From positions 186,001 to 250,000 of the forward strand of contig OW569377.1 of assembly GCA_937625935.1 (NCBI GenBank): a DNA stretch of 64,000 nucleotides, given 5' to 3'. Shown one piece after another: positions 1-64,000 of the stretch (its first letter is position 1; each line of letters starts with the position of its first letter). The notes below the pieces were generated by a model that saw only the letters and a list, made by a program, of their open reading frames with translations, searched no databases and was not told the origin of the DNA. The stretch is from Tetramitus jugosus. Its lineage: Eukaryota; Heterolobosea; Eutetramitea; Acrasida; Vahlkampfiidae. Both the position numbers and the translations under genes were made by a program.

Positions 1-2328
1 TGTTAACGCTATGTCACGAACGGTTCGTGAGGACCGATAGGGTCGTAGACCTCCAATCTGCTCGAATCACATTTTACGATCGGGTTGCTCGATGCCCGAT
101 TGCAAATTCCATATCGAGTTACTTCCATTTCTGCTCTACCGGTTCGGGACAACAGGTAGTGGAAAGACTTTCACAATCAGTGGAGAAGGTATGTATTTTG
201 TTACTGAAAGAGTTTAGAATTCATTCTAATACCCTATACAGACTCAGATAGACAATTGAGAGGAATTTTGCCTCGATGTGGAGAGTATCTCTTCAAACAG
301 ATTCAACATCTCTCAAGAGAGTCTAATCACCAATCATTTCATTGCAAATACAAAGTTAGAGTTTCCTATCTCGAGATTTGGAACGAGCATATTAATGATT
401 TGCTCAACTTGGAGTCTACCAATTTACCTGTTCGATGGAGCAATCAAGAGGGCTTCTTTGTAGAGAATTTATATGTAATTCAGTGCGAAGATATAGAGGA
501 CTACATGGTTATTTTGAATGAGGGAGTATCGAATCGAAGAGTAGCCTCTCATGACTTAAATGTAGATAGTAGTAGATCTCACAGTATTTTCACAGTTTAT
601 ATCGATATCGAATACACGGACGATAGTGAAATGGTTGTAGCAAAGAAGGGAAAAATTCAGATTGTTGATTTGGCGGGCAGTGAGAGGCTGAAGGAGTCGA
701 ATAGTAGTGGGGGAACAGCCGTGGAGACAGGTCATATCAACAAGAGTTTATTGACGCTGGGAAAGGTGATTAATGTGTTGAGTGATCCGAGAAAGACGGG
801 AGACAATAGTTATGTTCCATACAGAGACTCTAAGCTCACAATGTTATTGATGGATAGCATCGGAGGATCTAGCAAAACTGTTATGATTGCTTGCGTAACA
901 CCGAGTGTTTTGTATACCGAGGAAACTTATAATACTCTGCTATATGCCAAGAGAGTGAAGAATATTAAGAACAAACCAATCATCAACATTGATCCTCATG
1001 AAGCCTATGTACTGGAGCTGAAGGGTCAAATAAAATCATTGCAAGAGGAGTTAGCACATATGAGAACATCTGTTGCTTCTTCCTCTGAGACACAGTATAA
1101 CACATGGAGGAACCATGAGGAACGAACAGAGGCGCCACCAAGTTATATTGAATCGATACAAAACGATAGAGTGCCACCACTAACGTAAGTATACCTCTAA
1201 AGTGAATTGGAACCACACTCTTCTAACTCTGGCCATTCTTTCAGGATCACACGGACTCAGGATGAAGGATTGAGACTTCCCCCAATAGGAAAGAAAACTT
1301 ACTATCCAGAGCTGAGTAGCCCTCTACCCAGAGAGATTGATGTTCAAACTGACCGGAGGAAAGCTCGTATGTACGGGAAAATGGGAGAGACATACTGTCA
1401 TGATTCACTGGAGAGAGAACCATTTCCAGTACTAAAACACTCAACACACTCAACACACACCGATCCTCAGTATATGGACTTTTTAACTGTCAAGATGAGA
1501 ATGGAGGAAGAGATTCAGAACCTTCGGAACACTGTACATATTCACAAATCAAAGGGATACAATAGTGATGATTCTAGATTTTCGAGTGCAAGATCTTCAA
1601 GATCACACGTATCATACCCGGGAAGTGAATCCAACGGTGAAGTGAAACATGAAGAACAAATGAAAAAGGAATTATTGATGCTTAGAAATGAGAATTTAAC
1701 ACTGCGGAGATTGTGTCATGAGCAAGGGATCGCCATTCCATCTGACCTAACCCTCATTGTTGATTCCGATGTGAAACCAGTGAGTCAACCAGCAGAGAAA
1801 TGCAATGACCACCAACAACAATCTGATATCGCCTCTGCAAGGAAGAAACCAGAGAGACCAAGACCGAGGAAACAACCTGAACTACAACCGTTTGGAGGAA
1901 TTAATCAGTTAGGAAGAATGACATCGGGCGGGGAAGAAACCAACTTGGAAAAGCACATTGCACCCCAATCGCTCCGACAACCTCAATCTCTACGCCATGA
2001 AAGAGAACCAGCACGGGATACTATAGAGGATAGAAAGCGATCACCCTCCTCGGCTGGTAGTTCGAGAAGTCAGAGGTCCCATTCGGCCGCCTCATCATTA
2101 CAAGTAGAGACCAAAGCTGTGGAAACACCTGCCGATTTGATTCCGATGCAAGAAGATTCAGCCACCATGGGAAAGGAAGAACCACAAGATTCAGAGAATG
2201 GACTCAAATCAGAAGAAGAAGAACATTGTTCATCAAAAGAGCTAGTGACACCATTGGACACCAACTCGCGCACAGAAGAACCATCCCGACCACCGCCACC
2301 ACCCGATTCGGAGGTTATGGAACTTTGA
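1..2328 (+). CDS. Kinesin motor protein, 5' end missing
   Basis: This is a microtubule-dependent ATPase. The visible exons are <1-188, 248-1184 and 1245-2328, joined across introns of 59 and 60 bp (GTATGT..CTCAG and GTAAGT..TTCAG) that keep the frame exactly. The motor domain shows the P-loop FGTTGSGKT, then YLEIWNEHINDLL, switch I NVDSSRSHSIF, switch II VDLAGSERL, HINKSLLTLGKVI and VPYRDSKLTMLL. It is followed by a short coiled-coil stretch (YVLELKGQIKSLQEEL) and a charged, Pro/Ser-rich tail. The motor is therefore N-terminal to the coil. I cannot assign a subfamily; the neck faintly recalls KIF12-like kinesins. The first 130 bases do not read cleanly into the P-loop frame (see findings). 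The stop is at 2326-2328. Confidence 0.9.
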
Positions 2329-2593
2329 AAACTGTAAAAGGGAAACGCTTGACTATTCCCAGTCAAGCAAAATCTTGGTCCATCACGTATCATTCGGTTA
2401 ATTTTAGCTCATCCAACAATACCCCAACGAGAAGCCCCCTGTGTGAAAAGAACTCGAGCGACCCCATCACCACGGAGCACACACGAAACAAAAAAACAAA
2501 AACATAAACGAAACAACAAACTCCTCCGTACATACCACATCATTATCCCCCCCTATTATCAAAATCAACAATCAAATATTTTTTTTTCGCAAC

Positions 2594-5500
2594 ATGTCAA
2601 CAACAATAACAACAACAACAACAACATATGCAACAGATACCATCTATCTGTTCATCAATGGTCAAAAACATATTGTAGTGAGACCTGAACCAGACACCTC
2701 ACTCATTCAATACCTGCGCTCCAAGAATCTCACTGGTACGAAACTAGGTTGCAATGAAGGTGGATGTGGTGCATGTACAGTCATGCTCTCACACTATGAC
2801 TTGGCACTTGATCGAGTAGTGAATCGATCAGTCAACGCATGTCTCATGCCACTGTTATCATGTGATTCATGTGCAGTGGTGACTGTGGAGGGCATTGGCT
2901 CTTCACGTGACACACTTCACTTGATTCAGGAGAGAATCAAAGAGTACAATGGATCACAGTGTGGTTTCTGTACACCTGGCATTGTTATGAGTCTGTATAC
3001 ATTGTTGAGAAATGAACCGAGACCATCATTGGAACAGATTGAACAGTGCTTGGATGGTAATTTGTGTCGCTGCACTGGTTATCGACCTATATTGGATGCT
3101 GCAAGGACATTGGTCAATGCATCATCATCATCATCATCATGTTGTGGTGGTGCAAGTAGTGTAGGTGGTGGTGGTGGTGGTGGTTGCTGTGGTGGTGGTA
3201 ACAAGAGTGGTGGTGGTGGTGGTGGCTGTTGCATGGACAATACTCCAACTACTACTACTACTACTACTGATGACTCATCAACAACAACAACCGAAACATC
3301 AACAACCGAAACATCAACAGAAGAAGCAAAAGAAGAACAAGAAGAAGAAGAATACGTCTTTGGACTAAATGGTCAAAAACACTTCATCTTTCCACCCATG
3401 CTCAAGAATAGACAAGTGTTGGAAGAGTTGAATGGTCGTGACATACACATCAAGGGTGAACGAGTCGAATGGTTCCGACCCAGTTCACTCGAATCTCTCA
3501 TCCGATACAAGACTCAACTCTTGGAGGAGAGAAGACGTGGATTGCACCAGAACAAGATCAAGTACGTCATTGGTAATTCTGAGATTGCTATTGAGACACG
3601 AATGAAACACTTTCAATATCCGATTCTCGTTGCACCGACTCACATTTCTCAATTGTTGACCATTACACCTACAGTGTTCCATGCGGCGGATGATGACGAC
3701 GACGTACAAGAGGCAAGTATTTCAAACTTGGTTCGCATCATTAATCAGACTCATGAAGAGAGAGCACAAGAAGCAGCAGCAGCAGCAGTGAATGGTAGTG
3801 GTGATGGTAGTGATGGTGTCAATGGTCTCTGGGTAGGCAGTTCCACCACCATTTCTCAATTGCAACAACAGTGTCAATCACTCATCAAGCAATATGAGCA
3901 ACAGAATGAATCACACAAGACACGTGGATTGCAGTCCATTGTAGATCAATTGAGATGGTTTGCATCGACTCCTATTCGTAATGCTGCCTCAGTCGGTGGC
4001 AATCTCATTACTGCTTCACCTATTGGAGACTTGGCACCCATTTACATGTGCATGAACGCTACAGGATTGGTGTTCAACGTGTTGACTCAACAGTACAGAA
4101 CAGTGCGCATTCGAAAATTCTTTCTCGATTATCGATTGGTTGATGTGAGTGAAGAAGAAGTGTTTGTCGGTCTGTTTATTCCATTCTGCTCACAAGAGCA
4201 CGAATATGTCAAATCGTTCAAACAGTCCAGAAGAAGAGAAGACGATATTGCCATTGTCAATGGTGGTATGAGAATGATTGTCGATGGTGTCCTGAATTCA
4301 TCATCATCATCATCATCATCCTCTAGTAGTGCTGTGCCTACCATTTCACTCGTCTCATTGAACTTTGGAGGCATGAACAAGTATGCTGTATCGGCACCAA
4401 AGACTGAACAAGCACTGTTGAATCAACCACTGTTCCATCCAAAGACATTTGACAATGCACTCGAAGTGTTGAAGCAGGAGATTGCACTGAGTCCAATGGC
4501 ACCTGGTGGAATGATCGAGTACAGACAAGCACTGTGCTACTCCTTCTTCTTCAAGTTTTATCAATATGTGCTCTCTCAGGTCATGACTGCCATGCAACAA
4601 CCACAAACACAACAACCTCAACAACCAGTCTCTGAGGAGCAACAAGAACAACCACAACAAGAACACACAACGGATCATTCCCTGTTTGACAAGTCGTCAC
4701 AGCTGGACTTGTTGAGAACAAGACACTATCCATCAGGTAATCAACAGTACACGCTCAAGAAGACGGGAACCAGTGTCGGTGATCCAGAAAAGCACACATG
4801 GGCTCACTTGCAAGTCACTGGTGAAGCCAAGTACTTGGATGACATTCAGTCAACAAGCGGTGAATTGCACGCTCATCTCGTTCTCACCACTGTACCACTC
4901 GCAAAGATTGTTCACGTGGATATCAGCAGAGCAGAAGAACATCCAGGATTCCGGGGCTACGTTGACGCATCAGATGTCCCAGGTGTCAACACTGTGGGCG
5001 CAGTCATCAATGACGAAGAATTGTTTGTGACCGAGTGGAGCAAGAGCACAGGTCAAATGATTGGTATCATTTTGGCCGATACGCCAACTCATGCACGATA
5101 CTTGGCCAACTTGGTCCAAGTCAAGTATGACACGAGTGATTTGCCACATGAGCCACTGTTGACCATACAGGACGCCATTCGACACAACTCTTACCAGGGA
5201 GACAACAATGAACTGTACAAGGGCAATGTTCAAGAATTGATTGAAAGAGCAAAGCAAGACACTGAACAGTATGAGATTGTGAGCGGTGATTTGCAAATGG
5301 GAGGTCAAGAACACTTTTATTTGGAGACGAATGGAACGTTGGCCATTCCGGGTGAACAAGACGAAATGACAGTCATCTCCAGCATTCAAAATTTGACAAA
5401 GACTCAGAATTTGATTGCCAAGGTGTTGCACGTTGATGCATCCAAGATTATTAGCAAGGCAAAGCGTATTGGTGGTGGATTCGGTGGTAAGGAAACTCGT

Positions 5501-7294
5501 GGTTCCTTCTTTTCTGCTGCCATTGCTGTTGCAGCACGCAAGTATAGAAGCCCTGTTCGTTTCATCTTGGACCGTGACATTGATATGAGCATCAGTGGTC
5601 AGCGTCATCCATTCTACTACAAGTACACTGCCGTGTACAACAAGCAGAGTGCAAAGATTGAAGGTTTGCACTGTGAAATGTACTGCAACGGTGGTTACTC
5701 ACTCGATTTGTCTCAATCAGTCATGGATCGTGCACTGTTGAGTTTTGACAATGTGTACAACATTCCACACATGGCACTCATTGGTCGCGTCTGTCTCACT
5801 AACATGCCTAGCAACACTGCATTCAGAGGATTCGGTGGTCCACAGGGCATGCTCATCATGGAACACATTATCGATCACGTGTCCTCCAATGTTCACTTGA
5901 AGCAAACAACCACTGATGTGCCAACCACTGCAATGGTTGAAACACCACTACCACCACTGTTGGATGCCCAGGGTGTCAAACTGAGAAGCAACATGCTGTA
6001 TCAGGAGGGTGATCACACTCACTATGGTCAACTGTTGGACGCCAATCGTATTGATCCACTGTGGAACCGTGTGGCCTCTGCTTCCAACTATGAACAGAGA
6101 CTGCAATCCGTTCAACAGTTTAACAAGCAACATCGATACAAGAAGCGTGGTATCTACATGATTCCAACAAAGTACGGCATCAGTTTCACTGCCAGTTTCT
6201 TGAATCAGGGCGGTGCGCTCGTTCACATTTATCATGTCGATGGCAGTGTGCTCGTGACTCACGGCGGTATCGAAATGGGTCAGGGATTACACACAAAGGT
6301 GGCCCAGTGCGCAGCCAGCACACTCGGTGTTCCACTGTCCAAGGTGTTCATTTCAGAGACATCGACCGACAAGGTACCCAACTCATCACCTACGGCAGCC
6401 AGTGTCGGTAGTGATTTGTATGGTGGAGCCGTAGTGGACGCATGCAGACAATTGAATGAACGATTAGAGTCACTAAAGAAGGAACTAGAGGAGAAGAATG
6501 GAGGACAGCCAGTCGAATGGGCCACACTTGTCAATCAAGCGTACATGAGACAAATCAATCTCAGTGCTCAAGGCTTCTACAAGACACCTGATTTGCACAT
6601 GAATTGGAAGAGTGGTCAAGGAAGACCATTTTCATACTTTACCTATGGTACAGCGTGCTCCGAAGTCGAAGTGGACACATTGACTGGTGACATGCATGTG
6701 ATACAGACGGATATTGTGATGGATGTGGGTGACTCGTTGAATCCAACCATTGACATTGGTCAGATTGAAGGTGCATTCACACAGGGACTCGGTCTCTTTA
6801 CGATCGAAGAAATGATTTGGGGAGATTCTGCGCACAAGTGGATTCGCCCTGGAACACTGTTCAGCAGAGGTCCCGGTGTCTACAAGATTCCATCCTTTAA
6901 CGACGTTCCAGTCACTCTCAATGTTCACTTGCTGGAGAATGCACCTAATCAGCACGCCGTGTACAGAAGCAAGGCTGTTGGTGAACCACCATTGTTCTTG
7001 GCTGCTTCCGTCTTCTTTGCTATCAAGGATGCCATTCGAAGTGCCAGAGAAGACTATTGGATCAAGGATCGTGGCCTGGCTCTCAGTGCATTCGATCCTT
7101 ATTTTGCATTCGACAGTCCTGCCACTCCAGAGAGAATTCGTATGGCATGTTGCGATTCCATCACAGAATCCTTGATGAGCGCAGATGATGCCGGCAATCG
7201 ATTCCTGAGCCACTTGGACGATGTGCAACAAAACAATAAGGAACTATGGGAGCAGATCAAGACTTTGCATTACAGACCACAAGGTTCCTTCTAA
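2594..7294 (+). CDS. XDH: Xanthine dehydrogenase (molybdenum hydroxylase)
   Basis: This enzyme oxidises hypoxanthine to xanthine and xanthine to urate. The single exon codes for 1566 residues. The N-terminal [2Fe-2S] clusters are visible as CNEGGCGAC (about 53-61) and QCGFCTPG with CLDGNLCRCTGYRP (about 122-165). The FAD domain has ASVGGNLITASPIGDLAP near 465. The molybdopterin half starts near 740. It keeps the residues that separate XDH from aldehyde oxidase: Gln in SSIQN, Glu in GGFGGKET, Arg in MDRAL, Phe in NTAFRGFGG and the catalytic Glu in KAVGEPPLF near 1464. It is longer than the usual ~1330 residues because of inserts: a Thr-rich N-terminus, a Gly/Cys/Thr/Glu-rich linker (about 175-253) and a Gln-rich linker before the Mo domain. 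I did not determine whether it is a dehydrogenase (NAD) or oxidase form. Confidence 0.95.
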   Translation: MSTTITTTTTTYATDTIYLFINGQKHIVVRPEPDTSLIQYLRSKNLTGTKLGCNEGGCGACTVMLSHYDLALDRVVNRSVNACLMPLLSCDSCAVVTVEGIGSSRDTLHLIQERIKEYNGSQCGFCTPGIVMSLYTLLRNEPRPSLEQIEQCLDGNLCRCTGYRPILDAARTLVNASSSSSSCCGGASSVGGGGGGGCCGGGNKSGGGGGGCCMDNTPTTTTTTTDDSSTTTTETSTTETSTEEAKEEQEEEEYVFGLNGQKHFIFPPMLKNRQVLEELNGRDIHIKGERVEWFRPSSLESLIRYKTQLLEERRRGLHQNKIKYVIGNSEIAIETRMKHFQYPILVAPTHISQLLTITPTVFHAADDDDDVQEASISNLVRIINQTHEERAQEAAAAAVNGSGDGSDGVNGLWVGSSTTISQLQQQCQSLIKQYEQQNESHKTRGLQSIVDQLRWFASTPIRNAASVGGNLITASPIGDLAPIYMCMNATGLVFNVLTQQYRTVRIRKFFLDYRLVDVSEEEVFVGLFIPFCSQEHEYVKSFKQSRRREDDIAIVNGGMRMIVDGVLNSSSSSSSSSSSAVPTISLVSLNFGGMNKYAVSAPKTEQALLNQPLFHPKTFDNALEVLKQEIALSPMAPGGMIEYRQALCYSFFFKFYQYVLSQVMTAMQQPQTQQPQQPVSEEQQEQPQQEHTTDHSLFDKSSQLDLLRTRHYPSGNQQYTLKKTGTSVGDPEKHTWAHLQVTGEAKYLDDIQSTSGELHAHLVLTTVPLAKIVHVDISRAEEHPGFRGYVDASDVPGVNTVGAVINDEELFVTEWSKSTGQMIGIILADTPTHARYLANLVQVKYDTSDLPHEPLLTIQDAIRHNSYQGDNNELYKGNVQELIERAKQDTEQYEIVSGDLQMGGQEHFYLETNGTLAIPGEQDEMTVISSIQNLTKTQNLIAKVLHVDASKIISKAKRIGGGFGGKETRGSFFSAAIAVAARKYRSPVRFILDRDIDMSISGQRHPFYYKYTAVYNKQSAKIEGLHCEMYCNGGYSLDLSQSVMDRALLSFDNVYNIPHMALIGRVCLTNMPSNTAFRGFGGPQGMLIMEHIIDHVSSNVHLKQTTTDVPTTAMVETPLPPLLDAQGVKLRSNMLYQEGDHTHYGQLLDANRIDPLWNRVASASNYEQRLQSVQQFNKQHRYKKRGIYMIPTKYGISFTASFLNQGGALVHIYHVDGSVLVTHGGIEMGQGLHTKVAQCAASTLGVPLSKVFISETSTDKVPNSSPTAASVGSDLYGGAVVDACRQLNERLESLKKELEEKNGGQPVEWATLVNQAYMRQINLSAQGFYKTPDLHMNWKSGQGRPFSYFTYGTACSEVEVDTLTGDMHVIQTDIVMDVGDSLNPTIDIGQIEGAFTQGLGLFTIEEMIWGDSAHKWIRPGTLFSRGPGVYKIPSFNDVPVTLNVHLLENAPNQHAVYRSKAVGEPPLFLAASVFFAIKDAIRSAREDYWIKDRGLALSAFDPYFAFDSPATPERIRMACCDSITESLMSADDAGNRFLSHLDDVQQNNKELWEQIKTLHYRPQGSF

Positions 7295-7859
7295 ATAAAC
7301 AAACAATGAAACTTGTCTATCTGCTTGTCGTATGTTAAGCTTGGCTGAAAACATTAAGTCTTTCCGAGCTTCCTGAAGGCCAACACTCAGAGATTGATTA
7401 CAGATGCACAATCAAAGCTATCACCCATTGCATCTGTGTTTGGGAGACGAGTGCCACTGCACGCAGACTCGCCTGACACACTATCATTATTATCTTGACC
7501 ATCTCACAATATGAATTCTACCAGAGATCATTGGATTGGGCAATTTTAGGTAGACGCAACTTGGTAAATTAAAAACAACGATTTTGAGCGGAGCGTAACA
7601 GCGAAGTGTGTGAACAGTTTTACACGCCGTTCTGGTTGTACAAAATTCGTAATTATTGTCGTATGGTTAGTTAACTTATTAATCAGATTAAAATTCAGTT
7701 AGATTAAGAACAATTAATTCCGATCCATTTAGATTACAATTATGTGTCATTCGAACAAACATAACGCATGTTAAAAATTTCCGTTGAATAATTATTGCTA
7801 CCTGACAAAAACTCCATCATTCCCACTTCATTTAATGAACCTTGAACGTGGCGAGGATG
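7295..7859. other. Intergenic, no gene recognised
   Basis: This stretch holds the presumed 3' UTR of the xanthine dehydrogenase gene and AT-rich sequence. I see no open frame with protein-like composition, no tRNA and no clear repeat. Confidence 0.5.
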
Positions 7860-8310
7860 CTAGTGGCTTTGGTCGTTGAAATCGATGGCACCTTTGATTC
7901 TTCTGGTGAAACAGGTCTCCAAGGCCAAAAGGTCTGACCAATGTAAGGGAAGTCTGCAAAAAAGTTGTTGGTCGAGAGGTGGAGAGTGATGTAGTTAAAA
8001 GTCGTCTCACTATAATGAGTTTTGAATTATCAATCGGCTCTCGCTCTACATAGCTATCACAGTTGTGAGGTTCATGCTCAAGTGAATTGAATATATGAAA
8101 CACTTTATGTCACAATGTGGCTCACCCAAATTGCGGATTGATGAGTAGGCGAAAGTTAAGAAGCTTTACACTGTGCATCCGGTACTTGGGCGGCGTCAAG
8201 CAGTGTGTTACGGGAACCTGTGACACACCGGCGGAGTCCAAACTATTGTTCGAGAACTGACAGATCCCACAACCACAGAAGCTGCATTTGAGATGAGCTC
8301 CACTCTTCTC
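7860..8310 (-). CDS. Putative two-exon Cys-rich fragment, no start found
   Basis: On the minus strand an acceptor (TTTTTAG) precedes an exon at 8310-8126. It reads KSGAHLKCSFCGCGICQFS and onward with no stop and ends at a GTGAGC donor. An acceptor TTTTTGCAG leads to 7953-7860. The splice joins in frame and ends at TAG 7862-7860, giving 92 codons. The CxxCxCxxC pattern could bind zinc. No initiating exon is visible between 8311 and the desaturase stop at 8437. The piece may be a gene remnant, an exon of a longer transcript, or chance. I do not recognise the family. Confidence 0.3.
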
Positions 8311-8436
8311 CTAAAAAGTACTTTAATTATAAAGAGAGGAAGTCTCGAGATGCAATTGTCATCAGAAAAAGAGAAGATTGGCTCTTGTGAAGAAAGATAG
8401 AAAAGACTGTTTGGTTTTAACAAAAAATCTTCAAGT

Positions 8437-9708
8437 TTAATGAGATTTCTGGCTAGTGGCAGGTCCAAGTGCCATCTGATCCAAATGATCCAAATGCTTC
8501 TTGAGCGCAATCCAAGCAGTATCACTCAAATTGTAATTCACATTGTGCTTCTTGCACATTTGATACACAATCGGTTGCAACGTTCTCAAATGCCAATGAT
8601 TGACACCAGGGAACAAGTGATGTTCAATCTGGAGATTCAACCCACCAGTGAACAAGAACCAAAACAGACTGTCTGGAGCAAAAGTATGACTGGTCATGAC
8701 TTGATGCTTGTACCAATCCTTGCTAAATTGACCTTGATTGTCACCTGTAATGTGATTCAACTGACTAGAGAAGGCAAAACAGTAACCCATGGTACCATAT
8801 GGAATGACTGACCAAACAAAAGCTTTGGTCCATGAGAGGTGTGGATTAAAGAATGGCCACACATAAATGGTGAAAAACGTCAAGAAACGACCTGCATAGT
8901 GCAATCGTCTTCTATTCTTTGTAATGGGCATCATTTTGACCACCTTGTGATAATTTCCATTCAAAAAGAATACAAAATCAATCAAAAAGGCCAAAGACAT
9001 TGCCATGTTGGTCCAAATGAACCAAACATAATATCTTTGCCACCTATACCAATTGTACCAACGAGCATTCTCGTGATACTTCCACAAATAAGTTCCATGA
9101 TGCATATCAGGATCCTTTCTGTGAATATTGGTATAAATGTGATGACCTATCACATGTTGATGATACCATGTGAATGGTGAAGTGATCCATGGAAACATGT
9201 AGCTCCAGTAGTGATTCACCCGCCAATTCATACTGAGCGCAAAATGTGTTCCATCGTGCAACACATTTACAGCGCTCATCCACAGCAATAGGGGGAAAAG
9301 AATGAGCGCCAAGTAATTGCCGTGCAAAAATGGGATGAAGGAGACCCCCGTCATCAACATGAGCGCTACAATTTGGCCCCAACGACCCCAAGTGGCCTTT
9401 GTTCCGCTCCTTTTCAGAATGGGCGACACAATACCCTTCAATTCTTCAAAAAACTCGGATTTTGTGTTCCAGTCAAACACTGCTTCTTCTTCCAATTGTT
9501 CCTTGCTCTTTAATTCAGCATCATTACCTGCCGCCTTTACTTCATACTTGTTCAAAACAGCTTCAGCTTTGGCCAATGAAAAGGGATGATAGGATCGAAA
9601 GAGACCAGTGGCATCCTTGTTTGGTTCCTTACCGAGCGAGAGTGCAATTGGACCTCCAGGATGGTTAAAATTGTTCAAGTCATAGGTTTTTCCGTTAATG
9701 TACCACAT
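8437..9708 (-). CDS. Cytochrome b5-fused front-end fatty acid desaturase
   Basis: This is probably an ER membrane enzyme that inserts a cis double bond between an existing one and the carboxyl end (delta-4/5/6 type). The 423-residue protein begins with a cytochrome b5 domain: HPGGP with His16, and a second haem ligand candidate, His41 in SYHPF. It has the three histidine boxes HDGTH (151-155), HQHVIGHH (183-190) and QIEHH (360-364). Gln in place of His in the third box is the hallmark of front-end desaturases. Hydrophobic segments lie near 112-148 and 228-252. There is no intron. The start chosen is the ATG directly before the haem domain. Regioselectivity cannot be read from the sequence. 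Confidence 0.93.
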   Translation of the reverse strand: MWYINGKTYDLNNFNHPGGPIALSLGKEPNKDATGLFRSYHPFSLAKAEAVLNKYEVKAAGNDAELKSKEQLEEEAVFDWNTKSEFFEELKGIVSPILKRSGTKATWGRWGQIVALMLMTGVSFIPFLHGNYLALILFPLLLWMSAVNVLHDGTHFALSMNWRVNHYWSYMFPWITSPFTWYHQHVIGHHIYTNIHRKDPDMHHGTYLWKYHENARWYNWYRWQRYYVWFIWTNMAMSLAFLIDFVFFLNGNYHKVVKMMPITKNRRRLHYAGRFLTFFTIYVWPFFNPHLSWTKAFVWSVIPYGTMGYCFAFSSQLNHITGDNQGQFSKDWYKHQVMTSHTFAPDSLFWFLFTGGLNLQIEHHLFPGVNHWHLRTLQPIVYQMCKKHNVNYNLSDTAWIALKKHLDHLDQMALGPATSQKSH

Positions 9709-10485
9709 GTTTGTTGTATAGTTGTTTGTGTTTGAGAGAAAGCTCTAGTCTTGAAAAAGCTTTTTCAATCGTTTGTGTGTAGTCCAGTTAGTTGGTTAGT
9801 TCTAAGAGTTGTGTAGTTTTGGTTAGTTACTTGGTTTGTGTTAAGAAGAATAAACAACTGAGAATTTAACACAAGCTCTTTCCAGCACACATCATCGAGT
9901 TATGACCTAGTCTGTAAACGAAAGAAGATCGTCTGCTGAAATTCCTATGTGTGGTTTGGTTGTATTCCATCACCCCACCTCTGGTGTCCGAAATGACATC
10001 AAACACTACAAGGCGATAAAAACATTTCCGAAGTGTGAGGGAGATGCTGGAATAAGGGCACAAACGGAATGCTGGAATAACAAAGGAGAAGTTTAATGAA
10101 TCCGCGCTTGCTGTTCGCATCGAGCATTGCAGAGTGGCGTATTTTGGAGCTCCGCAATTCCTTCATTGTGAAACATATGGCGTCTCTGGGAATATAAAGG
10201 ATCTCAATCTCGAGAAAGGCAATTGAAGCTTCCATGTGGGTGCTTGTTATCGTTTTTGTGATTGACGAGCAACTACAACAAACCAACTAGTTGCTGTCCG
10301 ACCTGGATCCTAACCAATGTTGCACAAGAAGGCACTGAAATGCACAACCGTCCAACTCTGTAAAGTGTAATGTGGTTAGCGCTGTGTGTTGGGATCCTCA
10401 CTCCACTCTCCCTTCAGAGTGCCCCTTATGGCATCCTACCTCAAACCTATGCCACCACACTGGACAAGAGCAACACAATCAAATC
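9709..10485. other. Intergenic, no gene recognised
   Basis: This is the upstream region of the leftward desaturase gene and the leader of the small gene at 10486. Short open frames on the minus strand here look like chance. I see no RNA gene or repeat. Confidence 0.5.
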
Positions 10486-10782
10486 ATGCGTGATCGATTA
10501 AGGTCCATTCACAAGAGGAGAAGGGCGGTAGTCATCAGTATGATTGTGCTTCCACTTGTTGTTGCTCCACTCTTAATGTTCGCTGTATTGGGTCTCATTC
10601 GATTGTCACACTTAACCATGATTCCATCCATCTTGTGTGCATGCTTGTTGCTGTCATCGCACCTCCAGTTTATACTCAAGAACTATGACACAGACAAGGG
10701 CTTTGGAAAGTTTTATGCATGGGCGACAAGACCTGCTGATTTTTCCAATGATGGTCCAGTGATTGAATTCGCTCGACAATGA
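10486..10782 (+). CDS. Small membrane protein, unknown function
   Basis: I do not recognise this 98-residue protein. It has a basic N-terminus (RSIHKRRR), two adjoining hydrophobic segments (about 14-38 and 42-62) and a polar tail that includes FGKFYAWATRP and PADFSNDGPVIEF. This suggests a hairpin in a membrane with both ends on one side. The ATG at 10486 is used because the open frame further upstream has no ATG. An upstream exon is possible, since the frame stays open back to 10372. Confidence 0.4.
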   Translation: MRDRLRSIHKRRRAVVISMIVLPLVVAPLLMFAVLGLIRLSHLTMIPSILCACLLLSSHLQFILKNYDTDKGFGKFYAWATRPADFSNDGPVIEFARQ

Positions 10783-11122
10783 TCTTTAAGATGCTTGGAC
10801 CCGCCCAGAGATAAGCCGATTCAGAGAACTCGTTCAGCTCCTTCAGGATAAGTCCCATACACCCAATAAAACTCTTTGGTCAATAGACAATTCTTTACTC
10901 CAGGTGCAATAGAATTAGAATGCTTTCTATCAGTCGTATTCTGTCAGTGGATGATAATGTGGTTGGTAATACATGATTGGTTGTGGATAAGTACTACTTG
11001 TGGTGGACTCGTTTGACTGCTGCTGTTGCCGCTGTAGTGGTGGATAATGGAGATGACTGCTGGTGCCAAGTTTGAGATTCACATCTGTGACACTGCCTTA
11101 TCAATAATTTTCAATGTGATAA
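10783..11122. other. Intergenic, no gene recognised
   Basis: This lies between the small membrane protein gene and the left end of the piggyBac-type element. I see no protein-like frame on either strand. Confidence 0.5.
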
Positions 11123-11126
11123 TTAA
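11123..11126. repeat. Left TTAA target-site copy of the piggyBac element
   Basis: This TTAA sits directly before the left inverted end. It pairs with 14036-14039 on the right. Confidence 0.5.
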
Positions 11127-14035
11127 CTGTTAGCTCACTGAATTTTTTGACGGGATAACTTAGCGTGAAAAAACGAAAGCACATGACACAGAAGAAGCAA
11201 ACAAAACGCAAAGCAAACACTCCTAATAAGAATAAACCACCATCAACGTCTTCGAACACAACATCAAGGTCTTCAAACACTCCAACCAAGTCATCAAGAC
11301 AACGAAAGAAGAACAGGTACGTAACTATGATGAGTCAAAGCAAGGAGAGTACGTGCTGAGCATACGTCTTTTTGATGACTGCAGAAGCCCGGTGTGTGCG
11401 TCTGTTGTATTGTCTGTAGGCGTGAGTTAATGCTGTGAGTGCCCATTGTGTGCATTCATTGTACATTATCCATGATGCGACACATCTTTTGATGTGACAG
11501 TGCTGGAAATATATTGCAGCTGACTCCTTTGTTATTATCAGCTATACTGACTTTAACTACTAGAGAACGTACATCGAATGAAACAGCAGAAGATACTGCT
11601 GGTAGTGACGACATTCGTACTATTTTAGAAACAAACGGTGATGGTGCAGATGAATCTCAAATCACTGTTGATGTGAATGACACACTGCGAGAACGTGAAC
11701 AAGGAGTTGATGATTGTGTACCTCGTTCCTACTGTACAAGCAGATGTAAATCTTGCCAATCATGTCAGTGTGTACTGGCTAAGCACATTTGCGTTCATGA
11801 AGGAGATGATGATAAGATATGCAAGTGCGATCCAGAGATCTGCAAGAACAAGACTGAAAAAGAAAGTGATGCCATTATTCTGAAAAGAAATTTATATCGG
11901 TTGATACAACCTTTGATAGTACTGATTGTGGTCCAGATCGTGATACATTCTCAGACAAGGATACTCCTTTTCAGATATTCATGAAACTTCTTGGCTCTGA
12001 ACTCAAGAATCATGTAATTGAGCAGACTCGTCTCTATTTTAATTACAATCAAACCTTTGCTAACGAGCAGAAAGCATTGAAAAAGTATTATGTAGACTTG
12101 AAGAAGTGGAACTTGCTGCAAAGAGCAGCTAAGAGCAATGCTAATGTATCTACAATATCATCAGATAACGCAAAGGGGAAAAAGAAACGTCATTCAAAGA
12201 AGGATACATCATCTGAAGATACCTACAATGTGTCCAAAGCAAAGAAGAGATTTGCTAATCCTACATTGACTCATATAACCAAATTTGTTGGTACTGATCA
12301 ACAAGCAGCCACTGTGCCTCAAGCAACGATTGACAATTCCCAATCTTCGGTGCCAAGTGGTGAAAGTAATTCACAAAATAATAACGACAGTCAGAACGCT
12401 CGCCAAACTACTTTATCTGGCCAACCAAAGCCCGTCAAACCAGTTATTCCTAATTTCCACGACTGGAAGCAGAGTAAAACACCAGAAGGAAAAGGCCCAT
12501 TTCGTGGGGATGCCTTTGACAGATACATACAAGTATTATGTGCGATGGGAATGAATGTTGTTCAAGGAGGGTACTACACCTACTGGAGCAAAGATAAACT
12601 GTTCAATAACTTGGTCATTTCTAAGATTATGTCAAGAGATGAATTTGTGAAATGTACGAAGTACATGATGTACGATGAAGAATGGTTTGAAGATAAATTG
12701 AATGAACGCTGGACTGCACTGTTCATACCCTCGCAACGAATTTCAATCGACGAAACACTGATCAGACTCCTACAGTCTTTCTCGTTTCAACAGTTTAATC
12801 CAAGTAAACCAGCGAAACGAGGTTTGAAGTATCTTGCAATGGCATGCGCAGCAACAGGGTATTTACTTAGATCAAAGCTGTACAAAGGCAGCAAAAGTGG
12901 CTTTCCAACAACACCCCAAGGCATTGTAATTAGTTTTATTGATTGGTTAGCTGCACGCAGCAACAAGAAGTACATTTATGCATTTGATAATTGGTTTACA
13001 ACTTACGACCTTGCTTTGGAATTAGCCGAGAAGAAGATCCCTTTTGTTGGGACAGTGCGAGCCAACAGACCTTCGTGGTTGTGGTCTGGATTGAAGAAGT
13101 ATATTCATACTCACGGAGATTGGACGTTCACTGTAAGTGAGGATGGGAGTCATGTGGCTTTGTCGCATTGGCACAACTCTACGAAGCCTGTTAATTTCTT
13201 GACGAATCTTGGAAGTAAGGATGTGCAAATGGGATCCAATGAAAATAAGACAGCTTTGCCAAAAGTGTCATATGAATATAAGATTGGGATGAGTGGAGTG
13301 GATCAAAATGACAAGATTGTGAGTAATGCACAGTTCTTCCCGTATAAAACGTATGGGTATTTGAAGAGAAACTTTTTCACTAAAATGGCTCAGAATCTGG
13401 CAAATGCTAAAATCATTTACAACTTACTCCACCCAAAGACTAAGGACAGTAGCTCTGTAGAAACAGGCTTTCACAAATTCAAGAAGGAATTTGTGTACGA
13501 AAACTTCAGCGCGGAGCGTATGTCAGGACACTTTTGCAACTCCCATTTGCACTTTTCTTCCAAGATCCAAACAACAACAAAGAGTGTGCCAGTATTCGGC
13601 AAAGATGGGTCTATTATTGGGCAAGAATGTAGAACAGTTCGTGTGAGAACCTCATATCAATGGTTCAAACATGAATGGAGTTATTTTGATCCAACGCCAA
13701 TGTGTCAACATTGCTTGGATAACAGTGTGAGGAGCAGAACATCATATACATGCAAGGCATGCGGTGTTGCTCTTCATCCTGGTTGCATGCTTGAGTACCA
13801 CTACCGGAAACATTTGTTTGCTGGATCGTAAATTTTCATCGGTTGCATCCATCTGTCAAAAATTTCGTTGAACCTCCAACCTAACAACCAATGGTGCATT
13901 TCACTGCGATGCGTTCGGCATACATGCCGGATGACCAACATATATGACATATGACCCCATATGACCAACAAATCAGACATTAGATTATCATTTCTAGAAA
14001 CATTAGCAACACATTTATTGTTCGTGACTTAACGG
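11127..14035 (+). mobile_element. piggyBac-type DNA transposon, about 2.9 kb
   Basis: A transposase gene lies between two TTAA tetranucleotides (11123-11126 and 14036-14039), the target duplicated by this superfamily. Directly inside them are imperfect inverted ends. The left reads CTGTTAGCTCACTGAA and the right, read inwards, CCGTTAAGTCACGAAC; about 12 of 15 positions match with one gap. TTAA is common in AT-rich DNA, so the ends are probable rather than proven. The element lies between the small membrane protein gene and a broken ORF. Confidence 0.65.
11165..13831 (+). pseudogene. piggyBac transposase (DDE_Tnp_1_7), one frameshift
   Basis: This would be a cut-and-paste transposase. An N-terminal basic/Ser-rich exon (11165-11316) appears to splice through GTACGT..GACAG to 11501. 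A Cys-rich segment follows (SYCTSRCKSCQSCQC and on). The frame is lost between about 11870 and 11890: the conserved core continues one frame over, reading FISVDTTFDSTDCGPDRD before the ATG at 11981. From that ATG 616 codons stay open. The catalytic aspartates are D257 (ISIDETL), D336 (YAFDNWFTT) and D441 (MSGVDQND). The end is a Cys/His-rich domain (CQHCLDN, CKACGVALHPGC). Codon-level decay is otherwise absent, so the break is recent, a sequencing error, or suppressed. Confidence 0.8.
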
Positions 14036-14039
14036 TTAA
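14036..14039. repeat. Right TTAA target-site copy of the piggyBac element
   Basis: This TTAA follows the right inverted end directly. It lies inside a 14-bp tandem duplication (14033-14046 and 14047-14060), so a second TTAA at 14050 is an alternative boundary. Confidence 0.45.
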
Positions 14040-14063
14040 TCGAAGTCGGTTAATCGAAGTTCA

Positions 14064-14431
14064 TCAATTTATCTTGAAGATACTCTTTAGAAATTCTTTG
14101 ATGAGTGCTTTCATCAATGACTCACCATATTCGCTGATCCACCTGCCAAAGAGATTCAGGGGCCCTTGGGTTTGTTTGGCCTTTGGCTCTGTTGCTGTTC
14201 TGGAAGAGAAGGTAAATCTACCGGTTCACGAAACACTTCAGTCGTCCATCCTGACACTATGTAGTACTTGGAGATCGGTTTTGTAAAGGGAAGAAGAATT
14301 TTCTGGGCTCCATGCGAGTAAAAGTTCGGCGCCGAACATCCAACCATCTTGATGTTCAGCTCTAAAAGCTTGATTGTACCTTCTCCCAAACATTGTATGA
14401 ATTCATTACGTTGATTCATGAAGGAGTTCAT
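14064..14431 (-). pseudogene. Small unknown ORF with an apparent frameshift
   Basis: From ATG 14431 the frame reads 91 codons (for example KMVGCSAPNFYSHGAQKIL and KYYIVSGWTTEVF) and stops just after KPKGP. One base over, protein-like sequence resumes at once (LNLFGRWISEYGESLMKALI) and ends at 14064. A single indel in the GGGCCCC run near 14160 would join them into about 121 codons. I do not recognise the protein. It lies within 30 bp of the piggyBac right end and may be a host gene fragment. Confidence 0.3.
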
Positions 14432-14507
14432 GTTCGCGATAATTCCTTATCAGGGATATCGATACGATGTGAGGATAGAATTTGACGTCAAATGTAATTT
14501 ATTGCCA

Positions 14508-17500
14508 TCAGATGTCGACCTCGTCAGGATTGTATGTTGACTGTCTCAATCTTTCAATGTCACTGCTAGTAATAGCTCCACCTTGCTCTTCTCTCCTTCT
14601 CTTCATTTTCTGTCTCTGGAGCTCTTCATCTTGTTTCTCTCTTTCTTGTTGTGCAGCTACCATGCCACTTGTCATGATGTTTACACCTTGAGAGCTATGG
14701 GCTTCTACACTGCGCTTAATACGCAACATTTCTTTAAATGTGTCAATATTACCATGATTCTTCTCAAACTGCGTCCACACTTGCCAAAATTCCTTGTCCG
14801 ATCGAGGATCGCAGTACTTGGAGCAGTGAGCAAGGATGGATCGCGCTCGATCAATCTCCCCCAACTTTCTCTCCAGTTCTGCATACTTGAGGCACAGGTC
14901 TCTGACTGGTCGAGTGCTTGTCGATTGAGCAAACATGTCCAAATGACCAATTGCTTGCTCATAAATGTTTCGGGCCCGAGAGAGACCATAGTATTGAGCA
15001 GCCTTGAAAATGTACAGCATGTACATGTCATAGACATCTTGTGCCGCAGTCGGTGATGATTGATTCTTGTTGGATATTAGGGCTTGAGTGGCTCTCTCGT
15101 ACACACCCATCGCATGTCTCAACAGTCCATACTCCTCCTCCATTTGAGCATACAGAATGTACAAAGGCTTGGCATAATCCACTGGTGCCTGACTCAGAGA
15201 CTGTTCGAACAAGTCTCTTATTCGCTCCAATTTTCGATTGTTACTATTCAATAATAAACTGGTGGTGGCACTAGTGCTGCTATGCTTTTGATTACTCAAC
15301 AAGAATCGCTGCATGAATCGATTGAGATATTGGACCCAAATGTGATGAACCTGTGGATACTTGTTCTGGAAGAGTTGAATACCCTTCTCATATGCCTGGA
15401 AAGTCATTTCATAGTACTGGTTCTGCCACAGGAAATTGGCATAGTTGAGAATGGTGATTGGTGTGGCAATCTTGAGTTGAATCATTCGATCATAAATCTC
15501 AATCACTTGATTCATGGCATACTGTTCTTCCATTTGACTGTCATTTGTTCCAACAACAGTCTTCTCATTCTTTTGCTTGTCCTTGTGCAGTTGTTGTTGC
15601 TGCTTCTCCTTGCTTGATTTTCTCTTTTCAAATTGAAACAATGATTCCTGAATGTCCAAATACAAGTTCCACAGCTTCACATGTCTTCTCAACCACCTGT
15701 TTCCTGTCGTGTTGTTGTTGCTGTTCGTGGTGGTGGTCGAGTTGAATAGCACTCTCTGTATCAGTTCATATGCACCTTGTACATTGTTAATGCGCAACTC
15801 CATCTCAATGTACTCGCACCACAATTGTGCCATATCATCTGTGGAATAGAATTGAGCGTTGGACTCGATTGCTTTTTCAAAAATGGTGCGACATGATTCC
15901 AAGTCCTTGAATCGATACAGATAATATCGGGCAAAGCTCGTATACAGTGTAAAAGGTCGTCCACCCACAGCTTTTGATGCATCCACACTCTCAATTGCCG
16001 CTGTAAACGTATCGACAATGGTTTGATCATTCACTGGAATCAAATACAATTGTTGTTGTTGTTGTTGACCATCGACAGTAGCATCCAAAGGAGAGGATTC
16101 ACTTGTCCTCGTCTTCTTTTGATGTTGTTGTGCAGTGTCATCATTATCATTAGATTCCACATGCTCTTCATTTTGCTCATCATTTTCTTCATCATCGAGT
16201 GTCTTCTTGTCAACATGAGCAGCAGTGACTTCTTGTTGCTCCTGTTGACTGTGCAGATACTTGATGTACAGTTGAATACGTTTGTGCCAATTGGATACGT
16301 GATGCGGGTTCTGCCTCAATAGAACAGCATTGCTCAAGAAGGGTCTCCTCTGCATCAAATACTCATACTTTGCAATATACATTTCCAATTGAACCGATAA
16401 GAGTTGATGATCCATTTGATGTTCACTCTTGTTGTTGTTGTTGTCACCACTGTCATCATTTTCATTATCATCTTCATTATCATCTTCATTATCATGATCC
16501 TTCCTATTCAATGATTGCATACAATGACTCATCAATTCATCCAACAGACTAGAATATTGATCAAATAGTTGATTGTAGTCCTTGATTGTTGATACATGAT
16601 TGTTCATGACATTTTCCAACACATTGAACGCACTCTCAAATCTACCATTGTTTATATAGCAATGTACCCATGTACTGTACAATTCAATGTGTAGACTGGG
16701 ATGTTGTTGAATACCGTGTTGAATCACTTGTTCAATATTGAATTCATTCTTATGAGTGCTGTCGTCAAGTAATGACAAGTGAGGTATAATTTGAATCATG
16801 TGATTCATCCATTCACTTTCATTCCACTGTTGTTGTTGTTTGTTCTTTGGTTGTTGTTGTTGTTGTTGTTGTTGTCTTCTCATGTTCAACAACAAGAAAT
16901 CAAATGCATCTTGATAAAATTGATGATTCAACAAGAAGTGTAAATATTGTTTGGAATAGTTGTTGTTGAAGTGCAGATATCGATGATAGAGAGATTGGAT
17001 GGTTGATTTGTATCGATGAACAAAATCATGATGATTACTTGATTGTTGTTGTATTTGTTTAGAGAGATAGTTGAATAGACATGTCCATATGCGTTCATGT
17101 TGACTGACTGGTAGTGATAAGAGACATTGATTGAACAGTTGAATCACAATTGATTTCAATTCAAATCTCTTCATCATGTACTGCAAGTAATCAATCCATA
17201 TGCGTGGATATTGATACATGTATTCCAATGATTTGTTGAACAAGTGTGGTATCATCATCGTCATTATTGTTGTTGTTGTTGTTGTTGATTTCTTACCATC
17301 ATTATTGTTGTTGTTGTTATCATTGTTGTTATTGATGTGTTGTTGTATCCAATACTGTTCATGAGACAATTTCAATTGAATGTAGTGATACCATAATTTG
17401 TAACTGAATGGCAAATGAGAGAGTGCTCTCTCATACAACACATACACACTATTCAACATGTGTATTGTATTATTGTTATGAGTAGGATTAGTAGTATTCG

Positions 17501-17744
17501 TAATTGTTGTTGTTGTTGTTGTTGTGAGATCTACTTGAGAGAGAATGGTGTTTTGCTTGTGTTGAATATAGTTCCACCAGTGTCTCAATTCATACTTGTT
17601 ATGATACACTGCATCTTCATACTCAATATCTTGATCATCTTGTATCAAGTACTTGGCAATGTCACTGTATGATGGTGGTGATGATGATTGGATCACTGTA
17701 TGTTGTTGTTGTTGTTGTTGTTGATCTGTTCGAGCTTGAGACAT
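14508..17744 (-). CDS. SYF1: Pre-mRNA-splicing factor SYF1/XAB2
   Basis: This is a HAT-repeat scaffold of the Prp19-associated (NineTeen) spliceosome complex and is nuclear. It has 1078 residues in one exon. Half-a-TPR repeats run through the protein (for example YVLYERALSHLPFSYKLWYHY and ARNIYEQAIGHLD). The C-terminal signature FKEMLRIKRSVEAHSSQGVN followed by a coiled charged end with EQGGAITSSDIERLR is typical of SYF1/XAB2. It is longer than the usual ~850 residues because of Q, N, T and D/E runs between repeats. The ATG at 17744 is preferred to the longer open frame because upstream codons look like untranslated leader and the protein starts MSQARTDQ followed by polyQ. Confidence 0.92.
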   Translation of the reverse strand: MSQARTDQQQQQQQHTVIQSSSPPSYSDIAKYLIQDDQDIEYEDAVYHNKYELRHWWNYIQHKQNTILSQVDLTTTTTTTITNTTNPTHNNNTIHMLNSVYVLYERALSHLPFSYKLWYHYIQLKLSHEQYWIQQHINNNNDNNNNNNDGKKSTTTTTTIMTMMIPHLFNKSLEYMYQYPRIWIDYLQYMMKRFELKSIVIQLFNQCLLSLPVSQHERIWTCLFNYLSKQIQQQSSNHHDFVHRYKSTIQSLYHRYLHFNNNYSKQYLHFLLNHQFYQDAFDFLLLNMRRQQQQQQQQPKNKQQQQWNESEWMNHMIQIIPHLSLLDDSTHKNEFNIEQVIQHGIQQHPSLHIELYSTWVHCYINNGRFESAFNVLENVMNNHVSTIKDYNQLFDQYSSLLDELMSHCMQSLNRKDHDNEDDNEDDNENDDSGDNNNNKSEHQMDHQLLSVQLEMYIAKYEYLMQRRPFLSNAVLLRQNPHHVSNWHKRIQLYIKYLHSQQEQQEVTAAHVDKKTLDDEENDEQNEEHVESNDNDDTAQQHQKKTRTSESSPLDATVDGQQQQQQLYLIPVNDQTIVDTFTAAIESVDASKAVGGRPFTLYTSFARYYLYRFKDLESCRTIFEKAIESNAQFYSTDDMAQLWCEYIEMELRINNVQGAYELIQRVLFNSTTTTNSNNNTTGNRWLRRHVKLWNLYLDIQESLFQFEKRKSSKEKQQQQLHKDKQKNEKTVVGTNDSQMEEQYAMNQVIEIYDRMIQLKIATPITILNYANFLWQNQYYEMTFQAYEKGIQLFQNKYPQVHHIWVQYLNRFMQRFLLSNQKHSSTSATTSLLLNSNNRKLERIRDLFEQSLSQAPVDYAKPLYILYAQMEEEYGLLRHAMGVYERATQALISNKNQSSPTAAQDVYDMYMLYIFKAAQYYGLSRARNIYEQAIGHLDMFAQSTSTRPVRDLCLKYAELERKLGEIDRARSILAHCSKYCDPRSDKEFWQVWTQFEKNHGNIDTFKEMLRIKRSVEAHSSQGVNIMTSGMVAAQQEREKQDEELQRQKMKRRREEQGGAITSSDIERLRQSTYNPDEVDI

Positions 17745-18018
17745 TTTTTTTCTCTCTCTGGGTTGTTTGTATTTTTGGTCTTGAGCACGTTTCACACAAA
17801 CGAATGAACTTTTGTCGGCGATAGGGGAAATCTGTCGCTTGTTGTTTGTCTCGAACGGAAAATAAAGGAAACACAAAGTCTCACACAACGAACAGCGAAC
17901 AAACAACATCCCCCAATCTCATCTCCATATACACTCCCGTATCATCAATCATCATCAATAATCATTCATCAATAATCATTCATCAATAATCATTCATCAA
18001 TAATCATAGTATAATACA

Positions 18019-21000
18019 ATGGGTAATGTGTGTAGTGAGAGAAGGCAATACAAGGTCATCATTGCCAGTGTCTATCCAAAAGATGAATCCGATGATAAAC
18101 CAAATCAAGATGCCATTCGAAAATTGACAATGTACTGCCTCAATAACTCTGATTTGTTGCCAACAATTGGTAATCGTATTGAGAAATTGATTCGAAATGA
18201 TTTATTGAGAAAAAAATACAGGTATGAATGAATATATTGTACAATACACAACTCTATGAGACATGTCATTGATGATGATACCTTTTTTTGTGTCCTTCTG
18301 ATCCCTACAATAACAATAACAACAACAAACAAACAAACAATATATTGACATCCTCATCATCATTTACCATCTAAATCTATAGTAAAGTCCTAGTGGGATG
18401 CAGAGCACTTGAATCCATTATTGTGACATGTCATGATGACTTGAGTTATTTTATTATTAATATTGAATCAATTGTTCACTTGTTGATTGAACATTCTGAT
18501 GTTAGACTCAAGATTCAAGCCACTGAAATTGTACTGTTTCATATTTTTTCAATGATTTGTTTGTTTATTGATTTGTATGAGATCATGACTCACACATAAT
18601 AATAATAATAATAATATCATATACATATACATACATATATATATAGTTGAACAAGGCGTTGGAACATGTGAGTGCTTCTCAATTCAGAAGAATAGATGCA
18701 TTTGTAAAGAGATTGATTGAAATGTCAACCACCACCACTACTACTACCACTACCACTACCAACAGCAACAACAATCAACAAAAACAACAAAAACTGCAAC
18801 AACAACAATTAAAGGTAAAGATTGCATCCATGAGAACACTATCTAAAATGACTAGTTCACTGGATGCGAGTGTCTTGTTTGAGAGACATCATGAAATTCT
18901 TCCACCTGTTCTATCCAATCTCAAGGATGCCATTACATCAGCATCAGCATCCACTACTCCAACTATCAACAATAATACTACTACTAGTAGTAGTAGTAGT
19001 AGTGTAGTTGCTGTTCCACAGTCTCTATTGGACTCTATTAATCGTGATGATTATCATGAGAATGGACTGTCAATGGAATTGAAAAAAAAGAATCGATCCA
19101 TCAATGATGTTGACTTGTTGATCACCAATGAACACTATCTTCAATGTTCTATCGATTGTTTGTCCAGTATTGCTAGAACTGCCAATCTGTCCAATGCTCG
19201 CAATCTCATGAAACCCATTATTGATTATTTGGACAGAGATCAGAATTGGCAATTGGAAGGCTATGCACAGTGTATCATGAGAACACTGGTGTCGAATGGA
19301 TGGTCAGCCGATGGATATTACTTGGTCAACTTTTTGATTCAACACGTGGATTCAATCACTGACAATCAGCCACAAGTACAAGTACAACCACAACAGAATG
19401 ATATTGTGAGTACGAATAATAATAATAATAATAACAACTTGAATAACAACAATGTGAATAATGACAGTAACAACAACAACAACAAGAATGTGAAACAAAT
19501 ATTTATGATTATGAACTATATTATTCAAATACAGAGTAAGAAGGGTGCTGTCGGTCCAACTGCTCTCACAACAGTTACTCTATTGATTCGATTGTTGATG
19601 AAGTTGTCATCTCAACAACAACAACAACAGTCATCTCCATCATCATCATCATCCACATCATCTGAACAATTGCAATACATTTCTGAAACGATTGAAACTA
19701 TTGCAAAGCGTGGTCAATTCACATCACAAAACATTAATATCATGAGTGCCATTCTATCCAATATCAAGTCATGTAGAACAGAGAGAGAAATTACAGTCTT
19801 GTTACACGTGGTTCTGCGTGTTGCTGCTCATGCATCCTCCACGGTCTCCCAGGGTAAATTCTATCCTGAGAGTCTACTCAAGACCATTGTTGATGAATTG
19901 ATGAACATTCACAACAATAATCTACAACAAGCACAACAACAGCAGCAACAGCAGTCATCCTCAGCAGTTGCAGTCAATGCATTCAATAGAGGATTGTTGC
20001 TCGAGTTGATTCAAGCGTTGATTCAGAATGCTGCTCTATCCAATCACAAGGCCAGTAGCAGCATAACTGATCAACAAGTGAGTACATTGGTCGATGGTGA
20101 ACAATACATTAATGTGAGTCAATCAACCATCGTAACCACTACAACAACAACAAATGTTGTGCAAACAGCAAGCAGCAGTACTACTACGACAGCTGCTGCC
20201 ACTACTGCCGTTGTGGATCTGTCAGAAGACGCACAACAAACAACAACAACTGTGAATGCTGCTGTCATATCATTGAACACTCCACCTGATGTTCAATCAA
20301 CACTTGCTATTCTCAGCAAGAAGCAAAGAGATGATATTCATTCTGTCTTGTTTAGAATTCTGTTGTCCATCTCTTCACTGTCGACTGAGACTGGTGTGTT
20401 GATTCAAGTGTTGAAAACATTGAACTGTATGCTCAAGCAGTACAGAAACAAGGATTTGGAGGGATCAATTCCATTGATCTTCCGTGTTCAAGAGTTGTTG
20501 CACGCTCAAATCGTATCGTCATCCAACTCTATGGCCAACTCTTCATCCAATGCTTCTCTTGATACGGTTCACACACCAACTACTACCTCTCCTACAACAG
20601 ATTTGACAGCTGTGGTTGATGACGCATCAAGCATCAGCAACAATCAGTTGGCAAACAAGACGGATGCTCAACCTGCGACAACCTCCATCACTACAACTTT
20701 GAGCAATGAAGAATGGAAAAAGATTGTGGCTGTTCACTCTGTGATTGCTCTCTTCTTGATGTCCCTTGCAAGACTCTACTCGAACAAGGACGTGGAGAAG
20801 TATGTTGTCTCTGTGATTGAACAGAGAATTGAACAAGGACAGATTCATCCAAACATTTTGACTCAAATCGATGATATCTTGGCTCAAATGAACACATACA
20901 ACTATCACCATTCGTTGCTTGCTCAAGGTTTGGACAATTTGTTGACAATGGTGCTCTCATTCGAAGGCAACAAGAACAACGCGTCCATTGTTTTGTTCAA

Positions 21001-21658
21001 TTCTCAGACTATCATTGATATCTTGTGCAAGGTGGAAGCCATTAAGCAGTCCTATGACAATGCAAGAGAGAGATTGGGCACCGTGTTCGCAGCCACTCAC
21101 TCGGATGCAAGACTTGGTGGTGGCAGCACTGTCAGTACCAAACTGTCTCACAGCCGAAATCAATCAAGTAAGGAAGAGGATTTGGATGCTCATTGGGACA
21201 TGATTGATGATGAGAGAGACAGTGTCAGATACACTTCTTCAGTGGCTGATCTGAACGAGCCAAACACTGACACGGAACTTTTGGTGCTTGATGAACAATC
21301 GAATGAAGCATCCATGCTCGCCATCAATTTTATCGAGCTCGGAGGAAATAGTATGGCAAAGGCTCAGGAATCACAAAAGGCAGTGCACGATCTATTGAAC
21401 TCGCTCCGCTCTCCAAAGACAAATCTCCAGCTCTCATCGAATCAAATGGACGAAGAAGACAATGACAGTACTGACACTGATGAATACAATGGTCCATCTG
21501 AAACTGATCGTATGGACACGTCCATCAACAGTGCCACCGTAGACGTATTCCATAATCATCATAGCAAGACATTGAAAGCGGGAAGAAATGGTGTAACAGA
21601 CGCTGTACCACAATTTTATCTATTCGATTCACCAGAGTTTTTAACACCTGCTAATTAA
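18019..21658 (+). CDS. EFR3: EFR3-like plasma-membrane scaffold
   Basis: EFR3 anchors the PI4KIIIalpha-TTC7 complex at the plasma membrane. The exons are 18019-18221, 18383-18530 and 18647-21658 (1120 residues), with introns GTATGA..TATAG and GTACTG..TATAG that preserve phase. The N-terminal MGNVCSERR has Gly2 and Cys5, which suits myristoylation/palmitoylation membrane anchoring. The join at the second intron gives ATEILNKALEHVSASQFRR, matching the layout of the EFR3 helical N-domain, and MRTLSKMTSSLDASVLFE follows. The long C-terminal half is rich in polyQ, polyN, Thr and Ser and ends acidic. Assignment rests on the order of the N-terminal motifs. Confidence 0.8.
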
Positions 21659-21888
21659 TGACTGTAAACTACTACAACACCTTATCCACAAGTATTGCCT
21701 TTTTCAAATCATTGTTCCTTCCATTCTTTTTGTAGTCGGACGATCGTTTGCTGAAGAATCAGTTACGAAAGAACTTTGGCGCCCGAACCCAACTACGTGC
21801 TTCCTCCAATTGGTCAGATCGAAAAACTCTTTATTTGCTCGTTGCCATCGAAACAACAACGAACTAACAACCACAATTTCAATCTACC

Positions 21889-22323
21889 ATGTCTCAAAGA
21901 ACCCACACTGGAGGTCTTTATTGCTCTGAAGGCTCCACTCATGTAAATAGGCCTAGTGTCCGAGTTAGACATCCTCCTGGAGGTTCTTCCGGCTTTAATT
22001 TCTTTACTGGAGAATCCAATGCCTCTGCTGGTCCATCTCAAGCTTCATCTTCCTCCAACCTCAATGATCAGAGACAAGAAAGAGACTGTGGTGATAGTGT
22101 GAATGTCAAACCATATGCTTCGCCAGCCAAGGAAAACAATCCACCAGTTCATTTGGAATCCAAAGTAGAAGAAACTCAAGCTCCGAGCAACTCTCGCGTT
22201 AACGATGCCACCAGAGATCAAGGTGCAATTTTCTGTAGCGAAGGAAATCAAATAAGAAACAAACCGAGTGTTAGAGTGAGGAATCCACCGGGTGGAGGAT
22301 CCAGTGGTTGGGGTTTCAGTTAA
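21889..22323 (+). CDS. Jupiter/HN1-like small protein with two PPGG repeats
   Basis: This 144-residue, Ser/Asn-rich, probably disordered protein has the same module at both ends. Residues about 22-40 read RPSVRVRHPPGGSSGFNF and the C-terminus reads KPSVRVRNPPGGGSSGWGFS. Each module is preceded by a YCSEG or FCSEG motif. The module resembles the SSRVLRPPGGGS motif of the Jupiter (JPT1/HN1) family of microtubule-associated proteins. That is a short-motif resemblance, so the function (microtubule binding) is inferred. There is no membrane segment and no intron. Confidence 0.65.
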   Translation: MSQRTHTGGLYCSEGSTHVNRPSVRVRHPPGGSSGFNFFTGESNASAGPSQASSSSNLNDQRQERDCGDSVNVKPYASPAKENNPPVHLESKVEETQAPSNSRVNDATRDQGAIFCSEGNQIRNKPSVRVRNPPGGGSSGWGFS

Positions 22324-22485
22324 ATGAGATAAGATTGGGTTGATAGGATCAAGTCAATCTCTCAGAACTATTAAACAACTTTATCAATTGTACCTTACTA
22401 TTGGAAGCTCTAGTTTGTTCGACATGTGTACCCTCATATTTTCAGGAATTCAAAGCTCCGGGAAATCAAAACACAAATAGAGACA

Positions 22486-23483
22486 ATGAACCGTTATCCA
22501 CTCAAAACATCTCTTTCTAAACCCGTGCTATCGAGAACAATGACAAATGTATCAATGACCAGCTCTTTATCTGATATATCTTCCATTCATGATGCCACTA
22601 AAGGTAACAAGAGTGCAATAGACCTCGAGCTGCAATCAGATAGATCAGGAATGGATCCGTACACTGACGAAGAACTAGATGAAGTAGTAATCCCCGATAA
22701 TCAGATGGAGGGAGAAGAAAACGATAAAAACAAATCTGGCGTTAGATGGTATCACAGACTCTTTAGATTAACTCCTCTTCGTTCAAATAGTGGTCTATCT
22801 CTGCAACGAATAGAGGAACTCAAGATGAAATCCATGTGTATGTGCATCATGTCTTTGATTTATTGTTCTTTCGAACATTCAATTTACACTTAATCTTGTG
22901 TGAATAGTTTTGGACTATGAGTTGAACAAGTTGTACATTCGCTTCTCACAGTACGCACAGTTGATCAACATTGACGGCAGAGAAGAGTTAACGATTCGAA
23001 AGGAGGAACTACTACAATTTCCGCAACTTGCTTACAATCCACTCAAGGAAAGAATTGTTCAAGTACTTCAACTGAATGAAATTATAACATTCGATGAGCT
23101 TGTGGATGCCCTGCAGAAATTCTCAGTCAACTATCCCAAGGCGGGCAAAATCAAACGTATGTACCTTAACAGTCTCATTGTTAAACAAATCATGAGTCAC
23201 GAACACACATAACAACTGTATATCTACAGTTGCATTTGAGATTTATGACTTTGATGGAGATCAGTTAATATCTAGAAGAGATATGGCCCAATTCTTGGCA
23301 ACCATCTTAAACTCTGCTGTGTGTGAAGCTCAAGAGTTGAGTGACCATGATCTAGATGTCATTCTGGACCAAACATTTATGGAGATGGGAACAAACAAAG
23401 ATGGATACATTACTCTTGAACAATTCAAGAGAATTGTAGAGTATCAGAATGACATTGTCCAAAAGTTCTCTCTCGATTTTTAG
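22486..23483 (+). CDS. Calcineurin B-like EF-hand protein
   Basis: The exons are 22486-22837, 22908-23156 and 23230-23483, with introns of 70 and 73 bp (both GTATGT). The 284-residue product has a Ser/Thr-rich, partly acidic N-terminal extension of about 120 residues, then a calcineurin-B/CBL-like order of EF-hands. One loop is canonical (DFDGDQLISRRD). The first is degenerate (NIDGREELTIRKEE). The last (GTNKDGYITLEQ) lacks the first acidic ligand and the closing Glu. It is probably a regulatory subunit or calcium sensor for a phosphatase or kinase. An upstream in-frame ATG at 22426 follows an acceptor-like TTTTCAG and is less likely to be the start. Confidence 0.75.
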
Positions 23484-23642
23484 CGACTGGCAGATATTTT
23501 TGTCAGAGCCAAAGTGGAACTTGTGAAAGAGAATCCAAGTAGGAGAATATGTCGGCAATTACAAGCGCGACACTGAAAAAATCACACAACGACAAAAACA
23601 CTCAAACTCAAATCATCTCTCAAATTTGAATAAAAAAACAGG

Positions 23643-24139
23643 ATGGCACAAAGAAAGTTAAAGACTGGACAAGAGGCCCTATTGGCCATTATTGGTGACG
23701 AAGACACTGTCACTGGCTTTTTGTTGGCTGGAATTGGTGATATTGACCAGAAGCAAAGTGCCAATTTTTTGATTGTTGATAAGAATACGACTCATGCGAC
23801 TGTGGAAGATGCATTTAAGCGATTTACATCGAGACAAGATATTGCTATTCTATTGATTGCTCAGAATGTGTGTACACACCAATGTATTTACTGTTGTTTG
23901 ATTTTTCTCGGCTTGTGGTTTTTTTTGGCTCTGATGAGATATTTTGCTAACAACTCACATGTGAAAAACAATTCACAATCCACAATCGAATGTGATAGGT
24001 GGCTGAGACTATTCGATACCTGTTGGATGCTTATGATCAAATCGTTCCTGCCATCTTGGAAATACCAAGCAAAGAAACACCTTACGATCCAAATAAGGAC
24101 TATATTATGTCTCGTGTCAAGCAACTCTTCAACGAATAA
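23643..24139 (+). CDS. ATP6V1F: V-type proton ATPase subunit F
   Basis: Subunit F is part of the central rotor stalk of the V1 sector. Exons 23643-23867 and 23999-24139 (intron GTGTGT..GATAG, 131 bp) give 121 residues, the normal family length. The family core is plain: IGDEDTVTGFLLAGIG, then the spliced LIAQNVAETIRYLL, and EIPSKETPYDP near the end. The intron is intact and splices exactly at the codon before VAETIR. Confidence 0.95.
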
Positions 24140-24321
24140 ATGTATCTTTCTTCTTTTCTCCGTTGTGGATAACCGTTTTTTTTTCAATTGAGCCCTACTT
24201 TCAAATCCAGTTTTTGATCGAACTCTGGCCTGATCGTTAACCAAAGACGAAGTGGAATTGAATCAACCTTGTCGTCAAACACAGAAAAAACAACACAAAG
24301 AAGATAGAGAAAGTTCACAAG

Positions 24322-25905
24322 ATGGCAGCAGCGAAAAGGGTTGTAGCACGCAAGAGTCCCATGTCCAGAGCATATCCACTCAGCAGTCAACAAGATGACA
24401 ACAACAGTAGTGATGATGAAGAAGATCGTGAGTTTCGATTGGAGAGTTCAGACGAGGAGGAAGAAGAAGAACAAGTAGATCAACGACGACGCAATGGAAG
24501 ATCATCGCCACTTGATCTCAATGCTCGCCTCAAAAGCACAGATCATATCAATACTACTACTACGAACAGTGAAGACGAAGACGAACATGATGATGATGAA
24601 CAACAACAAGAAACGAATATTCAAGATAATTTATATATGAACGGTGAGAATGAGCAAGAGGACGAAAATGGAGAAGACGACGAACATGATGACAAAACAA
24701 CTACAACAACAGCAGAATATGCATCGAATGAACAATCCATTTTGATTGATTCTGAGATTGTAAATCTCGCACCCATTCAACAATTGTTTCACTTGTTTCC
24801 CATGGAAGCGATTCAAACATTGTTGAAACACATGGGCAGTGATGAGAGTGATATCGATGGTGTCAATAGTGACACGAATGAATATCTTGAATCCTTTTTA
24901 GAGTCACCAACAAGTGAATTGAATATCAGTACAATGGTCGATAGTCATAAAACAATGTTGATGAATCGATTGGAAGTGCTGTGTTTCATGAGAGGTATCA
25001 ACTGTTGGAGACATTTGCTATTTTTGAACAAGACCAATGTTCGGTGCTTGTTTTATGATATGAAGCAGTACAGTAGAATGCCATCGTCTATTCACTCTCC
25101 ATTTGTCAATCTGTATGAAATGTATGCTTTGGATCTTGATGAAGCGAGTAGTGGCAGTGGTGATGGGATGGATAGACAGGATCCATGGGCATTTGCTCTC
25201 CAGAGATTGATGCTTGATCATTATAGAATTGGTGATTTGGATCAGTTGTTGTGCGAGTGCTGTTCGATTGATTCTCTGCGGCACTTGTTACACTCTTTTA
25301 ATCTGAGTTGGATGAGGCAGCATTCGATTGTAGATAGTGATTCTGAGGATGATGTGAATATGAGTGATCATCAGATCAAAACACAATTGATTGCACTATT
25401 GCTGCTATATGTACTAGTGATTGGATTGAAGGACATTTTGTCTCAAATGTCCGTTGTGTTCCTGTTGGAGCTCAATCAATTCTGCCAGTTGCACACATCC
25501 AAGGCTGACAAGAAGGAGCAGTTGGTCAATCAATTATTGTACATGGCATTCCCAAATATTGATCCCAGACCATCAATCGATGATACTGTGACTGTATATG
25601 ATTTGATGGCGTCATACAAGATGCCAGAGTTGGTTAAATTGTGTGATACAAGAGGTTTGGCAGTCAATGGAACAAAGATTGAACTTGCTGAGAGATTGTA
25701 TGCCTATTGTCATCATTTGCCTCTGCCAGGGAAGAAAAAGCTGAAAAAGAAGACCACTCCCAAGAAGAAGAGCAAATCTCCTTCTAGAAAGAGAAAGGCA
25801 CAGCAAGAGAGCGAGGAAGATGAACCAAAACCCAGAGTCAGACGTCGCAGACAATCCAAAAGGAGGAGGTCTTCTGTCTCAAGCACCACGAGCAGTGACG
25901 AATAA
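24322..25905 (+). CDS. SAP-domain nuclear-type protein, unknown role
   Basis: This 527-residue protein has no intron. The N-terminal ~150 residues are strongly acidic (D/E/Q/N runs). The middle is helical and not recognised (for example LAPIQQLFHLFPMEAIQTLL). Near 430-455, MPELVKLCDTRGLAVNGTK with ELAERL fits a SAP DNA/RNA-binding helix-loop-helix. The C-terminus is Lys/Arg/Ser-rich (KKKLKKKTTPKKKSKSPSRK) with likely nuclear localisation signals. The composition suggests a chromatin or RNA-processing factor. The specific function is unknown. Confidence 0.7.
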   Translation: MAAAKRVVARKSPMSRAYPLSSQQDDNNSSDDEEDREFRLESSDEEEEEEQVDQRRRNGRSSPLDLNARLKSTDHINTTTTNSEDEDEHDDDEQQQETNIQDNLYMNGENEQEDENGEDDEHDDKTTTTTAEYASNEQSILIDSEIVNLAPIQQLFHLFPMEAIQTLLKHMGSDESDIDGVNSDTNEYLESFLESPTSELNISTMVDSHKTMLMNRLEVLCFMRGINCWRHLLFLNKTNVRCLFYDMKQYSRMPSSIHSPFVNLYEMYALDLDEASSGSGDGMDRQDPWAFALQRLMLDHYRIGDLDQLLCECCSIDSLRHLLHSFNLSWMRQHSIVDSDSEDDVNMSDHQIKTQLIALLLLYVLVIGLKDILSQMSVVFLLELNQFCQLHTSKADKKEQLVNQLLYMAFPNIDPRPSIDDTVTVYDLMASYKMPELVKLCDTRGLAVNGTKIELAERLYAYCHHLPLPGKKKLKKKTTPKKKSKSPSRKRKAQQESEEDEPKPRVRRRRQSKRRRSSVSSTTSSDE

Positions 25906-26030
25906 AATCACTTGACATCGAATCCAATTTTCGTAGTTCCAGCGTTTGCTGGTACTTTCTGTCTGAATGATCCGCTAAACATCAAACACCCGAAAAAACA
26001 GCAACACGACCAACGTTTGACATCAAGAAA

Positions 26031-26822
26031 ATGAAACGAAATCTCCACTCTGTGTACAATGACAAGAACAACAGCAACAACAACCATCGTGACGCAGATG
26101 ACGAATACATTTCATCCAACCTATCTCTCAACTTTATCCACCAAACCCAATTTCATCACAATAACAATAATAGTGTGCTGCTGCTCTCAACATCATCCAA
26201 ACGAATGAAATACACATCGAACACTCTCAACTTTAATAACAATAATCACTCGTATGGAATACACAATAACATGAATAATCATCAGAGTATAATGATGATG
26301 GTGATGAGTGATGATGATACCATACAAAACAATGATGATGAACACTATCCATCATCATCATCATCACAACGGTCACTCCTCTCTTCCTCTCCATCATCAT
26401 TGTCATCTTCTCATTGGAAACTCTATTGTCGTAGCATGAAGAAGAAAATGTTGCATGTGAACACCAATACCAATAACAACAACAACAACAACAACAATAT
26501 GAATGACAATACAAAAACAGCACTTGCATCGTTACCACCCAAATCACCCTATCCCTTCCACTCCAATCATCACTATCAATACATCAATCATCACCATTAT
26601 CCAACCAACCGTAGTATGAATCATCAAACGTCGACAACAAATGGTGATGAGACAAAGAATCATCATAATCGTATGGGAACGAGGCATGATGGTGGTTGGA
26701 TGATACCACAAGGAGATGAATTGTTACTCACTCCAGTAACAACAACAACAACAACAAAACCAACCACGACGAATCAAAACATGTCCTCATCATCTACAAC
26801 AATGGATATCGATGACATGTAG
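26031..26822 (+). CDS. N/H/S-rich hypothetical protein
   Basis: An ATG-initiated frame of 263 codons is dominated by Asn, His, Ser and Thr runs, with no recognisable domain or membrane segment. A few patches are less repetitive (KLYCRSMKKKMLHVN, ALASLPPKSPYPFHSNHH). It may be a disordered regulatory protein or a chance frame in triplet-repeat DNA. The complementary strand is also partly open because of the triplet repeats, which lowers confidence. Confidence 0.4.
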   Translation: MKRNLHSVYNDKNNSNNNHRDADDEYISSNLSLNFIHQTQFHHNNNNSVLLLSTSSKRMKYTSNTLNFNNNNHSYGIHNNMNNHQSIMMMVMSDDDTIQNNDDEHYPSSSSSQRSLLSSSPSSLSSSHWKLYCRSMKKKMLHVNTNTNNNNNNNNNMNDNTKTALASLPPKSPYPFHSNHHYQYINHHHYPTNRSMNHQTSTTNGDETKNHHNRMGTRHDGGWMIPQGDELLLTPVTTTTTTKPTTTNQNMSSSSTTMDIDDM

Positions 26823-27047
26823 TATAACCCTCTCACATCCATAGGTGCTGATGATGATGATGTTCTCTCTAACAAGATGTAACAATTGATTGAATCTACT
26901 AACGCAATAAAGAAGCATGTTTGTGTGCGCATTCAATGTGTTGCATTTATTTGTTTGCGAGGAGGAAACATGCACATTTTTTTTGTTCACACTATCAAAC
27001 ATCCAACAAGCAAACGAGAGAGAACAACTTGACAAGTTTTGATCATC

Positions 27048-27391
27048 ATGGGACCATCAAGAAAGCGATCGAGAGACGATGTCATTGACTTGGATCTGAA
27101 TCATCGCAACAGTGATGATGACGACAATGATGACGATATGATTCAATTTACAATTAGTGACAATGATGATGATGACGACGACGACTACAATGATGATCAT
27201 ACGATTCATGATGACCAAAGAATGACCAAAACGAGAAGAATATCCATCAACAATCACAACTCTACTACTACCCATGCTGTGAGTGGATGCATCCATACCC
27301 ACAACAACAATCACATTGTTCGGACACTGGAAAAAAAACAACATGAAGAAGAAGAAGATAATGTCGATGATTTCATGAATCCGTTTGAGAG

Positions 27392-27423
<32 letters not shown>

Positions 27424-27760
27424 CTAATCTATTCACAAAGAGTCGTAATACGACGAGTACTACTCCGACAATAATAATGAATCAACAAAAGAAGAACCAT
27501 CATACGACTGCTGCAGATCACAACAATCATGTCACATCGAACAATCATCATCATCATCAGATGATGAATGGAAATGGTTCCAGTGCTCTTCCACTGACCA
27601 ATCGCCCAACAATGAAACAATCTACTCTTACTTTTAAACCCAGCAATACTAAGACTCATACGAATACGAACAACACCAATAATAATACGAATACTCATCA
27701 TACTAATAACATCAACATCAGTATATCATCAACCAATTCAACAACCAGCAATCATACTCC

Positions 27761-27805
<45 letters not shown>

Positions 27806-30641
27806 CACTTCTTCCAAAAAGAAAAGAAAAAAGACGAAAACACAATCACCCACACACTCTTCTCCTCCTCTAGTAACAACAACAACCACAACAACAACAA
27901 TATCCAATGGCAACACGACTCTAACTCCAAAGACAAAGAAAATCATTCGGTACATACTATCCATGCTCTATGATCAAGTCACGCATCATCGAACCGATCT
28001 CATTGTCATGCTTCAATTGATTCGATACATGATGCCAACAACGACATCCACTCATCATTCAAAGAATAACAACTCTGGTTACTCGTTTCGCACCATTTAT
28101 CAAAAATTCTTTCGTCCGTACATGCATCTGTGCACCTACTTTTCCCATGTGGAGCAAGTGACCGAATGGCTCATACAGTGGAAATTTCATTTCATTCATC
28201 CATTACAACAGCAGCATCAGCAGCAATTGTCTTCTTATGCGCTGAATCATGATTCAAAGAAGCAAAAACAGAATAAGAAGAAGAATAACAACAACAATAA
28301 GACCAAGGGGAAAAAGTCAATAACGACGAACAACAACAACAAGAAGAAGAAGAAGCAGCAGCAGAAAAGGAATGACTCTGGTGGACATGATTCGTATCAC
28401 TCGGATGAACACTTGTTTGTGTTTGCGAGTGAACGACAGACAGAACAAGAAGAGCACCACCATACGACTCTGGAAGCATCACACAAGAACAATGAAGAAC
28501 AGGACTCTCATTGCGGCACAACCAATGATGTGACTTCTCATGGCGAATATTATATGGAGTGCCGATTACGATTTCCCTCCTTCTTTTATAGCAGCAGTGA
28601 CAATAGAAGTAAGAAAAATCAGAGTGATAGTGATAGTGATAGTGATGAACCGAATAGTACGACCAAGCAGCGTGAACAACAATATCAATATCAATATATA
28701 CAGGAAAAGTTGAACGCAATGCTGCAATATGCTCTTCACAAGGTGTTTATTGAGTCACCAACGAAAGAGTATCCACATTTTAGCTCGTTATGCACCGGCC
28801 CATTCTATCAATACCCTGAATCACTGGAAGAAAAGTTGTTGAATGAAATGTATAGTGATATGGGTGGTTGGGATCAAGTGAACAATTTTCAAAAGGGTAC
28901 GTATCCGATAGAGGCCGTATTGGATGATGTGAACTCTGTGGTGTATCTCGGTAGTCTCTCTAGGGGTGCAAACGATGCTGCACCAGACACTGATCATCAC
29001 AACGCATCAATTGGAGCCAAAAACCATACGAATACCAATACGTCTCAATGGAAAAAGTACGGTGTAGTGACTGCATATTTCTGTTGTGAGCCAGTGATGG
29101 TTGATTTTGATCGAATCGTATTTCCCTATCACAAGATTGATCAAATCGAACCAGATTACTATGTTGTGTATTGGAAGAATCGAGAGATTACGTTTGAAAT
29201 GGATATGAATTCGGATTATTTGTCATCGATCAAGTCAGGTGGTGAAGGCGAGAGTGGCAATGACGAAGAAGATCATGCATTCCAAGCGCACATTGAAAGC
29301 ATAAGGATCGGATGCTCGGACGAAGAGAGACAAGTGTTGAATCTCGTGTTGCAATACATGGACGACACGCACATGAAAGTGTTTTATCGCCTGCCAAAGA
29401 GCTCTCAACTGTTTCAGCGAGAAAAGGACATTATTAAGCAATTCTTGCATCAGTTCAAGAGCAAGGTCAACATTCATTACATTATCTATGTGTTATCATT
29501 ACTATTTGGTCGTCTGCCTGATGTTTTGGAGAATTATTTGATTGAGATTGACGAGTACGAAACCTATTCTACGACAGTCGTGTACTTGAACCTTGATGAA
29601 GAAATTGATGAGAATCAATTGGAGGATATTCATAATGATCTCAAGAGTCAACTTGATACGATCAAGGACAAACTGTGCAGTCATTATGGCTGTGGCAGAA
29701 GAGAAGTCAACAAGGAGAAGCGAAAGTTGTTTGATGACCGATTGCAACAATGGAGAGACATTAAAAAACAGTTGTATGAAGTAGCGACCTCTCATGTCAA
29801 CACTGTGATCAATGGAGAGCACAAACTAACAACACTAACGGATGGTCAACAATTCTATTACAGATATGATGACATATCAAGAGGCATTGCCAAGTATCCT
29901 GTTGCTGCAGTCAATCACTTGGATTGCTCCGTGTTCGACTCTCACTTCTTCATGTCCGAAATGAAGATACATGAGGAAGTGAAAGCAGAAATCCAAGAAC
30001 TGTACAAAGAGGAACGGCACAGCTGTAATTGCACTGATGATTGCTCCAATTGTCCGTGCAGAATGAGAGGAGAGTTTGGTCAGCTATTTGATAAGAACAA
30101 TAGACTGCGACAGATCCCTCAAGGTCGCATTTCACTATACGAATGCAACAGTTCCTGCGGCTGCTCCAAGAAATGCAAGAATCGGCTCATTCAACGAGGA
30201 TTACAAAAGCGCCTCGAACTGTACCGAACAGAGAATAGAGGTTGGGGTGTGCGAACCTTGGAGTTTATCGCAGCAGGCGAGTTTGTAGATGAATACGTCG
30301 GAGAGATTATATCCGATCGTGAGGCTGAGAACAGAGGAGCAAAGTATGACATGGTGCTCGGATGCTCCTACTTGTTTGACCTCGGCAAATCTAATACCTA
30401 CTCGATTGACGCACTGCACTACTGCAACACGTCACGTTGGTTCAATCATTCGTGTAGCCCCAATTTGGTCTCCGTAGATGTGTATGCCGAGGTGCAAAAT
30501 GAATGTTTGCCAAGAGTAGCATTCTTTGCAAAAAAAGACATTCAAGTCAACCAAGAGTTGACCTTTGATTATGGTTATACAATTCAAAATAGGATGAAAT
30601 GCCGTTGTGGTAGCCCAGCCTGTATCGGATGGCTCATGTAG
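27048..30641 (+). CDS. SUV39/G9a-type histone H3K9 methyltransferase
   Basis: The family methylates histone H3 Lys9 to form heterochromatin. The protein has 1197 residues and no intron. The first ~430 are disordered: Asp runs, His/Asn/Thr/Ser runs and Lys blocks. A DISRGIAKYPVAAVN motif precedes the pre-SET cysteine cluster (HSCNCTDDCSNCPCRMRG, about 990), then YECNSSCGCSKKCKNR. The SET domain follows with RTENRGWGVR, the cofactor/catalytic motif RWFNHSCSPNL (about 1130) and ELTFDYGY. The post-SET CRCGSPACIG ends the protein. The pre-SET and post-SET pattern with DISxG marks SUV39 rather than Polycomb E(z). The region YGVVTAYFCCEPVMVDFD is not a clear chromodomain. Confidence 0.9.
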
Positions 30642-31615
30642 CGCGCTAACGCTGATGCATTGATTCCCACTGGCGCACAATTTGACGTTTTGTTCCTCCT
30701 CACACGACCAAGATTTTTTTGAGCGCTTGTCGGCAAACTCGCCTAAACAAGGGGGCGGATACATTGCCCAAACAAGACGAGAATGTTTGCTTGGACCTTT
30801 CCCAATAAAGACGAAATGATCATTTTCGTCAAGCACACATGGAAAGCAAAGCGCAAGAGCTCAAGACAACTTGACACCACTCCTCAAACTCTCCATTTTA
30901 ATACACACTCCTCCGTGCCAGTCGTCTCAACCATTTTTCACACACAACAAAATCAAATCAATCATAACTCTCCTCACACATAAATAACATAAGAATAACT
31001 CAATGTAACAGAAGGCATCAATATTGCAAAATGCACCAAGAGTCACATTTCTACACCAATAACAATCATCATAACAACACTTAACTCCTTCACATACTAT
31101 GAGCTCCAACATTTTTTCTTCTTGATTCAATTTTTGTATCACTTTTTACTCACACCTCCTGACAACACACCAACATTGTATGAATAGTAGCAGGTAGTCG
31201 ACGTTTCTGGATGCTCAACTTGAGAACAAAGAACTCATAAAAACACACTCTAGAGAATCAAGACAACAACAAGAGAAATCAACAAAGTGGATGGAAAGAA
31301 AGACATGATGGAGATTAGATGAGATGATGAGAAAATGGTACGCAATTGCAATGTGGCTGGTTGTGAGAGGACAACGTTTTTTGACATGAGGGGAAACAAG
31401 ATGAAGTGATGTCACCCTGTCTACCGCAGCAGTCCTGACACAATTGATCACACTGAAATTCCGTGCCTTTTTCCATCATCTCTTCTCTCTTGGCTGCTCT
31501 CTCTGTTCCTTCTCAACTTGTTGTTCTTTCTCACGGAGGTGTCCTTTTTTTGCTGCAAAAATAAACAAAGTCCCGCTTCTCAAAGAACAAAACAACGACT
31601 TCCTTGTCCTCAAGT
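30642..31615. other. Intergenic, no gene recognised
   Basis: Nearly 1 kb separates two rightward genes. I looked at all frames. Only short frames without protein-like features occur, and there is no tRNA-like or repeat structure. Confidence 0.45.
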
Positions 31616-32908
31616 ATGCATATTGTAATTATTGGCGCAGGTTTAGCTGGTCTTGCATTGTCTGTTGCTCTCCAACAACAATTCTCAACGATCCTTGGTT
31701 GGACGAACAACAACAATAATCATGAGCAAGAATCATCCACCATCACTGGTGAAATGATCACATTCACAGTCTATGAGAGAGATGAAGATATTGACTGCAG
31801 ACCACAGGGCTATTCTCTGACTCTGCAGCGCAATGGAATGCAAATACTGGGTCAGTTGGGTCTCAGGAATCAAATTCAACAATTGGAGTGTCGTTGTGGC
31901 TCCAACTACACCTATTCTTCCAATGGTACTGCTCTCGTGTGCTTCGATCCCAAGTTGGGCAACAAGAAATCAAAGAATATTCCCATTCCTCGTCAACACT
32001 TGCGTAAGATGCTGTATCAGTTGTTGGATGACAGAGAGCAGCGAGTAGTGTGGAACAAGGAGTTTAAGAGCTATGAGGAGAGTGGGGACAAGGTCATTGT
32101 TCATTTTTCGGACGGAGATTTGGCAGAGGCTGATCTGGTGGTAGGGTGTGACGGTATACGATCACAGGTACGTTCCCAGAAACTACCCCAGACCTCCTTG
32201 AATTATTTGGGTGTGTGGGCAGTGAATGGCATTAGTACTTGGGGTACAGGCGATCAGAGCAAATATGTGGAGTCACCATTCAACGATCGAGTGTTTCAAA
32301 CAATCGATGGGCGCTCAAGGGTGTTTGTCAAACCGTATTTACCAGGTGAATCCATGTGGCAAATCACCTTTCCACTGGAAGTCAATGAAATTCCTGCCAC
32401 GTTTCAATTACCAAGGGAAGAGGTGCTAAAAATTGTGAGAGATCATTTGTCTAGCTGGGAGCATGATATGGTCACAGATTTGATGGATGCAACACCGTTA
32501 GATAGATTGAGGAGCGCTCCTCTGTATGATATTGATCCTTTGGCACATTGGACGACAAGCAGAGTGACACTCATTGGTGATAGCTGTCATCCAATGTCTC
32601 CGTTCAAAGGACAAGGAGCAAACAATGCACTTGTCGATGTAATGTCCCTCGTTAAGTCCTTGAAGGGTTATTTTGACACACAAGCAGAGCAGAAGGACAA
32701 AGAAGAGCAACAGAACTTGTTGTTTCAAGAATTAGGCAAGTTCGAAGATGAAATGAGGCATCGGACCAGAGGTGTCGTATTGGCGAGCAGAAGAGCTGTT
32801 CAGTTCTACCACAGTGACCAATGCATGAACTATGGGAAGCTATGCAGATTCCTAGGTGTTACTGAAAGTGATGCAGTACCCAAACCAGTTCAAGAACAAC
32901 AACAATAA
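31616..32908 (+). CDS. FAD-dependent monooxygenase (PF01494 type)
   Basis: This 430-residue flavoprotein hydroxylase is related to salicylate/zeaxanthin-type monooxygenases. The N-terminal Rossmann motif is MHIVIIGAGLAGLALSVAL (GxGxxG at 7-12). The mid motif ADLVVGCDGIRSQVR (about 171-186) and the FAD ribityl motif LIGDSCHPMSPFKGQGANNA (about 317-336) complete the family signature. A small Asn-rich insert lies near residue 35-50. The substrate cannot be told. There is no signal peptide and no intron. The ATG at 31616 places the Rossmann strand at the very N-terminus. Confidence 0.88.
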   Translation: MHIVIIGAGLAGLALSVALQQQFSTILGWTNNNNNHEQESSTITGEMITFTVYERDEDIDCRPQGYSLTLQRNGMQILGQLGLRNQIQQLECRCGSNYTYSSNGTALVCFDPKLGNKKSKNIPIPRQHLRKMLYQLLDDREQRVVWNKEFKSYEESGDKVIVHFSDGDLAEADLVVGCDGIRSQVRSQKLPQTSLNYLGVWAVNGISTWGTGDQSKYVESPFNDRVFQTIDGRSRVFVKPYLPGESMWQITFPLEVNEIPATFQLPREEVLKIVRDHLSSWEHDMVTDLMDATPLDRLRSAPLYDIDPLAHWTTSRVTLIGDSCHPMSPFKGQGANNALVDVMSLVKSLKGYFDTQAEQKDKEEQQNLLFQELGKFEDEMRHRTRGVVLASRRAVQFYHSDQCMNYGKLCRFLGVTESDAVPKPVQEQQQ

Positions 32909-33302
32909 TAGCGACAACGACAGCACATCAGAGAATAAACTTATTTTGATTCCGTAATCCTTTCCAGTGACACGTTCAAGATTTGGGCGCGAAATTTACT
33001 TGCGAACACCAACAGCTAAAAAGTTGGACTGAACACGCGCCAAGAGTGGTTCATCGTGTCCAACACATAACACATTCCCAATTTGCCCGTTCAGAAGAAG
33101 TAATTTTTGTGTGAAACAACAACAACCAAACGATCATCGAAGACACAAATCAACAACCTCTTCCTCATCATCAATCTTCATCTTTTTCATCATCATCAAC
33201 AAGTTAGAGACAGCTGAGAGAGGATTGATAGAGATTTTTTGCGAAAATCAACAGAAGAACCATTGAACACAACAAACACACAACAACATCAACACCAACG
33301 AT

Positions 33303-34329
33303 ATGAACAACAGTGATACATCAGAAATACCAGTAGCGATCGTACTGCTCGGCTACTTTGCTACTATATGCTTCTCTATTCAGTACATACCACAAACATA
33401 CTTGAACTACAAGAGGAAGAGCGTAGAAGGATTCAATGCCACAAGTATCCTCATCAAATTATTTGGAGCGTCTTATTTTACAGTGAACAGTTATTTGATT
33501 GGAGAGGAGACATCTGTTGTCTTGTATGGTGCATTCAACGTTGCTCAACACGTTCTCTTCATGATTCAATTCGCGCGATACACAAAGAGACGCATCTTTT
33601 ATTTTTATGCATTGTTTCCAATTGTGCCTTATTTGATGGGATTTTTGTATCCGCAAACCATTCGTATGTTGTTCTTTTTACTGTTTTTGTGATTGCAATG
33701 AGCTTTTTGTTGTGTTTTTTGTTTTGTTGTTTGATTGTATTGTGTGTGCGTGTGTTTCCATGGGAGTGTGCACTAACGTGTCATCTTGTTGTGTGTGTGT
33801 GTTGTCTTATCATGTTGTTGATTTTGATCGAAATCATGTGATGAATGAAACATTGAATCAACAACACATGGGAATGATGAACGATTTGCTCCATATATGT
33901 TCCTGGATAACAGCCATTACGATTACCATTAAGCCCATTACTCAAATTCTGAGTCATTTGCCTCAATTGTATGAAACGTACATGAGAAGAAGCTCTGAAG
34001 GTGTTTCTCTCGTGACACAGCACTTGAATCTATTGGGTGGTCTCTCTGGTGTGTTCATGTACAGTGTCATCCCACCAAAGAGCTTTTATACATACATGGT
34101 GTACTTCACTAGTTTATTGCAAGCAGTTTCCCTGTATGCTCTTGCAGTTTATTTCGATGGATGGGAAAGATTGATCAACAGCGTTCCCCTGTTGAACAAG
34201 GTGATATCAGTGCCTCAGCCATTGTTGCCAACAATGAAGCCTCCAAGAGCTGATTCGCCTGCTAGAGAAATTAGCGCACTTGTCGAGCTGGAAGAACAAA
34301 AATCTTCCGTAAAGACACATGATATCTAA
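33303..34329 (+). CDS. PQ-loop repeat membrane protein
   Basis: PQ-loop (SLC66/MPDU1-like) proteins are small transporters or sensors with paired PQ motifs. Exon 1 (33303-33663) carries YIPQTYLNYKRKSVEGF and several membrane helices. It ends in a GTATGT donor. The second exon carries HLPQLYETYMRRSSEGVS and more helices, with a polar tail. The acceptor is ambiguous. 33914 (AACAG) and 33767 (GGGAG) both keep the frame; the second keeps a fuller helix before the second PQ motif but has a weak acceptor. Lysosomal or other internal membrane location is inferred from the family. Confidence 0.8.
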
Positions 34330-34443
34330 GTCATACTCACACTATAACTCCACATAAATGTTTTATCGCAGTTCATATGTCACTAAAAGATACTTCCCAT
34401 GTGTTGGTTTCTTTGGCTTCTAGTTCAGCTGAACTTTGTGGCG

Positions 34444-34967
34444 TCAAGATATGTTAACAGTTGAATATCTGCAAAGGACCAGAGACTTCTTGTTGCTCTT
34501 TAGACGTACTCCTTTCCTTTGTCCTTCACAACAGCATTGATAAACCCCTTGTGCAGTGCCTTGATGCATGCAAGTCTTGTCCTTTGAACTTGTGAAGAGG
34601 CGACGCATCACCTCCGCACATCTCCTCTTAGTATTCTCTACGAACTGCTTAGCTTTCGTCTTGGGGATATCTTTCTTGGTTCCACTCTTTTTGAGCCATT
34701 TGGCAACTTGGTTCACTGCTTGCGTCTCCACACCTAACATACCTAACATGTCTTGTTTGCCAGTCATTCATTGTACGCCTACCTTTGTACCACTGTTGAT
34801 TATCAAACCAGATGTCGACACACTGTGACTTGTGCAGTCCCATTGAGCTCAGTTTCGCAGCAACCTCCTTTGCTAGCAAAATCCTAGCCATCCTTGGGAG
34901 CGAGTAGTTAAGAGACAATGGAGACCCATCTCTTGCTCAAAATTGCACTTAGGACATGTGCCATTTA
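34444..34967 (-). mobile_element. Degraded non-LTR retroelement tail, copy c
   Basis: On the minus strand this copy shows CPKCNFEQEMGLHCLL, a C-x2-C-x8-H finger as at the end of non-LTR polymerases. It continues with VDIWFDNQQWYKG and, after frameshifts, GMLGVETQAVNQVAKWLKK and FVENTKRRCAEVMRRLF. These match the tail of the element at 46475 (INIWFDNVVWKDG, GMMGVENEAVEQVTKGL, FVNRVKRRCVDTLHRLF). Frame breaks show it is dead. Its 5' side abuts the 3' end of copy b. Confidence 0.75.
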
Positions 34968-34970
34968 TTT

Positions 34971-35290
34971 TACATACAACCATTTCGGTTGCTTTCTTTA
35001 TTGTCTGCTTATTCACAACATGCTGATCGAAGAACGTAGGCGCCGGTTAGTTACCAGTTGGCAGGCAATGACGCCCGAAGAGCGTCATTGCTGTTGATTA
35101 CTTCGTTGTAGTGAACAGGTGGTGGAGAGTATAACAGACATCTCCTATTGACACTGTTCACCAACGATTTGGCTTTCTTTTGAGCCACACACTTCACGGC
35201 CGGCTTCCTCACATTCCACCAGTAAGTGGTCGTCTCTGGCGCGCTCGCGCAGTGAGCACACATGACATCCATCGATGGCTAGTACAAGTC
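34971..35290 (-). mobile_element. Degraded non-LTR retroelement tail, copy b
   Basis: Minus-strand remnants read CAHCASAPETTT, with HLLVECEEAGREV in a shifted frame, then KKAKSLVNSVNRRC, matching the element tail at 47.3 kb. The 3' part keeps a hairpin around a TTCG loop (35065-35091) and, at 34977-34990, the terminal CAACCGAAATGGTTG palindrome also found before the poly-A of the 46.5-kb copy. After it comes only an A-rich trace, not a full poly-A. Confidence 0.7.
35066..35090 (-). repeat. Retroelement 3'-UTR hairpin with UUCG loop
   Basis: Read on the minus strand, CAATGACGCTC pairs with GGGCGTCATTG around a TTCG loop, with one G-T pair. The same ATGACGC stem occurs in the tails of the two elements at 46.3 and 47.4 kb. 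Confidence 0.6.
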
Positions 35291-35360
35291 ACGCAGCGCA
35301 GTCTTTGTGTGGAGGATAATACTTCTAACTTGGTGGTAGAACCACAATTCACTTCTTTCT

Positions 35361-35545
35361 AGGCCGAAAGGACAATGTTCATCAGCCTATCCAATTTAGC
35401 TTTCATCTCTTCTACGAGTTTCTTTCTGGCTATAATGGCAGCGTCACACTCCACCAACAGATGTAAAATGCTCTCCGGTGCAGCACCACAGTTTTAAAAC
35501 TTTTCATCTAAACCGGCATTGTCCAATTTCCTCATATCGCCCAAA
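35361..35545 (-). mobile_element. Degraded non-LTR retroelement tail, copy a
   Basis: On the minus strand NCGAAPESILHLLVECDAA fits the same C-x8-H-x4-C finger and is followed by ARKKLVEEMKAKLDRLM up to a stop at 35363-35361. A stop precedes the Cys pair. This is the copy nearest the tRNA-Leu gene, with its 5' edge about 30-50 bp from the mature tRNA start. Confidence 0.6.
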
Positions 35546-35576
35546 ATATTCTATTTTAGGCCTCTATCCAATATAT

Positions 35577-35680
35577 GGCGGAATGGCCGAGAGGTCTAAG
35601 GCGACACGTTTAGGAATACACTCAGGTTGAGTCAAAATCCGTGTTCCGAAAGGGCGTGGGTTCGAACCCCACTTCCGTCA
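35577..35680 (+). tRNA. tRNA-Leu(UAG) with intron
   Basis: The acceptor stem GGCGGAA pairs with TTCCGTC (one G-U), with discriminator A at 35680. The D arm is GCC..GGC. The anticodon stem ACACG pairs with CGTGT around the loop TTTAGG, with anticodon TAG at 35611-35613. About 24 nt follow position 37 as an intron. A long variable arm (class II) precedes the T arm GTGGG-TTCGAAC-CCCAC. A T-run follows within 15 bp and should end pol III transcription. Leu is supported by the anticodon, the class II arm and A73. Confidence 0.93.
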
Positions 35681-35717
35681 ATCTTTTCATTTTTTCTGTT
35701 CTGTTGTAAGGCGCCAA

Positions 35718-38630
35718 ATGATCATGGACTTTGATCTTTTTTCTGGACAACACAACCGAAATCGAACGTTTCCACAACAAATTATGAGATCATACTTGAA
35801 GCGCCCATTGTTGTCGTTGCTGACAATGATGATTGCTTTTGCCTTTTCTGCCACGATCATCAGATCATCACACCAACAAGAACTATCGTGTGATGCATCA
35901 TTGTACAGAAACACGTGCAACGGTGTTACATGCGGTGTTGATACACATCAAGTCTTCTCTGCCAACAACACTGGATGTGCGTGTACAGAGTCTGACATTG
36001 GTCGTCGATTCACTGATTGTAACGGACCAAGCAACACAAAGTCTCTGTTCGAATTCTATCGACCACCAGCTACCTGTGTTGGAGGTGTGTCCTTGCAAGC
36101 ACCTATTCACGACATTTCATGCACCAATGTCTGCCACAAGGGACAAAAGTTTGACATTGAGAGCAAACAGTGTGTGACCTGTCCTTCAGGTCAGTTCTCT
36201 TATGGACCAGTGGTCTACTACAAGGACTGGAACAAGCAAGATGGATTGCCTGCTCAAATGAGAACAGAGTGTGAAATGTACTATTGGAGTACTGGGTGCA
36301 ATTCGTGGACTGTGAGCGAGAATGGATATCTGGAGAGTGGTGACAACAAGAATTATCACAGCATCAAGTCCATTCTAGAGTATCGTGTCGAAGTACATGA
36401 ACCGATTGGAACACTGGAGTTGGAATACTTTGTGAGCTCTGAGGCCTACTTTGACTACTTTACGATCAGTGTTGACAATGGAAACTCTATTTTGAGAGAG
36501 TCTAACACGCTTCCATCTGTCGAATGGACACCATTTGCCTTTAATCTGACAAAGGGATATCACACGATTCGTTTTACATACAACAAGGATGCTTCGGACT
36601 CCAAAGGAGCTGATATGGCCAGAATCAGAAGTATTCGTCTGTCTGGAGTGAGTGATGTGACCCTCAAGTGCGATCCATGTCAACCGGGTACTGTTAGTGA
36701 CGGCAGCCATGAATGCACGCCTTGTCCTGTTGGTACCTACCAGGATCTACCAGAGCAATCAGAGTGCAAGATTTGTCCATCGGGTCAATCCTCTTTCAAG
36801 GGCAGTATCACTTGTTATGCAATGAGTATCCCATGTGAAACGTCAGACTATTTCTCATACTACACAGCTTGCGATGCCAACGGAAGAAGCATTTTGAATT
36901 ATGAGTGGATTCAACCACAAATCTGTAACATTTCCCATCCAGACTCCGTTCCTCTGCCAGAGAGACAGATTGGTGTTCTGTGTTCCGAGTTGCCTCAACC
37001 AAAGTGTAACCCTGGACAAGAGTACAATGCTGAAAAATATGAGTGTCAATATTGTTCATCTGGCAAGTATTCCGTAGATGGTGAGAAATGTTCCTCGTGT
37101 GAAGCTGGATCAGCCACTGAAGAAAAGATTATTACTTTGGAGAAGTTTGTTACACGTGACAAGGCTCAGTTCCATCAACTGATCACCACTCAGTGCTCAG
37201 GTGAATGTGCCAGCAACGGTTGGAGATTTACTGAGCATTTCCTTGATAGTGGTCTTGGTAATGGTGTTTCCAAATCATGGCTCGATATTGATGTTAGCAA
37301 ATTGAAGACAAAGAACTTGGCTATTGATTACGATTTGACTTGTAAGACAGGTGGTGGCTCTCTCGATATTGAAGTTGACAACTACTTGGCATTATCTATT
37401 GAATGCTCTGGATGTTCCAATATGACCAACATGTCAAGAACATCAATCGAACTAGATGAGGATATCAAAACTATTCGTATTAACTACAAAACTTTATCTT
37501 TGCTAAGCAATGATGCCGCTAATTGTGATCGAGCAGTTATATCAAAGATTCAACTCACAGTAGAAGACGCCACGATTGGAGGTGCTAGCGAGTGTGATTC
37601 ATGTAGTGAAGGTGAGTTCACAAAAGACGGCGCTTCATGTGGAACATGTCCGGCTGGTACTCACAGTGAGAGTGAATCTACAACCTGCGATGAATGCCAA
37701 GCTGGTTATTTCTCTTATTCAGGCAGTTCCACTTGTCACAAGTGTGGAAGTGGCATGACATCCGAAGCCAGATCGGGTAAATGCGAGTGGGAGTATGGAG
37801 TATGCAAGTACAATGGAACATTGCTCGGTATGAACAGATTGTTCGATTTCGGTACTCTTGGACGCGCCTTGTGGTCTGCTTCGGCCAGCTCTGCTGCAAA
37901 TCCAGACTCTGCATTTTACTTTGATTTGTGCAATGAGCAAGTTCTCGGTCGTACTGTCAGGAAGATTATGGACAATGGTACTCACCCATGTGTAGCCAGT
38001 GGTTCCTTTGTGTGTATGAAGGACAAAGCTGGTGAGATTACATCCATTGGAAAGAGTGTTAGTGTAGAATCTGGTCTCTATGACAATGAGAACGAAAGTG
38101 GATTCCATCTACATTACACTGATTACTCTGGAAAGAACTGTTACAACAATGTAACAAGAGAGAGTCAACACTATGAAGCTATTTTGAACATGAAATGTAA
38201 TCCTGATGCCTCCGGTAGTCAGTACTTTGGTCCTGCAATTACTCTGGAAAAACCTTGCATTTATAGGATGGAATTCTCATCCAAGTATGCCTGCCCTCTC
38301 TGCACGGATGATGATTATACAATACTGGAAGGAACCTGCGATCCAAAGACATTGACAAAGGAACTTGTGCCCGTTTTGAAGTCAGATACTGCTCACAGAT
38401 GCTATGGAGGTGTTCAAAAATCCAAAGAGACAGTCAGCTGCTCCATTAATGTTGTTACTGCCCCCTATTGGATCGTAGGTGGTGTGTTGGGTGGTGCTGG
38501 TCTGGCTATTATTGCTCTTGCTGTGGCAGCAGTCTTCTTCTATCTCAAGTTCAGAGATGCAAGTCAAAAGTTCCACATGTTGCAAGAAGGAGACAATGAA
38601 GACACAGGTCGTGCCATGCAAGAGATGTAG
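35718..38630 (+). CDS. ELAPOR/EIG121-like type I membrane receptor
   Basis: ELAPOR proteins are endosomal/lysosomal receptors with Cys-rich repeats. The single exon gives 970 residues. A second ATG at codon 23 gives a cleaner signal peptide (MRSYLKRPLLSLLTMMIAF) and may be the real start. Ephrin-receptor-like Cys repeats recur (CDPCQPGTVSDG, CTPCPVGTYQDL, CKICPSGQSSF, CDECQAGYFSYSGSS). DYFSYYTACD and CIYRMEFSSKYACPLC match landmarks of the family. One membrane helix (YWIVGGVLGGAGLAIIALAV, about 920-945) precedes a short cytoplasmic tail. The first ATG is only 38 bp past the tRNA-Leu gene, so promoter and tRNA overlap. Confidence 0.85.
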   Translation: MIMDFDLFSGQHNRNRTFPQQIMRSYLKRPLLSLLTMMIAFAFSATIIRSSHQQELSCDASLYRNTCNGVTCGVDTHQVFSANNTGCACTESDIGRRFTDCNGPSNTKSLFEFYRPPATCVGGVSLQAPIHDISCTNVCHKGQKFDIESKQCVTCPSGQFSYGPVVYYKDWNKQDGLPAQMRTECEMYYWSTGCNSWTVSENGYLESGDNKNYHSIKSILEYRVEVHEPIGTLELEYFVSSEAYFDYFTISVDNGNSILRESNTLPSVEWTPFAFNLTKGYHTIRFTYNKDASDSKGADMARIRSIRLSGVSDVTLKCDPCQPGTVSDGSHECTPCPVGTYQDLPEQSECKICPSGQSSFKGSITCYAMSIPCETSDYFSYYTACDANGRSILNYEWIQPQICNISHPDSVPLPERQIGVLCSELPQPKCNPGQEYNAEKYECQYCSSGKYSVDGEKCSSCEAGSATEEKIITLEKFVTRDKAQFHQLITTQCSGECASNGWRFTEHFLDSGLGNGVSKSWLDIDVSKLKTKNLAIDYDLTCKTGGGSLDIEVDNYLALSIECSGCSNMTNMSRTSIELDEDIKTIRINYKTLSLLSNDAANCDRAVISKIQLTVEDATIGGASECDSCSEGEFTKDGASCGTCPAGTHSESESTTCDECQAGYFSYSGSSTCHKCGSGMTSEARSGKCEWEYGVCKYNGTLLGMNRLFDFGTLGRALWSASASSAANPDSAFYFDLCNEQVLGRTVRKIMDNGTHPCVASGSFVCMKDKAGEITSIGKSVSVESGLYDNENESGFHLHYTDYSGKNCYNNVTRESQHYEAILNMKCNPDASGSQYFGPAITLEKPCIYRMEFSSKYACPLCTDDDYTILEGTCDPKTLTKELVPVLKSDTAHRCYGGVQKSKETVSCSINVVTAPYWIVGGVLGGAGLAIIALAVAAVFFYLKFRDASQKFHMLQEGDNEDTGRAMQEM

Positions 38631-39013
38631 AGCTCCAATAATATTTGTATAAAACGTTGTAACAATTGGAAGGTTTCAATCAAATCGGACTTATGTTGCC
38701 GTGAACCCATAATCCAGTCTATTCCCGCGTTTTTCTTGCGAAGACTTCCAGAAAAAAAAATCAAACGGACCTGTTTTTTTGCCTGTCAACATACCACACT
38801 CACGTGCGTGGTCACACAGTCTCAGACAGAACAACAACTAAAACTCAACGAATGTACGTACACTACAACAGATAACAATATAACTGCGTGATTGATCATT
38901 GTCAGATTTTCATCACAACTCCAACGAGTTTGAACCAATCATTAATTAACTCTGATTTTTTGGTTGTTGTTCGCTATTTTTTTTTCACAAACACTCAGTT
39001 TCCAATACCAACA
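38631..39013. other. Intergenic, probable promoter region of the CHD gene
   Basis: This holds A/T-rich runs and CAAC-rich leader sequence before the CHD start at 39014. I see no gene. Confidence 0.4.
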
Positions 39014-42000
39014 ATGAGCTCACCATTACTCGTTGATGACGATGAGAGGTATGAGGAGAACAACAACGATAGTAACACAATGGTCGACGACGTAGAGGAA
39101 GCTGCTGATCAACTTGAAGGACAAATGTCCGACGACGAAAATGGAGATCATGCCAACAATGACTCTGATGATGGTGAAGAAGAAGCACGTGACAATGAAA
39201 AAGAGGATGAAACGTATGAAGTGCAAGACAATGAGGAAGAAGAAGAAGAGGATGTGCCTTCTGAAGATGATGAAACACTGGCAAAGAAAATTCAAAAAGA
39301 AGAGAATTCAAGGTCAAGACGATCGAGAAGAGTATGTGTGATCTTTTGATTGTTTTTTTAAAATTTTGTTCTGTCATGATGACCAACAACCATCATTTAT
39401 CAATATACAGACTGTTGTGTACAAGGATTTTGATGAAGAGGAGGATGATGAGGAGGAGGATGTTGGATCTTCCAGTGCTCCCAGAGTTCGTTCTAGATAT
39501 GTCAAGGGATCCAGAGGCACTCGAACAACTGTCAAGAGAAAGCCACGAACAACCACAAGAGCTACCTCGTCAAGAACAACAAGATCGTCAAGGAGAGCAG
39601 CAAGTGGTGACAGTGAAGATGAATTTGATTTTATTCCTCAGAAAGAGTTGAGATCGCGATCCACTCGTGTCAACTATGCCGAGGTTGAGGAAAACGCCGA
39701 TGATGACGATGATGAATTGGTAACACCTGAAACCAATGGAACTGCTGTTGATGAAAAGGATGAAGAATTCTCTGCTGTTGCTCAAGAAAGTGACAGTGAT
39801 GACAGTGAAGATGATGACGACGACGATGAAGATGAATATGTCGCAACACCACAGCGAAAGAGAAGGATCACAAGAGCAGCACCTCGGACGCGAAAAAATG
39901 CTAAGGGCAGAGGCAAACAGACAAGAAGGAAGGCTGTCGACAGTGAGGAAGAAGATTCTGAGGACAGTGAATCTGAAGGAAACGAAGAGGATGACGAAGA
40001 AAACATTCCAGAGTATGAACAAACTTTTGATGAGTTCCAAGTTGAGAAGATCCTTGGAATCAAATTCTTTGAAGAAGAAAACACACAAAAATATTTAATT
40101 AAGTTCAAAGATCGTAGTTACATTCATGTTGAATGGGCTACAAAGGAGGAAGTTGAAGGATATGCAAGCGGTGCCTCAAAATTGAAAAATTTTGACAAGA
40201 AATATTCACTTGAAGACTTTGAGGGAGAAGAAGAATTCTTCAATCCTATCTATTGTGAAGTGGATCGAATTTTAGATATTGGACGATTCAATGACAAGAA
40301 AATGTATTGGGTCAAATGGAAAATGTTGGGTTATGACGAGTGTACATGGGAGTTTGAAGATGATATTCATGATCAAACAAAGATTATGGAATTTCAAAAG
40401 AGAAGAAAAGTGCCACCAAAGATGGCCAGAAGAATCCCTGCTCGACCTCCCCCAAGTTTCTTCCAAAAACTTGAAACCAGTCCAAAATTCAAAGACGGCA
40501 ATCAACTTAGAGAATATCAGTTGGAGGGTTTGAATTGGCTTGTGTTCTGTTGGTTCAACAAAAGAAGCTCGATTCTTGCTGATGAGATGGGTCTCGGTAA
40601 AACTGTACAAACAGTGAGTATATTGGAATGGCTTCGTACAGCTCAACACAATAGAGGTCCATTCTTAGTCATTGCTCCACTCTCTACTATCAATCACTGG
40701 AAGAGAGAGTTTGAAAATTGGACAGAGATGAATGCTCTGGTCTTCCATGGAAACCAAGAAAGCAGAAATATTGCCACGCAATATGAGTTTTACTATTATG
40801 ACGAGAGGGGTCGTGTCATACCAAATCTCTTCAAATTCAACGTTCTCATCACAACCTATGAAACTATTTTAGCAGAATCGTCCTTGTTGGGCAAAATTAA
40901 TTGGCAGTATTTGGTGGTTGATGAGGGCCATAGATTGAAGAATAGAAAGAGCAAGTTGCTGGAAATCCTGAGAAATTTCAAAACAGAACATAAGCTTCTT
41001 TTGACCGGAACACCACTTCAGAATGATATGCAAGAATTGTGGAGTTTATTAAATTATATAGACGCAAACACTTTTGATGACAGTGAGTCATTCTTAGAGG
41101 AGTTTGGAAATTTACAGAGCACTGAAGACTTGGCTAACTTGCACAAACTGATTGGTCCATACCTGTTGAGAAGATTGAAGGAAGATGTGGAAAAATCTAT
41201 CCCACCAAAAGAAGAAATTGTGGTCGAAGTTGTTCCAACAAACATCCAAAAGCAGTATTACCGTGCCATTTTAGATCGTAATCGAGAATTCTTAAAGAGA
41301 GGTGTTGAGAAAGCTCAGAATGTTCCCAAGCTTATTAATGTGCTTATGGAGATACGAAAAGTTTGTAATCATCCATTCTTGATTGATGGTGCTGAAGAGA
41401 ACATTACAAAGAGTATCACTGATGAGGCTGAGTTAAATGAATGTTTAATTAAGGTGAGCTCCAAACTTCTGTTGGTCGACAAACTACTCAAAAAATTGAG
41501 GGAAGGAGGTCACAAGGTGTTGATATTCTCTCAGATGGTTCGTGTGCTCAATATCTTAGAAGATTATCTTCATTACAAACAATATCCATATGTGAGATTG
41601 GACGGAACTATTCGAGGAGATTTGAGACAACAAGCCGTTGATCGCTTTAACAACCTTCAAGTTGACACCTTTGTCTTCCTGGTTAGTACGCGTGCTGGTG
41701 GCGTTGGTATTAACTTGACCTCTGCTGATACTGTGATTATTTTTGATTCGGATTGGAATCCTCAAAATGACTTGCAGGCACAGGCAAGATGTCACCGTAT
41801 TGGACAGACAAAGGATGTGAAGATTTATCGTCTATTGACCAAAAACACAAGAGAAAAGGAGATGTTTGATAAAGCATCGAAGAAGCTCGGTCTTGATCGC
41901 GCTGTTTTGAATGGTAATAGAGAAACTGATTTTGAAGGATTTTCAAGCAAGGACAAGAATAATGTTGGTCTAGACAAGGATGAGTTACAAACTTTGCTCA

Positions 42001-44894
42001 AGTTTGGTGCTTATGCTGCCTTTAAGGATGATACTGAAGATGAAAAAATGTTAGTCGAGGGAGATATCGACAGTATCTTGGAGAGAAATTCTACTGTAGT
42101 CCGATATGACACCCAAACGGAAGACAAAGAAAACAAACAGAGCGAAAAAGGTGTTCTCACCTTCTCTAAAGCCACTTTCTGTTTTAATGAAAATGGAGAG
42201 GATGTTGATATCAATGATGAGAACTTTTGGACAAAAATGTTGCCAGAACAAAAGAACGCTGAAGGTCTCATGAGAAAACTTGGCGAAAAAGACTCTTTGA
42301 AAACTGAGGAGGAACGAGAACAGTATTTTGTTGATTTGAATGTGTTGATTGAGGAGAATCAAAGACAAATTAAAACATTCAACTATGATGGATGTGATGC
42401 ACTTGCGAATCTACTGACACAAGTTATGTACAGTAGCAAATTCGATGAGAGCAGAAGAACAATGGCACATAGTTGGCTTGATCTTGTGGAAAAACCTCGT
42501 CTCAGAAATCAAAAAACTTCAGGAAATGACTCAGATGATGAGATTGCTGATGATGGAGATGAGTATCATGACACTGCTGAAAGCTCCAGCGGAAAGAAAC
42601 TACAAATGTTAGGAGGATGGTACAAAGCTGAAAGACAAAGATTCCAAAAAGCATTTTTTGAATTTGGGTGGGGCAAATGGGATCAAGTGAGAGCCGCTAA
42701 ACTAACGACACATACAATCTTTGATATCATATCTTTTGCTGAAAATTATGTACACATTATGAGAAGAAAACTGTCAGACGAAGAGAGGGAACTTAGACAA
42801 TTCTTGAGAGAACTCTTGCTATCCAATGCTGTACCTGAGGATCACGGAGATCATGATCATTCAGATGAGGAAACCTCAACCAACGGTTCAGAGGAGAGAA
42901 CAGATGGTACTCCAAAGGAAGAAGAACAAACAGACGATAAGCACCTCATTGAAACGTTAAAGATATCTCCAGATCCTTCAAAGAAGTCTCAGATGGAGCC
43001 TGGAACTAAGATAGTTGTTATCTTGCCTGAACCAAAGTCTGGACAACTTCAGGATGCTCATCTGGAGGTTGTTCTTCAAAGGCGTGAAACCAACAAGGAC
43101 AGACCTAATATGGTCGTCCGATGGATCCCTCTCTCTGAAGAAGATTTGACAAAAGGGAGCACTGAAGTGACCGCGCCAGGATTTCCTGGTAGGTTCGTTC
43201 TACGTGTAGCATCAAGTAATGTGGTGGCAACTAGTGCTGCTTTTGAGGTGGCCGATGAAGTACACGCTTGTCTGAGTGAAAAAGAGTATCTCGATAGCAT
43301 GCAACGATGTGCAAAGGGATGGGCCAAAAAATTACAATTTTTGCGCCACTTGCACAAAGTGGTTGGTTTCGAGGGCGAAAAAACATTCCAAGTGCCAAGA
43401 CTCGGCGCAAAAGCCCCTGCTCCATGGTGGAATGAATCATGTGATGCCCATTTACTCTTAGGAATAATTAAGCATGGATATGGCAGATTTGATACTATCA
43501 AGACTGACGAAGAACTGTCCATAAGCCAGACTTATCATCAAATGCTCGGTAAAGCTACCAATAGAAGAGAAAAGAAAAGCGTAATGGACACCATGCCGAC
43601 CGTCACCTCTATCAACAAACGTGCACTCCGATTAGTTGAACATATGCTGAAAGATGTTGGTGATGGTGACATTTCGAAGAAGTCTGAGGTGGACGTTTTT
43701 GAAAGCTGGGCCAAGCGTGAAAGACAGGATCTGCAAAGATGTTTGATCAACAGAGGACTCTATCCTGATGAAAAAACAGGTGAGCCTCAATACGCAAAGA
43801 TTGCCACCCAAGCCAACTTAAAAAAGACGAACACCCAAATCAAGGATGCCATTGATGCTATGGTACGGAAGGCACACGAAATCAAAGCTTCGATCGCTGA
43901 TGATGAAGATGAAAAGAAAGACAAGAATGATCAGAAAGATTCATTGGAATTGACCCCTCTGATTGCGCAAAAATTGATATCAAGAATCAATATTATGAAT
44001 GAGCTGGCACAAAATGTGTTCCCTCACATTGATGAGTTTTCGGGCAAGTTGAAGTATTTAACTGTTTCAGGTAATGGTCTGACAAAATGGTGGAAGGGTT
44101 CGGATGACATGGCCCTCATTCGTGGTGTGCGTAAGCATGGATTCGATTTTAGAAAAATATTTGAATCTTATCCTGAGGATAAGAAGCCTCCTCGCGAAGG
44201 TATATTAATGAATAGACTCAGCCAAATCGCAAAGCTGGGTGGAAAAATAGCCATGCTTGGTTCTCCCTCAACGGGCAAGAATGCTGCCCAATGGGTTTTC
44301 ACTCCGAACAAAAGCCATATCAAGGCCAGTCCGCTCGCATCACCAAGAGTAAAGAAAAAGAAGAGCACAGACAAGAAGCCTCGAGTTGTGAGAGCCCAAA
44401 CCAGTATCAAAAAGTTTACGATCCGTGCGGCAGAGGACGAAGATGATCCAATAGAGGACTCTGATGACAATGGAAAGGCCCCCAGAGTTGCAAAGAAAAA
44501 GAGATCCAGCTCTGGTGGCAGTTCGTCGAGTGAGCCTGCACCTAGAGTTCGGACGAAGAAAGCAGCAAGTACTAGCTCAAAACCCTCTTCAAGTAAGTCT
44601 TCATCCAAGTCTGTCTCTAAATCTGCCAAGATTACGAAACCATCCAAGACCGCCTCTACTTCCCGCTCAAAGTCAACCACGACCAAGTCCAGCTCAAAAA
44701 CAAGTCAACCAAAATCCAGTCCAAAGGAAGATACCAAGAAAATTACCTTTTCCAACAGAAGAAGAGTTAAGAGAGACAGACCTGTCGATGATGACGTGGA
44801 ACCTGGTCAGATTTCTCTTCAGGATCTGCCTCCTGTCAAGAAGCAGAGACCATCCGATCAAGGAGCAAGCTCGACAGAAGAAAAGAAAGAGTAA
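39014..44894 (+). CDS. CHD-family chromatin remodelling ATPase
   Basis: This SNF2-type nucleosome remodeller has exons 39014-39331 and 39411-44894 (intron GTATGT..TACAG), 1933 residues. The N-terminus is acidic with Arg/Ser blocks. Tandem chromodomains follow near 306-370 (FQVEKILGIKFF) and 387-437 (MYWVKWKMLGYDECTWE). The ATPase has ADEMGLGKTVQT (about 496), VVDEGHRLKN (about 608), LLTGTPLQN, and helicase C with STRAGGVGINLTSADTVI and QAQARCHRIGQ. Downstream are SANT/SLIDE-like segments, with WWNESCDAHLLLGIIKHGY (about 1443) and WWKGSDDMALIRGVRKHGF (about 1663) alike. The tail is Ser/Lys-rich. There is no PHD finger, so CHD1 or CHD6-9-like is favoured over Mi-2. Confidence 0.93.
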
Positions 44895-44989
44895 TTTGTA
44901 GTATAGAATAAATTATTGTGACAATTATGATGCTCGTTAAGTACACACATCCAAGCCAGCAAGCCAAAAGAGAGCAAAAAACCAAAAAC

Positions 44990-45074
44990 AGGACATAGTG
45001 TGAATCGAACACACGACCATAGGATGATGTTGCATTATTTGCAATCCCATGCTCTACCGCTGAGCTATATGTCC
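44990..45074 (-). tRNA. tRNA-Cys(GCA) with intron
   Basis: On the minus strand acceptor GGACATA pairs with TATGTCC, with discriminator U (position 44990), the usual identity base of tRNA-Cys. The D arm is GCTC..GAGC. The anticodon stem TGGGA pairs with TCCTA, with anticodon GCA (complement of 45040-45042). About 13 nt of intron follow position 37. The T arm is GTGTG-TTCGATT-CACAC. A T-run lies directly downstream (44983-44989). Retroelements lie in its 5' flank. Confidence 0.94.
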
Positions 45075-45100
45075 TTCATATTTCTCCTCCTAAAAACTGT

Positions 45101-45116
45101 AAATTTGTAATTTCCG
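45101..45116. repeat. Left target-site duplication of retroelement 1
   Basis: AAATTTGTAATTTCCG here recurs at 46446-46461 directly after the element's A-run. It lies 27-42 bp upstream of the mature tRNA-Cys 5' end. Confidence 0.9.
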
Positions 45117-45145
45117 GAAAAAAAACGCAGAAAAAACGGAATCAC

Positions 45146-46312
45146 ATGTCTGGTGATTCAACAAAATTGGTGAAGGAATACGGCAACAGCCGTTATGCAG
45201 TGTGGACCACTGCACGGAAAGGCTCTGGGCCAAGTGACAGAGAGGTCGTCATTACTGGCAACGGTAATGGTGTCTCTCAGTCATCTCTGGCAAGAAAGAT
45301 AGGAGAGGAGTTTGGTGACTGGCTCAACCGAGTCCAAGTCATCAAGAGGATAGGCCAGCAACGCTTTGTTGCATGGGTGACGGTCAAGGGTGACCGCATC
45401 TATGAGTTTGTTGAGTTCTTCAACAAAGAGAGGAGGACTGGCAACAGCACTGCTGCACCCAAGCGCAGTGTTGATTGCACAAGAAAGGTGGTCGTCCATG
45501 GCATGAAGAACATGTCAGTGGACGACATCAAGAAGCTGCTGGGTCCTGAAAAGGTTGCCAGTGTGCTCAAGAAGCGTGACACTGCATTCGTGGTCATGGG
45601 TGATGAAACCTATGCGCGAGCAGTGCTCAGTGGAGAGAACAAGGTAAAGGCCACGGTCACTCGATACGTCGAGAGACCACATGATCCTCTCAAGGCTGTC
45701 AACAAGAGGTTGACCAAGATGTACGAGGAGCTGCTGACGGTGGTTGACGGACTGCGTCGACAGGTCACAGAACTCACCAAGGAATTAGGAAAGACAAAGG
45801 GTCAAGGGGGTAACAAACCGGTACCAATGCCGGAACAAGAAGTTGCCCAAGCCACTGCTAGGATGGAGACTATTCCTGAGCTAGTGGAGGCAGAAGAACA
45901 GAGGACTGTAGCAACACCACTGCCATCAGTGCCTGTTGTACAGCTCAGTGCTGAGAATCGGCAAATTCTGGAGCAAGTGAATGCCACTTCTCCAGTTTTC
46001 GCCAGAGTGAAAAAGGAAATTGCTGCATTGGCGCTGGCTGCTGCACGCAAAAGGTATGGTTTGACTGAGGACGAACCAGTCATTGTGGATGTGGATGATG
46101 ACTCCGAAAAGGAGATTCAGAGTCCACAACTCAATGACAACAAGAAAAGGAGTGCTAGGGTCACACTGGGTGATCTGATGAGCAACAAGGCCCAAAACAA
46201 GAAAACAACAACAGATGGCTCTGTGTCCATCGACGGTCCTACTACAAGGTTACGCTCTTTGATGAAGGGCATCAACCAAAACACTCTCCAGAGTGATTCT
46301 TCCAACCTGTAG
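45146..46312 (+). CDS. ORF1-like retroelement protein, 388 aa
   Basis: The ATG lies 29 bp inside the element. I recognise no domain with certainty. The first ~185 residues form two similar-sized, charged, possibly RNA-binding units (VIKRIGQQRFVAWVTVKGDR and RKVVVHGMKNMSVDDIKKLL with VLKKRDTAFVVMGDETYARA), which read like RRM-type strands and helices. A likely coiled coil follows (KMYEELLTVVDGLRRQVTEL, about 191-215), then a Gln/Pro/Glu linker and a basic, polar C-terminus. Coiled coil plus RRM-like fold is the layout of LINE ORF1 proteins. The intact frame and GC-richer codon use than its neighbours suggest recent arrival. Confidence 0.75.
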   Translation: MSGDSTKLVKEYGNSRYAVWTTARKGSGPSDREVVITGNGNGVSQSSLARKIGEEFGDWLNRVQVIKRIGQQRFVAWVTVKGDRIYEFVEFFNKERRTGNSTAAPKRSVDCTRKVVVHGMKNMSVDDIKKLLGPEKVASVLKKRDTAFVVMGDETYARAVLSGENKVKATVTRYVERPHDPLKAVNKRLTKMYEELLTVVDGLRRQVTELTKELGKTKGQGGNKPVPMPEQEVAQATARMETIPELVEAEEQRTVATPLPSVPVVQLSAENRQILEQVNATSPVFARVKKEIAALALAAARKRYGLTEDEPVIVDVDDDSEKEIQSPQLNDNKKRSARVTLGDLMSNKAQNKKTTTDGSVSIDGPTTRLRSLMKGINQNTLQSDSSNL

Positions 46313-46341
46313 ATGCACCGTCGGGGACAACAAGAGAAGAA

Positions 46342-46432
46342 GAGTGAATGACGCCCTACGGGTCGTCACTCACAAAACAAGTCAATAAATGAGCAATCGT
46401 GTGCTTGCTGCGCAAGCACACATGGTTGTATG
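46342..46432 (+). repeat. Retroelement 1 3'-UTR hairpins
   Basis: Two palindromes follow the ORF: GTGAATGACGCCC / GGGTCGTCACTCAC around a short loop near 46345-46372, and TGTGCTTG / CAAGCACACA around CTGCG near 46400-46422. The first shares the ATGACGC stem with the 47.4-kb and 35.1-kb copies. They may be recognition structures for the reverse transcriptase. Confidence 0.6.
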
Positions 46433-46445
46433 GAAAAAAAAAAAA

Positions 46446-46461
46446 AAATTTGTAATTTCCG
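46446..46461. repeat. Right target-site duplication of retroelement 1
   Basis: This is an exact second copy of 45101-45116; its first three A bases merge with the poly-A tail. Its last three bases (CCG) are also the first three of the next duplication. Confidence 0.9.
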
Positions 46462-46474
46462 ATACGGCGAAAAT
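46459..46474. repeat. Left target-site duplication of retroelement 2
   Basis: CCGATACGGCGAAAAT is repeated exactly at 47511-47526, directly after the second A-run. Confidence 0.92.
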
Positions 46475-46476
46475 CA

Positions 46477-47370
46477 CGATATGTGCCATCAGTTATCCTC
46501 AAAAGGCTCTACCTTGGTGGTATTACAAACAGGGATCAATTGGTCCTGGACAACAAGCTCAAAAGTCTGAAGGACATCAGAATTGAATTCCCGGGGTGCA
46601 AGATCGGGACAAGATCTCATGAGATGCTGAAAATCATGGTGTCACAAATGAACGGTTGTGAGTGTCAATCACAAAGGGAGGGTCCCTCCAGCAGTAACGC
46701 AGAATCCCTCATGATGGGGGACTCCCGTATCGAGAGCAGAGAGCAGCTACAGTCAATGATGGATCAACAAAGGACCGAAAGAATCTCGGGAATGGGGCTC
46801 TACTGGCTGCAAGCTGATGCAATACGAAGCGGAGCTGACTTCAGCTTTCTGAAGTACCCACACAAGATCAATAGGCAAGTGGAGTGGTTCTATGCTCAAG
46901 TGCGTAGCGGTACTCTTCACACAAAAGAGACAAAGCGCTGTCTATATGGCAAGGATGAAGTGATGGAAAGATGTGAGCGATGTCTCAAAGAGCCAGAGAC
47001 GATACAACACTGTCTCATACGATGTCCAAGGGCCATCGTGCGCCGAAGAAGACTGGCATTGTCAGTAGGTAAAGACCTTGACAAGCTGGGTATTCACCAT
47101 AAACAGCAAATCAATATATGGTTTGATAATGTTGTGTGGAAGGATGGTAAAATCTCTGTGAGAGAAAATCGTAAGACAAGCAAGGAGTTCCTATCTGGTA
47201 TGATGGGGGTTGAAAATGAAGCAGTGGAACAAGTAACAAAAGGTTTGAGGATGAACGGTGTGAAGAAGGTCATGGCGGAAAAGAAAGCGAAATCATTCGT
47301 GAACAGGGTGAAGAGGAGGTGCGTCGACACCCTTCATCGCCTATTCATCTCCCACAAGGAAGACACATAA
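46477..47370 (+). pseudogene. C-terminal end of a non-LTR polymerase ORF (5' truncated)
   Basis: About 296 codons stay open to the stop at 47370. The zf-RVT finger CERCLKEPETIQHCLIRC (C-x2-C-x8-H-x4-C) is typical of the region behind the reverse transcriptase. It is followed by a long basic helical tail (RRRRLALSVGKDLDKLGIH, NIWFDNVVWKDG, FVNRVKRRCVDTLHRLF). The reverse transcriptase and endonuclease domains are missing. The frame is undamaged, so the insertion is probably recent. Confidence 0.85.
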
Positions 47371-47443
47371 CAATGACGCTCTACGAGCGTCATTGTGAGA
47401 AATGAAAAGTAACGGAGGAGATAACGCTCTTCGAGCGTTATCC
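47370..47443 (+). repeat. Retroelement 2 3'-UTR hairpins
   Basis: The palindromes are ACAATGACGCTC-TAC-GAGCGTCATTGT (47371-47397, 12-bp stem) and GATAACGCT-CTTCG-AGCGTTATC (47418-47441, 9-bp stem). A shorter CAACC-GAAA-TGGTTG stem-loop lies directly before the tail. Confidence 0.75.
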
Positions 47444-47510
47444 AGTGTAAATAGTCAGAAAATAAAATCGGAGCAACCGAAATGGTTGTATTAAAAAAAA
47501 AAAAAAAAAA

Positions 47511-47526
47511 CCGATACGGCGAAAAT
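47511..47526. repeat. Right target-site duplication of retroelement 2
   Basis: This is an exact repeat of 46459-46474, following the poly-A. Host sequence resumes after it. Confidence 0.92.
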
Positions 47527-48124
47527 GTCTTCCTGTATTGGCGGCGCCCTCTCGTCAGTGCCTCGACTCTTACTTCTGCAGAGATATTGGTCATACGGCC
47601 TCGAGAAAAGGAATGAATAGACATCAATGAGCCTCGATGATCAGGAAAAGGAGGAAAGATCGTAACGAGTCGGAATTCCAGGAGTAAAATGGAAAGGTTT
47701 TATTGCCCAAAAATCACGGAGAATAGAGTGTATGGACGTTCAAAAATAAGATGGAGGATCGTGGAAACTTCGAAATTCATCTGTTGTAGTGCTGTTGTAG
47801 TAACGAGATGAATGTTGTTCTCTGGAACAACCCAAGGTTCCAAAAGGTGAGCCCATAACCATCCAATCATTTTTTAGGATCTTCAAATTCCAACTTTAAA
47901 AACCCGCAGTAGCGCAACGTTCGAATACAACGAGATCCGATCTGACTTCAAAAAAGTAAAGTTCCTTTATGATCAAGTTGACCATGGTATTTGTGGGTGT
48001 TTATTTGTTTGAAGCGAATCTTTGACTACATAAATCTGTGGTGATCCTCGGCTTTATTTTCACTCTCTACTATTCACAATACAACCAAGAGATCTCACCA
48101 CACATACTCAGTTATACCTGACCC
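47527..48124. other. Intergenic, no gene recognised
   Basis: This host sequence continues from the tRNA-Cys 5' flank after the two insertions. It ends with the promoter and leader of the gene at 48125. I see no protein-like frame. Confidence 0.45.
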
Positions 48125-49966
48125 ATGAAGTATCTTCACTCAGTACTACTCGTCGGTCTTTTGACTGCCTCTATCCTCCTCTTTTCACTTCCCTACCGCT
48201 CCTACGGTGCTCTCAATTGCACAGTCGGATCAGCAGCTTCAAGCCAGAATGGCTCTTTTGTGCTAGAACCAGTCGTTACAGGTATCGACGGTATTACTTT
48301 TATTGAATTTGCCACTCTACCTGGATCCTCTCGCTCCTCCATGTTCATCGGTACTCAAACCGGTGTTATCTACATTGCAAATGTGAATCAGAATAAGAGA
48401 AAGCAGTGGCTGTGCGATCAACACTGTGCCAACACTACCACCAGTAGTACGAACAGTACGGCAGGTCAGCACTTTACTGTTCAGAAATGTAGCAGTAACT
48501 CGACGTTTGTCAATTGTAACTGCACTATTGACTGTAGTCTCTGTAGCAACAGTACACTCGTACAGCCTGTCGTATTCTTGAATATTTCAAGTCAACTCGC
48601 TCCATTTGCTACCAATCAAACAACGGACGAGAAGGGATTGTTGGCTATGGCGTTCCATCCTCAGTTCCACAAGAATGGTCGCTTCTTCCTCTACTATTCC
48701 ATTCCAGCCCAGAGTAACAGCACGGGCAGTGCCATCACGGTTACCAACTCCTCTACGTCTTGCAATGCCACTGCACAGAACCATGTCAATGCTCTGAGAG
48801 AGTTCCTGTTTACTCCAGGTACTTGGTCGTCCATCTTCAATTGCTCCACTAGTTCCCACAACTTTACTGTTGAACAAGTGAGAACACTGCTGTTGACGTC
48901 TCAACCATTCTCAGGCCACAATGGCTTCCAGAATTTGGCCTTCTCCGAAGTGGACGGAAAGCTGTATCTGGCTACTGGTGATGGTGGTAGTGTCAATGAT
49001 CCGTTCAATGCTGCACAGTTCGATGAGAGTGTCCTTGGAAAGATCTTGAGCTTTGATGTCGATGGGATTGAAGAAGGCAGATTCCTCAGTTCTGACACAG
49101 TGCGAGAGAGATCGTGTAATACAGTGGTCCGTACACTTCTCCAAATGCAATTGGCTTGTCCATTCATTGCAAGATTTGTACAACCAGTGTCCAAGGGACT
49201 TCGATTCCCAAGCGGTGTCGATTTCTTCACAGAAGCCGATGCGCAGTCCTCTATTCTCTTTGAACCAGAGGTGGATACCTTTTCAAAGTGCACACAATTC
49301 GGTATGATTCTGGCACAGATTGGTCAATCTGACGCAGGAACACTCCAAATTGTGAACAGTGTGGGAAGCAATATGGGCTGGAGATTCATGGAAGGTTCAA
49401 CCTGTATCAACCAAACTGGTTTGAACGTTTGTGGATCCTCTGCATTCAATGTTACCTTTGATAATAATGGGGAATTCCCATCATCCATCAGCGTGACTCT
49501 ACCAATCGCTGAACTGACTGGCAACTTAAGTTCCGGTGAAGCGCTCATTGGAGGTCACTTGTTCAGATCAGACAGTCTCGGTTGTCAGTTGAAGAACAAG
49601 TACATCTTTGGCAACTTTGATGGACAGTTGTACTTTGTCGATCTCGTGCCATTGATGCAAACTGTGTTCAATTTGACAGACAACTCCACATCCACATCCA
49701 GTGTGCCTTTTCCATTCGTTCAAACATTGAATGAGTTGTGTTCTGTTAATGGTACATCGTCGACCGCATTGAGTGACTTCAGGGACACACTTCTCCAGAT
49801 TCAAACCATTGATATCGGTTCGACCAACAACACATTCTTCACTGCAATTTCTGTGAGTCCAGATGATCAAATCTTTGTTGGAGCTGCAAAACCTACAGGT
49901 TCAGCCACGATTCCATTTATCAAGTCTGGTACCGTTTTCCGTCTGGTAAGTTCCAGTAGTGGCTAA
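48125..49966 (+). CDS. Secreted HHIP-like / glucose-sorbosone dehydrogenase-fold protein
   Basis: The 613-residue protein starts with a signal peptide (hydrophobic about 6-28). The beta-propeller signature of the GSDH/HHIP-like family is visible: EKGLLAMAFHPQFHKNGRF (about 168-187), SGHNGFQNLAF (about 263), KLYLATGDGGSVNDPF (about 279-294) and LGKILSFDVDG. Many N-x-S/T sites and Cys pairs fit an extracellular or lysosomal glycoprotein. There is no C-terminal membrane helix or intron. Enzyme activity is not implied, as many eukaryotic members are not known to be catalytic. Confidence 0.88.
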   Translation: MKYLHSVLLVGLLTASILLFSLPYRSYGALNCTVGSAASSQNGSFVLEPVVTGIDGITFIEFATLPGSSRSSMFIGTQTGVIYIANVNQNKRKQWLCDQHCANTTTSSTNSTAGQHFTVQKCSSNSTFVNCNCTIDCSLCSNSTLVQPVVFLNISSQLAPFATNQTTDEKGLLAMAFHPQFHKNGRFFLYYSIPAQSNSTGSAITVTNSSTSCNATAQNHVNALREFLFTPGTWSSIFNCSTSSHNFTVEQVRTLLLTSQPFSGHNGFQNLAFSEVDGKLYLATGDGGSVNDPFNAAQFDESVLGKILSFDVDGIEEGRFLSSDTVRERSCNTVVRTLLQMQLACPFIARFVQPVSKGLRFPSGVDFFTEADAQSSILFEPEVDTFSKCTQFGMILAQIGQSDAGTLQIVNSVGSNMGWRFMEGSTCINQTGLNVCGSSAFNVTFDNNGEFPSSISVTLPIAELTGNLSSGEALIGGHLFRSDSLGCQLKNKYIFGNFDGQLYFVDLVPLMQTVFNLTDNSTSTSSVPFPFVQTLNELCSVNGTSSTALSDFRDTLLQIQTIDIGSTNNTFFTAISVSPDDQIFVGAAKPTGSATIPFIKSGTVFRLVSSSSG

Positions 49967-50136
49967 TCACGAGAAATGCGAACCTTTGTAAATATGTTGT
50001 AAATACTACTCTCATACAATTGAAATAAAAAGTGGTACAATAATTATTGCTATATAACTAACTGCTGTTGATGTTTTTGTATTATTATTGCTACACAATA
50101 ATCGGCAAGTAATGTGTTGCTGTTACACAGGTGCAC

Positions 50137-51063
50137 TCACTTGTTGGACTTCTCCTTCATTTTAGTAATAATCTGCTTCATTTCCTCTGTGGCGTAGCAC
50201 TGTGCCTGAGCATCAGCCTCTCTGCACAAATGTGCATCCAAATTCGCAATTTGTTGCAGTCTGAGAGACTTGAGACAGGTCTTGACACCCATTTGTGGAT
50301 TCATTGCCATCTTTTCAGCAATTTCGATTGCTCTGCTCTTCACAGACTCCTTTTGAACAGTTTCCAACACCATACCCAACTCCTTTGCTCTATTTCCATC
50401 TACAACATCACCAGTCAACAACAAATAGCTAGCAATCTGATGATTCAACAACATGGGTAACAAATGAGTGCTGCCCATACCAGGATGCAATCCCAATTGT
50501 GTAAAAGTGACGCCCATCTTTGCCTCTGGACAAGTCACTCTCACATCACAAGCCATAGCGATACAAAGACCAGCTCCAATCGCATATCCATTGATAGCTG
50601 CAACAGTAGGCACTTGCAGCTTATGCAACAATGGGGTCAAGAAATAATTGTAAAAAGCAATCATGTGTTGCGTATTGGAGTGCGGCTTGTCATTACATCG
50701 ATCAAGCAAAAATTCCAAGTCACCCCCTGCGCTAAACGCCTTGTCGCCCTCTCCAGTCAAAACTACAGCGGCCAAGGACTCGGAGTTTGCCGCATGATTG
50801 CTCACCAAATCAGCAAACTGCAACGCAAGATCCGTATTGAGTGCATTGAGCTGCTCTGGGCGATTGAACGAGATGATACCAATCGATTTTCCATTCTTGA
50901 GTGACTTGGTCTCCCATTTGATCAGATTGTCACCACCAACCTTCCATTGTTGTTGTTGTTGGTGAGCGTTTCTCACACCACTCAACTGGTGGAAGAGCGA
51001 GGACGTGGTATTCTTCACAATCTGATGGGTGTTTGCTGAGACGAGACGACGAGAGAGAAACAT
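50137..51063 (-). CDS. Enoyl-CoA hydratase/isomerase-like protein, mitochondrial
   Basis: This 308-residue crotonase-fold protein has a probable mitochondrial targeting N-terminus (MFLSRRLVSANTHQIVKNTT) and a polyQ run. The fold motifs are ISFNRPEQLNALN, the oxyanion-hole segment AFSAGGDLEFL and VAAINGYAIGAGLCIAMACD. By manual alignment both hydratase glutamates (Glu144 and Glu164 of the rat enzyme) fall on Phe and Tyr (GVTFTQLGLHPG and ASYLLLTGD). It is therefore unlikely to be a classical hydratase. It lies downstream of the mitochondrial uL22 gene on the same strand. Confidence 0.85.
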   Translation of the reverse strand: MFLSRRLVSANTHQIVKNTTSSLFHQLSGVRNAHQQQQQWKVGGDNLIKWETKSLKNGKSIGIISFNRPEQLNALNTDLALQFADLVSNHAANSESLAAVVLTGEGDKAFSAGGDLEFLLDRCNDKPHSNTQHMIAFYNYFLTPLLHKLQVPTVAAINGYAIGAGLCIAMACDVRVTCPEAKMGVTFTQLGLHPGMGSTHLLPMLLNHQIASYLLLTGDVVDGNRAKELGMVLETVQKESVKSRAIEIAEKMAMNPQMGVKTCLKSLRLQQIANLDAHLCREADAQAQCYATEEMKQIITKMKEKSNK

Positions 51064-51260
51064 ATTGCTGAGTCAGGTAATCTTGCAATGTTGTTCGTTT
51101 GTTGTTTTTGACCAAGACCAAAATCCAAAACCCCTCCCTGATGACCTCCTGGATGACACAGCAAAAGCAATATTTACAACAAAAACTAAAAAACTCATGT
51201 GCGCAGCGTGTGAGTTGATTCAATCCATAAAACGAATAGTGGTTAATATGTGGGGTTGAT

Positions 51261-52187
51261 TTATTGTTTTTCTTCCTTTTGTTCCTGTTGTTGTTGTGGC
51301 TCGGTTTCAGCTTCAGCTTCTGGAGTAGTTGCGGCAGCATCACCATTGGCGGCAGCAGCTGCAGCTTCCTCTTGCTCTCTCATTGCCTCTCTCTGCTTCT
51401 CGTTCGATGCATAAATCTTTTCCCATGTGGCGTTGGTCCAACCATATCTTCCCAAACGTCTCTCATTCTCCTTGTATGGCACTTCGACCAATGTAATATA
51501 AAAGTGAGTGGATTTTCTGGTCATGATACCATGTCTCATTCTTGCATGATAACGAATACGCTTCAAATACTTTCCTCTGCCGACAAATGCCTTCTTGATC
51601 AACAAACGATCCGCATTCAATCCATGGAAATTTTCACAATTGGTCATGCAACCCTTGAGGAACTTGGCCAATGGAACACCAACCTTTCTACCACAGAATT
51701 CCAAATGGTAGAGCGCTTCCTTGGCATTGAGACCACGAATCATGCGAGCAACGTCATTCACCTTTCTGAATCCCTGTCTCAAATCTCTCTGTTCAAATGT
51801 GACACTTGGATAAGATGCCATTTCTTTGGCGTTGTGCTTAGGGAGTTGACTGGCTGTAATTCTTCTCCTTCTGGTGTTCATGCTGTCATCAACAAATGAT
51901 TCGATCACTTCTTCATTTTCAGTGAAATCGGCATCTTGGAACATGGGAGCAGCGGATTGTTGTTGCTTGTTGTGTTGGTTGATGGAGAGTTGACGGATCT
52001 GGTGCTGTATTTGCCATAGTGGGGATGATGATGATGATGTGTTCATGAAGAATGGTTGCATGAGAAATGCTGCATTATTATTTGTTGTTGTTGGTTGGTG
52101 ATGACTTATCAGTGATGCAGTAGTCGTTCTCACGACACCTGACTTGTTGCTATTGACAATGAATTGTTGTGCAGCTTTCCTCAGCAT
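51261..52187 (-). CDS. Mitochondrial large-subunit ribosomal protein uL22
   Basis: A component of the mitoribosome near the polypeptide exit tunnel. The 308-residue protein has a long N-terminal region rich in N, Q and S with a likely targeting peptide (MLRKAAQQFIVNSNKSGVVR). The uL22 domain lies about 135-245 (DVARMIRGLNAKEALYHLEF, IRYHARMRHGIMTRKSTHFY). An Ala/Glu/Gln-rich tail follows. The family in bacteria is about 110 residues, so the ends are lineage extensions. Confidence 0.88.
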   Translation of the reverse strand: MLRKAAQQFIVNSNKSGVVRTTTASLISHHQPTTTNNNAAFLMQPFFMNTSSSSSPLWQIQHQIRQLSINQHNKQQQSAAPMFQDADFTENEEVIESFVDDSMNTRRRRITASQLPKHNAKEMASYPSVTFEQRDLRQGFRKVNDVARMIRGLNAKEALYHLEFCGRKVGVPLAKFLKGCMTNCENFHGLNADRLLIKKAFVGRGKYLKRIRYHARMRHGIMTRKSTHFYITLVEVPYKENERRLGRYGWTNATWEKIYASNEKQREAMREQEEAAAAAANGDAAATTPEAEAETEPQQQQEQKEEKQ

Positions 52188-52371
52188 GATGACAATGTAC
52201 GGAGGGATGGATTTAACAACAAAAAATGTGTGTTGAGATTATTGCGAAAAATGCGTCTTATTCTGTATTTTTGCGACAGTGGGAAATTTGTAAGATTTAT
52301 TGAATGTTCAATATTGTAATGAAGTAGGAGAAAATAATGGTTCATACAACGATAGAGATTGTTGCACCCGT

Positions 52372-53744
52372 TTACTGAGAGGCACAGCTGATTCCTTGAC
52401 CTTCTCCGTGACCCTCATCCTCATCATCGTCATAAGCTTCTCTTCTTGGTCCTCTGTTGGATCTATCAATGGTTTGATCTTCGAGCACAACTTCTTCCAA
52501 CTCTTCTCTGTTGACCTCCAACTTTGCCTTTGGAGGTAGCAGAGTCATCAAACTCTCTGCCAACTTGGCATCGACACGATCAGGGAACTCAACATCAAAC
52601 TTAATGTACAAGTTGCCCTTCTCATATGGATTTCTGTGGTGAGGCATACCTTCACCAGTGATTTGCTTCACTTGATCAGTTCGAATCACCTCTCCTGGCT
52701 TGTTCTTAATCAAAAGTTTCCTCTTGTCCAAGTGCTCGACCACAAATTCGACACCGGTCAACGCCTCGGACAACTTAATCTTCTTTTGAATAATCAGATT
52801 GGCTCCATCTCTGGAGAAAACAGGATGATCCTTCTCGGCCAACACAAAGACGATATCACCTGCTTGTACACCAGGCTTCTCATCTGCCTCGCCCTCGAAC
52901 ACAATCTTTGCCTTGTCGTGCATTCCTCTGTCGATATGTACATCCAAAGTCTTCTTCTCACTGACAACCTTCTTTCCATTGCAAGACTTGCACATGAATT
53001 GCTTGTCCATGATTTTTCCTTCACCAGAGCATTGAGGACATGCCTTGCGCACTTGAGTCATGAAACCAGGTGCTACTTGTCTCATTTCGTTCACAGCACC
53101 CTGACCGTTACATCGTGTGCATGTCTTGACAGCTTCCTTCTTTGTTGCTCCGACTCCATTACAGTCCTTGCACACTCTTGTTCGAGTGACTCTAATCTTT
53201 CTCACAGATCCATTGTACAACTCTTCGAGTGTCACTGGAAGTTCATGTCTCACGGTTTCGGCCTTGACTGGTCCACGTGGTCTACTGGCACTGGATGCCC
53301 TGCCTGTGAACATGTCAAACAAATCGAATCCACCCATTCCTCCCATTCCTCCCATGTTGCCATTCAATCCCTCTTCACCATACTGGTCATAAATCTCTCT
53401 CTTTTCAGAGTCTTTCAACACTTCGTATGCTGATGCAATTTCCTTGAACTATATGTGTGGTAATTGTTGTTTTTTTGGTTTGTTGTTTGAATCATTGTTT
53501 GAATGTGAGTGGTGATAATGATTGTTGTATTATTGATACAATTTGTGATTAGTTTTTTGAAAGTTCAAAAAGGAAGACGCAAAGATGATGATTCACGTTT
53601 CAAACAAAATGTTACCTTTTCTTCTGATGCGTCTGGGTTCAAATCTGGATGATATTGTCTAGCGAGCTTCTTGTAAGCTTTTCTAATGTCTTCGTCAGAG
53701 GCATTTTTTTGCACTCCCAAAAGCTCATAATAATCCTTTCCCAT
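52372..53744 (-). CDS. DnaJ homologue, DNAJA/Ydj1 type, prenylated
   Basis: This is an Hsp70 co-chaperone. Exons 53744-53616 and 53448-52372 (intron GTAACA..TATAG) give 401 residues. The J domain has YHPDLN (HPD at 32-34). A Gly/Met/Phe stretch ([18 protein letters not shown]) follows. Four zinc-binding repeats are seen ([32 protein letters not shown]). The C-terminus is CASQ, a CaaX box expected to be farnesylated as in Ydj1 and DNAJA proteins, giving membrane association. It is divergent with the gene at 54005. Confidence 0.95.
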
Positions 53745-54004
53745 CCCTTGTTGTTTTGTTGTTGTTGGTTACTGTTGTTGTTATTGTTGGTTGGTGATGT
53801 TGTATGGAGGAAGATTGAATTTCGCTCACGCATCAATGGAACCTCGATCGTGTTCGGACTCCACACACTTTCTCATCGAGATTCACCGCTGGACAATTTT
53901 CGCGGACACAACGAGCGGACAAAATTGTTTGATCGGGGTAATGTTTCAGCATGCTGGAAACAAAAACTTTGGGAATAAGGACGCATCGGCACAGATTACT
54001 TTGA

Positions 54005-54322
54005 ATGATGAATAAATTGACAATATTGTGCATAGCTATTGTGGTTCTCTTGTTTGCATGCCTTCCATACATTTCATGCATGAACACTGACGGTGGACTC
54101 AACGTTGACGATTTGCTAAACTTTGATGACAAGCAAACATTTGCTGCTGGTTCGCAGGGCCCAGCGGAGTCATCTGATGATCCTGATCCAAGCCATGCTA
54201 AAACTCTTGCGATCGTTCTAGGAGTCATTGGAGGAATTACATTTGTTGGTTTGGTGTTGATTGTTGTGGGTGCTGTTGGCTACGTCTACGTGAAACAGAG
54301 AACAAGCTATGAAGCTTTGTAA
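54005..54322 (+). CDS. Small type I membrane protein, unknown function
   Basis: This 105-residue protein has a signal peptide (about 1-25, hydrophobic TILCIAIVVLLFACL), a short acidic ectodomain (LNVDDLLNFDD and SSDDPDPSHAK), one membrane helix (about 68-95, rich in G and V) and a short tail KQRTSYEAL. Two ATGs in tandem (54005, 54008) offer equal starts. The tail YEAL resembles a Tyr-based YxxL sorting motif. I do not recognise the family. Confidence 0.65.
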   Translation: MMNKLTILCIAIVVLLFACLPYISCMNTDGGLNVDDLLNFDDKQTFAAGSQGPAESSDDPDPSHAKTLAIVLGVIGGITFVGLVLIVVGAVGYVYVKQRTSYEAL

Positions 54323-54693
54323 ATTTATTCTTCTCTTTTTTTTGAACACAAAGCTTTTCATTTAGATGCCAAAAAAGTTAGTTGTAACACATGTCAGTGG
54401 ACCAAACGTAATTCTGTTTTTGAAACAGGGATTCACTAATTCAGCATGTGCATGGATTGATGGAGACTGATGATGACTTCCTGCTCCTCTACAGAACAAA
54501 AAGGGATTGTTCGTTCGGTCCTTGCGTGCGTTTTGCGCATTCAGACACGCAGTATTTTGTCCTTTTTCACGCAGATTCAGTAAGTCCAGTATCACACTCT
54601 CTCATAAATAGAGAGTCGTTTGGACAGGTCAGACATTCACAACAACAAACAAAAGTATCAACAATCACTCAACCAATCAATTTAACATCAACC
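54323..54693. other. Intergenic and leader of the rhodanese gene
   Basis: I see no gene. The frame upstream of 54694 is open but reads as leader sequence rather than protein. Confidence 0.4.
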
Positions 54694-55041
54694 ATGGGTC
54701 AATCACAAGTTCCAACCGTTACCAAGCAAGAAGTTAAACAAGCCATTCAAAACCAAGACTCCATTCTTCTGGATGTCAGAGGTCCAAGTGAAGTCACTGG
54801 TCCAACAGGTTTATTGCCAACAGCTGTCAATGTACCACTTGGTGACTTGTCCAATGCATTGAACTTGGGTGAACAACAATTCAAGCAGACATACAAGTTT
54901 GACAAGCCAGGTATCGATCAAAAGATTATTGTTTATTGCAAGAGTGGAATGAGAGCTGGATCTGCTGCTAGTACATTGGCTCAAAGCGGTTACACCAACG
55001 TTTTGCTCTACTCTGGCTCAGCAATGGACTGGTACAATTAA
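54694..55041 (+). CDS. Single-domain rhodanese (thiosulfate sulfurtransferase)
   Basis: This enzyme transfers sulfane sulfur through a persulfide on the active-site cysteine. The 115-residue domain is complete: ILLDVRGPSEV, AVNVPLGDL and the loop VYCKSGMRAGSAA with Cys82 as the catalytic residue. The short start MGQSQVPTV has Gly2, so N-myristoylation is possible but weakly supported. There is no targeting peptide. Confidence 0.9.
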   Translation: MGQSQVPTVTKQEVKQAIQNQDSILLDVRGPSEVTGPTGLLPTAVNVPLGDLSNALNLGEQQFKQTYKFDKPGIDQKIIVYCKSGMRAGSAASTLAQSGYTNVLLYSGSAMDWYN

Positions 55042-55294
55042 ACGTGAGAGTCATACCTTACATGCAATTCAACCGCAAGGAATCAATGAATAATAAAGCA
55101 TCCAAAGATTTTCTAGAGGTGGCACAGATCTTTTCATCTCACCTTTCACAATTGTTTATGACAGGGTATAAAGTCCAATTGCGTAACGCAGTTCCTCCGC
55201 GTGTCTCCAACTGTTCGCTAAATTCGCAATTCAATCAGATTCACAAAACAATGCACAACAACAGCAAAACAAACAACATCAATATTGATAGAAG

Positions 55295-56053
55295 ATGGAT
55301 AAATATTTAATCATTGATATTGCTCTGATATCGACATCTGGTTTCCTATGGGTCGCCTATCATGCTCTCTTGGCTTTAGCCATTCAATATCGCCCGCTGT
55401 ATACGACACAAGGCATGAATAATGCTGTTCGTTCACAATGGCTTCACTACATTATGAAAAACACTTCCGGTAATGCGATTTTGGCTGTTCAGACCATGAG
55501 AAACATTATTATGGCCGCATCATTCCTGTCTACGGCTTCGATTACCATTGGTCTCGCATTTCTCAATTATTCTCTTGGATCGACCGATATCAGCAAGTAT
55601 GCTTACTTGGGTTCGAGGGATCCTCATCTGAACTTTGTGAAGCTTCTACTCATGTTTGTGTCCATGGTGTTCTCATTCTTTAATTTCGTGATTTGCATTC
55701 GGAATTTGAATCATAGCACGACATTGATACTGTTGCCAGAGGAAGCGAGACACTTGGTTTTGGTGACTGAAGCTGAAGTGAGCCCCGAGAATGCAGCTCA
55801 CGTGTTCAATCGAGCCATGTTACACTTTACTCTCGGCATGAGAGGTTACTATGCGCTCATTCCATTCCTATTCTGGTTGTTTGGTCCAGTGTTCATGTTT
55901 GTGTCAAGCTGTTGCATATTGTTGTTGCTTTTCGTCCTAGATAGGGCATCCATCAAGAGAAAGTATCCAAAGGAAGCTTCACCTCAATCACAGAGCCAAC
56001 CACAACAACAACAGAGCGATTCAGACAATGACCACGAACTTCACAGTCTTTAG
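55295..56053 (+). CDS. DUF599-family membrane protein
   Basis: This 252-residue protein has about four membrane segments. It resembles the DUF599 family in the early WVAYHALLALAIQYRPLY, the QTMRNIIMAASFLSTAS helix start, FNFVICIRNLNHST, and the late RGYYALIPFLFWLFGPVFM helix. The polar tail is Gln/Ser-rich. No function is established for the family. Confidence 0.8.
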   Translation: MDKYLIIDIALISTSGFLWVAYHALLALAIQYRPLYTTQGMNNAVRSQWLHYIMKNTSGNAILAVQTMRNIIMAASFLSTASITIGLAFLNYSLGSTDISKYAYLGSRDPHLNFVKLLLMFVSMVFSFFNFVICIRNLNHSTTLILLPEEARHLVLVTEAEVSPENAAHVFNRAMLHFTLGMRGYYALIPFLFWLFGPVFMFVSSCCILLLLFVLDRASIKRKYPKEASPQSQSQPQQQQSDSDNDHELHSL

Positions 56054-56118
56054 CTCTCAAAAAAGATTAAAAAAAACCAAAATTCCATTGAAAAACAAAA
56101 AGCATCGCACGTACGAGT

Positions 56119-58398
56119 ATGAGAGAAAACAGTACGGTAGCAGTGTTCGGATCTGCTTCTTCTGCGCGATACCTCACATGTGTTCCCTCTTCCTGTGGTA
56201 GTCATCCAACAGTAGATGTGCCCATTGGTAACTGCATGACCCGATGGCAGTACAATCAAGAAACAAGGCAATGGACTCGGTTGTTCCTGAAACCTCTCTT
56301 GGAATCGGTTATTACGTTTGCAAAGAAAATTTCTTATCAAAGTGATGATGATGATAAGAATGATAAGATGAGTAATGATGATGGTGAAGAGAGAAGTAGT
56401 TGTCGAGAGTTGTTTGTTGCTTGTTCCTATGATGGTGAAATAGTGTGCTGTGATTGTGAGTGGAACGCTGTGAGTAATAAGCTCGTGATACCTGATGGAG
56501 AAAAATTGAGTCATGCTGCGGTGGCGAGAGATGGACGCTCGTTGATTGTTACATGTGGTGGAAGTGCGCCTTATGAGAGTGAATATGATCGATCAATGAT
56601 TGGTGTTATTGCCATTGAACATTTGCACAATATGAGATGCGGAGGTGAAGATGGCGATGCGCGTGAATCATCAGTCGAGTTTCAATTAAAGTTGGAGTAT
56701 CGATTGACGGGTCAATTTGAGTTTGCAGAGTTTGTACACGAGAGTAATCAATATATTTATGTTGTGTGTCATACGAGTCAAAATGGTGTTTGGAGTCAAT
56801 TGTATGAGAGAGTCCCTGTGGGGGAGTCTGGGCATGTCGAATATGCAATGATTCAACGTGTTGGACTGAATGAGAGAGGACCAGGGGTAGCAATGGTTCA
56901 ACCAAATGAGGATAATTCAATGGCAGCGATAGCATTTTCTGATCGAAGTGTATCCATTGTAGATATGAAGAGAATGGATGTGATCTCTCATTTCCAGTGT
57001 CTTGGTTCGAGTGCTATTCGATGTCTCATATTTGAAAACAATTGTATATACACGAAATCGCAGGCAAGAACCCTTGATGAGTGGAAAATTGACTACAACA
57101 GCAAAACCGTGAGCTTACTTCGGAGTTATAATACCGCATTCTCAACTGTGTACATGTTTTGTTGGGATGATGAGAGGAAGGACAAGATGTGGTTAATGAC
57201 AGATCATTCATTGCATTTATATGATACAGTCACTCAAAAGGATGAAAGCGTGTCTTTTCATTCGTTGACATGTTGTGGTATCGACTTCTCACCTGATGGA
57301 AAGTATTTGGTGACAGGAGATTTTTGTGGAAACGTATTTGTGTGGGACATGACCTCCCATCCGCATCAAATCTATGAGTTTAGTCAGAGTACCAACGTAT
57401 TCATGTCTGTTCGAGCATTGAAATGCAAGTGGTCAAGAACGGGGGATGATCAAAGAGTATGGCTCGATGTTTTTGTTGGTACAATGGATGGTAATGTGTT
57501 TTGTTGGAAGGTAAATCTCATGAATCCAGATGAAACACAAGAGCCAGAGCGAATTTTTGCACTCCAGGACTCGATTACTTGTTTGGAGCTTCAACACGGA
57601 GATGATCCAAGTTTATTAGCTGTAGGCACGTCAGATGGAATGTTGTGTGTGATGGAGAGGCCTCGACCTGGTGAAGGATCACTCATGAGAATTAAACTAG
57701 CCATTGTTGCCCATAGACCAATCACAGACAATACAGACCTGAGATTCGGAAGTATCAACAAGTACTCCGAGGTTTGGTCTGTTAGCTGGTCTCCTTGCAA
57801 CAATTACATTGTGACAGCATCCGAGGATCAGACCTGTTCGATATGGAATTTGTACGGAGAAAAGATGCATAGTCTAACAGGTCATACCACAGCTGTGACT
57901 GCCGTAGAGTGGCGAAAGATCCCTTCGTTAGGAGAGGTGCTCATTACCATTGCAGATGATAGGAATGTGATGGTATGGAGATTAAATACACCTCAGAATA
58001 TTCATTATCACCACCATCAACAAATCGCATCTCGTCGACCAGACCATTCTGATCAAGAAGGCAGTACAAGCAAGTACATTGATAAGAAAAATAAGTGGGG
58101 CTTGTATCACATCTTCACCACAGAGGGTTTTGGTCTGGATTGGCACACATTAACTTACATGTGTGTTGAAAGATCAAAGAACGATAGAATCGCGGTAGCC
58201 ACTCAAAATGGCTACGTGTTCGTGTGGGATATCAAAACCAAACAACTCGTGAGTCGGTACAAGAGACACAATGCGTCTATCGAGGGTATGGCTTGGAGTG
58301 ATGATGAAGAAAATAACTATCTTGCCACTTGTAGTTCGGATTGTACAATCAACGTTTATTGCATGTTAGCAGAGGCCACCGTGTACAGAAATAAATAA
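56119..58398 (+). CDS. WD40-repeat protein
   Basis: This 759-residue protein probably forms two propellers. Clear repeats are GIDFSPDGKYLVTGDFCGN with VFVWDM, and SVSWSPCNNYIVTASEDQT with CSIWNLYGEKMHSLTGH. AVEWRKI and VWDIKTKQLVSRYKRH belong to further blades near the end. An insert of Asp/Asn residues lies near 80-95. It has no other domain or membrane segment. The partner or pathway is unknown, and the start is the first ATG of the frame. Confidence 0.8.
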   Translation: MRENSTVAVFGSASSARYLTCVPSSCGSHPTVDVPIGNCMTRWQYNQETRQWTRLFLKPLLESVITFAKKISYQSDDDDKNDKMSNDDGEERSSCRELFVACSYDGEIVCCDCEWNAVSNKLVIPDGEKLSHAAVARDGRSLIVTCGGSAPYESEYDRSMIGVIAIEHLHNMRCGGEDGDARESSVEFQLKLEYRLTGQFEFAEFVHESNQYIYVVCHTSQNGVWSQLYERVPVGESGHVEYAMIQRVGLNERGPGVAMVQPNEDNSMAAIAFSDRSVSIVDMKRMDVISHFQCLGSSAIRCLIFENNCIYTKSQARTLDEWKIDYNSKTVSLLRSYNTAFSTVYMFCWDDERKDKMWLMTDHSLHLYDTVTQKDESVSFHSLTCCGIDFSPDGKYLVTGDFCGNVFVWDMTSHPHQIYEFSQSTNVFMSVRALKCKWSRTGDDQRVWLDVFVGTMDGNVFCWKVNLMNPDETQEPERIFALQDSITCLELQHGDDPSLLAVGTSDGMLCVMERPRPGEGSLMRIKLAIVAHRPITDNTDLRFGSINKYSEVWSVSWSPCNNYIVTASEDQTCSIWNLYGEKMHSLTGHTTAVTAVEWRKIPSLGEVLITIADDRNVMVWRLNTPQNIHYHHHQQIASRRPDHSDQEGSTSKYIDKKNKWGLYHIFTTEGFGLDWHTLTYMCVERSKNDRIAVATQNGYVFVWDIKTKQLVSRYKRHNASIEGMAWSDDEENNYLATCSSDCTINVYCMLAEATVYRNK

Positions 58399-58426
58399 GT
58401 TATTGGTGACTACATTGAATGATTGT

Positions 58427-60196
58427 TCACTCAGCGTCATCCTCCATTTCATCTCCTTCTTCATCGTCATACTCGGTTGCCTTCTTTGCATTGGATCTCG
58501 CTTTTCTCTTCTTTCTGTGCTTGAATTCGATTCTAGGTCTCTCTTTCAAATAGTTCAGGTACTTAACAGTGTACAATTTGATAAATCTTTTGGATTCTTC
58601 GCCATTCTTCTCTTTCCGGTACGCAAACTGATGCTTATTGATTGATGAACAAATTTGATTCAATTCTTCAAAGTAGGACTCATCCAACTCAATAAAGGCA
58701 TCTTCTCCACACTGTCTCTTGTATCGATCTGTTCGGTTCTTGTGATCAGGATCCTTCAACTCTGCTGCAATTACGAGATCCTTTCGTGTCAAGTATTGCT
58801 CTCCGTTCCATGGTATCACTGTCACTGTGCCATTGTCTGCTGAATCCGCACCATCAGTCGTCTTTTGTTTCTTTTGTCTACCCGCAGTACCACTACTGCC
58901 ACTACCACCACCGCCTCTCTTTCTCTTGCCTTTGCCTCTAGCGGATGATGAGCTTCCAGATCCACCAGTACTCGATCGACCACCAAATGGCTTATAATCA
59001 TCTGCACTGTCATCCTCCTCTTCAAACTGATAGTCTTCTGCGTCATAGTCCTCTGCTTCATCATAGTACGAGTCTCCACTTGCTCCTTCGTACTCGACTT
59101 CATACTCTACTGGAGTTTGTTCTTCTTCTTGGTTGCTATTGCTGCGGTGATGATGATGATGATGATGATGTGACAGCTTGATCAATGCATAGGAATCATG
59201 ATGAGATTCAATGTACTTTTCAAGGTCAGCGCCATCTACATCAGCCAGATGCGATACATCAATGTCAATCAGTGAAGTAATTGGTATTGTATCCATGTGT
59301 TGCTCGTCTGCTTCTTGATAGTGTTCTTGTTCGGGTGCCTCTGATGATGGAAAGCTATTGTACAAGTGCGATTTTGTGGGTTGTTGATCTAAATCTTGTT
59401 TTGGTCATGTTAGTATGAATGATGTGTGTGATTTTGTACATGATGAGCGAAGAAGTTGTTGTTGTTGCATACCTGTTGTTGTTACTGTTGTTGTTGCTAA
59501 TGACAACTGTTCTTCCAATGGTGATGATGATTTCTTTGCTAATAATGATGATGATGATGATGACGCTGGTAGTGCAGTATGACTACCATTGGTATGATAA
59601 TGATCAACATCATCAGTAGTAGTCGCTGTGATAGTGTCATTATCATCTGTTGCTTGATTCAAATCAAGTGATGATACACGTTGTCCTTGCTCTTGTAATT
59701 GTTGTTGTTGTGGTTGTTGTTCATTAGATTCCTCTTGTTGATTGGAGTTGACTTGCAATTGTTGTTGTTGTTGTGATGATGATGATGGTGGTGGTGGTGG
59801 TGGTGGAACAATAGAAATGAAATCATTGAATCGTAGTTGTAGCTCTGATGCATCTTGAGAAATGGTGTTTTTGTAAGTGTGATGATGCTGATGATGATGG
59901 TTGTGAGTGTGATTGAGCATCAATTGATTTCTTTCCATCTCTTCAAGAATGGGTAATGTGATCTCAATGCTCCGAATCGATGCTTGAACGTGCTTGAGGT
60001 GTGTCGTATGTCTCACCAAGTCTTTTTCAAGTGAATAGAGACGTGATTGTAACAATTTGGTTCCTTTGGCGACATTGGCTTGAATAGATGGAGGATATGG
60101 TGGTGATGTTGTTGATGATCTGGATGATGATGATGAAGATGATGGAGCTCTACTCATGGAAGTTGCCATGCTGTTTTGTTGTTGTTCTTGGCTCAT
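58427..60196 (-). CDS. Two-exon Q-rich/acidic nuclear-type protein
   Basis: Exons 60196-59473 and 59394-58427 join through GTATGC..CAAG (78 bp) in phase, giving 563 residues. The N-terminal part has a helical segment (about 45-85, LYSLEKDLVRHTTHLKHVQ) and then Q, P, S and T runs. The middle has a polyHis run, an acidic stretch and a basic KGKRKRGGGGSG block. The C-terminal third is well structured: WNGEQYLTRKDLVIAAELKD, FIELDESYFEELNQICSSI and LYTVKYLNYLKERPRIEFKH, followed by basic and acidic tails. I do not recognise this domain. Reading the exons as separate genes would leave the second without an ATG at the right place. Confidence 0.65.
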
Positions 60197-60365
60197 TTTT
60201 TCTTCGATTTTATTGTGTGGTCGCGCGAAATTGGCGGCAAAAGATTTATGTTATGGTAGGGGAAATTAGTTACCGCCGAACCTACGAATCTTCCAAGCTA
60301 CTGAAGTACTCCACCACACACAAACGACAAATCTTAACGAAAATAAAAGCATTGAGAACAAAGAA

Positions 60366-61111
60366 ATGGCTGAGAGTATGGAAAATTTGAAGTGCGTGGT
60401 TGTGGGAGATGGAGCTGTGGGTAAAACATGTAAGTACACTGTCCTTTTTCTTACGTGGAAGGTTACAATTTTATTAACGATACTTATTGGTTCAAAACCA
60501 GGTATGCTCATCTCTTATTCAAACAACCAATTCCCAGAAGAATATATTCCAACAGTGTTTGATAACTACAACGCTGCAGTTCTGTTCAATAACCAACATG
60601 TGACTCTTGGTCTGTGGGATACTGCTGGTCAAGAAGATTACGATCGATTGAGACCTTTGAGCTATCCAGACACGCAAGTGTTTTTGATTTGTTTCTCCCT
60701 CATCAATCCCATTTCTTATGAAAACGTGAGGGCCAAGTGGAGTAAAGAAGTGAAACGGTACACTCAAAATGTTCCTATTATCTTGGTGGGAACAAAGTTG
60801 GACATGAGAGAAGACCCAGAGATTGCAAAGAGATTGGGTGCTCAGAGCTTAAGCCCTATCACTTTTGAACAAGGACTGGCACTAGCAAAGGAGATAGGAG
60901 CCTATTCATATGCAGAGTGTTCAGCAAAGACACAAAAGGGATTAACAAAAGTGTTTAATGATGCAATTGAAGGTATGTTAGGATTCTGTATCTTTTATTG
61001 ATTTGTAATTCGAAACTAAACTCAATCTTTGTGTTTCTAGCTGTTCTCTGCCCAAAGGCTCCTGATGGTCCAAAATCATCAAAGAAGGATGCGTGTTGCA
61101 CAATGCAGTAA
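60366..61111 (+). CDS. Rac-like Rho-family GTPase
   Basis: This is a switch for actin and membrane dynamics. Exons 60366-60429, 60502-60972 and 61041-61111 give 201 residues, the usual size. It shows G1 GDGAVGKTC, switch [10 protein letters not shown], switch [20 protein letters not shown], the TKLD motif (LVGTKLDM), ECSAKTQ, and the Rho insert helix region near [16 protein letters not shown]. The C-terminus is CCTMQ, so the CaaX box is CTMQ with another Cys just before it. Gln at the last place favours farnesylation over the geranylgeranylation typical of Rac. The first intron splits the TGT Cys codon directly after the P-loop. Confidence 0.95.
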
Positions 61112-61196
61112 GGGATCGAGCCTCAGACTCGATTGCTTTTAGTGTACTCATCTTTGGAGCATAATATAACTTCAATATTGGATCATTCTAATGAAA

Positions 61197-62754
61197 CTAC
61201 GGTTGAGAATCTGTCTAAAACACCAGTATCGTCAATCATTTCACATACATACCTCAACGAGTGGTAATAAACCTGCTTTGACCATTCCTGGAGTTAATCT
61301 GTTTTCTTGAAGTAGATTCTTAATTACAGACCTGAATCCTTCTTCTGAAAAGGACAGAGATCGCATTACTGATTCTTTCTTTCCAATCAATGGATCGACC
61401 AGATAATATTGAAGGTGATCTGCCATAAAATGCTTTGAATGAAGTCAGTGAGAATGTATGATAGATCGTACGATCATCAAAGTATACATACAATATTTTG
61501 GGTCGTGCTGCTTAATTGTGTGGACATTGCAAGGAGTAAATCAACTGCAGCTCGTTTCACTTTTGGGTGGACTGTCTGCTGGGTATCATCATATAGTGGT
61601 ATCAACGCACGTGTAAGTTTTGATAGATCCTCATCTGGTTCCAACAGCAATGCTATAAATCGCTTGACACATTCAGTAGAGATTAAATGATCACAAGATT
61701 CATCTATCCATTCGATTATGGTTCGAAGTATGAAGTACTGGATGTGACAAAGTTCAGATCTGTCGAGATTTGTTAACAATATGGACACAATACTATCAGC
61801 ATATTGAACAAGTACCTTTTGGTACTCTAGACTCTGACTTGCAATATATACAAACTGTAGACACTCTATGTGGATATCGATATCTTCTTTAGAATTAGGA
61901 GATGTTCCCAGAGTATTGATTACTAGCGTTATTACGCCATTATTCCCAATGGGTTCTGGTGCTGTACTTCCTATCCTCTCAGTCGAGGTTAACAGTACTA
62001 TGTGAACAAGCTTCCTTCTGGAGAGACTTGACATTTCCTTCTTCTCTAATAGTGATGAAATACGTGACCATATTCTATCTTCGTTGTGAAACAATAAGTT
62101 CCGAACCACATTCGAACACTCGACACATTTTTCAAGTACATCCAAGCAGTAATCGAGTATTATTACATCTTCAGTATCGTCACCTTTGCTCAAGTTTTTC
62201 ACCAGAGGTTGCAATAGAGAGCGTACCCAAGTTCTTTCCTGTGAGTCCACACCTGGTAAGCTTTGGATCACCTGTATCGTAAGATCGGCAATCGGATCAA
62301 ACATTGGATTTTCACAATTGTTCAACAACTCTCCCCGCAATGATGGTGTTTCTAGCATTGACCAGCATCCATCCAAGCAAGGCAACAAAATTCTAAAGAA
62401 TAGCGACTTCTCCAAGGCATCCTCACTCATGAATTGAGCAATGTCTGCCACATTCTTTTCCAAAATGGCAGACAATGTTTGACACAATGCACAACACACT
62501 CTCAACCCCAGGGATCCCTTATTAGCCAACATGACAATATTCTCCAACCAGATCAAAGTTCTCATAAATAATTTTTTCCATTGGTGCCTATCATCGCGAG
62601 ACATTCCATGATCCGGACTGTGCACTTGGTAAATCTTAATATTCAGTATACGAATCATGGAAGGCAGCAGTTGGGCTGTCGTCATATTCTGACTGCACTG
62701 TTCAACAACATCTTCAATCTCATCGAAACAATTTCTAATCTCTGTCGATATCAT
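61197..62754 (-). CDS. Helical-repeat (armadillo-like) protein, unknown role
   Basis: Exons 62754-61492, 61432-61253 and 61214-61197 give 486 residues. Both introns (GTATGT..AAAG and GTATGT..TTTTAG) keep phase 0. The last exon adds only TDSQP. The product is almost entirely amphipathic helices, such as LGLRVCCALCQTLSAILEK, VIILDYCLDVLEKCVEC and FILRTIIEWIDESCDHLI, as in armadillo/HEAT folds. No family is certain. A protein-like stretch directly upstream (see 62764-62922) may be a lost 5' exon. Confidence 0.7.
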
Positions 62755-62763
62755 CACTGGATG

Positions 62764-62922
62764 CTATTTGCTTTGTTTTTTTGGTTGTTTTATTTCAGAT
62801 GGACGGATCTCTTTCAAGTACTCTGGCTCGAGGGTATTCAAATGCAGAAGAATAGCTTCCAAATAACTGGAGAATTCAACTCAGAGAGCCTTGAACTTTT
62901 GTGAAACCGAGGCCGAGTACAT
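62764..62922 (-). pseudogene. Coding-like fragment with one in-frame TGA
   Basis: From an ATG at 62922 the minus strand reads MYSASVSQKFKAL, then TGA (62883-62881), then VEFSSYLEAILLHLNTLEP and on to a TAG at 62764. The two halves read as one amphipathic helix, so TGA may be a Trp codon lost by mutation. It sits 10 bp before the start of the helical-repeat gene, in the same frame. A spliced plus-strand frame over the same bases (62805-63112) competes with it. Confidence 0.3.
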
Positions 62923-63120
62923 ATCACTGGACAACATCCTCCAAAATGATGGGTGGGGCATTATTCAACGCCAACAGGTATCATTTGTTAATCAAGGAAA
63001 ACAAGAGGATAACAGGTACTCGGTTCAGTTTCGAATCATTCAACATTCATCAGAAATCGGATTGATAAGTATGTACAGGATAGTTCGTATCGTATGTACG
63101 TGTCTGACCTAGAAATGAAT

Positions 63121-64000
63121 TTATTTTGCATAGCTGATTCTCCTCTTCTTGCTCTTGTTGTGATTGCTCTTGCTAGAGGAGGTTTTGGACCGGCATTCCG
63201 TGCAGTACCATTTACCTTTGGGGATGGATTTACGCGGCGGGTCGTCGCACTTGCAATGACATGCATTGGAGCATGTTTCACAACACATGAGAAGACCACC
63301 CTTTCCGCACTTCATGCAATCGTCATCATTCTCCTTCTCACTTTCTTCCAGTGTTCCAATAAATCCACAGCACTTGGAGGAACCACAGTTGCATCGTTGG
63401 ACAACACCTGCATCATAACATTCAAAATTGTAATTGTATGTCAATTCTTCTCCAATTTCGATATCTCTCTTTGCAAATATCCCAACTCTGCCCTCTCCGT
63501 TCACTTCCCATAGCTCACAAAAACAATTTGGAGAGCATGAATGATTGAAAAAGCGACCAAAGTTGCCTTTCTGACTCGCATCAATAATGACACTCGATGT
63601 TAATGACATGCTGTAGAAACTCGTTTTGCTCTTCTTGTTTCGATGTCGCGTTTCAAACTCTCGCACACTGATTACCTCTCCACAATACTCTGTAATAAAT
63701 GTGCCCTTCTTTATGTGCTCATCTGCTTTTACACCTTGGCCTCGATTCTCAGTCTGAAAAATGTACATGGCAGGATAGATCATTTGCGAAAAGTTTTGAT
63801 TGAAGCAATTGGAACCCCTGGCACAAGACTTGTGACATTCGATTCTCGATTGTCGATTGATACAGTTGATACCACACTGAGACGCACAATTACACTCATT
63901 AGGAATATCGTTGCCTAGATCCATGAATTTTGTTGCGGATGAATGAATGAGATTGGATTGAATAAACATGAATCCTTCTGGGACAGAACCTGATTCAAAG
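63121..64000 (-). CDS. NSD/SET2-type histone methyltransferase, N-terminus beyond window
   Basis: This is probably a histone H3K36 writer. The frame is open to the window edge, so the ATG at 63969 is not necessarily the start. The AWS cysteine region (ECNCASQCGINCINRQSRIE, CHKSCARGSNC) leads into a SET domain with TENRGQGVKADEHI, EYCGEVIS, the cofactor motif FFNHSCSPNC and ELTYNYNFEC. The post-SET CNCGSSKCCG and then a PHD finger (CMKCGKGGLLMCCETC, HCKCDDPP, WYCTEC) follow. SET followed by PHD is the order in NSD and Ash1-related enzymes. The C-terminus is basic. Confidence 0.9.
   Translation of the reverse strand, partial: FESGSVPEGFMFIQSNLIHSSATKFMDLGNDIPNECNCASQCGINCINRQSRIECHKSCARGSNCFNQNFSQMIYPAMYIFQTENRGQGVKADEHIKKGTFITEYCGEVISVREFETRHRNKKSKTSFYSMSLTSSVIIDASQKGNFGRFFNHSCSPNCFCELWEVNGEGRVGIFAKRDIEIGEELTYNYNFECYDAGVVQRCNCGSSKCCGFIGTLEESEKENDDDCMKCGKGGLLMCCETCSNACHCKCDDPPRKSIPKGKWYCTECRSKTSSSKSNHNKSKKRRISYAK

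Follow-up and report, generated by a model that had tools for sequence, protein, structure and literature searches.

The dictyostelid non-LTR element TRE5-A inserts in opposite orientation to tRNA genes, 47 ± 3 bp upstream of them, and 35–39 bp upstream of 5S genes (PMC5391098, PMC5911963). TRE5-A contains two ORFs, of which ORF2 combines an APE endonuclease, a reverse transcriptase (RT) and a zinc-finger-like part, and it has an ORF1-only non-autonomous derivative, TRE5-A.2 (PMC5911963, PMC5391098). Two further non-LTR elements, Polysphondylium NLTR-B and D. purpureum NLTR-A, lie ~50 bp and 2–6 bp upstream of tRNA genes, respectively (PMC5006619). Yeast Ty3 and dictyostelid DGLT-A also target the upstream side of pol III genes, Ty3 via TFIIIB; they differ from the elements described here in being LTR retrotransposons with an integrase, whose sites lie ~15 bp before the mature tRNA and, for DGLT-A, are used in both orientations (PMC5911963, PMC5006619).

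Here we describe elements found in a 64,000-nucleotide stretch of Tetramitus jugosus DNA (the window) and in the 26.3-Mb genome, one protein of which is 67–69% identical to Naegleria/Willaertia. The system resembles TRE5-A in its two ORFs, its ORF2 domains, its divergent orientation, its tRNA sites and closer 5S sites, and its ORF1-only form. Divergent insertion upstream of tRNA genes is shared with TRE5 (about 44–54 bp), although class B described below lies closer than TRE5. The system differs from TRE5-A in that the host is a heterolobosean and not a dictyostelid, that two co-resident classes occupy registers ~11.5 bp apart, each with an ORF1-only partner, and that many 5S targets are dispersed on chromosomes. 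The match with TRE5-A is one of behaviour, and in this sense (opposite orientation, distances to tRNA and 5S genes, ORF1-only derivative) the first-pass annotation of this DNA named the right parallel. Among the papers listed from open-licence PubMed Central full texts, none reported elements of Heterolobosea that target pol III genes, and neither Naegleria nor Heterolobosea is mentioned in the excerpted part of PMC5911963.

Two insertions upstream of one tRNA-Cys gene

The target gene is read by ARAGORN as Ala(tgc) if introns are disallowed and as tRNA-Cys(gca) with a 13-nt intron if they are allowed (Table 1). Upstream of it lie two retroelements with polyA ends, as the first-pass annotation had proposed. 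Specifically, each element has a target-site duplication (TSD) repeated as an exact 16-mer at its polyA end, and, counted from the first tRNA base, the two left TSDs occupy the very intervals that had been claimed for them, 27–42 and 40–55 bp upstream.

E1 and E2 belong to two distinct families. E1 is ORF1-only and complete; E2 represents the 3' portion of an autonomous LINE with ORF2 and is considered 5'-truncated because eight other inspected copies extend further upstream than the E2 start. The window holds one insertion in each of the registers defined below, both divergent from tRNA-Cys. The decayed ORF2 pieces beside tRNA-Leu(TAG) reach, by tblastn, 83% identity to the end of the class B ORF2 and 48% to class A.

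Table 1. Features of the target locus and of the second tRNA locus in the window
Feature	Position	Strand	Basis
tRNA-Cys(GCA) target gene, 13-nt anticodon-loop intron	44990..45074	-	Rfam tRNA 60.5 bits; ARAGORN with introns
E1 left TSD, 16 bp, AAATTTGTAATTTCCG	45101..45116	+	exact repeat of 46446-46461; -27..-42 from tRNA
E1, full-length ORF1-only LINE partner, class B, 3' end TTGTATGG-polyA	45117..46445	+	genome matches
E1 ORF1, 388 codons	45146..46312	+	open reading frame
E1 right TSD	46446..46461	+	sequence read directly
E2 left TSD, 16 bp, CCGATACGGCGAAAAT	46459..46474	+	exact repeat of 47511-47526; -40..-55 from tRNA with E1 removed
E2, 5'-truncated class A autonomous LINE, 3' end TTGTATTA-polyA	46475..47510	+	genome matches
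E2 remaining ORF2 C-terminal part, open, zf-RVT-like region	46483..47370	+	zf-RVT 15.8 bits (cut-off 27.5)
E2 right TSD	47511..47526	+	sequence read directly
tRNA-Leu(TAG), 12-nt intron; no third tRNA found in the window	35577..35680	+	Rfam, ARAGORN
Decayed LINE ORF2 pieces, upstream of tRNA-Leu(TAG), divergent	34524..35517	-	tblastn

LINE remnants upstream of tRNA and 5S genes

LINE protein remnants were sought in the 350-bp flanks of 92 tRNA and 5S genes, picked almost entirely by RNA score and comprising 45 of the 47 listed 5S genes and 47 of the 53 listed nuclear tRNA genes. Ten further tRNA rows on contigs C54 and C56, taken as organellar, were dropped. One tRNA gene (C23:91520, locus L062) was included for its known element and five 5S genes came from element loci; all are in the same score lists. 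Remnants occur in 44 of the 92 upstream flanks and in 1 of the 92 downstream flanks, and 42 of the 44 upstream ones point away from the gene, the other two being reversed (L075, L113). A larger protein library gave 49/92 upstream and 2/92 downstream, with 47/49 divergent. These counts support the targeting that the first-pass annotation suggested. 5S genes, many of them dispersed on chromosomes, are targets too, and 17 of the 45 have upstream remnants; LINE pieces lie downstream of 5S genes at L099 and L081. No LINE remnant was found for 48 of the 92 pol III genes in this test.

We applied to samples the copy collection proposed in the first-pass annotation, for which a peak 25–60 bp upstream in a single orientation was expected, and the outcome agreed with this expectation. 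Twenty E1-type copies were taken from the top of the similarity list, the window and L004 copies being left out, and 17 of them immediately adjoin a pol III gene that runs the opposite way; the 5' side is a tRNA gene in 15 (nine isotypes), a 5S gene in 2 and the tail of another LINE in 3. At L129, E1 starts ~5 bp from a predicted tRNA-Thr end, with no clean TSD. Among 16 ORF2 copies with the 5' region read, 12 have a divergent tRNA and 2 adjoin another LINE; the remaining two are L148 and L159, the latter without any pol III gene. Eleven of these 12 tRNAs were identified by ARAGORN and the one on C27, cut at the stretch end, by eye; for the copies at C20:70964 and on C37, C27 and C29 the junction itself is outside the stretch read, and those on C23 and C18 were chosen for a known tRNA.

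For the E2 3' end, 24 of 43 hits (45 less two 27-base reversed hits) have a known divergent pol III gene no more than 6 kb away on their 5' side, and none is known for 19, given an incomplete gene list and 5' ends that are mostly unread for these 19. On the 3' side, 4 of the 43 have a pol III gene in the same 6-kb range, of which C42 alone is without a 5'-side gene. The target tRNA isotypes are Cys, Arg, Pro, Ser, Tyr, Leu, Thr, Asn, Met, Ala, Glu, Lys, Ile, Val and Asp.

Two insertion registers

The TSDs define two registers. At tRNA genes, TSDs of elements ending in TTGTATTA-polyA (class A) start at −39 to −43 in 13 of 14 cases, while those of elements ending in TTGTATGG-polyA (class B) start at −27 to −31 in 22 of 22, both within the range that had been predicted. 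The registers are ~11.5 bp apart, with standard deviations of 1.0 (class A, without L056) and 1.2 (class B). The exception, L056, is a class A insertion at −72 whose TSD is separated from the gene by a long T tract. At five 5S genes, TSDs start at −34, −35 and −37 (class A) and at −23 and −24 (class B), 4–7 bp closer than at tRNA genes. TSDs are 11–19 bp long, mostly 13–17 bp, and extend ~15 bp outward from their start. A prediction fixed beforehand, that ORF2 copies of the L050 clade end in TTGTATGG, agreed with 11 of 11 copies read (C6 was already known), and two full-length class B ORF2 elements lie at −31 and at about −29 to −33.

Across tRNA genes of 71–108 nt, the insertion site changes with gene length by −0.05 bp/nt for class B (p = 0.12) and −0.06 bp/nt for class A (p = 0.50), and neither tRNA introns nor long variable arms have a significant effect on register. 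Because gene length has no significant effect, the ruler begins near the 5' end of the gene, and not at the B box. No strong sequence motif was found at the nick; a T/A preference just before it amounts to at most 0.61 bit per position. On C34, a class A TSD includes the 5' terminus of an E1 copy that was there before; the sequence is new and the distance unchanged.

Autonomous elements and their ORF1-only partners

Class A and class B elements are APE-type non-LTR retrotransposons (LINEs), with endonuclease, RT, TSDs, polyA ends and, in E2, 5' truncation. ORF2 contains an AP-like endonuclease (PF03372, 5.4e-09, and PF14529, 1.7e-06, in P0121; PF03372, 1.3e-08, in the C34 ORF2) and an RT (PF00078, RVT_1, 5e-26), whose best solved relatives are LINE-1 ORF2p and then R2. 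The zf-RVT region of the whole C34 ORF2 scores 18.4 bits, below the cut-off of 27.5. In NLTR-A and NLTR-B the RT is followed by an RNase H domain (PMC5006619), whereas a Pfam scan of one whole class A ORF2 returned only RVT_1, the endonuclease domain and a weak zf-RVT.

The genome contains at least 54 matches to E1 (40 of 176 candidates scored) and at least 45 to the E2 3' part (40 of 111 scored). Among the best 40 E1 matches, 33 start within 8 bases of the E1 5' end, and the 39 non-self ones are 92–98% identical. The dN/dS of E1 ORF1 is ~0.3 over 18 intact ORFs. HAL1-type elements are LINE derivatives that keep ORF1 and lack ORF2; E1 differs from them in that its ORF1 is intact and full-length in 16 of the 20 copies fetched, and in its fixed pol III register. 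The ORF1 protein matches no Pfam family. Its predicted structure contains two RRM-like domains (about residues 30–178) and a long helix (181–218), with a mean pLDDT of 60.3 and values of about 70–88 across most of residues 10–180, and its best structural matches are RRM proteins. Judging by this model, the tandem RRM-like domains would be fit for binding the element RNA.

Each register is occupied by an autonomous LINE with APE endonuclease and RT, plus an ORF1-only partner. E1 (class B) and E3 (class A, as in L033) have their 3' end and register in common with the respective ORF2 classes, and on these sequence features each partner seems to be moved by its own class, E1 by class B and E3 by class A. 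The 5S targets, the tie between register and 3' end, and the ORF1-only partner in each register go beyond the first-pass annotation.

Discussion

It is highly probable that these APE-type two-ORF LINEs integrate by target-primed reverse transcription upstream of tRNA and dispersed 5S genes, nearly always divergently, and TFIIIB would be the factor on which they dock. The T/A preference before the nick and the AT-rich look of the upstream DNA could instead point to an endonuclease sequence preference, or to open, nucleosome-free DNA upstream of tRNA and 5S genes, combined with selection against copies elsewhere. We regard this as very improbable given the ~1-bp spread, the two class-specific peaks, the single orientation, the absence of upstream hits less than 30 bp from the gene, the near-empty downstream flanks, and the class A distance that was kept where the underlying DNA was an older element's 5' end. 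Duplicated tRNA-plus-LINE cassettes, or elements that carry the tRNA or 5S gene with them, are hardly credible. tRNA and 5S genes are multi-copy, and dispersed 5S genes could be retrocopied, but the TSDs read vary between loci, the targets span many tRNA isotypes, and the gene-side TSDs already contradict such an origin, since a left TSD between gene and element means that the gene was present first.

Docking on RNA polymerase III itself, in the way that Ty1 integrase binds Pol III, or on TFIIIC or chromatin, is a minority possibility that we take seriously. Wherever TFIIIB acts, Pol III is there as well, and position data alone cannot separate the two. The geometry of TFIIIB relative to the start site is common to tRNA and 5S genes, while the positions of the TFIIIC boxes differ, which counts against this alternative, as does the lack of a significant effect of gene length, and hence of B-box distance. 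The Ty1 window is ~750 bp to 1 kb, compared with a spread of ~1 bp here (PMC5006619, PMC5911963). As to origin, the elements might be true members of the TRE clade, through vertical inheritance or transfer between amoebae, and not a product of convergence. Their architecture, orientation, tRNA and 5S distances and ORF1-only derivative are as in TRE5-A, but a search with class A ORF2 among 5.8 billion proteins, which needs shared 5-residue words, gave just four proteins at 22–25% identity. In addition, tRNA targeting arose at least six times within dictyostelids (PMC5006619), so that convergence is easy, and we consider descent from a TRE ancestor rather unlikely.

In the preferred reading, that of docking on TFIIIB, a protein–RNA particle containing ORF1p and/or ORF2p would dock on promoter-bound TFIIIB. 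The first endonuclease nick would fall at the gene-proximal edge, at a distance from the tRNA of ~41 bp for class A and ~29 bp for class B, the element RNA would be copied from this nick, and the second nick would be made ~15 bp further out. Later insertions could wedge between the gene and an older insertion, and arrays would therefore grow at the gene side. A broader proposal, whose chances we hold to be even, is that a single promoter platform serves two LINE lineages, which bind it in registers about one helical turn apart (29 and 41 bp; 4–7 bp less at 5S genes). Each register would be set by an ORF1/ORF2 set that also recognizes the 3' end of its own RNA (GG or TTA ahead of the polyA), each lineage would have its ORF1-only parasite, and pol III targeting by LINEs would have originated independently in Discoba.

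Site-directed LINEs could be useful tools for delivering DNA to safe locations, and two classes with their partners in one genome offer a natural swap experiment on which protein sets the promoter distance and which one recognizes the 3' end of the RNA. If the reading of a shared two-register platform is true, insertion arrays would map pol III genes, including unannotated ones, for which C16:364533-364660, a stretch with an 82% copy, is a candidate. Sites upstream of tRNA and 5S genes may be places where an insertion does no harm even though the genome is compact, and elements that use them are known mainly from slime moulds. A TRE5-like two-register system in a heterolobosean would suggest that LINEs in compact genomes have repeatedly found a safe haven at pol III promoters, in deeply separated branches of the eukaryotes.

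Two LINE insertions upstream of tRNA-Cys

The first-pass annotation placed two polyA retroelements with 16-bp target-site duplications (TSDs) ahead of tRNA-Cys, and both TSD pairs and both polyA ends were confirmed. Reading of the sequence and its repeats outward from the tRNA-Cys 5' end gives the order TSD, E1 (an ORF1-only LINE partner), TSD copy, then TSD-flanked E2 (a 5'-truncated autonomous LINE). With E1 and E2 removed in silico, the target stretches lie at −27..−42 and −40..−55 from tRNA-Cys, matching the claimed host offsets of about 27-42 and 40-55 bp, and have CCG in common. For the gene itself, ARAGORN without introns called tRNA-Ala over the same interval; this call was rejected in favor of the intron-aware one.

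Features of the window loci
Feature	Position	Strand	Remark
Decayed LINE ORF2 pieces	34524-35517	−	upstream side of tRNA-Leu(TAG)
tRNA-Leu(TAG)	35577-35680	+	only other tRNA found in window
tRNA-Cys(GCA), 13-nt intron	44990-45074	−	Rfam; ARAGORN with introns allowed
E1 TSD, gene-side copy, 16 bp	45101-45116		between tRNA-Cys 5' end and E1
E1, polyA end	45117-46445		followed by second E1 TSD copy
E2 TSD pair, 16 bp each	46459-46474 and 47511-47526		flanking E2
E2, polyA end	46475-47510		inside own TSD pair

No further LINE sequence was found in the 64-kb window with protein queries (E 1e-3) besides the tRNA-Cys and tRNA-Leu loci. Anticodon-loop introns of 12-24 nt occur in several tRNA genes (Leu-TAG, Cys, Glu-TTC, Thr-CGT), namely both window genes and loci L012, L014, L162, and L166. 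The window also encodes a CHD helicase. Over 601 residues it is 69% identical to Willaertia magna and 67-68% identical to Naegleria; two further proteins match at 78-79%, and two fish-labelled proteins (52 and 44% identity) fall between these by score. The genome assembly comprises 26.3 Mb in 56 contigs. Judged by this one protein, the host is probably a heterolobosean close to these two genera but outside them.

Association of LINEs with pol III genes

Element copies were related to the nearest tRNA gene, as the first-pass annotation suggested. Of 20 E1 copies chosen by similarity alone, each with 250 bp of 5' flank, 17 have a divergent pol III gene there (15 tRNAs of nine isotypes and two 5S genes); the remaining three form part of arrays, starting where the polyA of another LINE ends. 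At L129, an E1 copy lacks a clean TSD and starts about 5 bp from tRNA-Thr; later deletion or another insertion mode may be the reason.

E2 represents the 3' part of an autonomous LINE, since the eight other copies inspected extend upstream of its start. At about C23:91640-96870, a nearly complete copy contains an ORF1 whose frames are broken there and an ORF2, the latter with APE-like endonuclease and reverse transcriptase (QGDSLSP and YIDD motifs). In the C34 copy, ORF2 is open over 1293 codons, with Pfam matches to RVT_1 (5e-26) and endonuclease (1.3e-08) and a sub-threshold zf-RVT. A search of 5.8 billion proteins with 1274 residues of ORF2 gave four matches at 22-25% identity, and a protein search with a 426-residue C-terminal piece found one short protein at 41%.

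Of 16 ORF2 copies with the 5' region read, including C23 and C18, which were chosen because a tRNA was already known there, 12 have a divergent tRNA on the 5' side (11 by ARAGORN; that of C27, cut by the end of the stretch, by eye) and two lie in arrays. The junction falls outside the stretch read for C20:70964, C37, C27, and C29. The other two copies, L159 and L148, have no known pol III gene assigned at the 5' side. At L159 (G000:C46:125856-126356), unexplained coding-like sequence occupies the expected 5' end, and no pol III gene was found in the stretch read. For the E2 3' part, 24 of 43 matches listed have a divergent pol III gene from an incomplete gene list within 6 kb on the 5' side. 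For the other 19, a minority of whose 5' ends were read, this list has none on that side. The 3' side served as a control, and there a pol III gene lies within 6 kb in 4/43.

The reverse search started from the tRNA and 5S genes ranked best by Rfam models in the genome, with 350 bp either side of 92 genes searched with LINE proteins. LINE coding remnants are present in 44/92 upstream flanks (5S 17/45, tRNA 27/47) versus 1/92 downstream flanks (Fisher p 4e-15), and 42 of the 44 read away from the gene (p 1e-10). Four added query proteins raised these counts to 49/92 upstream, 2/92 downstream, and 47/49 divergent. Among the 92 flanks, neither query set gave an upstream match starting within 30 bp of the gene. 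Rare pieces downstream of 5S genes (L099, L081) or pointing towards the pol III gene (L075, L113) may be off-target insertions or part of an undetected second gene. The 5S genes listed (47 of 772 candidates scored) are spread over many contigs rather than in one tandem array. Contigs C54 and C56, organelle-like with the same tRNA positions, are apparently the same molecule present twice in the assembly.

Two element classes with distinct registers

The TSD fixes the insertion point to about one base, with polyA adding uncertainty of up to 3 bases. Class A elements end in TTGTATTA (or TTGTATTTA) before polyA, and upstream of tRNA genes their TSDs start at distances of 39, 40, 40, 41 (eight times), 43, 43, and 72 bp; at L056, the 72-bp outlier, a T tract intervenes between the gene and the TSD. 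Class B elements end in TTGTATGG before polyA, and their TSDs start 27 to 31 bp before tRNA genes (22/22). The two tRNA registers do not overlap (Mann-Whitney p 5e-7). At 5S genes, TSDs start at 34, 35, and 37 for class A and at 23 and 24 for class B. The window holds one insertion per class, E1 (GG class) at −27 and E2 (TTA class) at −40.

The L050 element has a GG tail, a register of −28, and a distinct ORF2 end. Its relatives were expected beforehand to end in GG, and of 150 genome matches the 11 read all do so, with TTGTATGG-polyA (C6 was already known; ten are new). Two of these, full-length class B ORF2 elements, carry their TSD at −31 (C10, tRNA-Ser) and at about −29 to −33 (C35, tRNA-Leu). 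E3, the TTA-class ORF1-only partner at L033, has 419 codons and a TSD at −41. Thus, each class consists of an autonomous LINE and an ORF1-only element of like 3' end and register.

Determinants of the insertion site

Gene length, 71 to 108 nt owing to introns and long variable arms, has no significant effect on register; the distance is therefore not measured from the B box. The 5S registers are 4-7 bp shorter than those from the mature tRNA end. The first base of the 5S gene is the transcription start, and shorter 5S registers would be expected if the elements measure their distance from this start or from TFIIIB.

No strong sequence motif was found around the nick. At C34, a class A TSD combines AGGTG from the host with GAAAACGCAG from the 5' end of an older E1; the sequence differs, yet the distance from the gene is unchanged. 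A later element can thus insert between the gene and an earlier element, and arrays grow at that end, which suggests that in the window E2 was inserted before E1. AACGC/AACGAAG-like words occur in class A TSDs of L023, L024, L049, and L052.

A candidate pol III RNA

At L148:34-160 (G000:C16:364533-364660, +), a class B LINE with TSD GCCCCGTTTA... lies upstream of a stretch that has a terminal stem, a T13 run, and words resembling an A box and a B box. The stretch is a candidate unannotated pol III RNA, perhaps vault-like. It has no Rfam match at E 1 and folds no better than shuffled sequences. A second copy (C16:355016-355153) is 82% identical, with divergent ORF2 fragments directly upstream.

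Proposed mechanism and relation to TRE5-A

The polyA, TSD, and truncation are explained if an APE LINE integrates by target-primed reverse transcription, with the first nick at the gene-proximal TSD edge. The protein-RNA particle of the element would grip TFIIIB at the promoter. The two registers are 11.5 bp apart, about one DNA turn, a spacing that would place the cuts of both classes on one face of the DNA. In TRE5-A, ORF1 binds TBP, Brf1, and Bdp1, and targeting is lost when the B box is broken (PMC5911963, PMC5391098); by analogy, ORF1 is the candidate ruler here.

The parallel drawn earlier with Dictyostelium TRE5-A holds for behavior. TRE5-A inserts 47 ± 3 bp from tRNA genes and 35-39 bp from 5S genes, is orientation-specific, and has an ORF1-only derivative (PMC5391098). 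PMC5006619 calls tRNA-gene targeting by TREs unique to dictyostelids and counts at least six independent origins of tRNA targeting in that group. We found no report of pol III-targeted elements in Heterolobosea in searches of open-licence papers. Judged by behavior, this is the same kind of targeting as that of TRE5, but in another supergroup, with two registers and two ORF1-only partners.
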